The notes below the pieces were generated by a model, which saw nothing but the letters and a program-made list of their open reading frames with translations, was not told the origin of the DNA and searched no databases. Both the position numbers and the translations under genes were made by a program. 47,087 nt of DNA, taken from NCBI GenBank assembly GCA_015296075.1, contig DVDV01000172.1, positions 1 to 47,087 of the forward strand, read 5' to 3'. Positions within the stretch are counted from its first letter, which is position 1. Each line of letters opens with the position of its first letter. This document shows positions 1 through 47,087 of this stretch, piece after piece. This stretch comes from Leptolyngbyaceae cyanobacterium M33_DOE_097 (GTDB lineage: Bacteria > Cyanobacteriota > Cyanobacteriia > Leptolyngbyales > Leptolyngbyaceae).

Positions 1-2
1 CT

Positions 3-1664
3 GCAGCGCCCTATGGATATGCTGCACCTGGCTATGGACAGCCAATGTACCAGGCTCCCGCACCGAACCCCTACGCTTATCCGGCCATGGCTCCGGGGAG
101 TATGCCTGCAGCGCCCTATGGATATGCCACTCCGGGTTATCCGGCTCCCGGTTATGGGCAACCAATGTATCCGATTCCACCTGGACAAACCGTAGCGATG
201 CCTGGGGTACCCAATCCCTACGGGTATCCAGTCGCTCCGGGAAATGGCCCCTATGGCGTACCTGCACCAGGCTATGGACAGGGCAGCTATGGCACTCAGA
301 TGGTGCAAGGGGCACCCTTACCGCCCATGCCAGGGATGCAACCCAATCAAATGGGGTATCCAACCGGAGTTGCAACGGGTATTGGTAGTGACGTTAGAAC
401 GCCTTACGCGGTTCCCGCTCCAAATTATGGGCAAGACTGCGTCATGAATGTCTGTTACGGTGCGACTCCGGGGTTAACCGTGCCATCGGCTCCACCCAAC
501 AGCCGAACGGGTCAAGCCTTACCACCTCCACCCGTTGAGGCACCTAACTTTTACCCTGGTGGCACTTCCAGTTTACCGACGCAGCCAGGTTACCCGATCG
601 CACAACCCGTGGGGCAGGTCCAACCGACGCAGCCGACGCAAGCGACACCGCCCACCGAGCAACGTCCATCAACCCGGAGTGCGCCGCTCAACTCACCTTC
701 ACTCAGACTGCAAGGGGTTGCAATTTACCAGGGTGATGAGTTCTCAGCTCGCGCCCGCGTGGCTGGAATTTATCCACTCACGCCAAATTTGTTGGCAGGC
801 GCAACGCTTGACTTTACGGAAGGGAATGCATTTTCAGATTCGCCAGATGATGGTTTGAATATCAACGAGTTATACCTGGCAGCCTCGATTCCAGCTTTAC
901 CCAACCTGCGGTTTGCTGTAGGTCAGCTCGATCTCACCTCGTACTTCGATCGCAATAGTTTTGCGAAAGATGGCGCGACCCACTTCTTCAACACAGCGTT
1001 CCAAACAAACCCGGCACTGGCTGCAACTGCGATCGGCTCGCGCCCAGCCGCACTGGTTAACTGGAGCATCACCGACAACGTTGAAGCAAAGGCCGCTGTC
1101 TTCTCGTCGTCCCGTAGTCTAGAAGATTTTAGCCTAGATGGTTTTGCGGCAGAAGTTGGGTTTCGCTATGGCAACTTTATCGTCAGAGGCACCTACGCAA
1201 CTGCGCGCGATGCTGGAGCTGACACGGGTTTCCAAGAAATCTTTCAAGTCGATCGTGGCAACGGAGAAACGGGATTAAAGCGAGGCGATCGGGAAGATTC
1301 ATTTGGAGTCAATGCTGAGTTATTTATTCCAGAAATCAAAATGGGCATTTTTGCTCGTTATGGTTACTACAACAACCAGGAAATTGGCGAAACAGGCAGC
1401 ACCTTCAACGTCGGTGTTAGTTTCTTAGACGTTTTCACGCCCAACGATCGCGCCGGCATTGCGTTTGGACAACTGCTCTCAAACAAAGACCTGCGCGATG
1501 ACGCTGACGAGCGAACGCCAAACGTGCTTGAGGTGTTCTACGACTTTGCCGTACTCCCCAATTTGCGCCTTGGTTTTTCCTACCAGGCGTTGAACGAGTT
1601 TTCTGAGAGCATTTTTGGGGTTCGCGTCAAAACCGAATTTGATTTAATCCAGCCCAGGAGGTAG
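3..1664 (+). CDS. Outer-membrane beta-barrel protein with Pro/Gly/Tyr-rich N-terminal region (partial, 5' end outside window)
   Basis: The reading frame is open from the first bases, so the true start lies upstream of the window. The visible N-terminal part is a low-complexity run of PGY, APGYGQ and PYGYP motifs with in-frame repeats, followed by a Pro/Thr/Gln-rich linker. From about base 690 it becomes a barrel-like domain of alternating short strands ending in a typical outer-membrane terminus (…GVRVKTEFDLIQPRR), resembling cyanobacterial porin-type barrels. The stop codon overlaps the Shine-Dalgarno of the next gene, a TPR protein, and the genes that follow are GH8, BcsB and BcsA. I infer that this is the outer-membrane pore of a cellulose exporter, replacing the C-terminal barrel of BcsC. 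Pore identity and substrate are inferred from position. An unrelated OprB-like porin is the alternative. Confidence 0.75.
   Translation, partial: AAPYGYAAPGYGQPMYQAPAPNPYAYPAMAPGSMPAAPYGYATPGYPAPGYGQPMYPIPPGQTVAMPGVPNPYGYPVAPGNGPYGVPAPGYGQGSYGTQMVQGAPLPPMPGMQPNQMGYPTGVATGIGSDVRTPYAVPAPNYGQDCVMNVCYGATPGLTVPSAPPNSRTGQALPPPPVEAPNFYPGGTSSLPTQPGYPIAQPVGQVQPTQPTQATPPTEQRPSTRSAPLNSPSLRLQGVAIYQGDEFSARARVAGIYPLTPNLLAGATLDFTEGNAFSDSPDDGLNINELYLAASIPALPNLRFAVGQLDLTSYFDRNSFAKDGATHFFNTAFQTNPALAATAIGSRPAALVNWSITDNVEAKAAVFSSSRSLEDFSLDGFAAEVGFRYGNFIVRGTYATARDAGADTGFQEIFQVDRGNGETGLKRGDREDSFGVNAELFIPEIKMGIFARYGYYNNQEIGETGSTFNVGVSFLDVFTPNDRAGIAFGQLLSNKDLRDDADERTPNVLEVFYDFAVLPNLRLGFSYQALNEFSESIFGVRVKTEFDLIQPRR
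1656..1661 (+). promoter_or_regulatory. Shine-Dalgarno of the TPR gene, overlapping the end of the barrel gene
   Basis: AGGAGG lies in the last two codons of the barrel gene, directly before its TAG stop, and eight bases before the ATG at 1670. It fixes the TPR start at 1670 rather than the in-frame ATG at 1712, which has no ribosome binding site. It also implies translational coupling of the two genes. Confidence 0.85.
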
Positions 1665-1669
1665 CCCCG

Positions 1670-4033
1670 ATGCGGAAAAGCCCCCCAACTCCTCAAACAA
1701 AACGTTTGAATATGAATCACAACAACCGACTGCGCCGGAAACACACTTCCCTATCAGTTCCAATTCTTTCGCTTGGCATTCTCCTAACCAGCGTATCTCT
1801 CGCGTTAGAAGCAACGATGCCACAGGTGACGCTAGCTCAGGCTGTACCCGCCGAGGTGCGGGAAGGCTTCTCGCTGTTAAATCGAGGTTTGGTGAATGAC
1901 GCGATTCGCACCTTACAACGAGCGGTACAACGGTATCCCCAGTCGATTGAAGCAAAACTAGGGTTAGCGATCGCCTACCGACGCGCCGGACGCGATGAGG
2001 ATGCGTTTCGGGTCTATGAGCAAGTGCTGGTGCAAGACCCGAACAACCGATTGGCATTGCGCAGCGTTGGCTTGCTGGGTGGTTATCGGCCTGAGTGGCA
2101 GACACGAGGCATTGAAGCCCTCACAACATTGTTGACCATCACACCCGATGACGTTGAGGCCAGAACGCAACGAGCTTTGTTGTTGGGCTATCAAGGCCGC
2201 TTTCAAGAATCGGTTGCCGACTACGAAATCGTCTTACGCACCAACTCTTCGCCGGAAGTGTTGATCGGGGCAGCCCAAAGCTACACCTACGCAGGCGACC
2301 CAGCCAAAGCCTTAGAGTTGTTTAACCGCTATCAACAGTCGGGTAGAAAAATCACAGGTTACGCCGCGATCGCCTACTCACGGGCACTGCGTGAAACGGG
2401 AAGTCCTTCTCAAGCGGTTCAGTTTTTGGCTCCCCAGCTTTCCTCCAAGTCGGATGATTTGGCGGTACAAACCCGCGTTGAGTTGTCGCAGGCTTACCTG
2501 GCAAACAACCAACTGACGCAGGCGCTGGCAGTTCTAGAACCTTTACAGGGCCGTTCAGATGCGATTTTGCCACTGGCCCGCGCCTTGAATGAAACTGGGC
2601 AACGAACCAATCAGCCTGAGTTAACCGCTCGCGCGATCGCGCTCTACCGCCGCGCCTTGAGTGAAACGCCCAACCCTTCACCTGCATTCTTACGAGAAGT
2701 CGCGGATGTCTTTAGTGGGCAACCGCAAGAACGAGAAACCGCTCTCCAAATTTACCGCCGACTCGCAGCCGCCCAACCGAACGATCGCGCTTTGCAGGTG
2801 CGGCGACTGGGGTTAGAGAATCAGCTCGGCTACATCTCAAAAGCTGATCTGCGGCAACAACTACGCCCCTATCTGGAACCGTTACCGACCGATCCAATTG
2901 AACAACGTGCTTTAGCAAAGGCACTGGTTGGGGTTGATCCGGATCCAGAGCTGTTGCCAGCGTATCTAGCCCTGGCTCAAACCGGGGCGATCGCGGCTGA
3001 ACCCTTCCTCAATTTCCGCATCGCGCAGATGTTTATCGAGCGCAATGATCTCGTCTCAGCTCGCAATGCCCTGGCAGCTTACACCAGCACTCCAGCGGGT
3101 AGCCGCGACCTGGCGCCGCAACTGCTGGCCGCCGAGATTGAGCGACGTGAAGGCAACTTAGAAGCTGCAGCCCGCCGTTATGAAGCGGTGTTAGCCAACA
3201 ATCCTCCAGCCGATGTTGCAGATGGAGCCTTACAAGGACTAGCGGGAATTCGGTTAAGCCAGGGGCGGATGACTGAAGCAATTCAGATTTACGACCAGTT
3301 GATTGCTCGCAACCCTCAAAATGCCCAACTCATTCTCGGTCGCACTAGCATTGCCTATCAGGCCAATCAAATTTCAGAGCAACAGGCCGAAGCGGTGTTG
3401 AATGGTTGGTTACAGACGCGCCCGGTGACGGATAATCCACCTGAATTATTCAGCCTGGTGGGAGCCTTACCGCCCAGTTCCAATCGGGTTGCTGTGTATG
3501 ATCGCCTGACTGCGGTCGATCCCAACTATGTACCAGTCCAGCTCCGACGCATTCAAGTCCTGGCCCAGCAAGACCCAGCCGCTGCGAAAGCGCAGGTAGC
3601 TCAATTGGTTGCCCGTCGTCAGGCACTTGGCATCGATACACCCAACGCTTATCTGCTAGAGGCGCAACTGGCGCAGGCTGTCGGTGATACGGCTTTAGCA
3701 TCGAAGTCTTATGAGGCCGTGATTGCGCGTCAACCTGCTAACACAGATGCACTGGTGGGTCTGGGTAACTTGCGCCTGCAACAGCGTCAACTTGGTGCCG
3801 CAGAGCAGTACTTTAACCAGGCTCTTGCCTTCCGGCCAAATGATGTGGGGATTCGGCGATCGCTGATTGAAGTGACCGTTGCTCAGGATCGGCCCCTCAC
3901 AGCAATTAAACAGCTTGAAGACCTGCAAATGCGGCAGATGACTGAAGACAGGAGCATTGCCGAGCGGCGTCAAAAAATTGAGGAAGACTTCCTGCAAAGA
4001 CGCGGCTTTCAACCACCGTGGGAGCGCTATTAA
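1670..4033 (+). CDS. TPR-repeat periplasmic protein, BcsC N-terminal-like
   Basis: The protein has 787 residues. A basic N-terminus and a hydrophobic stretch (SVPILSLGILLTSVSLAL) with AQA near residue 57 form a signal peptide. The rest is helical tetratricopeptide repeats throughout, for example the blocks from residues 60-140 (EGFSLLNRGLVNDAIRTLQR…, KLGLAIAYRRAGRDEDAFRVYE) and near the C-terminus (DALVGLGNLRLQQRQLGAAEQYFNQALAFRPND). There is no barrel at the C-terminus, unlike full BcsC of about 1,150 residues in enterobacteria. In BcsC the TPR part is a periplasmic scaffold that guides cellulose to the outer-membrane barrel, and I infer the same role here with the upstream barrel protein as partner. 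The start is set by AGGAGG at 1656-1661. It is followed by a 134-base spacer and the GH8 gene. Confidence 0.85.
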   Translation: MRKSPPTPQTKRLNMNHNNRLRRKHTSLSVPILSLGILLTSVSLALEATMPQVTLAQAVPAEVREGFSLLNRGLVNDAIRTLQRAVQRYPQSIEAKLGLAIAYRRAGRDEDAFRVYEQVLVQDPNNRLALRSVGLLGGYRPEWQTRGIEALTTLLTITPDDVEARTQRALLLGYQGRFQESVADYEIVLRTNSSPEVLIGAAQSYTYAGDPAKALELFNRYQQSGRKITGYAAIAYSRALRETGSPSQAVQFLAPQLSSKSDDLAVQTRVELSQAYLANNQLTQALAVLEPLQGRSDAILPLARALNETGQRTNQPELTARAIALYRRALSETPNPSPAFLREVADVFSGQPQERETALQIYRRLAAAQPNDRALQVRRLGLENQLGYISKADLRQQLRPYLEPLPTDPIEQRALAKALVGVDPDPELLPAYLALAQTGAIAAEPFLNFRIAQMFIERNDLVSARNALAAYTSTPAGSRDLAPQLLAAEIERREGNLEAAARRYEAVLANNPPADVADGALQGLAGIRLSQGRMTEAIQIYDQLIARNPQNAQLILGRTSIAYQANQISEQQAEAVLNGWLQTRPVTDNPPELFSLVGALPPSSNRVAVYDRLTAVDPNYVPVQLRRIQVLAQQDPAAAKAQVAQLVARRQALGIDTPNAYLLEAQLAQAVGDTALASKSYEAVIARQPANTDALVGLGNLRLQQRQLGAAEQYFNQALAFRPNDVGIRRSLIEVTVAQDRPLTAIKQLEDLQMRQMTEDRSIAERRQKIEEDFLQRRGFQPPWERY

Positions 4034-4167
4034 AGCAATCATCTCCGCGATTATCACCTGGACTGCGTATTCATTATTTATCTATCGACTCTAATTCAAT
4101 TCACTTGTTCCTACTTAATTCATTTGTCTGAACGTACTGTGCTCTGCTGTTTTGACTATCCCAACCC

Positions 4168-5442
4168 ATGCGAGATTTTTCTCACCCGGTGATTCTCATG
4201 TTTATTGTTCTCAATGCCCTCATGTTGGGCTTGAGTAGCTGTCGGGATGCTCAAAATTCGCAATCCGCGATCCAAGCTTCTCCAGCCCCTTCAGTCACAC
4301 CTACTGATGGTGTCAGCCCTGTAGCTGCGGTTGCGGCTCCAGCAGCCCTGAATGAGTTGCTGCAACAAAGTTGGGATGCCTATCGACGACAGTTCATTCA
4401 GTCAGACGGGCGTGTGATTGACCTTGAGCAAACAGCTGACAACCGTACCGTGTCTGAAGGGCAAGCCTATGCCATGTTACGAGCGGTCATGATTGGCGAT
4501 CGCGCCACCTTTGACCTGACGCTGAACTGGGCTGAAAACAATCTTCAACGCAAAGACGTTAACGGCAAACAAATCGACAACCTCTGGAGTTGGAAGTGGG
4601 GACGCACACCACAAGGTCAATGGGGCATTATTGATGCCAACTTTGCCAGTGATGCAGATGTCGATGCTGTCACCGCTCTCATCTTTGCTTATCGGCGTTG
4701 GCAAGACCCTGCCTATTTAGCGCTGGCCCGTACGAAATTAAAGGATTTGTGGAATTACTCAACTCTGGTTGGTAAGAATGCAGCGGGCAAACAAGTTCGT
4801 CACTTTTTACCAGGCCCCGCGATCGCGTTTCAAGAAGGCAATTTAGTCACCCTTAATCCCTCTTATCTAGCGCCTTACGCATTTCGCCTGTTTGCTCAAA
4901 TAGATTCTGAGCATGATTGGTTAAGTTTAGTCGATAGCAGCTATGAGTTTTTAGACGCTGCAACAGAGATATCGAATGTGCGTTTACCCGGTGATTGGGT
5001 CGCCATTGATCGAGAAACTGGCATTTTGACACCACTTCTTTCTCCCCCACCTGGCACCAGTGAATATGGCTTTGATGCCTACCGCGTTTGGTGGCGAGTC
5101 GGACTGGACTGGAGCTGGTTTAAAGAGCCACGAGCCAAGAAGTTTTTAGAACAGCGAATGACTCACCTCAAACAGGTGTGGAAAGCACAAAAGAAACTAC
5201 CCGCTCGGATCGATTTACAGGGCAATCCTATCGTCGAGTTTGAATCAACTGCTCAATACGGCATGGTGTACTTCGCAATGCAAATTATTGATCCAGCGAT
5301 CGCCCGCGAAATTGAGCAAAAAAAGATCGCACCCACCTATCGCAATGGTTATTGGGATAGCGACAGTGCTTATTACACGCACAACTTGATCTGGCTAGGA
5401 CTGGTGCCTCCAGCAAACCTGGCTGCGCTGATCCGTCCGTAA
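4168..5442 (+). CDS. bcsZ: Glycoside hydrolase family 8 endoglucanase, BcsZ-like lipoprotein
   Basis: The protein has 424 residues. Residues 8-25 form a lipoprotein signal ending in the lipobox LSSC, with Cys25 as the predicted lipidated residue. The GH8 domain fills about 60-420. SEGQAYAML supplies Glu97, the usual proton donor position, and ASDADVDAVTALIFAYRRW (from residue 160, with Asp162 and Asp164) matches the GH8 signature. BcsZ hydrolyses beta-1,4-glucan in the periplasm and is needed for proper cellulose export. Its place between the TPR gene and bcsB agrees with that role. BcsZ of enterobacteria is a soluble periplasmic enzyme, so a lipid anchor is a difference. Whether it acts on cellulose or another beta-glucan cannot be told from sequence. 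Confidence 0.88.
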   Translation: MRDFSHPVILMFIVLNALMLGLSSCRDAQNSQSAIQASPAPSVTPTDGVSPVAAVAAPAALNELLQQSWDAYRRQFIQSDGRVIDLEQTADNRTVSEGQAYAMLRAVMIGDRATFDLTLNWAENNLQRKDVNGKQIDNLWSWKWGRTPQGQWGIIDANFASDADVDAVTALIFAYRRWQDPAYLALARTKLKDLWNYSTLVGKNAAGKQVRHFLPGPAIAFQEGNLVTLNPSYLAPYAFRLFAQIDSEHDWLSLVDSSYEFLDAATEISNVRLPGDWVAIDRETGILTPLLSPPPGTSEYGFDAYRVWWRVGLDWSWFKEPRAKKFLEQRMTHLKQVWKAQKKLPARIDLQGNPIVEFESTAQYGMVYFAMQIIDPAIAREIEQKKIAPTYRNGYWDSDSAYYTHNLIWLGLVPPANLAALIRP

Positions 5443-5457
5443 TGTTTTGAAAAAACA

Positions 5458-5489
5458 CCAGAAGTGAATGGCGATCGCGCTCCTTCTGG
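5458..5489. repeat. Intergenic hairpin between bcsZ and bcsB
   Basis: CCAGAAG (5458-5464) and CTTCTGG (5483-5489) form a perfect 7-bp stem enclosing a HIP1 palindrome. No T-run follows, so it is not a standard terminator. It could mark mRNA processing or stabilisation inside the operon. Confidence 0.35.
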
Positions 5490-5543
5490 CAAGTGTAAAA
5501 ACCGCGTTTACTTCCTACCACCGTCGTTTACCGAAACCTAATC

Positions 5544-8051
5544 ATGAAAGGCACTCACCGACCTGAGTTACCTAAGCAACGTTCGACCCAAAAATCGTAT
5601 TTTCGCGCAACTTTTTGGTTGTTGTTGTCTTCTCCCGCGTGGCTATTTCTAGCCGGAATCGCCACCCAAGCCCAAACGGATAAGTCGATTCAAAGACAAG
5701 AGGATCAACTGATTCGCCAATACAGCCCCAGTGGGTCGGCACCCGTGTATCGACTCCCCAAGGCAGCTCCGGCACCCGTGTATCGTCCCCCGGCTGCCCC
5801 CGCGCCCAGACGCAGCGTGAGTGAGCCAGCGCCCGAACCCGAACCCGCACCGAGATCGGCTCCAAGTGCGCCTAGTCGGCCAGCCGAACCTGCAACCGCT
5901 GCCAAGCCTGCTGCTAACTTAGGGCCGCTGAGTCGATACGAAGTCGAGTTTAATCGCAGCCCTGTGGTGGGAAATGCATTGCAACTGCGCGGCGCTTACT
6001 CAGAAGTAAGATTTGGGTTTACCCGCCCGCGTGACTGGAATGTGCAAGCCGTTAAAGCCTTGATTCGCTTCAAGCACTCTCCCGCTCTTTTAGCCAATCG
6101 CTCTAACTTAACCGTGCGGGTGAATGGGGTTAGCGTTGGTAGCACGCCGCTCAACCGGAGATCGGGGCAAATTGGGCAGTTACTCGTGTCAATTCCGCCT
6201 AGAGTGCTGCAAAACTACAACGAAGTGACTCTGGTAGCCCAGCAAAACAACTCACCCGAATGTCCTGAAAATCCGGGTGACCCCACTCTCTGGACAGAAG
6301 TGCTACCCGACTCTAAGGTGATGCTTGATTTTCGTCCGGTGGCTGTGCCGCTCGACCTGAGCAACTATCCCTATCCCTTCTTTGATCCGCTCAGCTTAGA
6401 CACTAACCGAATTGCCTATCTCACACCTGAGCAACCGAACGAAGCGTGGCTCACCTCGATGGCTCAGTTTCAGGCAGGGTTAGGGCGACTGGCAGATTTT
6501 CGCCCTCTGGAAACCCGCTTATTTAAGAAACTAGAAGAAGTACCACTAGGACAACGATTGGTTATCATTGGCACCCCGGCTGAGCAATCGGCTCTGCGTG
6601 GTTTGAAACTGCCACTCCAAGTGGTGAATAACCAACTCGTTGACGAGTCTAAAACCCCACTTGCTGAAGATGTTGGCGTATTGATGTTAGGCACTACCCG
6701 CAATGGGCAGGTGCCTGTTTTGGTAATTACTGGCAACGGGCCAGATGGCGTTTCCAAAGCCGTTCAGCTCCTGGTTCAGGCCGATCAGCGCAAGCTCACA
6801 ACCGGACAATACATGACCGTGAGTGAGGTGCCAGATGTGCCCTCGCCATCACCTCGCAGTTGGCCCCGTTTTATTCCAGCAAATGACTCCTTTAAGCTCA
6901 GCGACCTGATGGGTGCTGAAAATAAGGCGATGGAGGATGTCACAGTGCGGGGAGCCTACGCTCCACCAGTGGACTTTAACTTCCGAGCATTACCAGACGA
7001 TCGCCTCAAGCGTGGCAGCACAATGACCTTGCGCTATAGCCACAGCCCCCAGGTCAATCCGCGCTTATCGACTTTAGAAGTGCGCATTGATGGGGTGCCA
7101 ATTGGTGGTAAGCGATTAACGAAAGAAGATGGCGTTACCAAAGACACTTTCAAGCTTGATTTACCGCCCGACTTGATCAAGCCCGACTCAAAGATGCAGG
7201 TTGTTTTTAACCTGACTCCCAAAGAACTGGGTCAATGTCAAACTATGCCTGACCAGCAACTCTGGGGCACGGTACATAGCGATACCTCGTTTGACTTACA
7301 ACGAGAAAATGCAGTGCAACTGCCCGATCTGGGCCTGCTGAAAGCGGGTTATCCCTTTGCGGCACCTCAAGATCTTTCGACCACTGCGATCGCGGTACCC
7401 GATTCACCTAACGCTGCTGAACTTCAAACCCTGCTGGAGTTTAGCGAGCGGCTCGGACGCTTGAGCCAATCTGACACAGTTAAACTGCGAGTCTTCACGG
7501 CTGGCACCTTACCCGAAGATGTTAGACAAGAGAGCAACCTGGTTGGCATCGGTCGTCGAGAACGCTTCCCCTTCCCTGAGATCAACGAAGCAAAAGGCTT
7601 CCAACTGGGCAACTTTTTCACCCGTTCTAATGGGCAAAGTCAGGTTCAGACGGCACCCGATACAGGCGGTGTGGTGAAGCAAGTCGTTTCCCCGTGGAAC
7701 AACAACCGAGTCTTGCTGGCGCTAACCGCTCAAGACGATGCCGGGTTAGGCAAAGTTCAAGACCTGTTTGAGCGCGATATCCTCTTCTTCCAACTAAAAG
7801 ACGACACCGTTGTCGTGAATACCACGAAGGATAATCCCTCACCCTACGACGTAAACGACTACTCGTTTGAGTCCTTCCGAGAAGCCGATCGCACCCGCCA
7901 GATTGAAAACACCTCACCTATCAACAAAGTCTCTAACTTCTTAAGCAACAACTGGTATCTACTGCCAACAGGCATCATTCTGGCAGCTTTGGGCATGTAT
8001 GGCGTCGCCCAACTCTATCTCAAACGGCTCGCGGTAGGAGATAAAAAATGA
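5544..8051 (+). CDS. bcsB: Cellulose synthase regulatory/periplasmic subunit BcsB
   Basis: The protein has 835 residues. An N-terminal signal (about residues 20-43) is followed by a Pro/Ala/Glu-rich linker (about 60-125), then two repeats of a beta-sandwich carbohydrate-binding plus flavodoxin-like module. The two halves are recognisable from LRGAYSEVRFGFTRPRDW… and VRGAYAPPVDFNFRALPDDR…, each followed by RVNGVSVG/RIDGVPIG and a Cys-containing loop ending in LW. A single transmembrane helix near the C-terminus (about 804-826) anchors it. In the BcsA-BcsB complex this helix completes the synthase membrane domain and the periplasmic modules guide the glucan. The last base pairs overlap the bcsA start (ATGA at 8048-8051). 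The long Pro-rich linker after the signal may span peptidoglycan, which is inference. Confidence 0.92.
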   Translation: MKGTHRPELPKQRSTQKSYFRATFWLLLSSPAWLFLAGIATQAQTDKSIQRQEDQLIRQYSPSGSAPVYRLPKAAPAPVYRPPAAPAPRRSVSEPAPEPEPAPRSAPSAPSRPAEPATAAKPAANLGPLSRYEVEFNRSPVVGNALQLRGAYSEVRFGFTRPRDWNVQAVKALIRFKHSPALLANRSNLTVRVNGVSVGSTPLNRRSGQIGQLLVSIPPRVLQNYNEVTLVAQQNNSPECPENPGDPTLWTEVLPDSKVMLDFRPVAVPLDLSNYPYPFFDPLSLDTNRIAYLTPEQPNEAWLTSMAQFQAGLGRLADFRPLETRLFKKLEEVPLGQRLVIIGTPAEQSALRGLKLPLQVVNNQLVDESKTPLAEDVGVLMLGTTRNGQVPVLVITGNGPDGVSKAVQLLVQADQRKLTTGQYMTVSEVPDVPSPSPRSWPRFIPANDSFKLSDLMGAENKAMEDVTVRGAYAPPVDFNFRALPDDRLKRGSTMTLRYSHSPQVNPRLSTLEVRIDGVPIGGKRLTKEDGVTKDTFKLDLPPDLIKPDSKMQVVFNLTPKELGQCQTMPDQQLWGTVHSDTSFDLQRENAVQLPDLGLLKAGYPFAAPQDLSTTAIAVPDSPNAAELQTLLEFSERLGRLSQSDTVKLRVFTAGTLPEDVRQESNLVGIGRRERFPFPEINEAKGFQLGNFFTRSNGQSQVQTAPDTGGVVKQVVSPWNNNRVLLALTAQDDAGLGKVQDLFERDILFFQLKDDTVVVNTTKDNPSPYDVNDYSFESFREADRTRQIENTSPINKVSNFLSNNWYLLPTGIILAALGMYGVAQLYLKRLAVGDKK

Positions 8052-10600
8052 CCAACTCTACGGTAGAACCTCAATCACGTCTAAGTAAGCAACAACGTTT
8101 TCTCAACTTGCTGCTGAACTCAGTTCCCAATTTCTTTGATCAGGTGTTGGGGCGGTTTGGCCAGCGTCAGTTATTGCTGCTCTTAGTCCTCCTCGCGATC
8201 GCGTCTATTCCGCTCATTATCACCCCCTTAAAAATCTGGCAACAAGGCTTTGTTGCAATTTCCTTGATTCTTTTAGGTTGGGTTGTCGTTCATATTGAAA
8301 GTAAGCAGTCTGATTCAAAGGTTAGTGAATACCTCCACCTTTTTTTGATCGGGCTAAGCGTCATTGCGACCTTGCGCTACTTCTACTACCGCACTGTCTA
8401 CACGCTTAACTTTGATGGGTGGATCAACGGGTTCTTTTGCGCCGTTCTTTACCTGGCAGAGTTGTACGCCTTTATTGGACTGTTGCTGTCTTACTTTCAG
8501 ACCCTCAAACTGCGCGATCGCACTCCGGTTCCACTTGATACGCGTCCGCAAAGCCAGTGGTTTAAGGTTGACATTTACATTCCAACCTATAACGAAGAAG
8601 TTGAAATTGTGCGAAAGACAGCCGTTGCCGCGCTTGCAGTCGATTACCCGGCTGACAAGAAACGAGTGTACGTGCTGGATGACGGACGTAAGTATCCTGA
8701 ACGCCGCAAAGAGCTGCAAAAAATGTGTGATGAAGTGGGTTGCATACTTCTCACACGTCCCGACAATAACCACGCCAAGGCTGGCAACATTAACACCGCA
8801 ATGAAGCGCACCGATGGCGATCTGGTCATGATCCTGGATTGTGACCACATCCCCACCCGCGACTTCTTGCAAAATACAGTTGGGTTCTTTTATGACCCTA
8901 AAGTGACGCTCGTGCAAACGCCTCACTGGTTTTACAACCCTGACCCGTTTGAGCGTAATTTGCTGACGCAAGGGCGCGTACCAGTCAGTAACGAGCTGTT
9001 CTATAAGGTCGTGCAAAAGGGCAATGACTTTTGGAACGCTGCATTCTTCTGCGGTTCAGCAGCCGTGATTCGCAAAGACTATGTATTGCAGATTGGTGGC
9101 ATTGCGGTTGAAACCGTGACCGAAGACTGCCATACCTCCTTCCGGCTTCACTCTTTGGGCTACAAATCGGCTTACGTTGACAAGATCATGGTGGCAGGGT
9201 TAGCGCCTGAGAAATTCTCAGCGCTGGTGGGGCAACAGGTGCGCTGGGCACGGGGGATGGCGCAGATTATGCGGCTCGAAAATCCGTTGTTTAACCGCAA
9301 GCTCAATCTCACGATTCCCCAACGGCTCTGCTACTTCTCCGCCATGTTTGGCTTCTTCTACGGTGTGCCACGGATTGTCTACGCGATCGCCCCGACCCTC
9401 TTCTTGCTGTTTGGCATTAACCCAATTCGGGGTTTGGGGTTAGAAACGTTAGCCTTTGCGGTGCCCCATATCGTTCTGTCAATGGATACTAACTACATCA
9501 CCTCTAAGCGCGTGCGCTTCTCCTTTTGGAATGAGGTGTTTGAATTTGCCCTGTCGTTTTACACGGCGGTCGTCACCTGTATGGCGGTCATTAACCCCAA
9601 AATGGGGTCATTCAACGTGACTGATAAAGGGCTTTCGGTCACAGAGCGCAGTTTTGACTGGGAATCGGCTCGGCCTCTGATTGTCGTTACGGTCATGGTG
9701 TTGGCGTCTTTGCTGGCAGTGCCCTTCTGGATTTTGTTGCGACCGGAAGATTTTGAGGCGGTGCTGGTCAACGCGATGTGGGGCGGCTTTAACCTGCTGC
9801 TGTTATCGGGTGCGCTATTAGCAGCCTACGAACAGCCTCAACTGCGGCGATCGCACCGACTCAACCGTGAACTCAACGCAATTATTTACAGCCAGGGGCA
9901 GACCTGGCATGGCAGAACGATTGACGTAAGTGAAACAGGTGCGCGGATTGTGCTTGACTCCTGGCCAAACATTCCCGATGTGATCGAGTTAGAGGTGATG
10001 GGCGACTACAGTGCCCGTGCTTTCTTAACAGCCCGGATTGTGCGAGGCGTGCCCCTGAATGAAAATCAATCGCTGCTGATCGTGGACTTTTTAGAACCAA
10101 CTCGTGAACAAATGGATGCCCTCACACTTGTCCTCTACTCTGACGTGCGGGAGTGGTACTCACAGCGACGCGAAAATGTGGATGATCCACTCGGTTCGCT
10201 GCGATTCATCGTTTCGGGGATTCGACGCGCCTTCCGCGATCCAAAACCGATGGAAGGGGTGAAAGTACGGAAGCAAGTGCAGAAAGAAGCGCAGTTATTC
10301 TGGGAAGGACGGCTCTACTCAGGCATCGTAACTGACCTGGGCTTACAAAGCCTGCGCCTTATGATTAGTCCGCAAGACCTACCCAACTGGGAAATTCTTA
10401 GCGAGAAGAAACCCGTTGTCGGTTTGCTGATCGATGACCCAGAACTCAATGATGGGAAGACAAACCGCTTGCTGGTCGTCGTCAATGATATTCAATTTGT
10501 TTCGACCGATACAGGCAATCAACTAGCGCTTGAACTGCGATTCCCAGAATCGTTACGCGATCGCCAGGAAGACAAAGTTCAACATCTGCTTGTTGCCTAA
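8048..10600 (+). CDS. bcsA: Cellulose synthase catalytic subunit BcsA with PilZ domain
   Basis: The protein has 850 residues. Transmembrane helices flank a family 2 glycosyltransferase domain (about 170-420) with all synthase motifs: DDG (211-213), DCD (264-266), TED (358-360) and QQVRW (396-400). The gating-loop motif FNVTDKG is at 522-528. A PilZ domain follows with R600xxxR604 and D626-V-S-E-T-G631, the full c-di-GMP signature, so activation by c-di-GMP is expected. The enzyme polymerises UDP-glucose into beta-1,4-glucan and extrudes it through its membrane channel. The start overlaps the bcsB stop and has TAGGAG seven bases upstream (8035-8040). Residues about 738-835 resemble a second PilZ-like barrel without the binding motifs. 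No BcsG, BcsE, BcsF or BcsQ is near. Confidence 0.95.
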   Translation: MTNSTVEPQSRLSKQQRFLNLLLNSVPNFFDQVLGRFGQRQLLLLLVLLAIASIPLIITPLKIWQQGFVAISLILLGWVVVHIESKQSDSKVSEYLHLFLIGLSVIATLRYFYYRTVYTLNFDGWINGFFCAVLYLAELYAFIGLLLSYFQTLKLRDRTPVPLDTRPQSQWFKVDIYIPTYNEEVEIVRKTAVAALAVDYPADKKRVYVLDDGRKYPERRKELQKMCDEVGCILLTRPDNNHAKAGNINTAMKRTDGDLVMILDCDHIPTRDFLQNTVGFFYDPKVTLVQTPHWFYNPDPFERNLLTQGRVPVSNELFYKVVQKGNDFWNAAFFCGSAAVIRKDYVLQIGGIAVETVTEDCHTSFRLHSLGYKSAYVDKIMVAGLAPEKFSALVGQQVRWARGMAQIMRLENPLFNRKLNLTIPQRLCYFSAMFGFFYGVPRIVYAIAPTLFLLFGINPIRGLGLETLAFAVPHIVLSMDTNYITSKRVRFSFWNEVFEFALSFYTAVVTCMAVINPKMGSFNVTDKGLSVTERSFDWESARPLIVVTVMVLASLLAVPFWILLRPEDFEAVLVNAMWGGFNLLLLSGALLAAYEQPQLRRSHRLNRELNAIIYSQGQTWHGRTIDVSETGARIVLDSWPNIPDVIELEVMGDYSARAFLTARIVRGVPLNENQSLLIVDFLEPTREQMDALTLVLYSDVREWYSQRRENVDDPLGSLRFIVSGIRRAFRDPKPMEGVKVRKQVQKEAQLFWEGRLYSGIVTDLGLQSLRLMISPQDLPNWEILSEKKPVVGLLIDDPELNDGKTNRLLVVVNDIQFVSTDTGNQLALELRFPESLRDRQEDKVQHLLVA

Positions 10601-10620
10601 TTCAACCTAAAAAACCTGCT

Positions 10621-10665
10621 ATTCCGCTTGTGCTGCAACCCTGTGTTCACCCAGGCGGAATTTTC
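10621..10665 (+). terminator. Possible terminator of the cellulose operon
   Basis: ATTCCGC (10621-10627) can pair with GCGGAAT (10655-10661), which runs into TTTTC. The loop of 27 bases is long, so this is a weak rho-independent candidate about 20 bases after bcsA. Confidence 0.4.
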
Positions 10666-10714
10666 TTTGGGACAGACTGCCGTTATTGCAGCCAAAGCCC
10701 ATCACCAGACCCAT

Positions 10715-10766
10715 TTAAAGCAAAGAGCGGGGCAGGCAAATTAAAGCAAAGAGCGGAGCAGGCAAA
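10715..10766. repeat. Two-copy 26-nt tandem repeat
   Basis: Two adjacent 26-base units beginning TTAAAGCAAAGAGCGG and ending CAGGCAAA differ at one base. They lie between the end of bcsA and the end of ndk on the other strand, with no gene in the space. Confidence 0.85.
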
Positions 10767-10882
10767 AACCTCCTCCACTCATCAACAATTGCCGATTGAA
10801 TGCTCAGCGATCGCGCCTGCCCCGATGGAAGCAAACACAATTACCTATTTGACGAAAGTAGCAGTGAATCAAACTTTTTGGA

Positions 10883-11332
10883 CTACTCGTAGATCCACGA
10901 CATGATGGTTGGCTGCCACGCAACCAACTCGGCGTCGGAGAACCAGAGGGCAATCTCAGACTGAGCCGTTTCGGGAGCGTCGGAACCGTGGATCAAGTTA
11001 CGCCCAATATTTGCCCCAAAATCACCCCGAATCGTTCCGGGTTCTGCATTTAAAGGATTGGTTGCCCCGATCACTTTACGCGCTGCTGCAATCACACCAT
11101 CCCCTTCCCACACCATTGCCACTACCGGGCCAGAGGTAATGAACTCGACCAGACCCGCAAAAAAGGGCTTGTCTTTGTGAACTCCATAGTGGCTTTCTGC
11201 CAGCTCACGGCTGACGTTCATCAGCTTTAAGCCAACCAGGGTAAAACCTTTTGCCTCGAAGCGACGGATGATTTCGCCAACGAGCTTACGCTGCACACCA
11301 TCAGGCTTGATTGCCAGAAATGTCCGTTCCAA
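10883..11332 (-). CDS. ndk: Nucleoside diphosphate kinase
   Basis: The protein has 149 residues from a TTG start, the usual length of the family. It transfers the terminal phosphate of ATP to nucleoside diphosphates through a phosphohistidine. [13 protein letters not shown] opens the protein, and NLIHGSD carries the active His at residue 115. [15 protein letters not shown]-type blocks are present ([19 protein letters not shown]). The TTG at 11332 is chosen because GAGGAG lies six bases upstream (11339-11344), which makes the N-terminus match the family. A longer in-frame TTG at 11356 would add eight unmatched residues. It is transcribed toward the cellulose operon. Confidence 0.95.
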
Positions 11333-11338
11333 GGTTGA

Positions 11339-11344
11339 CTCCTC
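11339..11344 (-). promoter_or_regulatory. Shine-Dalgarno that sets the TTG start of ndk
   Basis: GAGGAG on the minus strand lies six bases before TTG at 11332. No in-frame ATG precedes the conserved [10 protein letters not shown] segment, so this site decides the start. Confidence 0.75.
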
Positions 11345-11417
11345 AAAATTTATCAATTGTTACCAAATCAAGATTACTGCAATCGAGGAAACAGACGGTA
11401 GAAGAATGGCACTCTCT

Positions 11418-12863
11418 TTACTGATTGCACTTTTCCCACGGGTCGCGGATGAAGTAGAGCGCATCTCTGGCTTGAAGGCGCATGCCGCCTTGCTTCCAGG
11501 TGCCCCAACGAGTGACATACTTTTTGCCATTCGATCGCCGCTCAATTGCCACTGTAAAGTTATTTCTTAATTCTCGATAGCAGCCTTCTAAGTTCGTCAG
11601 GGTCAGATCCAACACCGGAATGTTGAATGCTTGCCCACCCTTATTCACCACAAAAAAGCCTTCGGCTCCCCGTTCCAGCAGCAGCACCGTTGGGCTGTTA
11701 ATTGCCGCCAACACGTTTTCTTGGATCCGTTTGCCTTCACGAGCGCGATCGCGCATGATTCGCCGGAACTTGACCCCATACTTGATGTAGGGCACCGACA
11801 AATTATCTTTGCTTAAAACCAGTGGTGTACCCGATTCCCGCGCTAACACATAGGCTGTGGCTAAATGGGCATCCCCTTGATCTTTAAAGGGGCCGACGGG
11901 TGTGCTGGTAATATCGGGAGCGGTGTCGTGGTTGCGCCCAAACACCACACTGCGGGGATCGTTGAGCGCTTGAGGGACGCGCAGACTCCGCAGATCACCC
12001 CCATAGCTAAAGGCACTTCTCAGCGTGTTATACAGGCGAAAGTCCGTCACGGCGGCAATGTAGCTGTACTCTTCAAGCCGCGTATTGCCCCCCTCAATCA
12101 CTTCCAGGTAGTTCCAGGTGGGGCGTGTATTTGCCAGGTTGATGTAGTCCTGCAAAGCCGATTGAGGCATGTGCTTGGCTGCATCAAAGCGAAATCCATC
12201 AATCCCCAAGTTCAGCAACTTCTGCATGTGTTGCTTCTGAATTTGGCGCACATGCGGGCGATCGAGCTTCAAATCAGGCAAGTCGCCCAACCAGCAGCGA
12301 TGGAGTGTCCATTTAGCGTTGGGGTCGTCGTAATTGGTGTTGCAACGCGGTTGAAAGTCTTGGGGCGTGAACGTCGGAAACTTCAGATTTTGATATTGAG
12401 GCATATTGGCCATGTGATTGAACACGACATCGGCAATCACTCGCACATTGCAACGATGCGCCGTATCAATTAACGCTTTTAACTCCGCTTCACTCCCCAA
12501 GCCCTCAATCACCCGGTAATCGACAGGCTGATAACGTGCCCACCAATCCTTGCTGGGGTTTGATTTTTGAGCTGGCGAAATTTGAATGTGCGAATATCCC
12601 TGTTGTCCAACTGCACAGACATACTTTTTCACATCGCTAAATCGTTGATTAAACGCATGAAAAATTGCCACTGGTTGAGTTGTAGCTGGCTCTAACTTAG
12701 AGGTAGCTGCTTTTTGTTGGGCCACAGCTTGCAACCCAGTGTGACTTGCCCTATTTGCCTGAGTTGAATTTTCACAACTCGGTAAAAGAAGCAGACCCAG
12801 GCACAAAATCAAAGTTTTCGCAGCAATGTGAGGCAGCGATCGCTGACTGACAGCACGCATCAT
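11418..12863 (-). CDS. Secreted alpha-amylase family (GH13) lipoprotein
   Basis: The protein has about 481 residues. A signal with lipobox LLPSC lies near the N-terminus (IAAKTLILCLGLLLLPSC). The GH13 barrel shows region I DVVFNH, region II GFRFDAAKH with the nucleophile Asp, region III EVIEG with the acid/base Glu, and region IV FGRNHDT. It should hydrolyse alpha-1,4-glucans outside the cytoplasm, attached to a membrane by lipid. A Cys-rich insert lies between regions I and II. The ATG pair at 12863/12860 is preferred because an earlier in-frame TTG falls inside the terminator of plsC. No good ribosome binding site is visible. The exact substrate (starch, glycogen or a surface glucan) is unknown. 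Confidence 0.85.
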   Translation of the reverse strand: MMRAVSQRSLPHIAAKTLILCLGLLLLPSCENSTQANRASHTGLQAVAQQKAATSKLEPATTQPVAIFHAFNQRFSDVKKYVCAVGQQGYSHIQISPAQKSNPSKDWWARYQPVDYRVIEGLGSEAELKALIDTAHRCNVRVIADVVFNHMANMPQYQNLKFPTFTPQDFQPRCNTNYDDPNAKWTLHRCWLGDLPDLKLDRPHVRQIQKQHMQKLLNLGIDGFRFDAAKHMPQSALQDYINLANTRPTWNYLEVIEGGNTRLEEYSYIAAVTDFRLYNTLRSAFSYGGDLRSLRVPQALNDPRSVVFGRNHDTAPDITSTPVGPFKDQGDAHLATAYVLARESGTPLVLSKDNLSVPYIKYGVKFRRIMRDRAREGKRIQENVLAAINSPTVLLLERGAEGFFVVNKGGQAFNIPVLDLTLTNLEGCYRELRNNFTVAIERRSNGKKYVTRWGTWKQGGMRLQARDALYFIRDPWEKCNQ

Positions 12864-12907
12864 AAAGTGGTAAATGAACGGGGCTACGGCTTCTTTATAG
12901 CAAAGGT

Positions 12908-12940
12908 CAAAAATGAACAAAAGCCCTAAAGTTAGGGCTT
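12908..12940 (-). terminator. Rho-independent terminator of the plsX-fabH-fabD-plsC operon
   Basis: On the minus strand, AAGCCCTAA and TTAGGGCTT form a 9-bp near-perfect stem (12921-12940) with a very tight loop, directly followed by TTTTGTTCATTTTT. It starts ten bases after the plsC stop. Confidence 0.75.
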
Positions 12941-12950
12941 CCTGAAATGA

Positions 12951-13589
12951 CTAGCGGCCGAGATCATGCAATGCGTTAATGGCATCTGCACAGCGATTGG
13001 TAAGGGCTTCTAACTCTGCGCGATCGCCCGTTTTGGGTGGTGGAATTAGCTCTCCCACCCGCAAAGTCACAGGCACCGAGCGAGGAAAACCTGATTTGTC
13101 TTGAAAAATCTTATCGGTGCCCCACAAACATACGGGTAACAGGGGAGCTTGAACTTTTTGGGCAATTAAAGCTGCCCCCAACTTGGGATCCGTGACTCGA
13201 CCATCCGGCGTGCGAGTCCCCGTAATGAAAATTCCAACCGCCCAGCCATCTGCGATCGCCTGCATTGCAGACCGAATTGCACTGCGATCGGCCGAACCCC
13301 GCTTCACTGGGTAAGCCCCATAGAGTGTAATCGCCTGCTTTAACACAGGCACCTTAAATAGCTCCTCCTTCGCCATAAACGCCACTGGACGCCGCATACA
13401 GCTAGCGAGCAAGGGTGGATCAAAATCACTTGCATGATTTGCGACAATGATGAGCGGTCCCTGTTTGGGCACTTTTTCAAGCCCATAAGTGCGACCGCGC
13501 AAGTAGAAACGTAGGGTCGGCGCTACCACCGGCCATTTAAACGCACGATAAAGAAGCAGACTAATAAAAGGTTCTCGCGATCGCGCCAT
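12951..13589 (-). CDS. plsC: 1-acyl-sn-glycerol-3-phosphate acyltransferase (PlsC family)
   Basis: The protein has 212 residues. It carries the acyltransferase motif H52-A-S-D-F-D57 (HX4D) in VANHASDFDPPLL, and the later blocks FMAKEELF and GTRTPDG, where the usual EGTR is TGTR. The enzyme adds the second acyl chain to lysophosphatidate at the membrane. It starts 27 bases after fabD and ends the operon, followed by a terminator. The association with plsX, fabH and fabD supports the phospholipid role. The ATG lies beside a HIP1 site. The EGTR to TGTR change is mild and does not by itself argue against activity. Confidence 0.9.
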   Translation of the reverse strand: MARSREPFISLLLYRAFKWPVVAPTLRFYLRGRTYGLEKVPKQGPLIIVANHASDFDPPLLASCMRRPVAFMAKEELFKVPVLKQAITLYGAYPVKRGSADRSAIRSAMQAIADGWAVGIFITGTRTPDGRVTDPKLGAALIAQKVQAPLLPVCLWGTDKIFQDKSGFPRSVPVTLRVGELIPPPKTGDRAELEALTNRCADAINALHDLGR

Positions 13590-13616
13590 GATTTTAACGA
13601 ACTCAGGTAAGCCAAA

Positions 13617-14513
13617 TTAACAAGTCAACAAGGTGGCAGGCACTTCGCTCAGACTACCCACATTAATCAACTCAACCCCTGATAAAGCACGTTTCATAAT
13701 TCCAGTCAGCACTTTACCTGGCCCAATCTCAACAACTTGTGTTACCCCTGCTTCGAGCAACTGTTGGGTGATTTCTCGCCATCTGACAGAGCCTGTCATC
13801 TGCTCAATCAAGCGTGCTTTCAACTCTGATGCGACCGTTGTTGGAGTGGGGTCAACATTTGATAAGACAGGCACTTGCGCATCCTTAAAGGCAACCGCAT
13901 CCAAAACAGAGCGAAACTCAGCCGCCGCCGTCGCCATGAAGGGCGAGTGAAACGCGCCACTGACATTGAGTTTCACTGCTCGTTTTGATTTGACATTCTG
14001 CAGCACGGTTTCCACCGCTTCAGGTTGCCCCGAAATAACCGCCTGTCCATCGTTATTGTCATTTGCTAAGACAACTCCAGATGTTTGCTGCAACTGCTCT
14101 TTGAGCTGTTCTCGGTCAAACCCCAGCAAAGCCGCCATCAGACCACCAGAAGCATTTTCCATCAACTCAGCGCGGTGTTTGACGAGGCGCAACCCATCCG
14201 CAAAATCGAAGACACCCGCCGCATAAAGGGCAACGTACTCTCCCAGACTGTGCCCAGCAACCCAAGTCGGTTGGGCAGTTCGGGCTTTCAGCACATCGAC
14301 CAAAATACTTTCAACGGTGTATAGGCAGGGCTGTGTGTAAAGAGTCCGAGAGAGGGTTTCAACATCGCTCTGGCAGCGTTCAACGACCGACCAGCCTAAA
14401 ATCTGTTCTGCTTCTTCAAACCGCGCGATCGCCTCGGGCAACTCCAACAACTCGTCGGCCATACCCACAGCTTGAGAACCCTGTCCCGGAAAAACCCATG
14501 CAGTCTTCGTCAT
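13617..14513 (-). CDS. fabD: Malonyl-CoA:ACP transacylase
   Basis: The protein has 298 residues, the normal length. It starts with TAWVFPGQGSQ, has the nucleophile Ser89 in GHSLGEY and the catalytic His in GAFHSPFM (about residue 197). It loads malonyl groups onto acyl carrier protein for chain elongation in the cytoplasm. It lies 87 bases after fabH and 27 bases before plsC in the same direction, the common cyanobacterial order. Confidence 0.96.
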   Translation of the reverse strand: MTKTAWVFPGQGSQAVGMADELLELPEAIARFEEAEQILGWSVVERCQSDVETLSRTLYTQPCLYTVESILVDVLKARTAQPTWVAGHSLGEYVALYAAGVFDFADGLRLVKHRAELMENASGGLMAALLGFDREQLKEQLQQTSGVVLANDNNDGQAVISGQPEAVETVLQNVKSKRAVKLNVSGAFHSPFMATAAAEFRSVLDAVAFKDAQVPVLSNVDPTPTTVASELKARLIEQMTGSVRWREITQQLLEAGVTQVVEIGPGKVLTGIMKRALSGVELINVGSLSEVPATLLTC

Positions 14514-14600
14514 TCAGCCTCACCCAAATAAGACAAATGTCTCTAAAGGAACAATTGCTTATTCTAACGGTTGAGGGGAACACTCATGGGACAAAATTTC

Positions 14601-15599
14601 TTATCTTGCCCAGTTAAAGACCGCAGCCCCCCAACTCAAACCAGCTCCAAATCCTGAAGCCACAATCGTATGACCAGGTTGAATACTGCCACGCCGCACT
14701 TCTTCGTCTAGGGCAAGTGGAATCGAAGCCGCTGAGGTATTGCCGTACTTTGCCAAATTACTAATGATCTTTTCGGCCGGAATGCCAAGGCGATCGCCGA
14801 CTGCATCCATAATTCGTTGATTGGCCTGGTGCAGCAGCAACCAATCTACTTGATCAACCGTCAAATTAGCCCGGTAAAGAGCTTTCTCAATAATTTCAGG
14901 CACCCGCCGTACCGCAAATCGGTAAACCTCCTGCCCATTCATCGTAATGGGATGGAAGGTATTTTGCCCGATTGTTACTTCAGGTAATAACTCTTTTGGC
15001 TCCGGATGATAAGCCAGATTCAAATACTTATTCTGAGTGCCATCGGTGCGCAGCTCAAACCCAAGCAACTGGTCGCGATCGTTGGCTTGCAAAACCACTG
15101 CTCCAGCACCATCGCCAAACAGCACACAAGTCCGGCGATCGCCCCAATCTACCCAACGCGACAGCACATCAGCACCAATCAGCAGAATGTTTTGGTAAGT
15201 GCCCGTGCGAATAAATTGCGCGGCTGTCACTAAACCAAACACAAACCCTGAGCAAGCAGCCGTTAAGTCAAAAGCAACCGCCTGAGTCGCACCCAACTCA
15301 GCCTGCACTAGACCAGCCGTACCAAATAAATCATCAGGGGTCGAGGTAGCCAGCAAAATTAAGTCAACCTCAGTTGGTTCGAGCTTCGCCATATCGAGTG
15401 CTTTACGGCAAGCTTGAGTGGCTAGACTCGCTAACGTTTCTTCTGGCTTGGCAAGGCAACGCGCCCGAATTCCAGTTCGAGTTGCAATCCAATCATCTGA
15501 AGTCTCGACAAGGCTACTAATTCCTTCGTTGCTTAATGAAGTCGCAGGCACCATTGAGCCTGTCCCTGTGACTGCAACGCCGACCCCTGGTTGATTCAA
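14601..15599 (-). CDS. fabH: 3-oxoacyl-ACP synthase III
   Basis: The protein has 332 residues. It condenses acetyl-CoA with malonyl-ACP to begin fatty acid synthesis. The active Cys116 lies in TAACSGFVFG, and His and Asn in LLHQANQRIMD and KYGNTSAAS complete the triad. The start codon appears to be TTG at 15599, supported by GGAG eight bases upstream (15608-15611). There is no in-frame ATG before the conserved GTGSMVPA segment. It lies 37 bases after plsX. Confidence 0.95.
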   Translation of the reverse strand: MNQPGVGVAVTGTGSMVPATSLSNEGISSLVETSDDWIATRTGIRARCLAKPEETLASLATQACRKALDMAKLEPTEVDLILLATSTPDDLFGTAGLVQAELGATQAVAFDLTAACSGFVFGLVTAAQFIRTGTYQNILLIGADVLSRWVDWGDRRTCVLFGDGAGAVVLQANDRDQLLGFELRTDGTQNKYLNLAYHPEPKELLPEVTIGQNTFHPITMNGQEVYRFAVRRVPEIIEKALYRANLTVDQVDWLLLHQANQRIMDAVGDRLGIPAEKIISNLAKYGNTSAASIPLALDEEVRRGSIQPGHTIVASGFGAGLSWGAAVFNWAR

Positions 15600-15636
15600 T
15601 GTTTTATCTCCGTCATACAGTGGGGCTAGATAACAA

Positions 15637-16686
15637 TTAGCTCTCAGTTGATTGAGTCATCACAACCGAGTCCTGGTCATCCCCCTGGTTAAAGGCTTGA
15701 ATGCGCTCAGATACGCGATGGTCGATCGCCTCCTTAGCCAACCGAATGGCATTAAACACGCTGGGAGCTTGAGAACTGCCATGACTAATAATACAGACAC
15801 CATTCACCCCCAACAGCAAACCACCACCATGTTCGGCGTGATCAAGCCGTTGTTTAATTCGGCGTAGGTTTGACTTCAAAATTGAGGTTCCCAGCTTACC
15901 ATGCATCCCGCGTGGCAGTTCTTCGCGCAAAATTTGCAATATCACGCTGCCCACTGCTTCAGCAAATTTGAGCAACACGTTACCCACAAACCCGTCGCAA
16001 ACCACCACATCAAAATGGCCTGAAAGCACATCTCGCCCTTCAGCGTTACCAATAAAAGGAATATTGGGATTACCTTGCAGCAATTCATAGGTACGAAGTG
16101 CCAGATCATTGCCCTTGCATTCTTCTTCACCAATATTCAGCAAACCGACTTTTGGTTCCTCAACACCTAAAACGTGTTGAGAGTAAACCAACCCCATAAT
16201 TGCAAACTGCTCTAGATACTTGGGTCGGCAATCGACATTTGCCCCAACATCTAAAACAATGACGGACTTACCCGGCACGATAGTAGGCAAAACGGCACCG
16301 ATCGCAGGGCGATCAATTCCAGGTAGGCGACCCAATCGCAACAAGGCCGCTGCCATCGCTGCTCCTGAGTGCCCAGCTGACACAACTGCATCTGCACGTT
16401 TCTGCTTTACCAGATCCATTGCCACATTAATTGAGGCTTTTGGTTTTTTTCGGAGAGCTATCAGCGGTTCTTCAGTCATTTCGACGACTCCGTCCGCTGG
16501 CACAATTTCCAACGGAGAAGCAATGTCATGCCGCTTTATACAAGCTTGAATCGAATCAGGCTCTCCTACTAGTAAAACTTCAACTCCTAGTTCTTCCCTG
16601 GCTCGAATGGCTCCTGCAACAATTTCCGCAGGGGCGTGATCTCCACCCATTGCATCAACCGCAATTCTTGCTAGCACTGATCCCAT
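15637..16686 (-). CDS. plsX: Phosphate acyltransferase PlsX
   Basis: The protein has 349 residues. The opening RIAVDAMGGDHAPAEIV is diagnostic, and SAGHSGAAMA, GRLPGIDRPAIGAVLPT and VCDGFVGNVLLKF are typical family blocks. It converts acyl-ACP to acyl-phosphate for glycerolipid synthesis. It is the first gene of plsX-fabH-fabD-plsC. The ATG at 16686 gives a normal N-terminus. The C-terminal tail (QAFNQGDDQDSVVMTQSTES) is a short polar extension. Confidence 0.96.
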   Translation of the reverse strand: MGSVLARIAVDAMGGDHAPAEIVAGAIRAREELGVEVLLVGEPDSIQACIKRHDIASPLEIVPADGVVEMTEEPLIALRKKPKASINVAMDLVKQKRADAVVSAGHSGAAMAAALLRLGRLPGIDRPAIGAVLPTIVPGKSVIVLDVGANVDCRPKYLEQFAIMGLVYSQHVLGVEEPKVGLLNIGEEECKGNDLALRTYELLQGNPNIPFIGNAEGRDVLSGHFDVVVCDGFVGNVLLKFAEAVGSVILQILREELPRGMHGKLGTSILKSNLRRIKQRLDHAEHGGGLLLGVNGVCIISHGSSQAPSVFNAIRLAKEAIDHRVSERIQAFNQGDDQDSVVMTQSTES

Positions 16687-17101
16687 GTGGTCAAAGCGAT
16701 AAAAGCCTTACAAATTTTAGCACTTGAGCATCACCGCGTAGATTCTTTTGGCATGGAAACAAGGAACAGATTGATTAATACGACGCCAAAAGATTATTCA
16801 CCCCGACAATCGCGTGCGCTCAACCCTGACGTGAGAAAAAATCCTTTATGCAATTAATTTTCTTAGCCTTCGACGTGCGCGATCGCTCAAATCAAGACAA
16901 AGCGCTCATACCGCCTCTCTACATAGGAACGAGAATTAAATAACTTCGACAATTCCTTGAACGGGCGTTAGCGCAGCATGTCGTCAGGCTATACGGCCGT
17001 TCGCCCCTTTTTACGGCAAAATATTCGATCTGATTTAATCCATGATTCTTAAAGGAATCAGACAACATGCGGGACACGCCAAAGCGAGTGAAAAGCGGCA
17101 A
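16687..17101. other. Non-coding stretch upstream of plsX
   Basis: This holds the presumed promoter region of plsX on the minus strand. I see a perfect small hairpin TGATTC/GAATCA (17042-17059), a HIP1 variant near 16880 and a GC-rich block GGGCG…CGCCCCTTTTT (about 16962-17015). No protein in it looks like a known family, and no RNA gene was recognised. Confidence 0.5.
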
Positions 17102-17145
17102 AAGAAAAGAGAGCAAAAGGTCTATTAACCCTGCTCTCTTTTCTT
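17102..17145 (-). terminator. Strong inverted repeat, terminator of the small gene at 17233-17475
   Basis: AAGAAAAGAGAGCA (17102-17115) is a perfect inverted match to TGCTCTCTTTTCTT (17132-17145), giving a 14-bp stem with a 16-base loop. On the minus strand the stem ends in T-rich sequence, which suits a rho-independent terminator 88 bases after the small gene. Confidence 0.65.
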
Positions 17146-17232
17146 CTAACTGCGTTCTTGCTCACCCTGTACTAAAAGGGAATTATTGAAAAAAATCAAT
17201 ACCTGGCTACCAATCAGCCACAGGAAAGCACG

Positions 17233-17475
17233 TTAAGATGAAAAATCTTCGAATTCATCGATTTTAAGGTCGTGGCTACTGGTTTTAAGCTGATGCCACA
17301 GAGACTCGATCTGAAGAAAAGACTCTTCTGGTGAAAGCTTGCCGTTTGACATCAAATTTGAAATGTAGCTAATCCGCTGCGAAAACTCCTGCAAATTTGC
17401 GTTAAACAGCAGATTCTGCGGAGAAAACGGCCCCCTGTAACGCGCACATGGATAAAAAAAGTCTTGTTTTTGCAT
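17233..17475 (-). CDS. Small conserved cyanobacterial protein (possibly DUF7219 family)
   Basis: The protein has 80 residues. It opens MQKQDFFYPCARYRGPFSPQNLLFNANLQEF in two blocks of aromatic and basic residues, then SNLMSNGKLSPEESFLQIESLWHQLK, and ends in an acidic tail (DEFEDFSS). I recall small cyanobacterial proteins with the pattern YPRSRY.G.F.PENL.FNANLQEFAQRVSYI…GKLSPEEA, believed to be DUF7219, of unknown function. This is memory, not a search. The ATG at 17475 has GGGGAG eight bases upstream (17484-17489). No signal or membrane segment is seen. Pho-box-like repeats lie upstream and a strong terminator downstream, so it is probably a single-gene unit. Confidence 0.8.
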   Translation of the reverse strand: MQKQDFFYPCARYRGPFSPQNLLFNANLQEFSQRISYISNLMSNGKLSPEESFLQIESLWHQLKTSSHDLKIDEFEDFSS

Positions 17476-17492
17476 TTTCAATGCTCCCCAGT

Positions 17493-17507
17493 TTCAAAAT
17501 TTTTGAA
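17493..17507. repeat. 15-nt palindrome before the small gene
   Basis: TTCAAAATTTTTGAA is a perfect palindrome around one central base. It lies between the Pho-box-like repeats and the ribosome binding site of the gene starting at 17475, where an operator or 5'-leader hairpin could lie. Confidence 0.4.
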
Positions 17508-17524
17508 GTGGCATCGAAACGAGT

Positions 17525-17543
17525 CTTTACCCTTACTTAACCT
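17525..17543 (+). promoter_or_regulatory. Pho-box-like tandem repeat (weaker copy)
   Basis: CTTTACCC (6 of 8 to consensus) and CTTAACCT (8 of 8) are separated by three bases. Cyanobacterial Pho boxes are tandem PyTTAAPyPy(T/A) octamers with three-base spacers, bound by the SphR/PhoB regulator. Confidence 0.35.
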
Positions 17544-17589
17544 TTTACTTCCCTGATTTTAATGTCTTCTAGCAGTATTGGGCAGATTT

Positions 17590-17608
17590 TTTAACCAGAT
17601 CTTAACCT
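17590..17608 (+). promoter_or_regulatory. Pho-box-like tandem repeat (best copy)
   Basis: TTTAACCA-GAT-CTTAACCT gives two octamers that both fit PyTTAAPyPy(T/A) with the expected three-base spacer. A third octamer is not visible. It reads on the plus strand, while the nearest downstream gene start (17475) is on the minus strand, so orientation is a caveat. Confidence 0.5.
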
Positions 17609-17676
17609 AATTTGCCAGGCTGCCATCAACCACAGGTAATCCCTGCCGCAAGTCCGTTGACTGCAGCACAGGTGAA

Positions 17677-17706
17677 AGGTTAAGAAGCTCAAATTTCTCT
17701 TAACCT
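17677..17706. repeat. Inverted pair of CTTAACCT octamers
   Basis: AGGTTAAGA (17677-17685) and TCTTAACCT (17698-17706) form a perfect 9-bp inverted repeat with a 12-base loop. Each arm holds the same CTTAACCT octamer found at 17536 and 17601. Confidence 0.45.
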
Positions 17707-18118
17707 AATCTGGCTTAAGGGAATGTCTTAGAAGTCCCAGATTTATGCCCTTATCTCTCAAAGCCCCTTTGCCTACAGCAAAAGAGGAGTAAGTTTCCAC
17801 TTCCCTTTTGAATGGAAGAGGGCAAGGGCTATATCCAATCCAATGGATCCTTTTCAGACACGCCTTAAAGATGGTGTTGCATCAGAAAAGAGATGCTTTT
17901 AGAGAAAGACTCGTACCAGTTTTCAACAGCAAGATTTGCTTTATTTATAATGCCCACCGAAGAAATAGAATTATCTGATATCTAGAAAACTGGTAGGCCA
18001 TTTGCTTTTCGTCATTTTCGTCCACTCTGCAAGAAGCGCATAGCGATACAACCTCAACCCTGCTCCTGTAGGAAAAGAGACTGGGAGAGAGGGAAATGGC
18101 ATCCACGCCAAGTAACCC

Positions 18119-19066
18119 CTAATTTTGATTCAGGGGGAGTGGGGCTGGCTTCGACTGGGTGGATGATTGGTTGCCTAAGCTACGGAAATAAGTTGTACCG
18201 ATGATTGATAAAAAACTGATGTAAGCAACCGCCTGGATTAAAAACAAATGGTCGGTATAGCCGAATAGCATCCGCAAAATAATGCCCGGAAACTGGCGAG
18301 CTGGCAGGAAATGGCTGGTATCCCATAAAAGAGGCCCCATTAAACAAGAAGGTGGTGTGCTTGCAGAGTCTCCAAACCAACACAAATTCGTACCTTGCAA
18401 GTCTGAATAGCGGTAGAGGGCAATATCAAATTCCTTGATCGAAGAAATCGCCAACCCGGCCACAATTAAAAGCAGAAAGATACCCATAACTTGGAAAAAC
18501 TGGCGCAGATTGATCTTGACTCCCAGCTGAAACAGCAAAACTCCGATCGCGATCGCGCCCAACAGTCCCGCTAAGGCTCCCGTGGCCGACGCTAAACTCT
18601 GCTGATAATTGGCAGCTAAAAACAAAACTGTCTCAAAGCCTTCTCGCAAGACAGCAAAGAAAATTAGGGTAAAAATTCCCCAACCTGCTGCTTGATCGCT
18701 GGCAAGGCTGGCAGTGACCGCTTTTTCGACTTCCGCTTTCATTTGGCGTGCTTGACGCGTCATCCAAATCAACATCCAACTCAGCATCGCGATCGCGGCT
18801 AAACCAAAAATGCCTTCTAGTAAGGGTTTGACAATGGGGCTGTAGCGCGTATCGACTGTTGCAAGGGCGGGTAAAACCCAAGCAAGGGTTAAGCCAACCC
18901 CAATACTGGCAAGTAGCCCAGCGATCGCCCCTATGTAAACCCAAAAATGCAACTGTGATCGGCCAGCCTTGCTTAAATAAGCCAACACAATGCCAATTAC
19001 CAGAGTTGCTTCAACTCCTTCACGCAGAGTAATGACAAAAGTTGGTAATGCTGCACTCCAATCCAT
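18119..19066 (-). CDS. FTR1-family iron permease
   Basis: The protein has 315 residues from the ATG at 19066, which gives the usual MDWSAALPTFVITLREGVEA start. A longer GTG start at 19081 is possible. It has about seven hydrophobic helices and two REXXE iron-binding motifs, REGVE (15-19) and REGFE (141-145). The family imports ferric or ferrous iron across the inner membrane, together with an oxidase or EfeO/EfeB partners. None of these partners is adjacent here. A lumen-side loop has Cys residues (NLCWFGDSAST…SCLMG) before the last helices, as in other cyanobacterial members. I see no Fur-type site directly upstream. Confidence 0.9.
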   Translation of the reverse strand: MDWSAALPTFVITLREGVEATLVIGIVLAYLSKAGRSQLHFWVYIGAIAGLLASIGVGLTLAWVLPALATVDTRYSPIVKPLLEGIFGLAAIAMLSWMLIWMTRQARQMKAEVEKAVTASLASDQAAGWGIFTLIFFAVLREGFETVLFLAANYQQSLASATGALAGLLGAIAIGVLLFQLGVKINLRQFFQVMGIFLLLIVAGLAISSIKEFDIALYRYSDLQGTNLCWFGDSASTPPSCLMGPLLWDTSHFLPARQFPGIILRMLFGYTDHLFLIQAVAYISFLSIIGTTYFRSLGNQSSTQSKPAPLPLNQN

Positions 19067-19219
19067 TGTTTCCAAATCCACCTAGATGGGCTGATCGCAC
19101 TGCTGCCTTTGTACCAGTTACTTGAAGAAAAACCTTTGGGACATGGCTCCAGAGTTCCATCTTCGCGTGACTCAGCACTGAGCGCCAGATATAGTCTAAA
19201 TGGAATGGGTGGATTTCGG

Positions 19220-19235
19220 CTAATCGCTCGATTAG
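19220..19235. repeat. 16-nt palindrome upstream of the FTR1 gene
   Basis: CTAATCG-CT-CGATTAG is a perfect inverted repeat lying between the FTR1 gene and the upstream unknown gene, about 155 bases before the permease start. It could be an operator. No T-run supports a terminator. Confidence 0.35.
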
Positions 19236-19286
19236 TAGTGTAGTTGCGCCGCGATCGCCATTTTTGACTCAACTCGCTCGTCAGCT

Positions 19287-19901
19287 TTAGCTCAAATCAC
19301 CTTCGGGTCGCAAGACATCATCCTGCTCGGCCCAGAGAGAATTTGCACTGGTGTCTTCACAAGCTTCTTCTTCGTTATCAACCGTGATTGAGCGCAAGAC
19401 GTAGGGCAAAAATGCCCCCTTTAAACCTCGTTTGATGCGATCCGGCGTTTCATCAAAGATGACAAACAGTGGGTAGGTGTTGTCTGCGCCTTCACTGAGT
19501 ACGTGCCGATAACGAAGTGGCATATCCCACTCATAGCCACGACTCAAATACACCTGGGTCTGCCGCCAACGGCTCAGCAAATCTGAAAAATCTTCTTGGG
19601 GCTGATGAATAAACACAAAAATCTCAACCCCAGTTTTGATCTTCCATTCGGGGTCGCACATCAAAAAGGCTATATCACACGGTAAGCAAACGGCTTCGCG
19701 ATCTCCCACCTGACTTGACTTCCCGGCACCACCACGAAAACGGATGACTGGCAGAGGAATCGTGATCACACTTTCAAGCGGACGACGCATACTTGGTAGC
19801 ATCTCTAAGTAGGGTCGATAACCCTTAAGTAGCGCGATCGCCCCGACCGCACTACTGCAACCCGTCAACAGTTCTTCATACTGAGCTTTAGTAACGGTCA
19901 T
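19287..19901 (-). CDS. Unrecognised soluble protein of about 204 residues
   Basis: I do not recognise the family. The translation from ATG 19901 is even in composition, with no signal or membrane segment. It opens TVTKAQYEELLTGCSSAVGAIALLKGY and has a central mixed alpha/beta pattern (IPLPVIRFRGGAG, VCLPCDIAFLMCD, VEIFVFIHQPQEDF, YPLFVIFDETPDRIKRGLKGAFLPYVLRS), ending in an acidic tail. CLPCDIAFLMCD contains three cysteines within nine residues. An in-frame TTG lies four codons upstream at 19913. It is followed by the FTR1 gene after a 220-base spacer and preceded by pilC, both on the same strand. Codon use and length support a real gene. No function is proposed. Confidence 0.7.
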   Translation of the reverse strand: MTVTKAQYEELLTGCSSAVGAIALLKGYRPYLEMLPSMRRPLESVITIPLPVIRFRGGAGKSSQVGDREAVCLPCDIAFLMCDPEWKIKTGVEIFVFIHQPQEDFSDLLSRWRQTQVYLSRGYEWDMPLRYRHVLSEGADNTYPLFVIFDETPDRIKRGLKGAFLPYVLRSITVDNEEEACEDTSANSLWAEQDDVLRPEGDLS

Positions 19902-20060
19902 TGGCTTAAGCAACCTATTTCAGGCTGGCAAAGAAGATCGTCATGCAGCAAAACACAGATACAGCAATCCTAAATGATCTGTGAAATCAGAGAGACTCTG
20001 TGAAAAAGTATCCAAAGAAAAACTTCTCACACCCCCAGATAGGATTACTGTAGATGCCGC

Positions 20061-21284
20061 TTAACCCAACGTTTCAAACACCTTGAACATGGGAAGATAC
20101 ATCGACAACAAGATGGAACCCACCATGCCGCCTAGTAACACAATCATGATCGGCTCCAGAATGCTGGTTAACGCCTTTACTGCCTGTTCTACCTCATCTT
20201 CATAAAAGTCGGCAACTTTCATCAGCATCTTGTCCAGTTCCCCGGTTTCTTCACCGATGCTAATCATCTGAATCGCCATGAGGGGAAAGACTTGTTCTTT
20301 CTGCAGAGCCAAGCTAATCAAGCCGCCTGTTTGAATTTCTTTACGGGCTGCGTCAATCGCATTAGCAACCACCTGGTTACCAGCCGTATCACGCACAATT
20401 TCTAAGCTCGTTAAGATGGGCACACCTGAACGAGTCAACGCACCAAATGTCCGACAAAAACGAGCAGTTGCCGACTTTTGGATCAAGTCACCAAACAAAG
20501 GCATTTTAAGGAAGAGACGATCCATCGTCTCACGCCCAAGTCGTGTTTTGTAGTACTGACGATAGGCAAACATTGCCCCAAAGAAAGTGATTGGCAGCAA
20601 CACCACTGCCGGACTTCGGAGAAACTTACTAATGTTAAGCATCACCTGGGTAAACATCGGCAGTTCTGTACCGAGTTCCTGGAAAATTCCCGCAAAGACA
20701 GGAATGATGAAAACGGTCATCCCAATAAAGATAACAACCGCAATAAAGCTCACAACAACGGGATATGTCAACGCAGACTTAATCTGGTTCTGCAATCGAG
20801 CAACGTCTTCTAGCAGCTTCGCCAGACGGTTGAGAACTTCGTCAAGCACACCACCAACTTCACCCGCTTGCACCATGCTGACGTAGAGGTTGTCAAAACA
20901 TTGGGGATGCTTTCGCATCGCATCCGACAGGTTCATCCCTTGCTGAACATCAGAGCTAATCCCCATCAAGGCTGTTTTCAACTTGGGATTTTGGCATTGC
21001 TCTGACAAAACACCTAAGCCCCTCACGAGTGCCACACCCGCGTTCACTAGAGCTGCGAACTGCCGTGAGAAAACGGCTTTGTCCTTGACACTGACACTGG
21101 CCATTGAGCTACTGATGCTCTTCAGGTCAAAGTTCAGAGACAAACCTTTGTCTTCTTTTAAGTCCCGAATGAATAACCCTCGCTCACGCAGGGTCGTCCG
21201 GGCTTCGCTAATCGTCTCAGCAACGATTTTCTCTTTTTTTGCGTTTCCCCGTGCATCTTGAACGCTAGCAACAAAGGTCGGCAT
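20061..21284 (-). CDS. pilC: Type IV pilus inner-membrane platform protein PilC
   Basis: The protein has 407 residues, the full length for GspF/PilC. Two repeated type II secretion F domains are seen (about 70-195 and 275-400), each with the pattern FSRQFAALVNAGVALVRGLGVL / FCRTFGALTRSGVPILTSLEIV and followed by membrane helices. It is the platform in the inner membrane on which the PilB and PilT motors act. It lies 148 bases after pilT in the same direction. The start at 21284 gives MPTFVASVQDARGN, matching cyanobacterial relatives. Confidence 0.95.
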   Translation of the reverse strand: MPTFVASVQDARGNAKKEKIVAETISEARTTLRERGLFIRDLKEDKGLSLNFDLKSISSSMASVSVKDKAVFSRQFAALVNAGVALVRGLGVLSEQCQNPKLKTALMGISSDVQQGMNLSDAMRKHPQCFDNLYVSMVQAGEVGGVLDEVLNRLAKLLEDVARLQNQIKSALTYPVVVSFIAVVIFIGMTVFIIPVFAGIFQELGTELPMFTQVMLNISKFLRSPAVVLLPITFFGAMFAYRQYYKTRLGRETMDRLFLKMPLFGDLIQKSATARFCRTFGALTRSGVPILTSLEIVRDTAGNQVVANAIDAARKEIQTGGLISLALQKEQVFPLMAIQMISIGEETGELDKMLMKVADFYEDEVEQAVKALTSILEPIMIVLLGGMVGSILLSMYLPMFKVFETLG

Positions 21285-21432
21285 AGTTCGGTTACCTGTT
21301 GTGACGAGATGATGGATAAGAGTGACTGTCTAGGGGGGCGATCGCACCATCCCATGCGATCGCTATTCCCCTATATCATGCACAATTCAAGCCGAATGCA
21401 GCAAAAAATTATACCCGCAACATGATTGAGGT

Positions 21433-22542
21433 TTATCGACGAGCGGCAGCAGCTCCCGCCGCTTGCTGGGGTGCGCCACCGATCAAACGCTGCAATTCGT
21501 CGGGGCGAGAGGTTTTTGACATCGCCGCTTCAAAAGTAATGACACCCGCCTTATAGTAATCGGCCAACACTTTCTCAAGCGTCTGCATACTCAACTTACC
21601 CCCAGTCTGAATTGCAGAATAAACCTGCGCGGTTTTCCCTTCCCGAATCAGGTTAGAAATAGCTGGAGTCACCACCATGATCTCCTGAGCCATAACTCGT
21701 CCGAATTCACCGGGTTTGGGATTCTTACGCGGCACCAGCGTTTGGCTAAACACGGCCACGAGTGAGTTTGATAACTGAACTCGCACCTGTTGTTGCCGCT
21801 CAGAGGGGAATACGTCAATAATCCGGTCCACGGTTTGAGCCGCCGAGCTGGTGTGCAACGTCCCAAACACGAGGTGCCCCGTTTCAGCCGCTGAAATTGC
21901 CAGCGCGATGGTTTCCAAGTCACGCATCTCACCCACTAGAATGATGTCTGGATCTTCCCGCAAAGCCGCTTTCAACGCATTCGCAAAACTCTTGGTGTCT
22001 TCACCCAACTGCCGCTGGTGGATTAAGCTCTTGACTGGCTCGTAAACAAATTCAATCGGGTCTTCTACCGTCAGAATGTGTTCAGCCCGAGTGCGGTTAA
22101 TCAGGTCAATCATGGCAGCCAGCGTCGTGGTTTTACCCGAACCTGTCGGCCCCGTCACCAGAATCAAACCTCTCGGCTTTTCCGCCATTTCCCGCACAAC
22201 GTCGGGTAAATTGAGCTTTTCAAAGCTGGGAATCTTAGAGCTAAGTGCCCGCAAACAAGCAGCGTAGGTGCCCCGGTCCTTATAAACGTTGACTCGGAAG
22301 CGAGCCAATCCCCGAACACCATAAGAACAGTCAAGTTCCCAGTTTTGCTCAAGGTTTTTTCGCTGGGTGTTATTTAACATGCTGAAAATGAGGCGCTGGC
22401 ACTCTTCGGTATTTAAAGGATCACCGATCGGCTGAAGGTGCCCACTGATTCGAAAGTAGGGGGGTAAACCGGCAGTTAAGTGCAGGTCAGAGCCACCCAT
22501 CTCAATCAGTTGCTCCATTAAATCTTCGATCATCAACTCCAT
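21433..22542 (-). CDS. pilT: Twitching motility ATPase PilT
   Basis: The protein has 369 residues. It carries Walker A GPTGSGKT (131-138), an Asp box/Walker B segment (LREDPDIILVGEMRDLETI) and the His box GHLVFGTLHT. The N-terminal QLIEMGGSDLHLTAGLPPYFRISG is typical of PilT. It powers pilus retraction. AAGGAG eight bases upstream supports the ATG at 22542 over the one at 22533. The C-terminus is a short Ala-rich tail (QQAAGAAAARR). It lies between pilB and pilC. Confidence 0.95.
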   Translation of the reverse strand: MELMIEDLMEQLIEMGGSDLHLTAGLPPYFRISGHLQPIGDPLNTEECQRLIFSMLNNTQRKNLEQNWELDCSYGVRGLARFRVNVYKDRGTYAACLRALSSKIPSFEKLNLPDVVREMAEKPRGLILVTGPTGSGKTTTLAAMIDLINRTRAEHILTVEDPIEFVYEPVKSLIHQRQLGEDTKSFANALKAALREDPDIILVGEMRDLETIALAISAAETGHLVFGTLHTSSAAQTVDRIIDVFPSERQQQVRVQLSNSLVAVFSQTLVPRKNPKPGEFGRVMAQEIMVVTPAISNLIREGKTAQVYSAIQTGGKLSMQTLEKVLADYYKAGVITFEAAMSKTSRPDELQRLIGGAPQQAAGAAAARR

Positions 22543-22728
22543 GAGAGAAGCTCCTTCTAGGGTTACGGTTCGATTTGCTGTTTGGCTCGCTGGATCAGAT
22601 TACCCACTCTCTGGCTATAAGCCATCGCAGCGCTGCTCACTCAGCAATCATCTGAAAACGCTCTAGTCTGTGTTGATCTCGTGGTTCAGACAAAAACTGC
22701 AAAGCGGGTTGAAACAAAATCAGACACA

Positions 22729-24726
22729 CTAATCTTGGAAGCGGGGCGTCATGCAGAACGGACAATCAAGCCACTCCTGCTTCAAGTCAGCCGTACAGAC
22801 GCGACAAGTCAGTGAAGTCTTACGCTTTGCTTTCAGTTCGGCTGCGAGACCTGTGTCTGTAAAAGTCACACGCTCAACTTCTTCTAAAGTCGTCATTCCA
22901 GTTCTCACTAGATTGAGACTGTAAGCAAGCAGTGTTTGCATCCCTTCTTCAACAGCAGTTTCCTTAATCGTTTCTGTAGGCGCGCCTTGAGTGATCAAAT
23001 TTTGAATGTTCTCACTGACCCGCATAATTTCATACACACCACACCGCCCTTTATAACCCACCCCTGAACATTTGGGGCAAAGCTGATTTTTCACTTTTGC
23101 CTCTTGCACCTCTTGTGGTTGAAGAGTGTTTGCCTTGTAGATTGTCAACTCCCCATCACTAGCTGAGGTGAGGCCAAAGCGAGCCAGTTCTTCACGAGAT
23201 GGCGTGTAGGGAATACGGCACTCATCGCACACGCGGCGCACAAGACGCTGAGCTACAACCCCAAGCAAAGCACCCGACACCATAAATGGCTCAACCCCCA
23301 TTTCATCTAAACGGGCGATCGCGCCTGCTGCGTCATTTGTGTGCAGGGTTGTCAAAACTAGGTGTCCGGTTAGGGCAGCTTCGATCGCCGTCTTGGCCGT
23401 TTCTTTGTCGCGCGTCTCACCCACCAGAATCACGTCTGGGTCTTGCCGTAGAAACGCCCGCAAGATCATGGCAAAGTCCATCCCTTTTTCTCGAATTACC
23501 TGCACCTGGGTCAAACCAGGCAACGTATATTCAATCGGGTCTTCTGCCGTACTAATGTTGACTCCTGGCTCGTTCCGTTCGGCTAGAGCTGAGTACAGAG
23601 TAGTCGTTTTACCAGACCCAGTCGGGCCGGTTACCAGAATCAACCCAAACGGACGCCGAACCATTTCTTGTACCGTCGTGAGTGATTCGGGGTCATTAAT
23701 CAACTTATCTAAGCCGAGTTGAGTTGCGGAGTTATCCAGAATCCGCAAAACGACTTTTTCACCGTAACGACTGGGTAGCGTACTCACCCGGAAGTCAATC
23801 TTACGGCCATCATAAATCCGGCGAATCCGTCCATCCTGCGGCATCCGGCGCTCAGCAATATCCAGTTGAGACATGATTTTGAAGCGAGCCGTTACCGCCG
23901 GGATAATCTTTTTCGGGAAGGGTTCAAACGCCTCTCGTAACACCCCGTCTTTACGAAAGCGAATCCGCAGGTATTCTTCTTGCGGCTCAATGTGAATATC
24001 AGAAACGCCTTCTTGCAGAGCTTTAATCAAAATCTTGTTCGCCAGAGCGATAACAGGGGCGGCCTCTGCATCTGCCGTATCCAGGTTTGCATCATCATCT
24101 TCAGGTGCTTCACTGAGATCCATGTATCCCAGTTCTTCGAGGTTGGCCTGAACATCAACCTTTGCTTCCTGCTCAACCTGCTTCTGCCGCTCAACCTGCT
24201 CATCCAGATAGAGGTTAATTAAGCGCTGATAGTCTTCGTTGGTAATAACTAAACGCTGCAAAGCCAAATTATGCTGGCGCAAAATACGGTTGAGGTCATC
24301 TTGTGCCGCCAAATCGTCGGGGTTTACCATCGCCACCAAAAGAGCCTGCGGAGGTCCTTCAATCCGCGAGAGCGGCACTAATCGATGACGCCGACATAAA
24401 TCGACCTGAATCAAGTTGTTGATCAGCTCACTAACCTGATTTGTTGGGATCTGGTTAATTTCGGGATCAAGCGACTCAACCCCGTAGAGGATTTTGAGTT
24501 CAAACAACTGTTGCTTTTTATATTGACGCAGCAGATCAGGGGGCAGTTGTTGACCCGTGATCATCGCCAATACATCTGTTAGGGGTCTACCAGATTTCCG
24601 GCTTTCGACCAAAGCCTGTTGCATTTGCTCGTTGTCAACATAGCCTGACTGAATCAGCTTGTTACCAAACGGCGAAAAATTATTTTGAACGACAAGAGCG
24701 CGACGATTGGAGGAAGGATTTGCCAT
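22729..24726 (-). CDS. pilB: Type IV pilus extension ATPase PilB
   Basis: The protein has 665 residues. An N-terminal GspE-type domain (about 20-170) and an acidic linker precede the ATPase core with Walker A GPTGSGKTTT (367-376), LRQDPDVILVGETRD and GHLVLTTLHTND. A zinc-binding loop lies between CDEC and CPKCSGVGYKGRCG. It polymerises pilin. After the core there is a short second metal-ribbon-like tail with C641-x2-C644-x10-C655-x2-C658 (CRVC…CPFC). It is first in pilB-pilT-pilC and faces grpE across a 971-base spacer. The ATG at 24726 is the natural start. Confidence 0.95.
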   Translation of the reverse strand: MANPSSNRRALVVQNNFSPFGNKLIQSGYVDNEQMQQALVESRKSGRPLTDVLAMITGQQLPPDLLRQYKKQQLFELKILYGVESLDPEINQIPTNQVSELINNLIQVDLCRRHRLVPLSRIEGPPQALLVAMVNPDDLAAQDDLNRILRQHNLALQRLVITNEDYQRLINLYLDEQVERQKQVEQEAKVDVQANLEELGYMDLSEAPEDDDANLDTADAEAAPVIALANKILIKALQEGVSDIHIEPQEEYLRIRFRKDGVLREAFEPFPKKIIPAVTARFKIMSQLDIAERRMPQDGRIRRIYDGRKIDFRVSTLPSRYGEKVVLRILDNSATQLGLDKLINDPESLTTVQEMVRRPFGLILVTGPTGSGKTTTLYSALAERNEPGVNISTAEDPIEYTLPGLTQVQVIREKGMDFAMILRAFLRQDPDVILVGETRDKETAKTAIEAALTGHLVLTTLHTNDAAGAIARLDEMGVEPFMVSGALLGVVAQRLVRRVCDECRIPYTPSREELARFGLTSASDGELTIYKANTLQPQEVQEAKVKNQLCPKCSGVGYKGRCGVYEIMRVSENIQNLITQGAPTETIKETAVEEGMQTLLAYSLNLVRTGMTTLEEVERVTFTDTGLAAELKAKRKTSLTCRVCTADLKQEWLDCPFCMTPRFQD

Positions 24727-25697
24727 AGCAGAAAAGCAACGGTGGATAGTTTCTAAGTGTTCCCAACTGGTTCAGGAGATGATCAGGAGCAGTTTTCCTG
24801 ATTACGTCAGTCAAACCTGTACTAAATCAGTAAGCCAATTAAAGCTTCCCAGACCAGTACAGGCGAACTCTAGCAAAAATCGTTCAAACCACGCACAGCT
24901 TAAGAAAAAGGGGCTGAACACAAGTCTGACAAATTGTTTTTCCAGAATAATAGCCTGTTAAGCCAGAAACGTCAGATTTCTAGCGCTAGTGACAATTTGC
25001 TGTGGTTCTAAATTGATTGGAGAAAAATAGCGCGATCGCAGATGTTTGCCTGAAGCAAAGCAGGGAAACACGGAGTTAAGCATCACATCTACGCCCAAAT
25101 GCAATTATGCATGTTATGTCGGCTGTGCGATCGCTTCTAGAACAAGCGGTAATAAAATAAGCAACAATCACTCTTAACATTTCTTAAGTTTTAGGCAAAA
25201 TTCATTTGACTAATTTTATCCGTATTTCATCTTTACCAGGTGTTATTTGCAACATCATCACTGAACAAAAATGGTGTTAGTCAAACAAAGTGTTCACTTC
25301 ATAACAATGAATATGTTGCTAGAAAACAGGTCACTGCTTCAAACGGTCAATCTTCTGATTCCTATAAAAGCGATTGATTTTTCAAGCTTTTCTGTAACGT
25401 TGTCTGTTTCTTCTGATGCTTAATTAATAGGAAAAAGTTTAGTATTTCTGACAACAGGGCTAAGGGAATGGTAGATATTTTTACAGGCTACTAAATTGCC
25501 GAAAAAAATTGCACGTCTTCCTTAGTAATTCTTTGGGCAAGATTGGGAAAGCTGTTTTACGGGAGATCATTGATAGGGTTATTCCCGCTCAAATCGCTCA
25601 AAGGTTTGCTCAATTATGCTGCGGCTAGGTCGTATCCGTATAGCATAGGTTGAGAAGGAGTTATTAGAAGTTACGAGAAGAGTAGAGGCTACGTAGA
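24727..25697. other. Long divergent intergenic region between pilB and grpE
   Basis: It is AT-rich with scattered HIP1 sites (about 25032 and 25128) and an ATGCAATTATGCAT palindrome (about 25098). It must hold the promoters of pilB (minus) and the grpE operon (plus). I found no CIRCE heat-shock repeat, no tRNA and no convincing protein. A 255-base open frame at its left end overlaps the pilB start and looks random. Confidence 0.5.
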
Positions 25698-26444
25698 ATG
25701 ATTGACGAAGAGAATCAGGTGAACGCGACAACTGAGACAACTGAAGTACCAACGCCAGGAGATAGCGTTGACGTCACGGTTGACCCATCAGGTTCTTCAT
25801 CTGAAGCCGGAGCGTCTGCCTCCTCCAATCAGAGCGAGGCGGGAGACGTGCCAATAACCTTGGGTGATGTTGTCATTGAGGACGGAGTAGAGGGGGGAGG
25901 CGCGACGCCTCAAATGGCTGCTGCACTTGCCGAAAAGGAAAGTGAAATTCAAGCATTAAAGCTTCAGCTAGAAGACCGTAATAGCCAGTTTGCTCGAATG
26001 GCAGCAGACTTTGACAACTTCCGCAAACGGACTCAGCGTGAGCGCGAAGAGCAAGAGCAAAAAGTTAAGTGCGATACGCTCTCAAAACTATTGCCTGTTG
26101 TCGATAACTTTGAGCGTGCCCGATCGCAGATCAAACCTCAAACGGATGGAGAAAACACCATTCACAAGAGCTATCAGAGCGTTTATAAGCAGCTTGTCGA
26201 ATGCTTTAAGAGCATTGGCGTTACCCCGATGCGCGCTGAAGGCAAGGAGTTTGACCCAACGTTGCATGAAGCGGTCATGCGTGAAGCGACCAACGAGTTT
26301 CCGGAAGGCACTGTTCTAGAAGAACTGCAACGGGGCTATATGTTGGGCGATCGCGTTTTACGACATGCCTATGTCAAAGTTGCTGCTACTCCAGACGTCG
26401 TGGTAGCGTCTGAGGAAGGCTCAGAACCTCAGACAGAAAACTGA
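25698..26444 (+). CDS. grpE: Nucleotide exchange factor GrpE
   Basis: The protein has 248 residues. A disordered acidic and Ser/Thr-rich N-terminus (about 1-75) is followed by a long coiled coil (EKESEIQALKLQLEDRNSQF) and the GrpE core with ADFDNFRKRTQREREE, LLPVVDNFERA and the C-terminal LQRGYMLGDRVLRHAYVKVA. It releases ADP from DnaK. It is the first gene of grpE-dnaK-dnaJ-tusA-rsgA. AGAGG nine bases upstream fits the ATG. Confidence 0.95.
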   Translation: MIDEENQVNATTETTEVPTPGDSVDVTVDPSGSSSEAGASASSNQSEAGDVPITLGDVVIEDGVEGGGATPQMAAALAEKESEIQALKLQLEDRNSQFARMAADFDNFRKRTQREREEQEQKVKCDTLSKLLPVVDNFERARSQIKPQTDGENTIHKSYQSVYKQLVECFKSIGVTPMRAEGKEFDPTLHEAVMREATNEFPEGTVLEELQRGYMLGDRVLRHAYVKVAATPDVVVASEEGSEPQTEN

Positions 26445-26558
26445 TCCGTAATTTTTTTTCCGGCTAAAATGTTAAGCCAAAGCTGTGTTCTCCGGGCTGT
26501 TGCCCACTCCGCTCCGTTCTGATTTCGTTACACTCTCGCACCTTCACCAACACTCGCT

Positions 26559-28532
26559 ATGGGAAAAGTTATCGGTATTGACCTAGGGACAACCAACAGT
26601 TGTGTTGCTGTTTTGGAAGGTGGTCAACCTGTTGTCATCACCAACGCCGAAGGTGGGCGCACAACGCCTAGCATGGTCGGTTTTGGAAAGTCGGGCGATC
26701 GCTTAGTTGGGCAACTTGCTAAGCGCCAAGCCGTGACGAATGCAGAAAACACCATCTTCAGCATCAAGCGTTTTATTGGTCGTCGTTGGGACGATACCGA
26801 ATCCGAGCGATCGCGGGTGCCTTACAACTGCGTTCATGGCAAAGACGAAACAGTTGACGTGCAGATTCGTGGGCGCAACTATACGCCCCAAGAGATTTCA
26901 GCCATGATCTTGCAAAAATTGAAGCAAGACGCTGAGAGTTACTTGGGCGAGCCGGTTACACAAGCGGTCATTACAGTGCCAGCTTACTTTAGCGATGCCC
27001 AGCGACAGGCCACTAAAGACGCTGGCACAATTGCCGGGTTAGAAGTTCTACGCATCATTAACGAGCCGACAGCCGCAGCCCTGGCTTACGGTATCGACAA
27101 GCAAGAACACGATCAATGTGTCTTGGTGTTTGACTTGGGTGGTGGCACTTTTGATGTGTCAATCTTGCAGCTTGGAGATGGAGTATTTGAGGTCAAAGCG
27201 ACCTCTGGCAACAACCACCTGGGCGGTGATGACTTTGATAACTGCATTGTGCAATGGATGGTTTCAGCTTTCAAAGAACAAGAAGGCATTGATCTATCAA
27301 TTGACAAAATGGCCTTGCAGCGTTTGCGTGAAGCCGCAGAAAAGGCAAAAATCGAGCTATCAGGCACCCTCAGTACATCCATTAACCTGCCCTTTATCAC
27401 AGCCGATGAGACAGGCCCTAAACACTTAGAAATGGACTTGTCTCGCACCAAGTTTGAAGAGCTAGTTAGCGAGTTGGTGCAAGCAACCATCAGCCCTACT
27501 GAGCAAGCTCTAAAAGACTCCGACTTGACCATTGATGATATTGATCGCATCCTGTTGGTCGGTGGCTCAACTCGGATCCCGGCAGTACAGGAAGCCATTC
27601 GCAGTTACTTTAACGGCAAAGCACCCGACAAGTCTGTTAACCCTGATGAAGCCGTTGCTTTAGGGGCTGCGATTCAGGCCGGGGTCTTGGGTGGAGAAGT
27701 CAAAGATCTGCTATTGCTCGACGTGACTCCACTGTCGCTGGGGATCGAGACGTTGGGTGAGGTTTTCACGAAAGTTATTGAGCGGAATACAACAATCCCA
27801 ACCAGCAAAGCCCAGGTCTTCTCGACCGCGACTGACGGGCAAACCTCGGTTGAAATTCATGTGCTCCAAGGTGAGCGGGCCATGGCAAAGGACAATAAGA
27901 GCCTGGGCCGCTTCCAACTCAATGGCATTCCGCCAGCGCCACGAGGTGTCCCTCAAATTGAGGTTTCATTCGACATTGACGCCAACGGGATTCTCAAAGT
28001 TTCGGCGCGTGACAAAGGTACGGGACGTGAGCAGAGCATCTCAATCACCAATACAGGCGGCTTAAGCCCCAGTGAAATTGAGCGGATGCGACAAGAGGCC
28101 GAGGTCTTTGCTGAGGACGACTTGCGCCGTAAGCGGCTGATTGAGCTTAAAAACCAAGCCGATAGCTTGTTTTACAGTTATGAAACAACCTTACGCGACA
28201 GTGGTGAGCTGATCTCAGACGGCTTAAAGACACAAGCCAGCAATCAGGTTGCTCAACTCAAAGCAACTCTGTCTGATCCAGCGGCGCAGGTTGAAGAAGT
28301 CAAGCAAATGTTAGACTCACTTCAGCAAGTACTGTTGTCGATCGGAGCGGCTGTTTATCAGCAGGCCAGTGCTCCAGTTAGCTCTGGCTATGGTGATGCA
28401 GCTACCGAATTTGTTGAATATCAAGGCGATACTGTGCCCCACTCGTCGGGTGACAGGGACGGCGATGAGTCAAGTTTTGCTCTTGATGACGAAGATGCAA
28501 CGATCACAGCTGATTATGAAGCGATAGATTAG
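26559..28532 (+). CDS. dnaK: Chaperone DnaK (Hsp70)
   Basis: The protein has 657 residues. Standard Hsp70 signatures are [29 protein letters not shown] and [16 protein letters not shown], with [13 protein letters not shown] before the second. The substrate domain follows [21 protein letters not shown], and an acidic lid tail ends the protein. Its neighbours grpE and dnaJ make this the DnaK2-type locus of cyanobacteria, which usually encodes the main housekeeping and stress Hsp70. The gap to grpE is 114 bases, and the gap to dnaJ is 101 bases. Confidence 0.97.
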
Positions 28533-28618
28533 TTAAGGTAAGAAGAGTCAGATGACTGACGTGTTTCAGAAATTTGGCTTTCGTTATGTTTATGCGATCG
28601 CGTCCCCAATCTTAATAA

Positions 28619-30015
<1,397 letters not shown>

Positions 30016-30018
30016 ATC

Positions 30019-31185
30019 ATGCCCTACGATTTGCCAGACGTAGTGTCGAGTGCTGATGCAGAGCAAGACTTGCTGCTTGGCATAGTGGTTGCTATCCAGG
30101 CAAATTTTTATCAGGTGCAGTTGCAGCATTTGTCAAACTCTCCTGATGCAACCGATATAGACTTAGATCCTCACTCTACCGAGACAGTCCCGATTGGCTC
30201 GGCTGCACTGGTCGATCGCCCACCACAGCTTTTGTGTACCCGCCGGTCGCGCCTGATGAAAACTGGGCAAAAGGTCATGGTGGGCGACTGCGTGGTGATC
30301 GAAGAACCCGACTGGCAAGGTCAGCGAGGTGCCATTGCGGATATTTTGCCTCGCCGTTCTCAGTTAGATCGCCCCCCTGTTGCCAATGCGGATCAGATTT
30401 TGCTGGTCTTTGCCTTAGCCGAGCCGGAGTTAGACGCACACCAACTGAGCCGATTTTTAGTCAAAGCCGAATCAACCGGACTAGACGTTGTCCTTGGGTT
30501 GAGCAAAAGCGATCTCGTATCCCTTGAAAAGCAAGCAGAGTGGTGCGATCGCCTCCAAAACTGGGGATACTCACCCATTTTTATCAGTGTTCGCCAACAG
30601 CAAGGGCTAGAGCAACTTTTTTCTCATCTTGGCCACAAGATCACAATTGTTTCTGGCCCGTCTGGAGTTGGCAAGTCAAGTCTGATTAATGCCTTGATTC
30701 CGCAAGCACAATTACGGGTGGGAGAGGTATCCGGTAAGCTTGCCCGTGGTCGGCACACGACACGCCACGTTGAGCTGTTTGAGTTGCCATCTGGGGGGCT
30801 GCTAGCCGATACACCAGGGTTTAACCAACCAGAGTTAACCTGCTTGCCTGAAGAACTGCCGTTTTACTTTCCTGAAATTCGCGATCGCTTGGCTGAAGCA
30901 GACTGCCAATTTAGCGACTGTTTACACCGAGAAGAACCCAACTGCGCCGTTAAAGGAGCGTGGGAGCGTTATCGAGATTACTTAGAATTTTTAGAAGACG
31001 CGATTGCCTACAAGCAAACGATCGAGCGGCAGGCTAACCCTGAAGCGACCTTTAAACGCAAAACTGCTCGAAAAGGGCAAGAGCAACTCGAGCCAAAGCT
31101 GGCCACTCAAAAGTATCGCCGCCCTTCACGTCGGACACAGCAACAGACGCTAATGAGCGACAACCACGAGCTAGAAGAACTTTAA
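30019..31185 (+). CDS. rsgA: Ribosome small-subunit assembly GTPase RsgA
   Basis: The protein has 388 residues. An N-terminal OB-fold (about 15-115) precedes a circularly permuted GTPase domain in which the G4-like LSKSD (161-165) comes before Walker A GPSGVGKS (213-220) and DTPG (264-267). A zinc site follows with C296, C301, H303 and C309. It helps 30S maturation. The C-terminal tail is basic (TFKRKTARKGQEQLEPKL). It is the last gene of the operon, and no clear terminator follows. Confidence 0.95.
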   Translation: MPYDLPDVVSSADAEQDLLLGIVVAIQANFYQVQLQHLSNSPDATDIDLDPHSTETVPIGSAALVDRPPQLLCTRRSRLMKTGQKVMVGDCVVIEEPDWQGQRGAIADILPRRSQLDRPPVANADQILLVFALAEPELDAHQLSRFLVKAESTGLDVVLGLSKSDLVSLEKQAEWCDRLQNWGYSPIFISVRQQQGLEQLFSHLGHKITIVSGPSGVGKSSLINALIPQAQLRVGEVSGKLARGRHTTRHVELFELPSGGLLADTPGFNQPELTCLPEELPFYFPEIRDRLAEADCQFSDCLHREEPNCAVKGAWERYRDYLEFLEDAIAYKQTIERQANPEATFKRKTARKGQEQLEPKLATQKYRRPSRRTQQQTLMSDNHELEEL

Positions 31186-31619
31186 TTTTTCTAATAAAAG
31201 TGATTAGACTTTACAACCATTCTACCGATTGAGATAAGGAATTCTTGCAAGGGCAAGGTAGCCTAGATCTTAAAGGGACACGAGCAATACAGAGCTAAGT
31301 GACACTCTGTAAAAATTAATTTGCGCCGCAAGAATTTACTTGAAGTGTGATCTGGATAGCAGTCTCAATCAAAATGGTAAGCCATTATTAAGAGAACTCT
31401 AAGAAAAGATGGTAGAGCAATATCTCTTTAACACTCTTAAAAGATAAAGGGTTTTCTTACAAAAAGGTTGAGATCTGATTACACTGGAAGATTCCTAGAT
31501 GTTCCCTGATTGGCTGGTATTCGATGCTAGGGATTGACGGATCTCAATCATTCATCATTCCAGAGGAGTTTTTGTTGTTTCGCATCCTCAATTGAATGTG
31601 AAGGGAGAGGGCAAGTATT
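31186..31619. other. Intergenic region upstream of the SucD-like gene
   Basis: No gene is visible. A promoter candidate lies at 31457-31485. The leader before the next gene ends with GGGAGAGGG before the ATG at 31620. Confidence 0.45.
31457..31485 (+). promoter_or_regulatory. Candidate sigma70-type promoter of the SucD-like gene
   Basis: TTACAA (31457-31462) and TACACT (31480-31485) are separated by exactly 17 bases. The gene starts 134 bases downstream. The call rests on similarity to consensus only. Confidence 0.35.
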
Positions 31620-32525
31620 ATGATTATTTCCCCACAAAATAAAGTACTGATTCAAGGAATCTTTGAGCCATCTGGCATGACCTATGCACCCTTGATGCGT
31701 GCATATGGTACTCAAGTTGTTGCAGGCGTCAGTATCGGCTGGGGAGATTCAAACCTGAAGGGCATTCCCACTTTTAACCTGGTTGATGAAGCGATCGCAG
31801 CAGTTGGGGCGATCGATACCACGATTATTTTCGTGCCACCCTATTCAGTTTTAGACGCGGCTTTAGAGGCAATTGTTGCCGGAATTCGCCAAATCATCAT
31901 TGTGACTGAGGGTGTGCCCCCCCTCGACATGGTGCGCCTGTTGCGCGAGGCAGAAGCAACCGAAACCATGGTGGTAGGTCCTAACAGTCCCGGCATTATC
32001 ATTCCTGGCGAAATTCTCTTGGGCACCCATCCAGCTAGTTTCTATACCCCTGGCACAGTAGGCATCATTAGCCGCAATGGCACCTTAACCTATGAAGTTG
32101 CCATGCAACTTTCTGCTGCGGGACTTGGACAATCCATCAGTGTTTGCATCGGCAGTGACGCCGTGATTGGCTCCTCGTTTCCCCAGTGGTTGCAAATCCT
32201 CGAAGAGGACGATCGCACCGAAGCAATCGTGCTGGTCGGTGAGATTGGAGGTGACAGCGAAGAAACCGCCGCCCACTATATTGCCGAGGCGATCGACAAA
32301 CCTGTGATTGCTTATATTGCTGGGCTTAACGTACCAAGAGGCCGCCGGATTGGACATGCGGGCGCGATTATTGACTCCTACATCTTGGAGTTAGGCCCCG
32401 ACATTGGCACGGCAGACAGCAAGATTAATGCGTTTCGTCGCGCCAAAATTCCAGTTGCAGACCGCCCTTCACAAGTGCCCGAATTGGTTAAGAAAAAATT
32501 ACGGCAGCCTGCTCGTAAGACCTGA
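31620..32525 (+). CDS. Succinyl-CoA ligase alpha-subunit-like CoA-binding protein
   Basis: The protein has 301 residues. It has an N-terminal CoA-binding domain and a ligase domain with the phosphohistidine motif RRIGHAGAII, His246, at the same place as in SucD. GPNSPGIIIPGE and SRNGTLTYEVA correspond to the GPNCPGxITPGE and SRSGTLTYE motifs, with Cys123 changed to Ser. Alpha subunits bind CoA and carry the phospho-His. No beta subunit (SucC) is near, as is common in cyanobacteria. It may be the real SucD or a related acyl-CoA ligase subunit. A terminator follows. Confidence 0.82.
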   Translation: MIISPQNKVLIQGIFEPSGMTYAPLMRAYGTQVVAGVSIGWGDSNLKGIPTFNLVDEAIAAVGAIDTTIIFVPPYSVLDAALEAIVAGIRQIIIVTEGVPPLDMVRLLREAEATETMVVGPNSPGIIIPGEILLGTHPASFYTPGTVGIISRNGTLTYEVAMQLSAAGLGQSISVCIGSDAVIGSSFPQWLQILEEDDRTEAIVLVGEIGGDSEETAAHYIAEAIDKPVIAYIAGLNVPRGRRIGHAGAIIDSYILELGPDIGTADSKINAFRRAKIPVADRPSQVPELVKKKLRQPARKT

Positions 32526-32557
32526 TAGCGGTCAAAAAATTTATCAAATCCATGACT

Positions 32558-32592
32558 AAAGAGCTAAACCCCTTGAGGATTTAGCTCTTTCC
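32558..32592. terminator. Bidirectional terminator between the SucD-like and Cys-repeat genes
   Basis: AAAGAGCTAAA (32558-32568) and TTTAGCTCTTT (32580-32590) form a perfect 11-bp stem with an 11-base loop that itself holds CCT/AGG. The T-run at 32588-32590 serves the plus strand and the A-run at the other end serves the convergent minus-strand gene. Confidence 0.75.
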
Positions 32593-32630
32593 TACATTAG
32601 AGATTAGCTGGCGCGATCCGAGCAACACCT

Positions 32631-33209
32631 TTATTGGTTTAGCAAAGGAGTCGATTCTTCAGGTAAAAACGTTGGATCCAATTCGGCAGGGTAGAAGTCA
32701 CCCGCTGCAATGCATTTTTGCATCGCTGGGTTTGGCTCAATCGCCGTATCTTCAGAGATGCCAACTACGCAACTTGCATAGCGCTCAGGTAGCAGGCTAC
32801 GACGACAGAAGTTCAATACAGTTGCTTCCTCTGCTGATTCCAACTCTTTGCGAATATCAACCACGCAGTTGCCCAACTCAAGCGGACGACGCACCTGGCG
32901 GCAAGCTGTCAGCACATCGGCAGGTGCCAGCGCTGTACTGCGAGCAATGCGTGTGACGCAGTTTGAGGTTTCTTCAGGCTTAAAGGCGCGAGCGCATGCG
33001 TTTAGAGCCGTCTCTTGATTAATCTTGGCCGATAAAAGTTGCTCAGTGCAACGCCGAAAAGACCCATCATCAACCCCAAAACCAGGTTCAATGCCGTATT
33101 GAGCATTTGCAGGGGAAACCACAGCCAGGAGAGAAGTACTAAAAAATCCTAAGCCAAACAGTACGGATACTTTTCGGCTAACGGAATGCAGAGATGAAGT
33201 CGTATTCAC
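32631..33209 (-). CDS. Secreted cysteine-repeat protein
   Basis: The protein has 192 residues. A signal peptide ends in ANA at about residue 36. The mature part is built of four repeats with eight cysteines spaced C-x17-C-x11-C-x18-C-x11-C-x19-C-x11-C-x18-C, each carrying a block like NCVxxI followed by VLxxC or ALxxC. The regular spacing suggests four similar helical hairpins held by disulfides in the periplasm or outside the cell. I do not recognise a named family, although proteins of this look occur in cyanobacteria. No binding site is apparent, and the tail is Pro/Glu-rich. It is convergent with the SucD-like gene. Confidence 0.8.
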   Translation of the reverse strand: MNTTSSLHSVSRKVSVLFGLGFFSTSLLAVVSPANAQYGIEPGFGVDDGSFRRCTEQLLSAKINQETALNACARAFKPEETSNCVTRIARSTALAPADVLTACRQVRRPLELGNCVVDIRKELESAEEATVLNFCRRSLLPERYASCVVGISEDTAIEPNPAMQKCIAAGDFYPAELDPTFLPEESTPLLNQ

Positions 33210-33757
33210 TGTTCAACTATTTAAATGGAGGATGGTTGGATCATACCCACGAGAAGAGAGGCAAGCAAGCTCTGAAATGGTGAAATACACAGAGCTTCAA
33301 GAAGGCTATTTCGTCTAAGAATCGTGGATCAGTCAAGCTTCTAGCCCAACGATTTATAAAAGTGAAGCATCTCAGGCTACGCCTCCCCTGTGATTCACTC
33401 GTATCATAGTTCTCCTGCTACGCCACCGTATGAGTTAACAAAACAGTGCATTGATCACGATCCAGTAGATTTTGTTTATGAGTGGAGCATTCAAGCGTTA
33501 GAATCTGATTTGCTCAAGTGTCGTTTTCTAATCTTTAGATTACTTAAATTTTGTTTTTTAGCTAGAGGAGCTTCCATATTTGGATTTTGGGAGATTGTTT
33601 GAGAAATATTTAAGGCAATCAAATTGTTTCTAGGGTGCTATCACACTTATCATCATGGGTGATTCGTGCGGCTTAACTTGGTGATGGGTCTTTTTATTTG
33701 CTTGACTGCCAGCAGACCAATCAAGGTTGCGGCAAATGCTGGAATTTATTGCATGAA
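33210..33757. other. Intergenic region upstream of bioY
   Basis: It is divergent between the Cys-repeat protein and bioY, so it should hold both promoters. One open frame of 70 codons (33390-33602, GTG start) has no recognisable motif and no ribosome binding site. No biotin-type regulatory site could be identified. Confidence 0.4.
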
Positions 33758-34345
33758 ATGTCACTAATTAATGAGTTACTGTGGGCGACGTTTGGCTTGT
33801 TCCTGACGATTGGTGGCACTTTTTTAGGTGCTGTGCTTGCGCTACCCAGTTTTGATGCGGGTTCTTTTTCGCTGCAAATTCATAGCCTGAATGTTTCCTA
33901 CCAAATTGGAGCCGTTTTGTTGGTGGGCTGCTTAGGGGGGCGCAATGCCGGAGCTTTGTCTCAAATTGCTTACATTCTGCTGGGGTTAACAGGCTTAGAT
34001 ATTTTTAATCAAGGTGGTGGTCTCGATTACATCCACAAGCCTTCGTTTGGTTATCTGTTGGGGTTTATTCCCGCTGCTTGGGTTTGTGGGCAGCTAGCTT
34101 TTGATCGCCTACCCCGGATTGAGTCACTTGCGTTTAGTTGTCTCTGCGGTTTGGGGTTAATTCACCTGACGGGGCTGGGGTACTTATTTATCTCTTATCT
34201 CAGCGGTTGGCTTGAAAATCCGTCAAACCTCTCCTTATGGGACATGATTACCCGATTTTCCTTTGTGCAAATCCCCGGACAACTGGCGGTTGTGTGTGCT
34301 GTTACGGTGGTTGCGTTTACGTTACGGCAAATGATGTTTTACTAA
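33758..34345 (+). CDS. bioY: BioY-family biotin transporter component
   Basis: The protein has about 195 residues from the ATG at 33758. A longer TTG start at 33698 would add a polar, Cys-rich stretch that the family lacks. Six hydrophobic helices are seen. GCLGGRNAGALSQIAYILLGLTGLDIF and KPSFGYLLGFIPAAW match the BioY pattern around the substrate-binding S-component. It takes up biotin, often with a shared EcfA-EcfT energy module that would be encoded elsewhere. It is followed 69 bases later by lspA. Confidence 0.85.
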   Translation: MSLINELLWATFGLFLTIGGTFLGAVLALPSFDAGSFSLQIHSLNVSYQIGAVLLVGCLGGRNAGALSQIAYILLGLTGLDIFNQGGGLDYIHKPSFGYLLGFIPAAWVCGQLAFDRLPRIESLAFSCLCGLGLIHLTGLGYLFISYLSGWLENPSNLSLWDMITRFSFVQIPGQLAVVCAVTVVAFTLRQMMFY

Positions 34346-34414
34346 CCAATAGAGCATTTTGTGAAAGTGGCTCTGACTTTTGTTGTTTGATACGCGCGAT
34401 CGCCCCCGTTTTCA

Positions 34415-34891
34415 ATGTTTGCTAAAAATCGCTTGTTTTGGATAGCTGCGCTCATCGGTTCAGTATTAGATCGTTTGAGCAAGTTTTTGGTGACTTACTT
34501 TTTTGTTCTGACCATTCCACCCCAGACGTTACCGATTATTCCGGGAGTGTTTCACCTGACCTACGTTGTCAACACAGGTGCAGCATTTAGTCTATTTAAC
34601 CAGGGGGTGAGTTGGCTACGCTGGCTGTCCTTACTGGTCAGCATTGTGCTGCTTGTGATTGCCTGGTTTGGCCCAAACTGGAACCGTTGGGAGCAGGCCG
34701 GATATGGCTTCATTTTGTCAGGAGCATTAGGCAATGGCATCGATCGCTTTGTGCTGAATCAAGTCGTTGATTTTCTAGACTTTCGCATCATTCAGTTTCC
34801 GATTTTTAACTTGGCTGATGTTTTCATTAACGTCGGGGTTGCTTGTCTGTTTATTTCCGCGTTTTGGACTTCTGCTAAAGAACCCCGTTAG
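34415..34891 (+). CDS. lspA: Lipoprotein signal peptidase (signal peptidase II)
   Basis: The protein has 158 residues and four membrane helices. The aspartate pair is Asp110 in GNGIDR and Asp135 in FNLADVFIN. LDRLSKF and NTGAAFS are further family motifs. It cleaves prolipoproteins before the lipidated Cys, so it would process the GH8 and GH13 lipoproteins in this window. The ATG at 34415 follows a HIP1 site, with no strong ribosome binding site. Confidence 0.95.
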   Translation: MFAKNRLFWIAALIGSVLDRLSKFLVTYFFVLTIPPQTLPIIPGVFHLTYVVNTGAAFSLFNQGVSWLRWLSLLVSIVLLVIAWFGPNWNRWEQAGYGFILSGALGNGIDRFVLNQVVDFLDFRIIQFPIFNLADVFINVGVACLFISAFWTSAKEPR

Positions 34892-34948
34892 CAAAGTTTG
34901 ATGTTAATTTAAGACATCTGCTCACGTTTGCATCCCTGCCTGAAACTC

Positions 34949-35269
34949 ATGCCTGACCTACCGCCGAACACCTCTAACCCACGTAATCTCGACCCCGAAA
35001 TTTACGCGCGCTTAAGAGCCGAAGCCAAAGCACCCTACCGTGGCTTACGCCGCTTTATTTACATTGGGTTTGGGGCTTCTGGGGCGATCGGTGGCTTTGT
35101 CTTTCTTGCCAAAATCCTGGCCGGACAAGAACTTTCAGAAACGGTGCCCAACTTTGCATTGCAGGTTGGAGTTGTAGCCCTGATGGTGTGGCTCTACCGC
35201 CTCGAAAATCGGGTCGAGCAAAAAGAACAGGCAAACCAAACCAAGCAAAAACGGTCAGCGAACGGTTAG
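34949..35269 (+). CDS. DUF3493 (LPA1/Rep27-like) membrane protein
   Basis: The protein has 106 residues from the ATG at 34949. An upstream in-frame TTG at 34928 would add seven residues. LDPEIYARLRAEAKAPYRGLRRFIYIGFGASGAIGGFVFL opens the domain, with two membrane helices (about 40-60 and 72-88) and a basic Lys/Gln-rich tail. DUF3493 proteins are cyanobacterial and plastid membrane proteins related to the Low PSII Accumulation 1/Rep27 factor, linked to photosystem II assembly. The role here is inferred from family. The stop overlaps the lexA ribosome binding site. Confidence 0.8.
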   Translation: MPDLPPNTSNPRNLDPEIYARLRAEAKAPYRGLRRFIYIGFGASGAIGGFVFLAKILAGQELSETVPNFALQVGVVALMVWLYRLENRVEQKEQANQTKQKRSANG

Positions 35270-35278
35270 GAGAAGAAG

Positions 35279-35914
35279 ATGGCATCTTTCCTGAACGCAC
35301 TTGAGTGGAAAGTGTTTAGCTGGATCGAAGAGTTTGTCGCACAGTACGGCATTTCACCAACTGTCCGCGAGATTCAGCAGGGGCTAGGCTATCGATCGCC
35401 TTCTCCAGTTCGCACTCGACTCGATGCTTTGAGCAGCAAAGGGTTTATCAGTCGCTTACCGGGCAAGACCCGCACCATTCGCGTGTTAAAGTCCAGCCGT
35501 GGCATTCCCCTATTGGGACTCATCTCAGCCCATAGTCTGGTCGAAACCTTCCCAGAGCAAAACATTGAGCATTTAGAACTATCGCTCTATCCCAAGTTTG
35601 CCAAGCTCTCCAATCACGAGCTTTCGCAGTACTTTGCCCTGCGGGTCAGCGGCGACAGCATGATTGATGCCCACATCGATCACGATGATGTTGTCCTGTT
35701 ACGCCGGGAAACAGATCCTAAAGCGATTCGCAATGGTACGATTGTTGCCGCTCGTGTGAACGGAACAACGACACTCAAATATTTTTCTCGCAATGGCAGA
35801 ATTATTATCTTGCAGCCAGCGAACTCAAACTACGAAGCGACCCTGATTAACACGGCTGAGCAGGAAGTGCAAATTCAAGGCTATTTTGTGGGACTCATGC
35901 GCGGCATTGTTTAG
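35279..35914 (+). CDS. lexA: LexA-family repressor with Ala-His at the cleavage position
   Basis: The protein has 211 residues. An N-terminal winged helix (about 1-70; SPTVREIQQGLGYRSPSPVRTRLDALSSKGF) precedes the S24 peptidase domain. The catalytic Ser127 (GDSMID) and Lys167 (TTTLKYF) are both present. At the self-cleavage position the usual Ala-Gly pair is A84-H85 (GLISAHSLVE). Some cyanobacterial LexA proteins are known to lack normal cleavage and to regulate other processes. AGGAG at 35268-35272 supports the start. Confidence 0.9.
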   Translation: MASFLNALEWKVFSWIEEFVAQYGISPTVREIQQGLGYRSPSPVRTRLDALSSKGFISRLPGKTRTIRVLKSSRGIPLLGLISAHSLVETFPEQNIEHLELSLYPKFAKLSNHELSQYFALRVSGDSMIDAHIDHDDVVLLRRETDPKAIRNGTIVAARVNGTTTLKYFSRNGRIIILQPANSNYEATLINTAEQEVQIQGYFVGLMRGIV

Positions 35915-35957
35915 GGAGTGGTGAGACTCCCCAAACGAACCCCAAACAACCAGCAAT

Positions 35958-37580
35958 TTATTGATTACCAAGCACGATGTAAGGCGACTCAATCGGTGGC
36001 GCTTTACCCGCATCGACCATCGCTTGATAGACGATCGCGGCTACTTCACCCCGTGTTGCTGGACGGGTCGGGTTCAACAACGCCAAGCTGGGATAGTTAA
36101 CCACCACACTGCGATCGGTGGCTGCAGCGACCCGACCTGTTGCCCAAGATGGAATTTGCCTCGCATCTTGGAAGCGATTGAGACTCGCAAGATTGCCATC
36201 GGGGTAGCTTAAGCCAGCGCCCAAAGCGACCAGAACTTGCGCGCGGGGAATGGGTTCAGCTGGGCGAAAATCACCTTCGGGATAACCTTGCATAAAGCCA
36301 CCCCGCACCGCAGTTTGAATCGCTTGATAGCCCCAAAAACTGGTGTTGATATCCGAAAACTCTTTACCTGGTTTCACAGCAGGAGGGTTAAACGCCTTAT
36401 TGATGATGGCGGCAAACTGAACCCGCGTCACCGGATCATTCGGTCTAAACACCCCTCCCGGAAAGCCACTGATAATCTCAGCTTTTGCCATTGCCTCAAT
36501 AAATGGTTGCGCCCAGTGCCCCGTCACATCTGGAAAGATGCTGGGTTGACCCGCGATCGGAGGAGGTGCAAACTCAAACAGACCCGCAATTTTCTTTTCA
36601 TCGATCGTGTTGCCGACTAAATAGACCGGCCCTTTGGTGGCGTTGTTGAGGTCAAACCGCTGATTATTGCGAATCACGTTGTTACCAGCCTGACTGTTAT
36701 CACCCAGGTTGGGTTTCGCCGCGATCGTCACCACAATGCCATCCCGCGTGTTTTCTTCGATCACGTTGTTGCGCAAAATGGGAGCCGCACCATCGTTAAT
36801 GTAGAAACCATCCACATTTTTCGTCACCTGATTTCCAGAAACCAGCGGTGCTGCAGCCCCCCCGATCGCCAAGCCAAAGCCTGTATTTTGGAAGACATTA
36901 CTGCGAATTTGGCCTTTGGCCTTGTTGGCAACCGAGATCCCGTTTCCGCCATTCTCGACAAACACGTTGTTGAAGATGAGCGGCTCTGCTACCCCTGAAA
37001 CAAACACACCTTCGCGGTTGTTGCGAGTAAAGGTGTTGTTTTCTACAGTTGGGTTGCTTGTTTCAATCCAAACGCCAGTACCACGCGTGAGTGGGTTTGT
37101 CACTGTTAACCCGCGCACTTCAGTGCTTTTGCCGGCAACGATCGCCGCACTTTGGCGCGCAAACGTTGGGCTAATAAACGGCCCACCGCCAATTACACTG
37201 GTTGTCGAACCTTTATCCGCTTCATTGCCGCGCAGAATGGTGCCTGCGGGTAAGACAAGCGGAAATGTTTCACCCGTCTCTTGGGTATAAGTCCCTGGCT
37301 GGAGCTGAATCACAGTGACTGACCCTGGACGCACCTGTTGTAGAGCATAGGTAATGGTGCGATAGGGCGCTGTCGTGGAACCCGCCGTTGTTGCATCCGT
37401 TCCCGCCACTGGATTGACATAGAGAACCGTAGCACCCGACGGAACTTGTGCCAACGTTTGAGGTGAATCTGGCTTTACAGGGCTGATTTCTGCCGCTTGG
37501 AGAAGCAGACTAATTCCCGGTGATGCCAGTGCAAGAAAGACTGTAATTGGCAGCAAAACTGCCTGATTAAACCCACTCAT
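35958..37580 (-). CDS. Secreted right-handed beta-helix protein with three SLH domains
   Basis: The protein has about 540 residues. A signal (MSGFNQAVLLPITVFLALASPG) is followed by a DUF1565-type opening (YVNPVAGTDATTAGSTTAPYRTITYAL). A parallel beta-helix of NosD/pectate-lyase type follows (about 100-330; many N-N-x-F/V rungs such as NNTFTRNNREGVFVSG). Three S-layer homology domains end the protein (FPDVTGHWAQPFIEAM…, FSDINTSFWGYQAIQTA…, FQDARQIPSWATGRVAAA…). SLH domains bind cell-wall polymers, so it should sit on the envelope. A GTG start at 37661 with GAGGA upstream would add 27 residues. The ATG at 37580 gives a cleaner signal. It is convergent with lexA. Confidence 0.85.
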   Translation of the reverse strand: MSGFNQAVLLPITVFLALASPGISLLLQAAEISPVKPDSPQTLAQVPSGATVLYVNPVAGTDATTAGSTTAPYRTITYALQQVRPGSVTVIQLQPGTYTQETGETFPLVLPAGTILRGNEADKGSTTSVIGGGPFISPTFARQSAAIVAGKSTEVRGLTVTNPLTRGTGVWIETSNPTVENNTFTRNNREGVFVSGVAEPLIFNNVFVENGGNGISVANKAKGQIRSNVFQNTGFGLAIGGAAAPLVSGNQVTKNVDGFYINDGAAPILRNNVIEENTRDGIVVTIAAKPNLGDNSQAGNNVIRNNQRFDLNNATKGPVYLVGNTIDEKKIAGLFEFAPPPIAGQPSIFPDVTGHWAQPFIEAMAKAEIISGFPGGVFRPNDPVTRVQFAAIINKAFNPPAVKPGKEFSDINTSFWGYQAIQTAVRGGFMQGYPEGDFRPAEPIPRAQVLVALGAGLSYPDGNLASLNRFQDARQIPSWATGRVAAATDRSVVVNYPSLALLNPTRPATRGEVAAIVYQAMVDAGKAPPIESPYIVLGNQ

Positions 37581-37880
37581 ATGCCAAGCCCAAAATTTAC
37601 TAAATGGAAATGCCCTGTCTTCTGTAGCTAAGGAATAACTCTCCTGACGACCAGGGTTCACCGCTCAAAGTTCCTCAGACAGTCTACTTGAATTTGCTCT
37701 TTCAAAAAATTAAAAGATTACAAGATTCAAAGCTTCAATGTTTCACCAATCTAAAGTCACCAGAGCAAATTTAGTAGCAGGCCAACAGTAAGCTAGCAAG
37801 TCTACAAAGATGGTCTGGTTCGTCAGGCCGAGAAACTTATTTATTCTAGCGATCGCTTCCGATTCAGGAAAAAATCTGTA

Positions 37881-38879
37881 TCACTTGGCAACATGAACCA
37901 GCACTCGCCCGACAACCTGCCCTTTGAGAATGCGGTCGATCCACACTGGTAAATCAGTCAGCGTTACCGTTGTTGCGATCGCCTCAAGATTGGTTAACTT
38001 CCAATCAGTGGCGAACCTGTGCCAGAGTTGCTGGCGTTGGGCCAGGGGTAGATTGACCGAGTCAATCCCAATCAGCCGCACCCCCCGCAAGATAAATGGA
38101 TGCACCGTCAGCGGCAAATCAACCCCACCCACTAGACCGCATGCAGTGACACAACCACCATACTGAGTTGAGCGAATCGCGGTAGCCAGCAGATTACCCC
38201 CTACGGTATCGACAACACCAGCCCATTGCCCTTTTAGCAAGGGTTTGTCGCTTGTGTCGTTGACCTGTTCTCGACTCAAAATTCTGGCAGCACCGAGTTC
38301 AGTTAGGTAAGCATGGCGATCGCGCTTACCTGTTACCGCAACCACTTCAAACCCTAATTTTGCGAGTAGAGCAACTGCTAAACTACCCACCCCGCCTGTT
38401 GCCCCTGTGACTAAAATGGCTCCGCTGGCTGGTTGGATGGCGTGTTGTAACAAAGCTTCGACGCACAATGCGGCTGTTAGACCCGCTGTCCCCAAAATCA
38501 TGCTTTCTGCCGGAGTCAAGCCTGCTGGCAACGGCAAAACCCAGGCGGCTGGCACCCGAATCAGCTCTGCAAAACCACCCCACGTATTCACACCCAGATC
38601 AAATCCAGTTACAAGCACGCGATCGCCGGGGTGAAATTGACCTGAAGTATCTTCCAAAACAATACCTGCGGCATCGATTCCGGGAATATGCGGATAGTTT
38701 TTTGTCACACCATAGTGCCCTGTCGCACTAAGAGCATCTTTATAATTAAGGGAGGAAAATTGAACTTGGATTAAAATATCTCCTACAGGTAAGTTTGAGA
38801 TAGATTTTTTGACTACCTGCTGAATGTATTGGGTGTCTACTTGCTTAACGCTAAAAGCCCAAAAGTCTTCGGGTGCCAT
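37881..38879 (-). CDS. YhdH/YhfP-family quinone oxidoreductase (AcuI-like)
   Basis: The protein has 332 residues of the medium-chain reductase type. NYKDALSATG, PGIDAAGIV, GDRVLVTGFDLGVNTWGGFAEL and the cofactor motif VTGATGGVGSLAVALLAKLG match YhdH/AcuI. Members reduce acrylyl-CoA or other enones with NADPH in the cytoplasm. The true substrate here is unknown. The zinc-ligand cysteines of alcohol dehydrogenases are absent, as expected for the family. GGGG about nine bases before the ATG at 38879 supports the start. It stands alone, with long spacers on both sides. Confidence 0.88.
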   Translation of the reverse strand: MAPEDFWAFSVKQVDTQYIQQVVKKSISNLPVGDILIQVQFSSLNYKDALSATGHYGVTKNYPHIPGIDAAGIVLEDTSGQFHPGDRVLVTGFDLGVNTWGGFAELIRVPAAWVLPLPAGLTPAESMILGTAGLTAALCVEALLQHAIQPASGAILVTGATGGVGSLAVALLAKLGFEVVAVTGKRDRHAYLTELGAARILSREQVNDTSDKPLLKGQWAGVVDTVGGNLLATAIRSTQYGGCVTACGLVGGVDLPLTVHPFILRGVRLIGIDSVNLPLAQRQQLWHRFATDWKLTNLEAIATTVTLTDLPVWIDRILKGQVVGRVLVHVAK

Positions 38880-39415
38880 CTGTAATTCCCCTTAAAGCTG
38901 TTCTTTCAGTTCCAACTAGAGAACAGACGTATTATTCAGTGCATCACCCAACCGATAGGAACTGGAGCGACTGTGGTTACGCCTTTATTTTGGTTCTGTT
39001 AGCTTAACTAGAGACCATTCGTTAATGGCTTAAACTACGAAATTTTACTTGTAACAACATCACGTTTTAACGGTACGCGATCGCGCATTAAGCGTTTCTA
39101 ACGAGTAATTAGTTTGAACCATCGGCGTGGGATGTGTTATTTGATACTATCCCTAGATATCATGGCTTTATCGATTTCTATGCCTGGTTAATTCAGGTAT
39201 AGCGAAAAGCCTATCCGTAAATTCTCCGTAAATTCACGTGAGATCTTTTCAAAGAAGTAATTAAGTTTTCATGAGATCCAGCAATTTACGGTATGGTTCG
39301 CTATAAGTTAAGTGTGATTTGTTGTACCTGATACGTTTTTATACCTGTCGCAGCCAAGTTTACCTGGTTGAATCCGCTTAGCGAATGTATTTCAGCCCCT
39401 TATTCGTTTCAGAAA
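38880..39415. other. Intergenic region before the FG-GAP protein
   Basis: It contains an 11-nt direct repeat TCCGTAAATTC twice in tandem (39214-39235), a 9-nt inverted repeat TATAGCGAA/TTCGCTATA (39198-39206 and 39297-39305) and a HIP1 site near 39079. No gene was seen. It should hold the promoters of both neighbours. Confidence 0.5.
39214..39235. repeat. Tandem 11-nt direct repeat
   Basis: TCCGTAAATTC is present twice with no gap. It lies about 180 bases before the FG-GAP gene, in a position suitable for a regulator binding site. Confidence 0.7.
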
Positions 39416-41632
39416 ATGCTACTGGATAATTCTCTTGCTCACAGCTCTGATGTCTGCTGTAGTCAACCACCAGCAAGTAATTCTGGCCTTCTTGCTTTAG
39501 GAAGCGGCAATCAATTACTAGGTGATCACTTACTGGCTGGCTTATTTACCTCGAACCTGACAGGATCCGCTAGCCTCTCACCCATTTCGCTTGGGTTAGA
39601 TTCGTTTCTCGGAGTTGAGCCACCCAGTAGTGGTGCCGCAGCCCCTCCACCTGCACTCTTGGCTGACTTTAATGGGGATGGTTGGTCTGATTTACCGTGG
39701 TATGACGCAGCAACCGATACCACACAAATTTGGCTGCTCAATCAAACAGGTTTTACTGGCACGCTCACCCTTCCTGCTTTGAATCGCTTGGGCTGGCAGA
39801 TTCAAGGCATAGAAGATTTCAACAAAGATAGTAAGGTTGATTTACTCTGGCACAACCCTGGTACGACTGAAAGCCAAGTCTGGTTGCTAGATGGAGGCAC
39901 GCTATTAACTCAAGTCGCACTCCCCACAATTGGTAGCGGTTATCGCCTCGAAGCCACTGGAGACTTTAGTGGTGCTGGCACTGACTTACTCTGGCGCAAC
40001 CCCTTTACGGGTGAGAACAAGGTCTGGCAGGTTGGAGCTGACTTCGCGATCGCCGAGTTTGCGTTGCCAACAATTCCGGGGGTAAACCTGTCACCCCGCA
40101 TCACAGGCGACTTTGACAAGAATGGTAAGACCGATATTCTCTGGCGGAATAATCTGACTGGGCAACTGACTTTGTGGCGCATGGATGGGCTGACCGTCGT
40201 TGCCACAGAACCAGTGACCGATCTGAGTAACTTGCCGACCAATCCGCCAGGTGGGGGCACACCAACGATTCCAGAACCTGTGCCTGTGCCAGTTCCAATC
40301 AGCGTGTTTGAACCTGCGACACCGCTCCCCAACGGAGGAACTGAGACTCCACCTGTGGGTACGCCGACTCCAACCGTGACCTCGATTTTAGATTGGCACC
40401 TCGCCGCGATCGCCGATCTAGATGGCAACGGCACAACCGAGTTGTTGTTTAAGCAGACCAACTCTGACGCGACTTTAACGGTTGATGATGCAACATTTGC
40501 CTTGCTGACTCGCCAGTTTGACACTTTGGGGGTTAACTGGCAGCAAGTCTTGCAAAGTCCTGCGTCTACCCCAGCGATTCCGTTTGAGCTAACCAACTTT
40601 AGCTTTGACCATCAAGAAGGCAGTACAGGAACTTTTCAAATTCGTCTGACCTCCGCCCCCCTTAGCCCAGTCAACCTGGTACTAGACACAGGTAACTTCC
40701 TGGTGGTTGATGCCAACGGCACCTTGCAAGATGGAACGCAACTATCGTTGGTGTTTACTCCCGAAGACTGGAACCAACCGCGAACGCTCTCATTTATTGC
40801 TGAGATTGACGATGCAGGCAGCGATCGCGCCCTCAGTAATTGGGTCAGTTTTACCCTTTATGACAGTTTGACCAATACAGCAATGGCTCAGGTCGTGCAA
40901 GACTTTGGCACCGTCTTTAACACCAACACGCCCAACCTTAACGAATTCAATATCGATCTCGATTTTCGCAACGATTACACCGGCTTTTGGACACCTGAAC
41001 GACAAGCTGTTGCACGCCGAGCCGCTGCCGATTGGAGCAGTCTCATCGCCAATGAATGGGCTGGCTTTACGCTCAATAATCGACTTAATCGCTTAGACTC
41101 TTTTGGGGGTCGCACCGTTGGCTTTAATAGCAAGCGAGCGGTGGATGATTTGCTCGTATTTGTGAACGTTGCCTCTGACTCAAGCCCCACAGAAGCCGCA
41201 CTGGGTGGGCCTGATTATGAGTTTGGTGGGTGGATTACCTCCCCCGATGTCATGCCGAGAGTCGGACAATTATTTGTAAATCCCAGTGTGTACTCCAACT
41301 ATTCCAACGATGTGTTGTATCAGGCAGTCAGCCATGAGTTGGGGCATGTATTAGGATTAGTCGGTCTCAATTGGCAAGGTTATAACTTAATTAATCGACT
41401 CGATCCATCAACGAGTACCTTTAATGGGGCTTACTCAACTGCTGTCTTTGGCGAACCTGTGCCGATGCAAACGCAAGATGGGGGCGACTTTGCACATCCG
41501 GCGGCACGAGTACCCTCGATTATGTCGTATGGGTACCTCTACACCTTACCTGGCCCAACAAAGCTTGATTTTGCAATGTTGGCAGACAGTGGCTATCAAA
41601 TTCAGGGCATCAACTATTCCGTCTCAATGTGA
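39416..41632 (+). CDS. FG-GAP repeat exoprotein with leishmanolysin-like metalloprotease domain
   Basis: The protein has about 738 residues. At least five FG-GAP/VCBS-like repeats are visible in the N-terminal half (ADFNGDGWSDL, EDFNKDSKVDLLW, GDFSGAGTDLLW, GDFDKNGKTDILW, ADLDGNGTTELLF). Next come a Pro-rich linker and a Calx-beta-like domain (FSFDHQEGSTGTFQIRL…). The C-terminal zinc site is H640-E-L-G-H644. The eleventh residue is Gly, not His. A distant His694 (DFAHPAAR) and Met703 (SIMSYG) fit the leishmanolysin/gametolysin layout. No N-terminal signal is clear, so type I or other secretion is likely. TTG at 39368 is an alternative start. Confidence 0.8.
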   Translation: MLLDNSLAHSSDVCCSQPPASNSGLLALGSGNQLLGDHLLAGLFTSNLTGSASLSPISLGLDSFLGVEPPSSGAAAPPPALLADFNGDGWSDLPWYDAATDTTQIWLLNQTGFTGTLTLPALNRLGWQIQGIEDFNKDSKVDLLWHNPGTTESQVWLLDGGTLLTQVALPTIGSGYRLEATGDFSGAGTDLLWRNPFTGENKVWQVGADFAIAEFALPTIPGVNLSPRITGDFDKNGKTDILWRNNLTGQLTLWRMDGLTVVATEPVTDLSNLPTNPPGGGTPTIPEPVPVPVPISVFEPATPLPNGGTETPPVGTPTPTVTSILDWHLAAIADLDGNGTTELLFKQTNSDATLTVDDATFALLTRQFDTLGVNWQQVLQSPASTPAIPFELTNFSFDHQEGSTGTFQIRLTSAPLSPVNLVLDTGNFLVVDANGTLQDGTQLSLVFTPEDWNQPRTLSFIAEIDDAGSDRALSNWVSFTLYDSLTNTAMAQVVQDFGTVFNTNTPNLNEFNIDLDFRNDYTGFWTPERQAVARRAAADWSSLIANEWAGFTLNNRLNRLDSFGGRTVGFNSKRAVDDLLVFVNVASDSSPTEAALGGPDYEFGGWITSPDVMPRVGQLFVNPSVYSNYSNDVLYQAVSHELGHVLGLVGLNWQGYNLINRLDPSTSTFNGAYSTAVFGEPVPMQTQDGGDFAHPAARVPSIMSYGYLYTLPGPTKLDFAMLADSGYQIQGINYSVSM

Positions 41633-41642
41633 GCTACGGAAT

Positions 41643-41689
41643 AAACTTTGCAATTCATGAATTAGTTCAGTATGGGCAAAGTTTTTTTT
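41643..41689 (+). terminator. Rho-independent terminator of the FG-GAP protein gene
   Basis: AAACTTTGC (41643-41651) pairs with GCAAAGTTT (41676-41684), followed by a run of eight T. The 24-base loop includes the palindrome ATTCATGAAT. It begins eleven bases after the stop. Confidence 0.7.
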
Positions 41690-41724
41690 CCATAATGCGA
41701 AAAACCTGAAGTGAGTTGTCACTC

Positions 41725-44700
41725 ATGAAATATTTATTCCCTGTTGGACTGTTGCTCGTTAGCGCGATCGCCCCGGCTACAGCCCAGGTAACTCCTGCTG
41801 GCGATAACACTGGCACGGTGGTCAACTCGGTTGGCAACACGTTCAACATCACTGGTGGCACAACAGCTGGAACAAACCAATTCCATAGCTTTCAGCAGTT
41901 TGGTTTAAGTAACGAGCAGGTCGCTAATTTTATTGCCAACCCAGCGATTCAAAATATTTTGAGTCGGGTGACAGGTGGTGACCCTTCCGTGATTCATGGC
42001 TTGATTCGCGTTACAGGCGGCAACAACCCCAATCTGTATTTGATGAACCCAGCGGGGGTCATCTTTGGAGCCAATGCGAGCCTCAACGTTCCGGCTTCGT
42101 TTACAGTCACAACCGCCAACGGCATTGGTTTTGCAACTGGTTGGTTTAACGCAGTCGGCAACAACAATTACGCCACTCTCCTCGGTAACCCTGAGCAATT
42201 TGCCTTCACTACAACGAATCCGGGCAGCATTATCAACGCGGGCAATCTCAGTGTTGGCAGTCAGCAAAATCTCACTTTACTGGGTGGCACTGTCCTCAGC
42301 ACTGGCTCCTTAAACGCCCCCGATGGCCATTTGATTGTGACAACGGTAGCAGGTGAAAAACTGGTTCGCATTACCCAACCAGGTAGCCTCCTGAGTTTGG
42401 AACTCCCCCTCGATGTCGCCGCAACGCTACCCGGTCTATTGCCCGCTGCCAGTTTGCCAGAGTTAGTAACAGGTGGCGGTTTAAGCCCTGCGAATGGGGT
42501 GGTAGTTGAGAATGGGGTGGTGAAGCTGACGACAGGCGCAACCGCTGTGGCTCCAGGAGATGTCGCAGTGAAACAGGCGATCGCCCAAACAGCGTCACTA
42601 GAGGCAGCCAACAATCTTTTGCTAGTCGAGAGCCAGCTCCAGACGACGGGCAACTTACAACTTCGGGCAGGCAACACCGCCCTACTACGTGACAGTGCCA
42701 CTCAACCCAGCTTGATTCAAGCGGGAGAGAATCTAACGATCGCGGCTTCTAATATTGATATCTTTACGCTCACCTCACCCAACAGCGTCTTGCAAGCAGG
42801 CGGTGACTTGGTGCTGCGATCGCCCAACACGATTCGCGGGGATGCGTTTTATATCACAGGCGGCAATTTAAGCTTTGAGACCCCCGCTGGCACCCCTGGC
42901 AATGTCGAGAGTCCCAACGACCCGATCATCCTGGCTCAGGGCGATGTCTCGCTCAATACCTACACCGGCCAATCACTGCATATTCTGGCAGGGGGTAGCG
43001 TCACTGTTGGGGCGATCGTGATTACTAACTTTGGCACCAGCAACAACACGATTAATCCAGGTAATCCTCTGGCGTTGAACCCAACCCGAACGCTGGGCAG
43101 TTTAGCCAACGTTACCCGCGCAAATGGTCAGCCTGTCACTTATAACGGCGTTCCGGTACTTAATGCCGCAAACGAAGTCGAGCGGATCAATCCCACTACG
43201 TTAGTGATTGATGGCAGCACCTTGCCGACTGTCGATATTCGGGCAGGCATTGACTGGAGCCAGTTAGGTGGCCTACCGGGAAATACGAACCTGGTTACTC
43301 CAACGGGGCAATCAGTCCCCGGTTTTGGCACCTTTTCGTCACCTGCGACGAGTGCCAATATTCAGATTGATAGCATTCAAATCGATAGTGTATTTGGCCC
43401 TGCTTCACCCCCTCCGTTAGCCTCCGTCGTTTACCTGACGAACCAGTACTACCCAAACCTGGCGCTGACATCGGGCGAGATCCGGGTAGATGGGACACCT
43501 GTACCCACCAGCGATTTTTTAACCCCCTCCGCCAATATTTTTGTCTCAGCGTTCAACGAACAAAATGCGATTGTGATTGATTCTCGTGGGGGGATCACCA
43601 CGGGAAATATTTATACCCCCCAAGGTAATGTGGATCTAGCCGCTCAAACCGCGATCGCCACAGGCAATATTATTGCCACGACCCCCTCATCCGCTCGTAG
43701 CACCTCCATTGTCTTATCAACTCAAACAGGCAACATTGTGGTGCAGCGGCTCGAATCAGGTGGAAATGGGGTCGATATCCAAGCTGGCGGGCTGTTTCAG
43801 TCATTAGGCTTCAAAGATACTGAAGACCTGGGAAATGTCGTTAAGGTGCAGTCAAACAGCCCACTGGGGACAGAATTGGTCAATTTCTACAACAGCAAAG
43901 GCATCCCAATTCCTCTAAGCGGAGTTTTTGTTGGGGTTGAAGATTTACCCATCAGCATTTTCGCCCGACCAAGCAATAACAAACCCCCTGGTAGCTTAAA
44001 TGCTCCCGTTACCATTCGCACAGAAGATGGCTCACGTGGCTTTAGCCAAACCTTTCCCATTTTTCCAGGGTTAAACCTCGATCCAGAAGCCAATCCAGCT
44101 CAAAACATTGGATTGATCAGCGTCAAATTTGGCAACTCTGGCTTTTCGGGTGGTCCTATTGTTGGGCAAATCATTCCGGGAAGCGATCCATTCATTCAAC
44201 CAGACAACACCCCGGTAACAAATAGCATCACAAGCTTAAAGCGGAATGAAAGCTACACCCCACTTACATTTGGCTCAGAGACGTTTCCCAGTACAGCGAG
44301 TGGTTTGGTTGGCAGCATCACGATCGCCGCAGGGTCTGACAACGGCTTCTACTCAGCCATTCAAGACCAGGTTTTTGGACCAGTTACCGGCGGGGGTGGC
44401 ACTGGCGGCGGCGGTACCGGCGGCGGTGGCGGTACGGGTGGTGGCGGTACCGGCGGCGGTGGCACTGGAGGAGAAACTGGAGGGGGTGTCACAATTGACC
44501 CCAACGCGGCTCAAGCCGTCGAACGGCAACTCACCCAAACCGATCGCACCTCGGCCTGTACAACTCCTGGCACACCCGTCAGCGGAACACGATCGCCCCA
44601 GTTACCCGATGACCAAATCAATGAACCGCTTGCGCCAGCCATAACAAACCCCTGTGGAGCAATTGAAGATAGCGACATTCTTAAAATTCTGGAAACAGAG

Positions 44701-44784
44701 CCTCAATCGACCCGCAGGCAATCTGAGCGATCGGCAGCTCGCCCCCTGATGCCGCGTCATTTAGCACCAACTCCCAGAGACTAG
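41725..44784 (+). CDS. Filamentous haemagglutinin-like TpsA exoprotein
   Basis: The protein has about 1,019 residues from the ATG at 41725. A signal peptide ends in ATAQ at about residue 21. The TPS secretion domain (about 25-260) has the diagnostic NLYLMNPAGVIFGANASLNVPASF and LSVGSQQNLTLLGGTV blocks. A beta-helical body follows. A Gly/Thr low-complexity segment (about 44391-44484) lies before the C-terminal tail, which contains two Cys residues (SACTTPGTP and TNPCGAIED). TpsA proteins are exported by a TpsB pore and act in adhesion or biofilm formation. No TpsB is adjacent. It follows the FG-GAP gene by 92 bases but has its own terminator upstream. Confidence 0.88.
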   Translation: MKYLFPVGLLLVSAIAPATAQVTPAGDNTGTVVNSVGNTFNITGGTTAGTNQFHSFQQFGLSNEQVANFIANPAIQNILSRVTGGDPSVIHGLIRVTGGNNPNLYLMNPAGVIFGANASLNVPASFTVTTANGIGFATGWFNAVGNNNYATLLGNPEQFAFTTTNPGSIINAGNLSVGSQQNLTLLGGTVLSTGSLNAPDGHLIVTTVAGEKLVRITQPGSLLSLELPLDVAATLPGLLPAASLPELVTGGGLSPANGVVVENGVVKLTTGATAVAPGDVAVKQAIAQTASLEAANNLLLVESQLQTTGNLQLRAGNTALLRDSATQPSLIQAGENLTIAASNIDIFTLTSPNSVLQAGGDLVLRSPNTIRGDAFYITGGNLSFETPAGTPGNVESPNDPIILAQGDVSLNTYTGQSLHILAGGSVTVGAIVITNFGTSNNTINPGNPLALNPTRTLGSLANVTRANGQPVTYNGVPVLNAANEVERINPTTLVIDGSTLPTVDIRAGIDWSQLGGLPGNTNLVTPTGQSVPGFGTFSSPATSANIQIDSIQIDSVFGPASPPPLASVVYLTNQYYPNLALTSGEIRVDGTPVPTSDFLTPSANIFVSAFNEQNAIVIDSRGGITTGNIYTPQGNVDLAAQTAIATGNIIATTPSSARSTSIVLSTQTGNIVVQRLESGGNGVDIQAGGLFQSLGFKDTEDLGNVVKVQSNSPLGTELVNFYNSKGIPIPLSGVFVGVEDLPISIFARPSNNKPPGSLNAPVTIRTEDGSRGFSQTFPIFPGLNLDPEANPAQNIGLISVKFGNSGFSGGPIVGQIIPGSDPFIQPDNTPVTNSITSLKRNESYTPLTFGSETFPSTASGLVGSITIAAGSDNGFYSAIQDQVFGPVTGGGGTGGGGTGGGGGTGGGGTGGGGTGGETGGGVTIDPNAAQAVERQLTQTDRTSACTTPGTPVSGTRSPQLPDDQINEPLAPAITNPCGAIEDSDILKILETEPQSTRRQSERSAARPLMPRHLAPTPRD
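44391..44484 (+). repeat. Gly/Thr low-complexity repeats inside the TpsA gene
   Basis: Degenerate units of GGCGGCGGTACC type encode GGGGTGGGG. The length of this tract may vary by slippage. It may be a flexible spacer between the helix body and tail. Confidence 0.8.
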
Positions 44785-44914
44785 AGCATTTGAGTCATAC
44801 AAATCACCTATTTGACTGATTGAAAAAGCAAAATTTCCAGAGTCAATTGTGAATAGCAGAGTCGCCTATTTGTAAATTTTTCCCCTAACCTGAAACACAA
44901 TTGCCATCTCTGTT

Positions 44915-44965
44915 ACAGACTTTCTTTAAGGCGATCGCTGAGAGCGCTTTTTTATTAAAGTCTGT
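44915..44965 (+). terminator. Nested stem-loop between the TpsA gene and trxA
   Basis: An outer perfect 9-bp stem ACAGACTTT (44915-44923)/AAAGTCTGT (44957-44965) encloses an inner stem AAGGCG/CGCTTT (44928-44933/44945-44950) that runs into TTTTTT. It probably terminates the TpsA transcript. The nested form could also control trxA. Confidence 0.45.
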
Positions 44966-45043
44966 ATCAGCCTGTCGCCCACATCCGGCGTTTTTCGCTA
45001 TGGTAAGATTCGGTCAAACAGTAATTTAGGCAAGGATTTTGAA

Positions 45044-45367
45044 ATGTCAGCAGCCGCTTCCGTAACAGACGAAACTTTTAAGCAAGAAGTTCTTGAAAGC
45101 GAAGTTCCAGTTTTGGTTGATTTTTGGGCTCCCTGGTGTGGTCCCTGCCGAATGGTCGCACCGATTGTGGACGAAATTGCCTCTCAATACGAAGGCAAAG
45201 TCAAAGTTGTAAAAGTCAACACCGACGAAAACCCCAGTGTTGCTAGCCAATATGGGATCCGCAGCATCCCTACACTAATGATTTTCAAGGGCGGCCAGCG
45301 TGTCGATATGGTAGTCGGTGCTGTACCTAAGACCACTCTTGCTAATACCCTTGAGAAATACGTCTAA
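45044..45367 (+). CDS. trxA: Thioredoxin
   Basis: The protein has 107 residues. The active site is WCGPC with Cys32 and Cys35, in [48 protein letters not shown] carries the cis-Pro (IPT). It is a soluble dithiol reductant, reduced by ferredoxin- or NADPH-thioredoxin reductase. The gene stands alone, with a strong terminator 25 bases downstream. Confidence 0.97.
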
Positions 45368-45391
45368 TCATCAAAATCAATCACTATTCAT

Positions 45392-45422
45392 AACGCCTCG
45401 GTGAAATCACCGGGGCGTTTTT
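45392..45422 (+). terminator. Strong rho-independent terminator of trxA
   Basis: AACGCCTCGGTG (45392-45403) pairs with CACCGGGGCGTT (45408-45419) over 12 bp with one G-T pair and an AAAT loop, then TTTTT. Confidence 0.92.
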
Positions 45423-45490
45423 CGTACAAAGCCTAAATTCAAACAGCAAAGAATCTCGATAAAATGAGAATCGCCAGTTTGGAGGAATTC

Positions 45491-46555
45491 ATGACCCCTG
45501 CTCCTACGCCGCATCCGCTCGAATCACTCCATGCCGATCTATTTCACCTGTTAGAGCGGCTCCCTCATCACAAACATGGAGAATTGATTCAGCTTGCACT
45601 GACGACACTCGTCAACATGGCAAATGACGAGATTGATCGTCTCGATTGGAAGATTTGCAACGCTGCCCTGCGGGATATGGAGAAAGCCTTTAGAAGCTTT
45701 TATCCCTACCGACACACCCGAAAGATTGCGATTTTTGGTTCGGCTCGCATTGCCCCCGGCACAATTGAATATGAAATGGCTCGTAAGTTTGCCGAACGTG
45801 TGATCGAGCATGGCTTTATGGTCATTACAGGGGCAGGCCCCGGCATTATGCAAGCAGGTAACGAAGGAGCCGGGAAAGACCAATCCTTTGGGTTAAACAT
45901 CCAGCTTCCCTTTGAGCAAGGGTCAAATCCCTACGTTGAGGGCGACAAGATGGTGCCCTTCAAGTATTTCTTTACACGCAAGCTCTTTTTCTTAAAAGAG
46001 AGTGATGCACTAGCGATGTTCCCTGGTGGGTTTGGTACTCAAGATGAGACGTTTGAGTGTTTAACCCTTTGCCAAACCGGGAAATCGTCCCCTGTGCCGC
46101 TCGTCCTGGTCGATAAGCCCGGTGGTCACTATTGGCATGATTGGGATGATTACATTCAACGACAACTGCTAAACCGTGGCTTAATTAGCCCAGAAGACCC
46201 TAGCATTTACACCATTACCGACGATATTGATGTGGCTTGCGAAACGATCGCCCATTTCTACCGAGTCTTCCACTCGTGTCGTTACGTTGGCAATCGGCTT
46301 GTGATTCGCCTCAATAGTGAACTGCTTGAAGAAGACATGGAAATGTTAAATCAGGAGTTCAGCGACATTTTGGTGAAAGGACGCATTGAACAGTCGGCAC
46401 CTCTACCCCAAGAAGCCCAAGATGCGACAGTCGGCGTTTCGCGAATTTTGTTGTACTTTAACCAGCGTGACCTGGGGCGACTTTACCAGCTAATTAACAC
46501 CATTAATGCAGTCGGTCTTCGCTCGGAAGCAACAGAGCGCCCAGAACGAAAATAA
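45491..46555 (+). CDS. LOG-family Rossmann-fold protein
   Basis: The protein has 354 residues. The family core has FGSARIAPG, TGAGPGIMQAGNEGA and the PGGFGTQDE motif (PGGxGTxxE), which bind nucleotides. LOG enzymes cleave nucleoside 5'-monophosphates, and plant relatives make free cytokinin. Longer bacterial members like this one, with an N-terminal helical part and a C-terminal extension of about 90 residues, have unclear substrates. The ATG at 45491 is preferred because GGAGGA lies at 45481-45486. The ATG at 45464 has no ribosome binding site. A gene of the YdeI family follows after 69 bases. Confidence 0.85.
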   Translation: MTPAPTPHPLESLHADLFHLLERLPHHKHGELIQLALTTLVNMANDEIDRLDWKICNAALRDMEKAFRSFYPYRHTRKIAIFGSARIAPGTIEYEMARKFAERVIEHGFMVITGAGPGIMQAGNEGAGKDQSFGLNIQLPFEQGSNPYVEGDKMVPFKYFFTRKLFFLKESDALAMFPGGFGTQDETFECLTLCQTGKSSPVPLVLVDKPGGHYWHDWDDYIQRQLLNRGLISPEDPSIYTITDDIDVACETIAHFYRVFHSCRYVGNRLVIRLNSELLEEDMEMLNQEFSDILVKGRIEQSAPLPQEAQDATVGVSRILLYFNQRDLGRLYQLINTINAVGLRSEATERPERK

Positions 46556-46624
46556 GCGGGTCATTTTACTCATCTGCAGCAGGTTAGGCTCCCGACCCAA
46601 AATTGGCAAAAAAGCAGTTGCTAA

Positions 46625-46966
46625 ATGAACCAGCCATTTGAATCAACCCTGGCAACCGTCTATGCTCAAAGTCGTGTGGTGTGGCGCGAATGGTTAGCTA
46701 TTAACCATCAAACTAGCCCTGGCATTTGGCTGGTCTACTACAAGGTTAAAAGCGGCAAACCCAGCATTCGCTATCCTGAAGCGGTCAAAGAAGCCCTTTG
46801 CTTTGGCTGGATTGATAGTAAAGTCAAATCGTTGGACAGCGATCGCTACCAACAGATCTTTACCCCGCGCAAGCCAAATAGCGTTTGGTCTAAGCTCAAC
46901 AAACAGTACATTGAAGAGTTAATGGCAGCAGACTTAATCACCCCAGCCCAGCAATTCTCGATATGA
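46625..46966 (+). pseudogene. YdeI/OmpD-associated family gene, apparently cut short at the 3' end
   Basis: The translation has 113 residues and matches the N-terminal half of the YdeI family: WREWLAINHQTSPGIWLVYYKVKSGKPSIRYPEAVKEALCFGWIDSKVKSLD, then FTPRKPNSVWSKLNKQYIEELMAADLITPA. Family members are about 190 residues and continue after the (M/I)TPAG segment, but here the frame stops six codons later. No continuation is seen in the other frames. I infer loss of the last 75 or so residues by a rearrangement near 46950. It may be a shortened functional protein. The stop lies in the Fur-type palindrome. Confidence 0.7.
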
Positions 46967-46980
46967 GAATGATTCTCATA
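46962..46980. promoter_or_regulatory. Fur-type 19-bp palindrome
   Basis: TATGAGAATGATTCTCATA is a perfect palindrome around a central G. The inner 7-1-7 core TGAGAAT-G-ATTCTCA differs from the classical Fur core TGATAATNATTATCA at only two positions. It overlaps the stop codon of the YdeI-family gene and would control a gene beyond the right edge of the window. Confidence 0.65.
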
Positions 46981-47087
46981 AAAACGTCCGGTTTTAACGT
47001 TTATGAATGGCTGAAACCCGCATTCTGCCGTTTATAACATTGAGTGCACAAGTCTTTAGACACTCTGGCTACAGTACAAATGTTTCA

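Follow-up and report, generated by a model that had tools for sequence, protein, structure and literature searches.

BcsA and BcsB synthesize glucan and extrude it through the inner membrane. In bcs systems of the E. coli/Enterobacter type, which also contain a GH8 enzyme, an outer-membrane barrel and a long periplasmic TPR superhelix are joined in BcsC, a single chain with a BcsC_C domain (PF05420), whereby a passage of PMC5638805 gives the TPR part as 750–900 residues with nineteen motifs. Separate barrel and TPR scaffold proteins are found in alginate export of P. aeruginosa, where the 18-stranded AlgE works with AlgK, itself a lipoprotein, and excerpts of PMC9734138 provide this pair as a precedent for a division between the two parts. 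Passages of PMC9601211 offer a further precedent with EpsX/EpsY of Myxococcus xanthus, an 18-stranded, AlgE-like barrel with a separate periplasmic OPX partner in polysaccharide export of the Wzx/Wzy pathway, and report 16–18 strands for exporters of synthase pathways. For cyanobacteria (Thermosynechococcus, Nostoc punctiforme), the XcsAB-TolC model combines a PilZ-type cellulose synthase and an endoglucanase with a proposed HlyD-like adaptor and TolC, and contains neither BcsB nor a TPR protein nor an OprB barrel. According to the relevant passage of Pereira et al. (2015; PMC4594306), the BcsC_C domain was found in none of the cyanobacterial strains analyzed and BcsC was then left out. Excerpts of a 2025 review (PMC12430437) call the mechanism of cyanobacterial cellulose secretion poorly defined and present the operon type of cyanobacteria as one without bcsB. 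BcsC-like barrels with a proposed role in heterocysts are mentioned for five cyanobacterial strains in a section of PMC4365693; passages of PMC4390846 contain nothing further on the exporter. For alphaproteobacterial bcs operons without BcsC, another export route is suggested in a passage of PMC7112194. Among the titles, abstract beginnings, and passages covered, which mostly exclude subscription papers, none identifies an OprB-type barrel as the exporter in a cyanobacterial bcs system.

Here, we describe a bcs locus from Leptolyngbyaceae cyanobacterium M33_DOE_097. Like the BcsC systems, it combines an outer-membrane barrel and a long TPR superhelix, of a length similar to that of the BcsC TPR part, with bcsA, bcsB, and a GH8 gene; unlike BcsC, these are two chains, and the OprB-type barrel has no detectable relation to BcsC_C. 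The separation of barrel and scaffold is shared with AlgE/AlgK and, as a barrel with a separate periplasmic partner, with EpsX/EpsY. However, the barrel has 16 strands and belongs to a Pfam family other than that of AlgE, and the TPR protein lacks a cysteine in its signal region, whereas a lipoprotein is encoded separately upstream. With the XcsAB-TolC model, the locus has the PilZ-type synthase and the endoglucanase in common, but no HlyD-like adaptor occurs among the five window operon proteins. In family and fold, the barrel resembles OprB and the cyanobacterial SLH-OprB porins, from which the bcs barrels differ by the missing SLH domain, a disordered head, an extra C-terminal tail, and a strict tie to bcs loci.

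Organization of the bcs Locus

The window, i.e., the whole analyzed stretch of 47,087 nucleotides, corresponds to contig C32 in a draft genome of 6.96 Mb (437 contigs) and starts inside the barrel gene. As proposed in the initial annotation, ORFs together with Pfam and NCBIfam matches yielded the order barrel, TPR protein, GH8, BcsB, and BcsA, all on the plus strand. The 3' part of the gene for the OprB-family outer-membrane barrel protein (3–1664, a 5'-open ORF assigned by Pfam, fold model, and profile comparison) is followed by genes for an exported TPR superhelix protein of 787 aa (1670–4033; Pfam and fold model), a BcsZ-like GH8 endoglucanase (4168–5442; Pfam, with 166 bits to the NCBIfam BcsZ model, which is under the cut-off of 299), BcsB (5544–8051; Pfam), and a BcsA cellulose synthase with a PilZ domain (8048–10600; Pfam and NCBIfam CelA/BcsA, 719.8 bits at a cut-off of 699.1). 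BcsA contains DDG, DCD, TED, QQVRW, RRSHR, and DVSETG, which we take to be the catalytic and PilZ motifs. The Shine-Dalgarno-like AGGAGG of the TPR gene (1656–1661, plus strand) constitutes the final two codons of the barrel gene before its TAG (1662–1664) and is located eight bases 5' of the TPR ATG (1670), which agrees with the suggested coupling of both genes by an overlapping ribosome binding site. Of the loci of 80 relatives, 78 were measured, and in 50 of these the barrel and TPR frames share 4 bases.

The 5' part of the barrel gene was found on contig C146 (L015 14683–15762). It starts like a signal peptide and contains a repeat rich in Pro, Ala, Gly, and Tyr; the signal peptide and about 360 head residues are located at this contig end. 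Since the end of C146 and the start of the window overlap exactly by 58 bases, which lie within the repeat, the assembly seems to be broken inside the head repeat. The join is supported by a close relative (L102), in which the whole set is contiguous in one piece, namely GH9, a coiled-coil gene, a lipoprotein gene (minus strand), barrel, TPR protein, GH8, BcsB, and BcsA. The same genome harbors a second barrel-TPR-BcsB set on contig C414 (L016 7735–14207) with no GH8 gene in between, the barrel of which is 56% identical to that of the window and has a head that, by eye, is not Pro/Gly/Tyr-rich.

The Barrel Is Assigned to the OprB Family

The window barrel matches the Pfam family OprB (PF04966) with 40.8 bits (curated cut-off 22.9; E 2.5e-10), and an OprB match at E ≤ 1 was obtained for 60 of the 81 barrels searched. 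BcsC_C (PF05420) gave no Pfam match in the window barrel or any of the 81, and Alginate_exp (PF13372) none among the 81 at E ≤ 1. In profile–profile comparisons, the barrel family aligned over 270 columns with the profile of 13 cyanobacterial SLH-OprB porins (98.9%, E 2.6e-17), whereas no relation to five BcsC barrels was detected (0.9%, E 0.061). The AlphaFold2 model, generated with an 81-sequence alignment, shows 16 strands (pLDDT 89.9, pTM 0.85; pLDDT below 50 for residues 1–18 of the modeled stretch), a number inside the range reported for synthase-pathway exporters. Its best solved match by Foldseek is OprB of P. putida (4gey, 2.3e-13), with general porins near (8.5e-13). By VIA, 4gey reached Z 27.3 (2.9 Å over 296 residues) and the runner-up Z 23.5; 4gf4, also an OprB structure, was level with general porins (Z 21.4 over 236 residues). 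The margin of OprB over general porins is thus modest by Foldseek and clear by VIA for 4gey. BcsC is absent among the 50 matches listed by Foldseek or VIA, which carries no evidential weight. When the barrel alignment was used as a profile against the PDB, two matches resulted, both to ferritin (E 0.71). Judged by sequence profiles and predicted fold, the barrel is a member of the OprB sugar-porin family and not a descendant of BcsC. OprB porins are sugar uptake channels, and the genome encodes 13 other porins of this family above the cut-off.

Head, Loop, and Tail of the bcs Barrels

N-terminal to the barrel lies a low-complexity head, which by composition is rich in Pro, Gly, and Tyr (3–698 for the portion inside the window, plus strand). 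The initial description of a separate barrel with such a head was correct for the window protein, the gene of which is incomplete in the window, but it does not apply to the family: P+G+Y amounts to 7–41% with a median of 20%, and to at least 30% in only 13 of 77 relatives (3 of 80 were excluded as too short). As far as composition tells, the richness is a trait of the window protein and not family-wide. In the relatives, the heads are variable in length (150–738 aa) and of low complexity, and no Pfam domain was found at E ≤ 0.1 in the seven heads scanned. None of the 80 relatives, 75 of them with a complete N-terminus, matches an SLH profile built from the 13 comparison porins, all of which match it, as they must.

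At the other end, all 81 bcs barrels carry 5–10 extra residues after the aligned Phe of the last strand (L157 being cut by the contig end), whereas Phe is the terminal residue in 13 of the 13 SLH-OprB porins compared. In the window, this tail covers 1644–1661 (plus strand), and DVTPRG is the commonest tail start (24 of 81 barrels). Because of the even strand count, both barrel ends should face the periplasm, which would place head and tail there. A head that spans the periplasm, as put forward in the initial annotation, would agree with this expected topology, and a possible role of the head is to tether the barrel through the wall. Strands 5 and 6 are connected by a 35-residue loop (933–1037, plus strand), which begins with LTSYFDRNSFAKDG and is the putative pore loop by homology with OprB. 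Its mean conservation of 0.90 is the highest among loops of more than two residues and far better than that of the head, and 18 of the 59 invariant columns fall into barrel residues 100–133. Such conservation is as expected for one shared substrate.

The TPR Protein

The AlphaFold2 model of the TPR protein (pLDDT 88.7) consists of TPR-style helices from residue 61 to 777. With 787 aa, the protein is similar in length to the reported TPR part of BcsC. Its model resembles many kinds of TPR superhelices, without BcsC or AlgK being singled out, and the sequence profile likewise lists BcsC (9b8a, 1.8e-11) among many TPR proteins. The N-terminal 66 residues of the TPR protein of the window contain no cysteine (one sequence, inspected by eye). 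The C-terminus RRGFQPPWERY (3998–4030, plus strand) is conserved, with R778, G779, F780, Q781, and W784 invariant across 74 sequences. Together with the barrel tail, it is a natural candidate for docking.

Barrel and TPR Protein Are Tied to bcs Loci

In a first survey, 386 genomes of the phylum were searched, whereby matches of BcsB or the barrel with E < 1e-80 were regarded as strong. BcsB occurs in 22 of the 386 genomes at E ≤ 1e-5 and in 17 at E < 1e-80. A strong barrel was found in 16 genomes, all of them with strong BcsB, and in none of the remaining 370. These 16 are exactly all strong-BcsB genomes of the class to which the window belongs, while the seventeenth (G343), from another class, is without the barrel; it has a tandem pair of BcsB genes (L077, 9195–13936) with none of these barrels. 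Seven weak barrel matches (E 2e-7 to 9e-6) belong to distant porins; by eye, an SLH-like N-terminus is visible in five of them, but not in the inspected part of L065 and L072. The TPR protein (E < 1e-60, two candidates scored per genome) is present in the same 16 genomes as the barrel, and its gene is located directly 3' of the barrel gene in 20 of 20 loci. BcsB lies on the same contig as the barrel for 17 of the 20 strong barrels; in G005 and G118 the contigs stop between the TPR and GH8 genes, and in G360 (C427) the barrel-TPR pair has no bcsAB within 10 kb downstream. A TPR-BcsB-BcsA locus without the barrel was observed in G011 (L085, 6510–13907), the genome of which has a complete locus elsewhere, and L085 perhaps uses the barrel of the latter. 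In G085, G177, and G332 (L097, L098, and L099), a different, distant BcsB-like protein was detected (E 4e-9 to 4e-11), which in L097 is followed by a protein with a weakly BcsA-like stretch; no barrel or TPR protein of the window type adjoins it in the three loci.

A second survey covered the best 80 of 202 barrel relatives from a scan of a contig collection (genome_contigs), all from cyanobacterial records (some assigned by genus name); it overlaps with the first in some organisms, so that the two are not independent. Counting only loci with enough downstream sequence, 77 of 78 carry the TPR gene after the barrel, 64 of 65 carry BcsB, 63 of 65 BcsA, and 58 of 69 GH8; the 11 loci from which GH8 is missing retain barrel and TPR protein. 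Exceptions are L141, which has barrel and TPR genes only, and L172, where other ORFs separate the TPR gene from a BcsB frame truncated at the edge of the sequence. L148 (11065–15696) shows a TPR-BcsB hybrid frame followed by BcsA in two pieces, which is either a decayed locus or an assembly fault. No fused barrel-TPR frame occurs in the 80 loci. A search of a plasmid collection with the barrel returned one record, the 93-kb plasmid pMIC7113.02 of Allocoleopsis franciscana PCC 7113 (L194). On it, the barrel, annotated as "hypothetical protein," and the TPR gene are oriented opposite to BcsB and also to a glycosyltransferase gene taken as BcsA; between them and BcsB lie a WecB/TagA/CpsF glycosyltransferase gene and a lipoprotein gene, the product of which has 38% identity to the lipoprotein of the window genome. 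Even with bcsAB separated or inverted (L090, L141, and the PCC 7113 plasmid), the pair remains intact, so that barrel and TPR protein seem to travel as a unit. A mirror-tree analysis of 48 complete loci gave a partial r of 0.06, i.e., no specific barrel-TPR coevolution after allowing for the other proteins.

A PF05420 barrel was not found at any of these bcs loci in the 386 genomes. At E ≤ 0.001, the domain occurs in 8 of the genomes, in 2 above the cut-off, and the two PF05420 genomes with strong BcsB have it about 2.5 Mb (G338) and 0.9 Mb (G343) away from BcsB. Without a BcsC_C barrel, an exporter would otherwise be missing from these loci, and no other outer-membrane channel was recognized among the conserved locus genes. 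An ABC sugar transporter was not seen as a conserved neighbor, whereby genes other than the named ones were viewed as unnamed ORFs only. The relatives of the barrel are thus found with bcs genes rather than away from bcsA, and the separate, adjoining barrel and TPR genes likely represent a distinct export design in cyanobacteria, as had been suggested at the outset.

Two Upstream Genes Share the Distribution of the Barrel

Two previously undescribed genes on C146 share the distribution of the barrel. The first, divergent on the minus strand (L015 13679–14431), encodes a predicted lipoprotein of 250 aa without a Pfam match at E ≤ 0.1 or a PDB match at E ≤ 1; NCBIfam matches are weak (best 6e-4, in 8 of 41 members). 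At E < 1e-20 it is present in 16 of the 386 genomes, the same 16 as the barrel, with three further weak matches (E 2.6e-4 to 7e-4), and its gene lies at 61 of 69 testable loci, a few copies being located away from the barrel. One cysteine after the N-terminal hydrophobic stretch is invariant (64 of 64), while a crude lipobox pattern fits 25 of 64. The next gene outward (L015 12592–13539) encodes a predicted membrane/coiled-coil protein of 315 aa, which was found in 16 of 16 barrel genomes versus 0 of 32 others, the latter being a non-random, hand-picked set. The matches of G011, G174, G215, and G360 are not at the barrel locus; across the second survey, the gene was present at 50 of 63 loci. 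Both proteins are probably further parts of the machine. Further upstream, a GH9 cellulase is encoded (L015 9298–12063), which bears a CBM2 at its N-terminus as well as Calx-beta repeats; GH9 is also located upstream in L087 and L102.

A Putative Cellulose Exporter Derived From a Sugar Porin

Taken together, the genes present, their families and predicted folds, and their linkage and co-occurrence make it fairly probable that the OprB-derived barrel and the separate TPR protein form the cellulose exporter, by analogy with AlgE/AlgK. BcsA and BcsB would make the glucan and push it across the inner membrane, and GH8 would trim the chain in analogy to BcsZ. The exported TPR superhelix would guide the chain over the periplasm and dock on the separate 16-stranded barrel, through which the chain would exit across the outer membrane, the barrel working like AlgE with AlgK and perhaps being tethered through the wall by its head. 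The lipoprotein may assist the barrel in the way PelC assists PelB, a comparison drawn from the abstract of PMC12141448. Counting against an export function are the family of the barrel, which is known for uptake, the negative mirror-tree result, and the missing barrel in L085; it could also be that an OprB-type in-pore loop narrows the pore too much for a polymer.

The barrel might instead be an uptake porin for glucose or cello-oligosaccharides freed by the cellulases of the locus, with cellulose leaving elsewhere, e.g., by a TolC-type route. The OprB family and fold, the GH8 gene in the operon, the GH9 cellulase upstream on C146, and the import of glucose and fructose by OprB-type porins in Nostoc, as given in a passage of PMC9620832, are in line with this. 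Nevertheless, we regard it as unlikely, because it leaves the strict tie to BcsB and the adjoining TPR protein of BcsC length unexplained, because barrel and TPR protein stay where GH8 is gone, and because the 13 other OprB-family porins of the genome are available for uptake. Less likely still is a barrel that mainly serves as an anchor or scaffold, the head tying the cellulose machine to wall or polymer and the polymer passing elsewhere. The long, variable, low-complexity head and the SLH wall anchor that ordinary cyanobacterial OprB porins bear at the same end would fit such a role, but the pore loop is much better conserved than the head, and the conserved genes offer no other recognized outer-membrane channel. 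That the barrel is the C-terminal barrel of BcsC, split off and diverged past recognition, as the initial annotation's reading of a BcsC in two parts implies and as operon context and the length of the TPR partner would allow, is highly improbable and was rejected on family grounds, since Pfam, profile comparison, and the best solved fold all point to OprB.

If barrel and TPR protein do export cellulose, a further, more tentative step would be that cyanobacteria converted a porin family for sugar uptake into a polymer exporter, whereby the wall anchor was lost and a low-complexity tether and a docking tail were gained. This possible, though rather doubtful, scenario would result in a seven-part, envelope-spanning machine of coiled-coil protein, lipoprotein, barrel, TPR protein, GH8, BcsB, and BcsA, with the lipoprotein in a PelC-like position at the periplasmic mouth, and such a conversion, if true, would be an independent origin of an outer-membrane exporter in synthase-dependent secretion. 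In many cyanobacteria with cellulose genes, two proteins, a remodeled sugar-porin barrel and a helical-repeat protein encoded apart from it, appear to have taken the place of the one-piece outer-membrane exporter. This would account for the previous lack of detection of the standard exporter in these organisms. For bcsB-bearing cyanobacteria, this type of locus provides a concrete, testable exporter together with two further co-distributed genes. If the assignment is true, recruitment of OprB porins for polysaccharide export is possible, and candidates could be sought more widely in bcs operons that lack bcsC, e.g., those of alphaproteobacteria described in the passage of PMC7112194.
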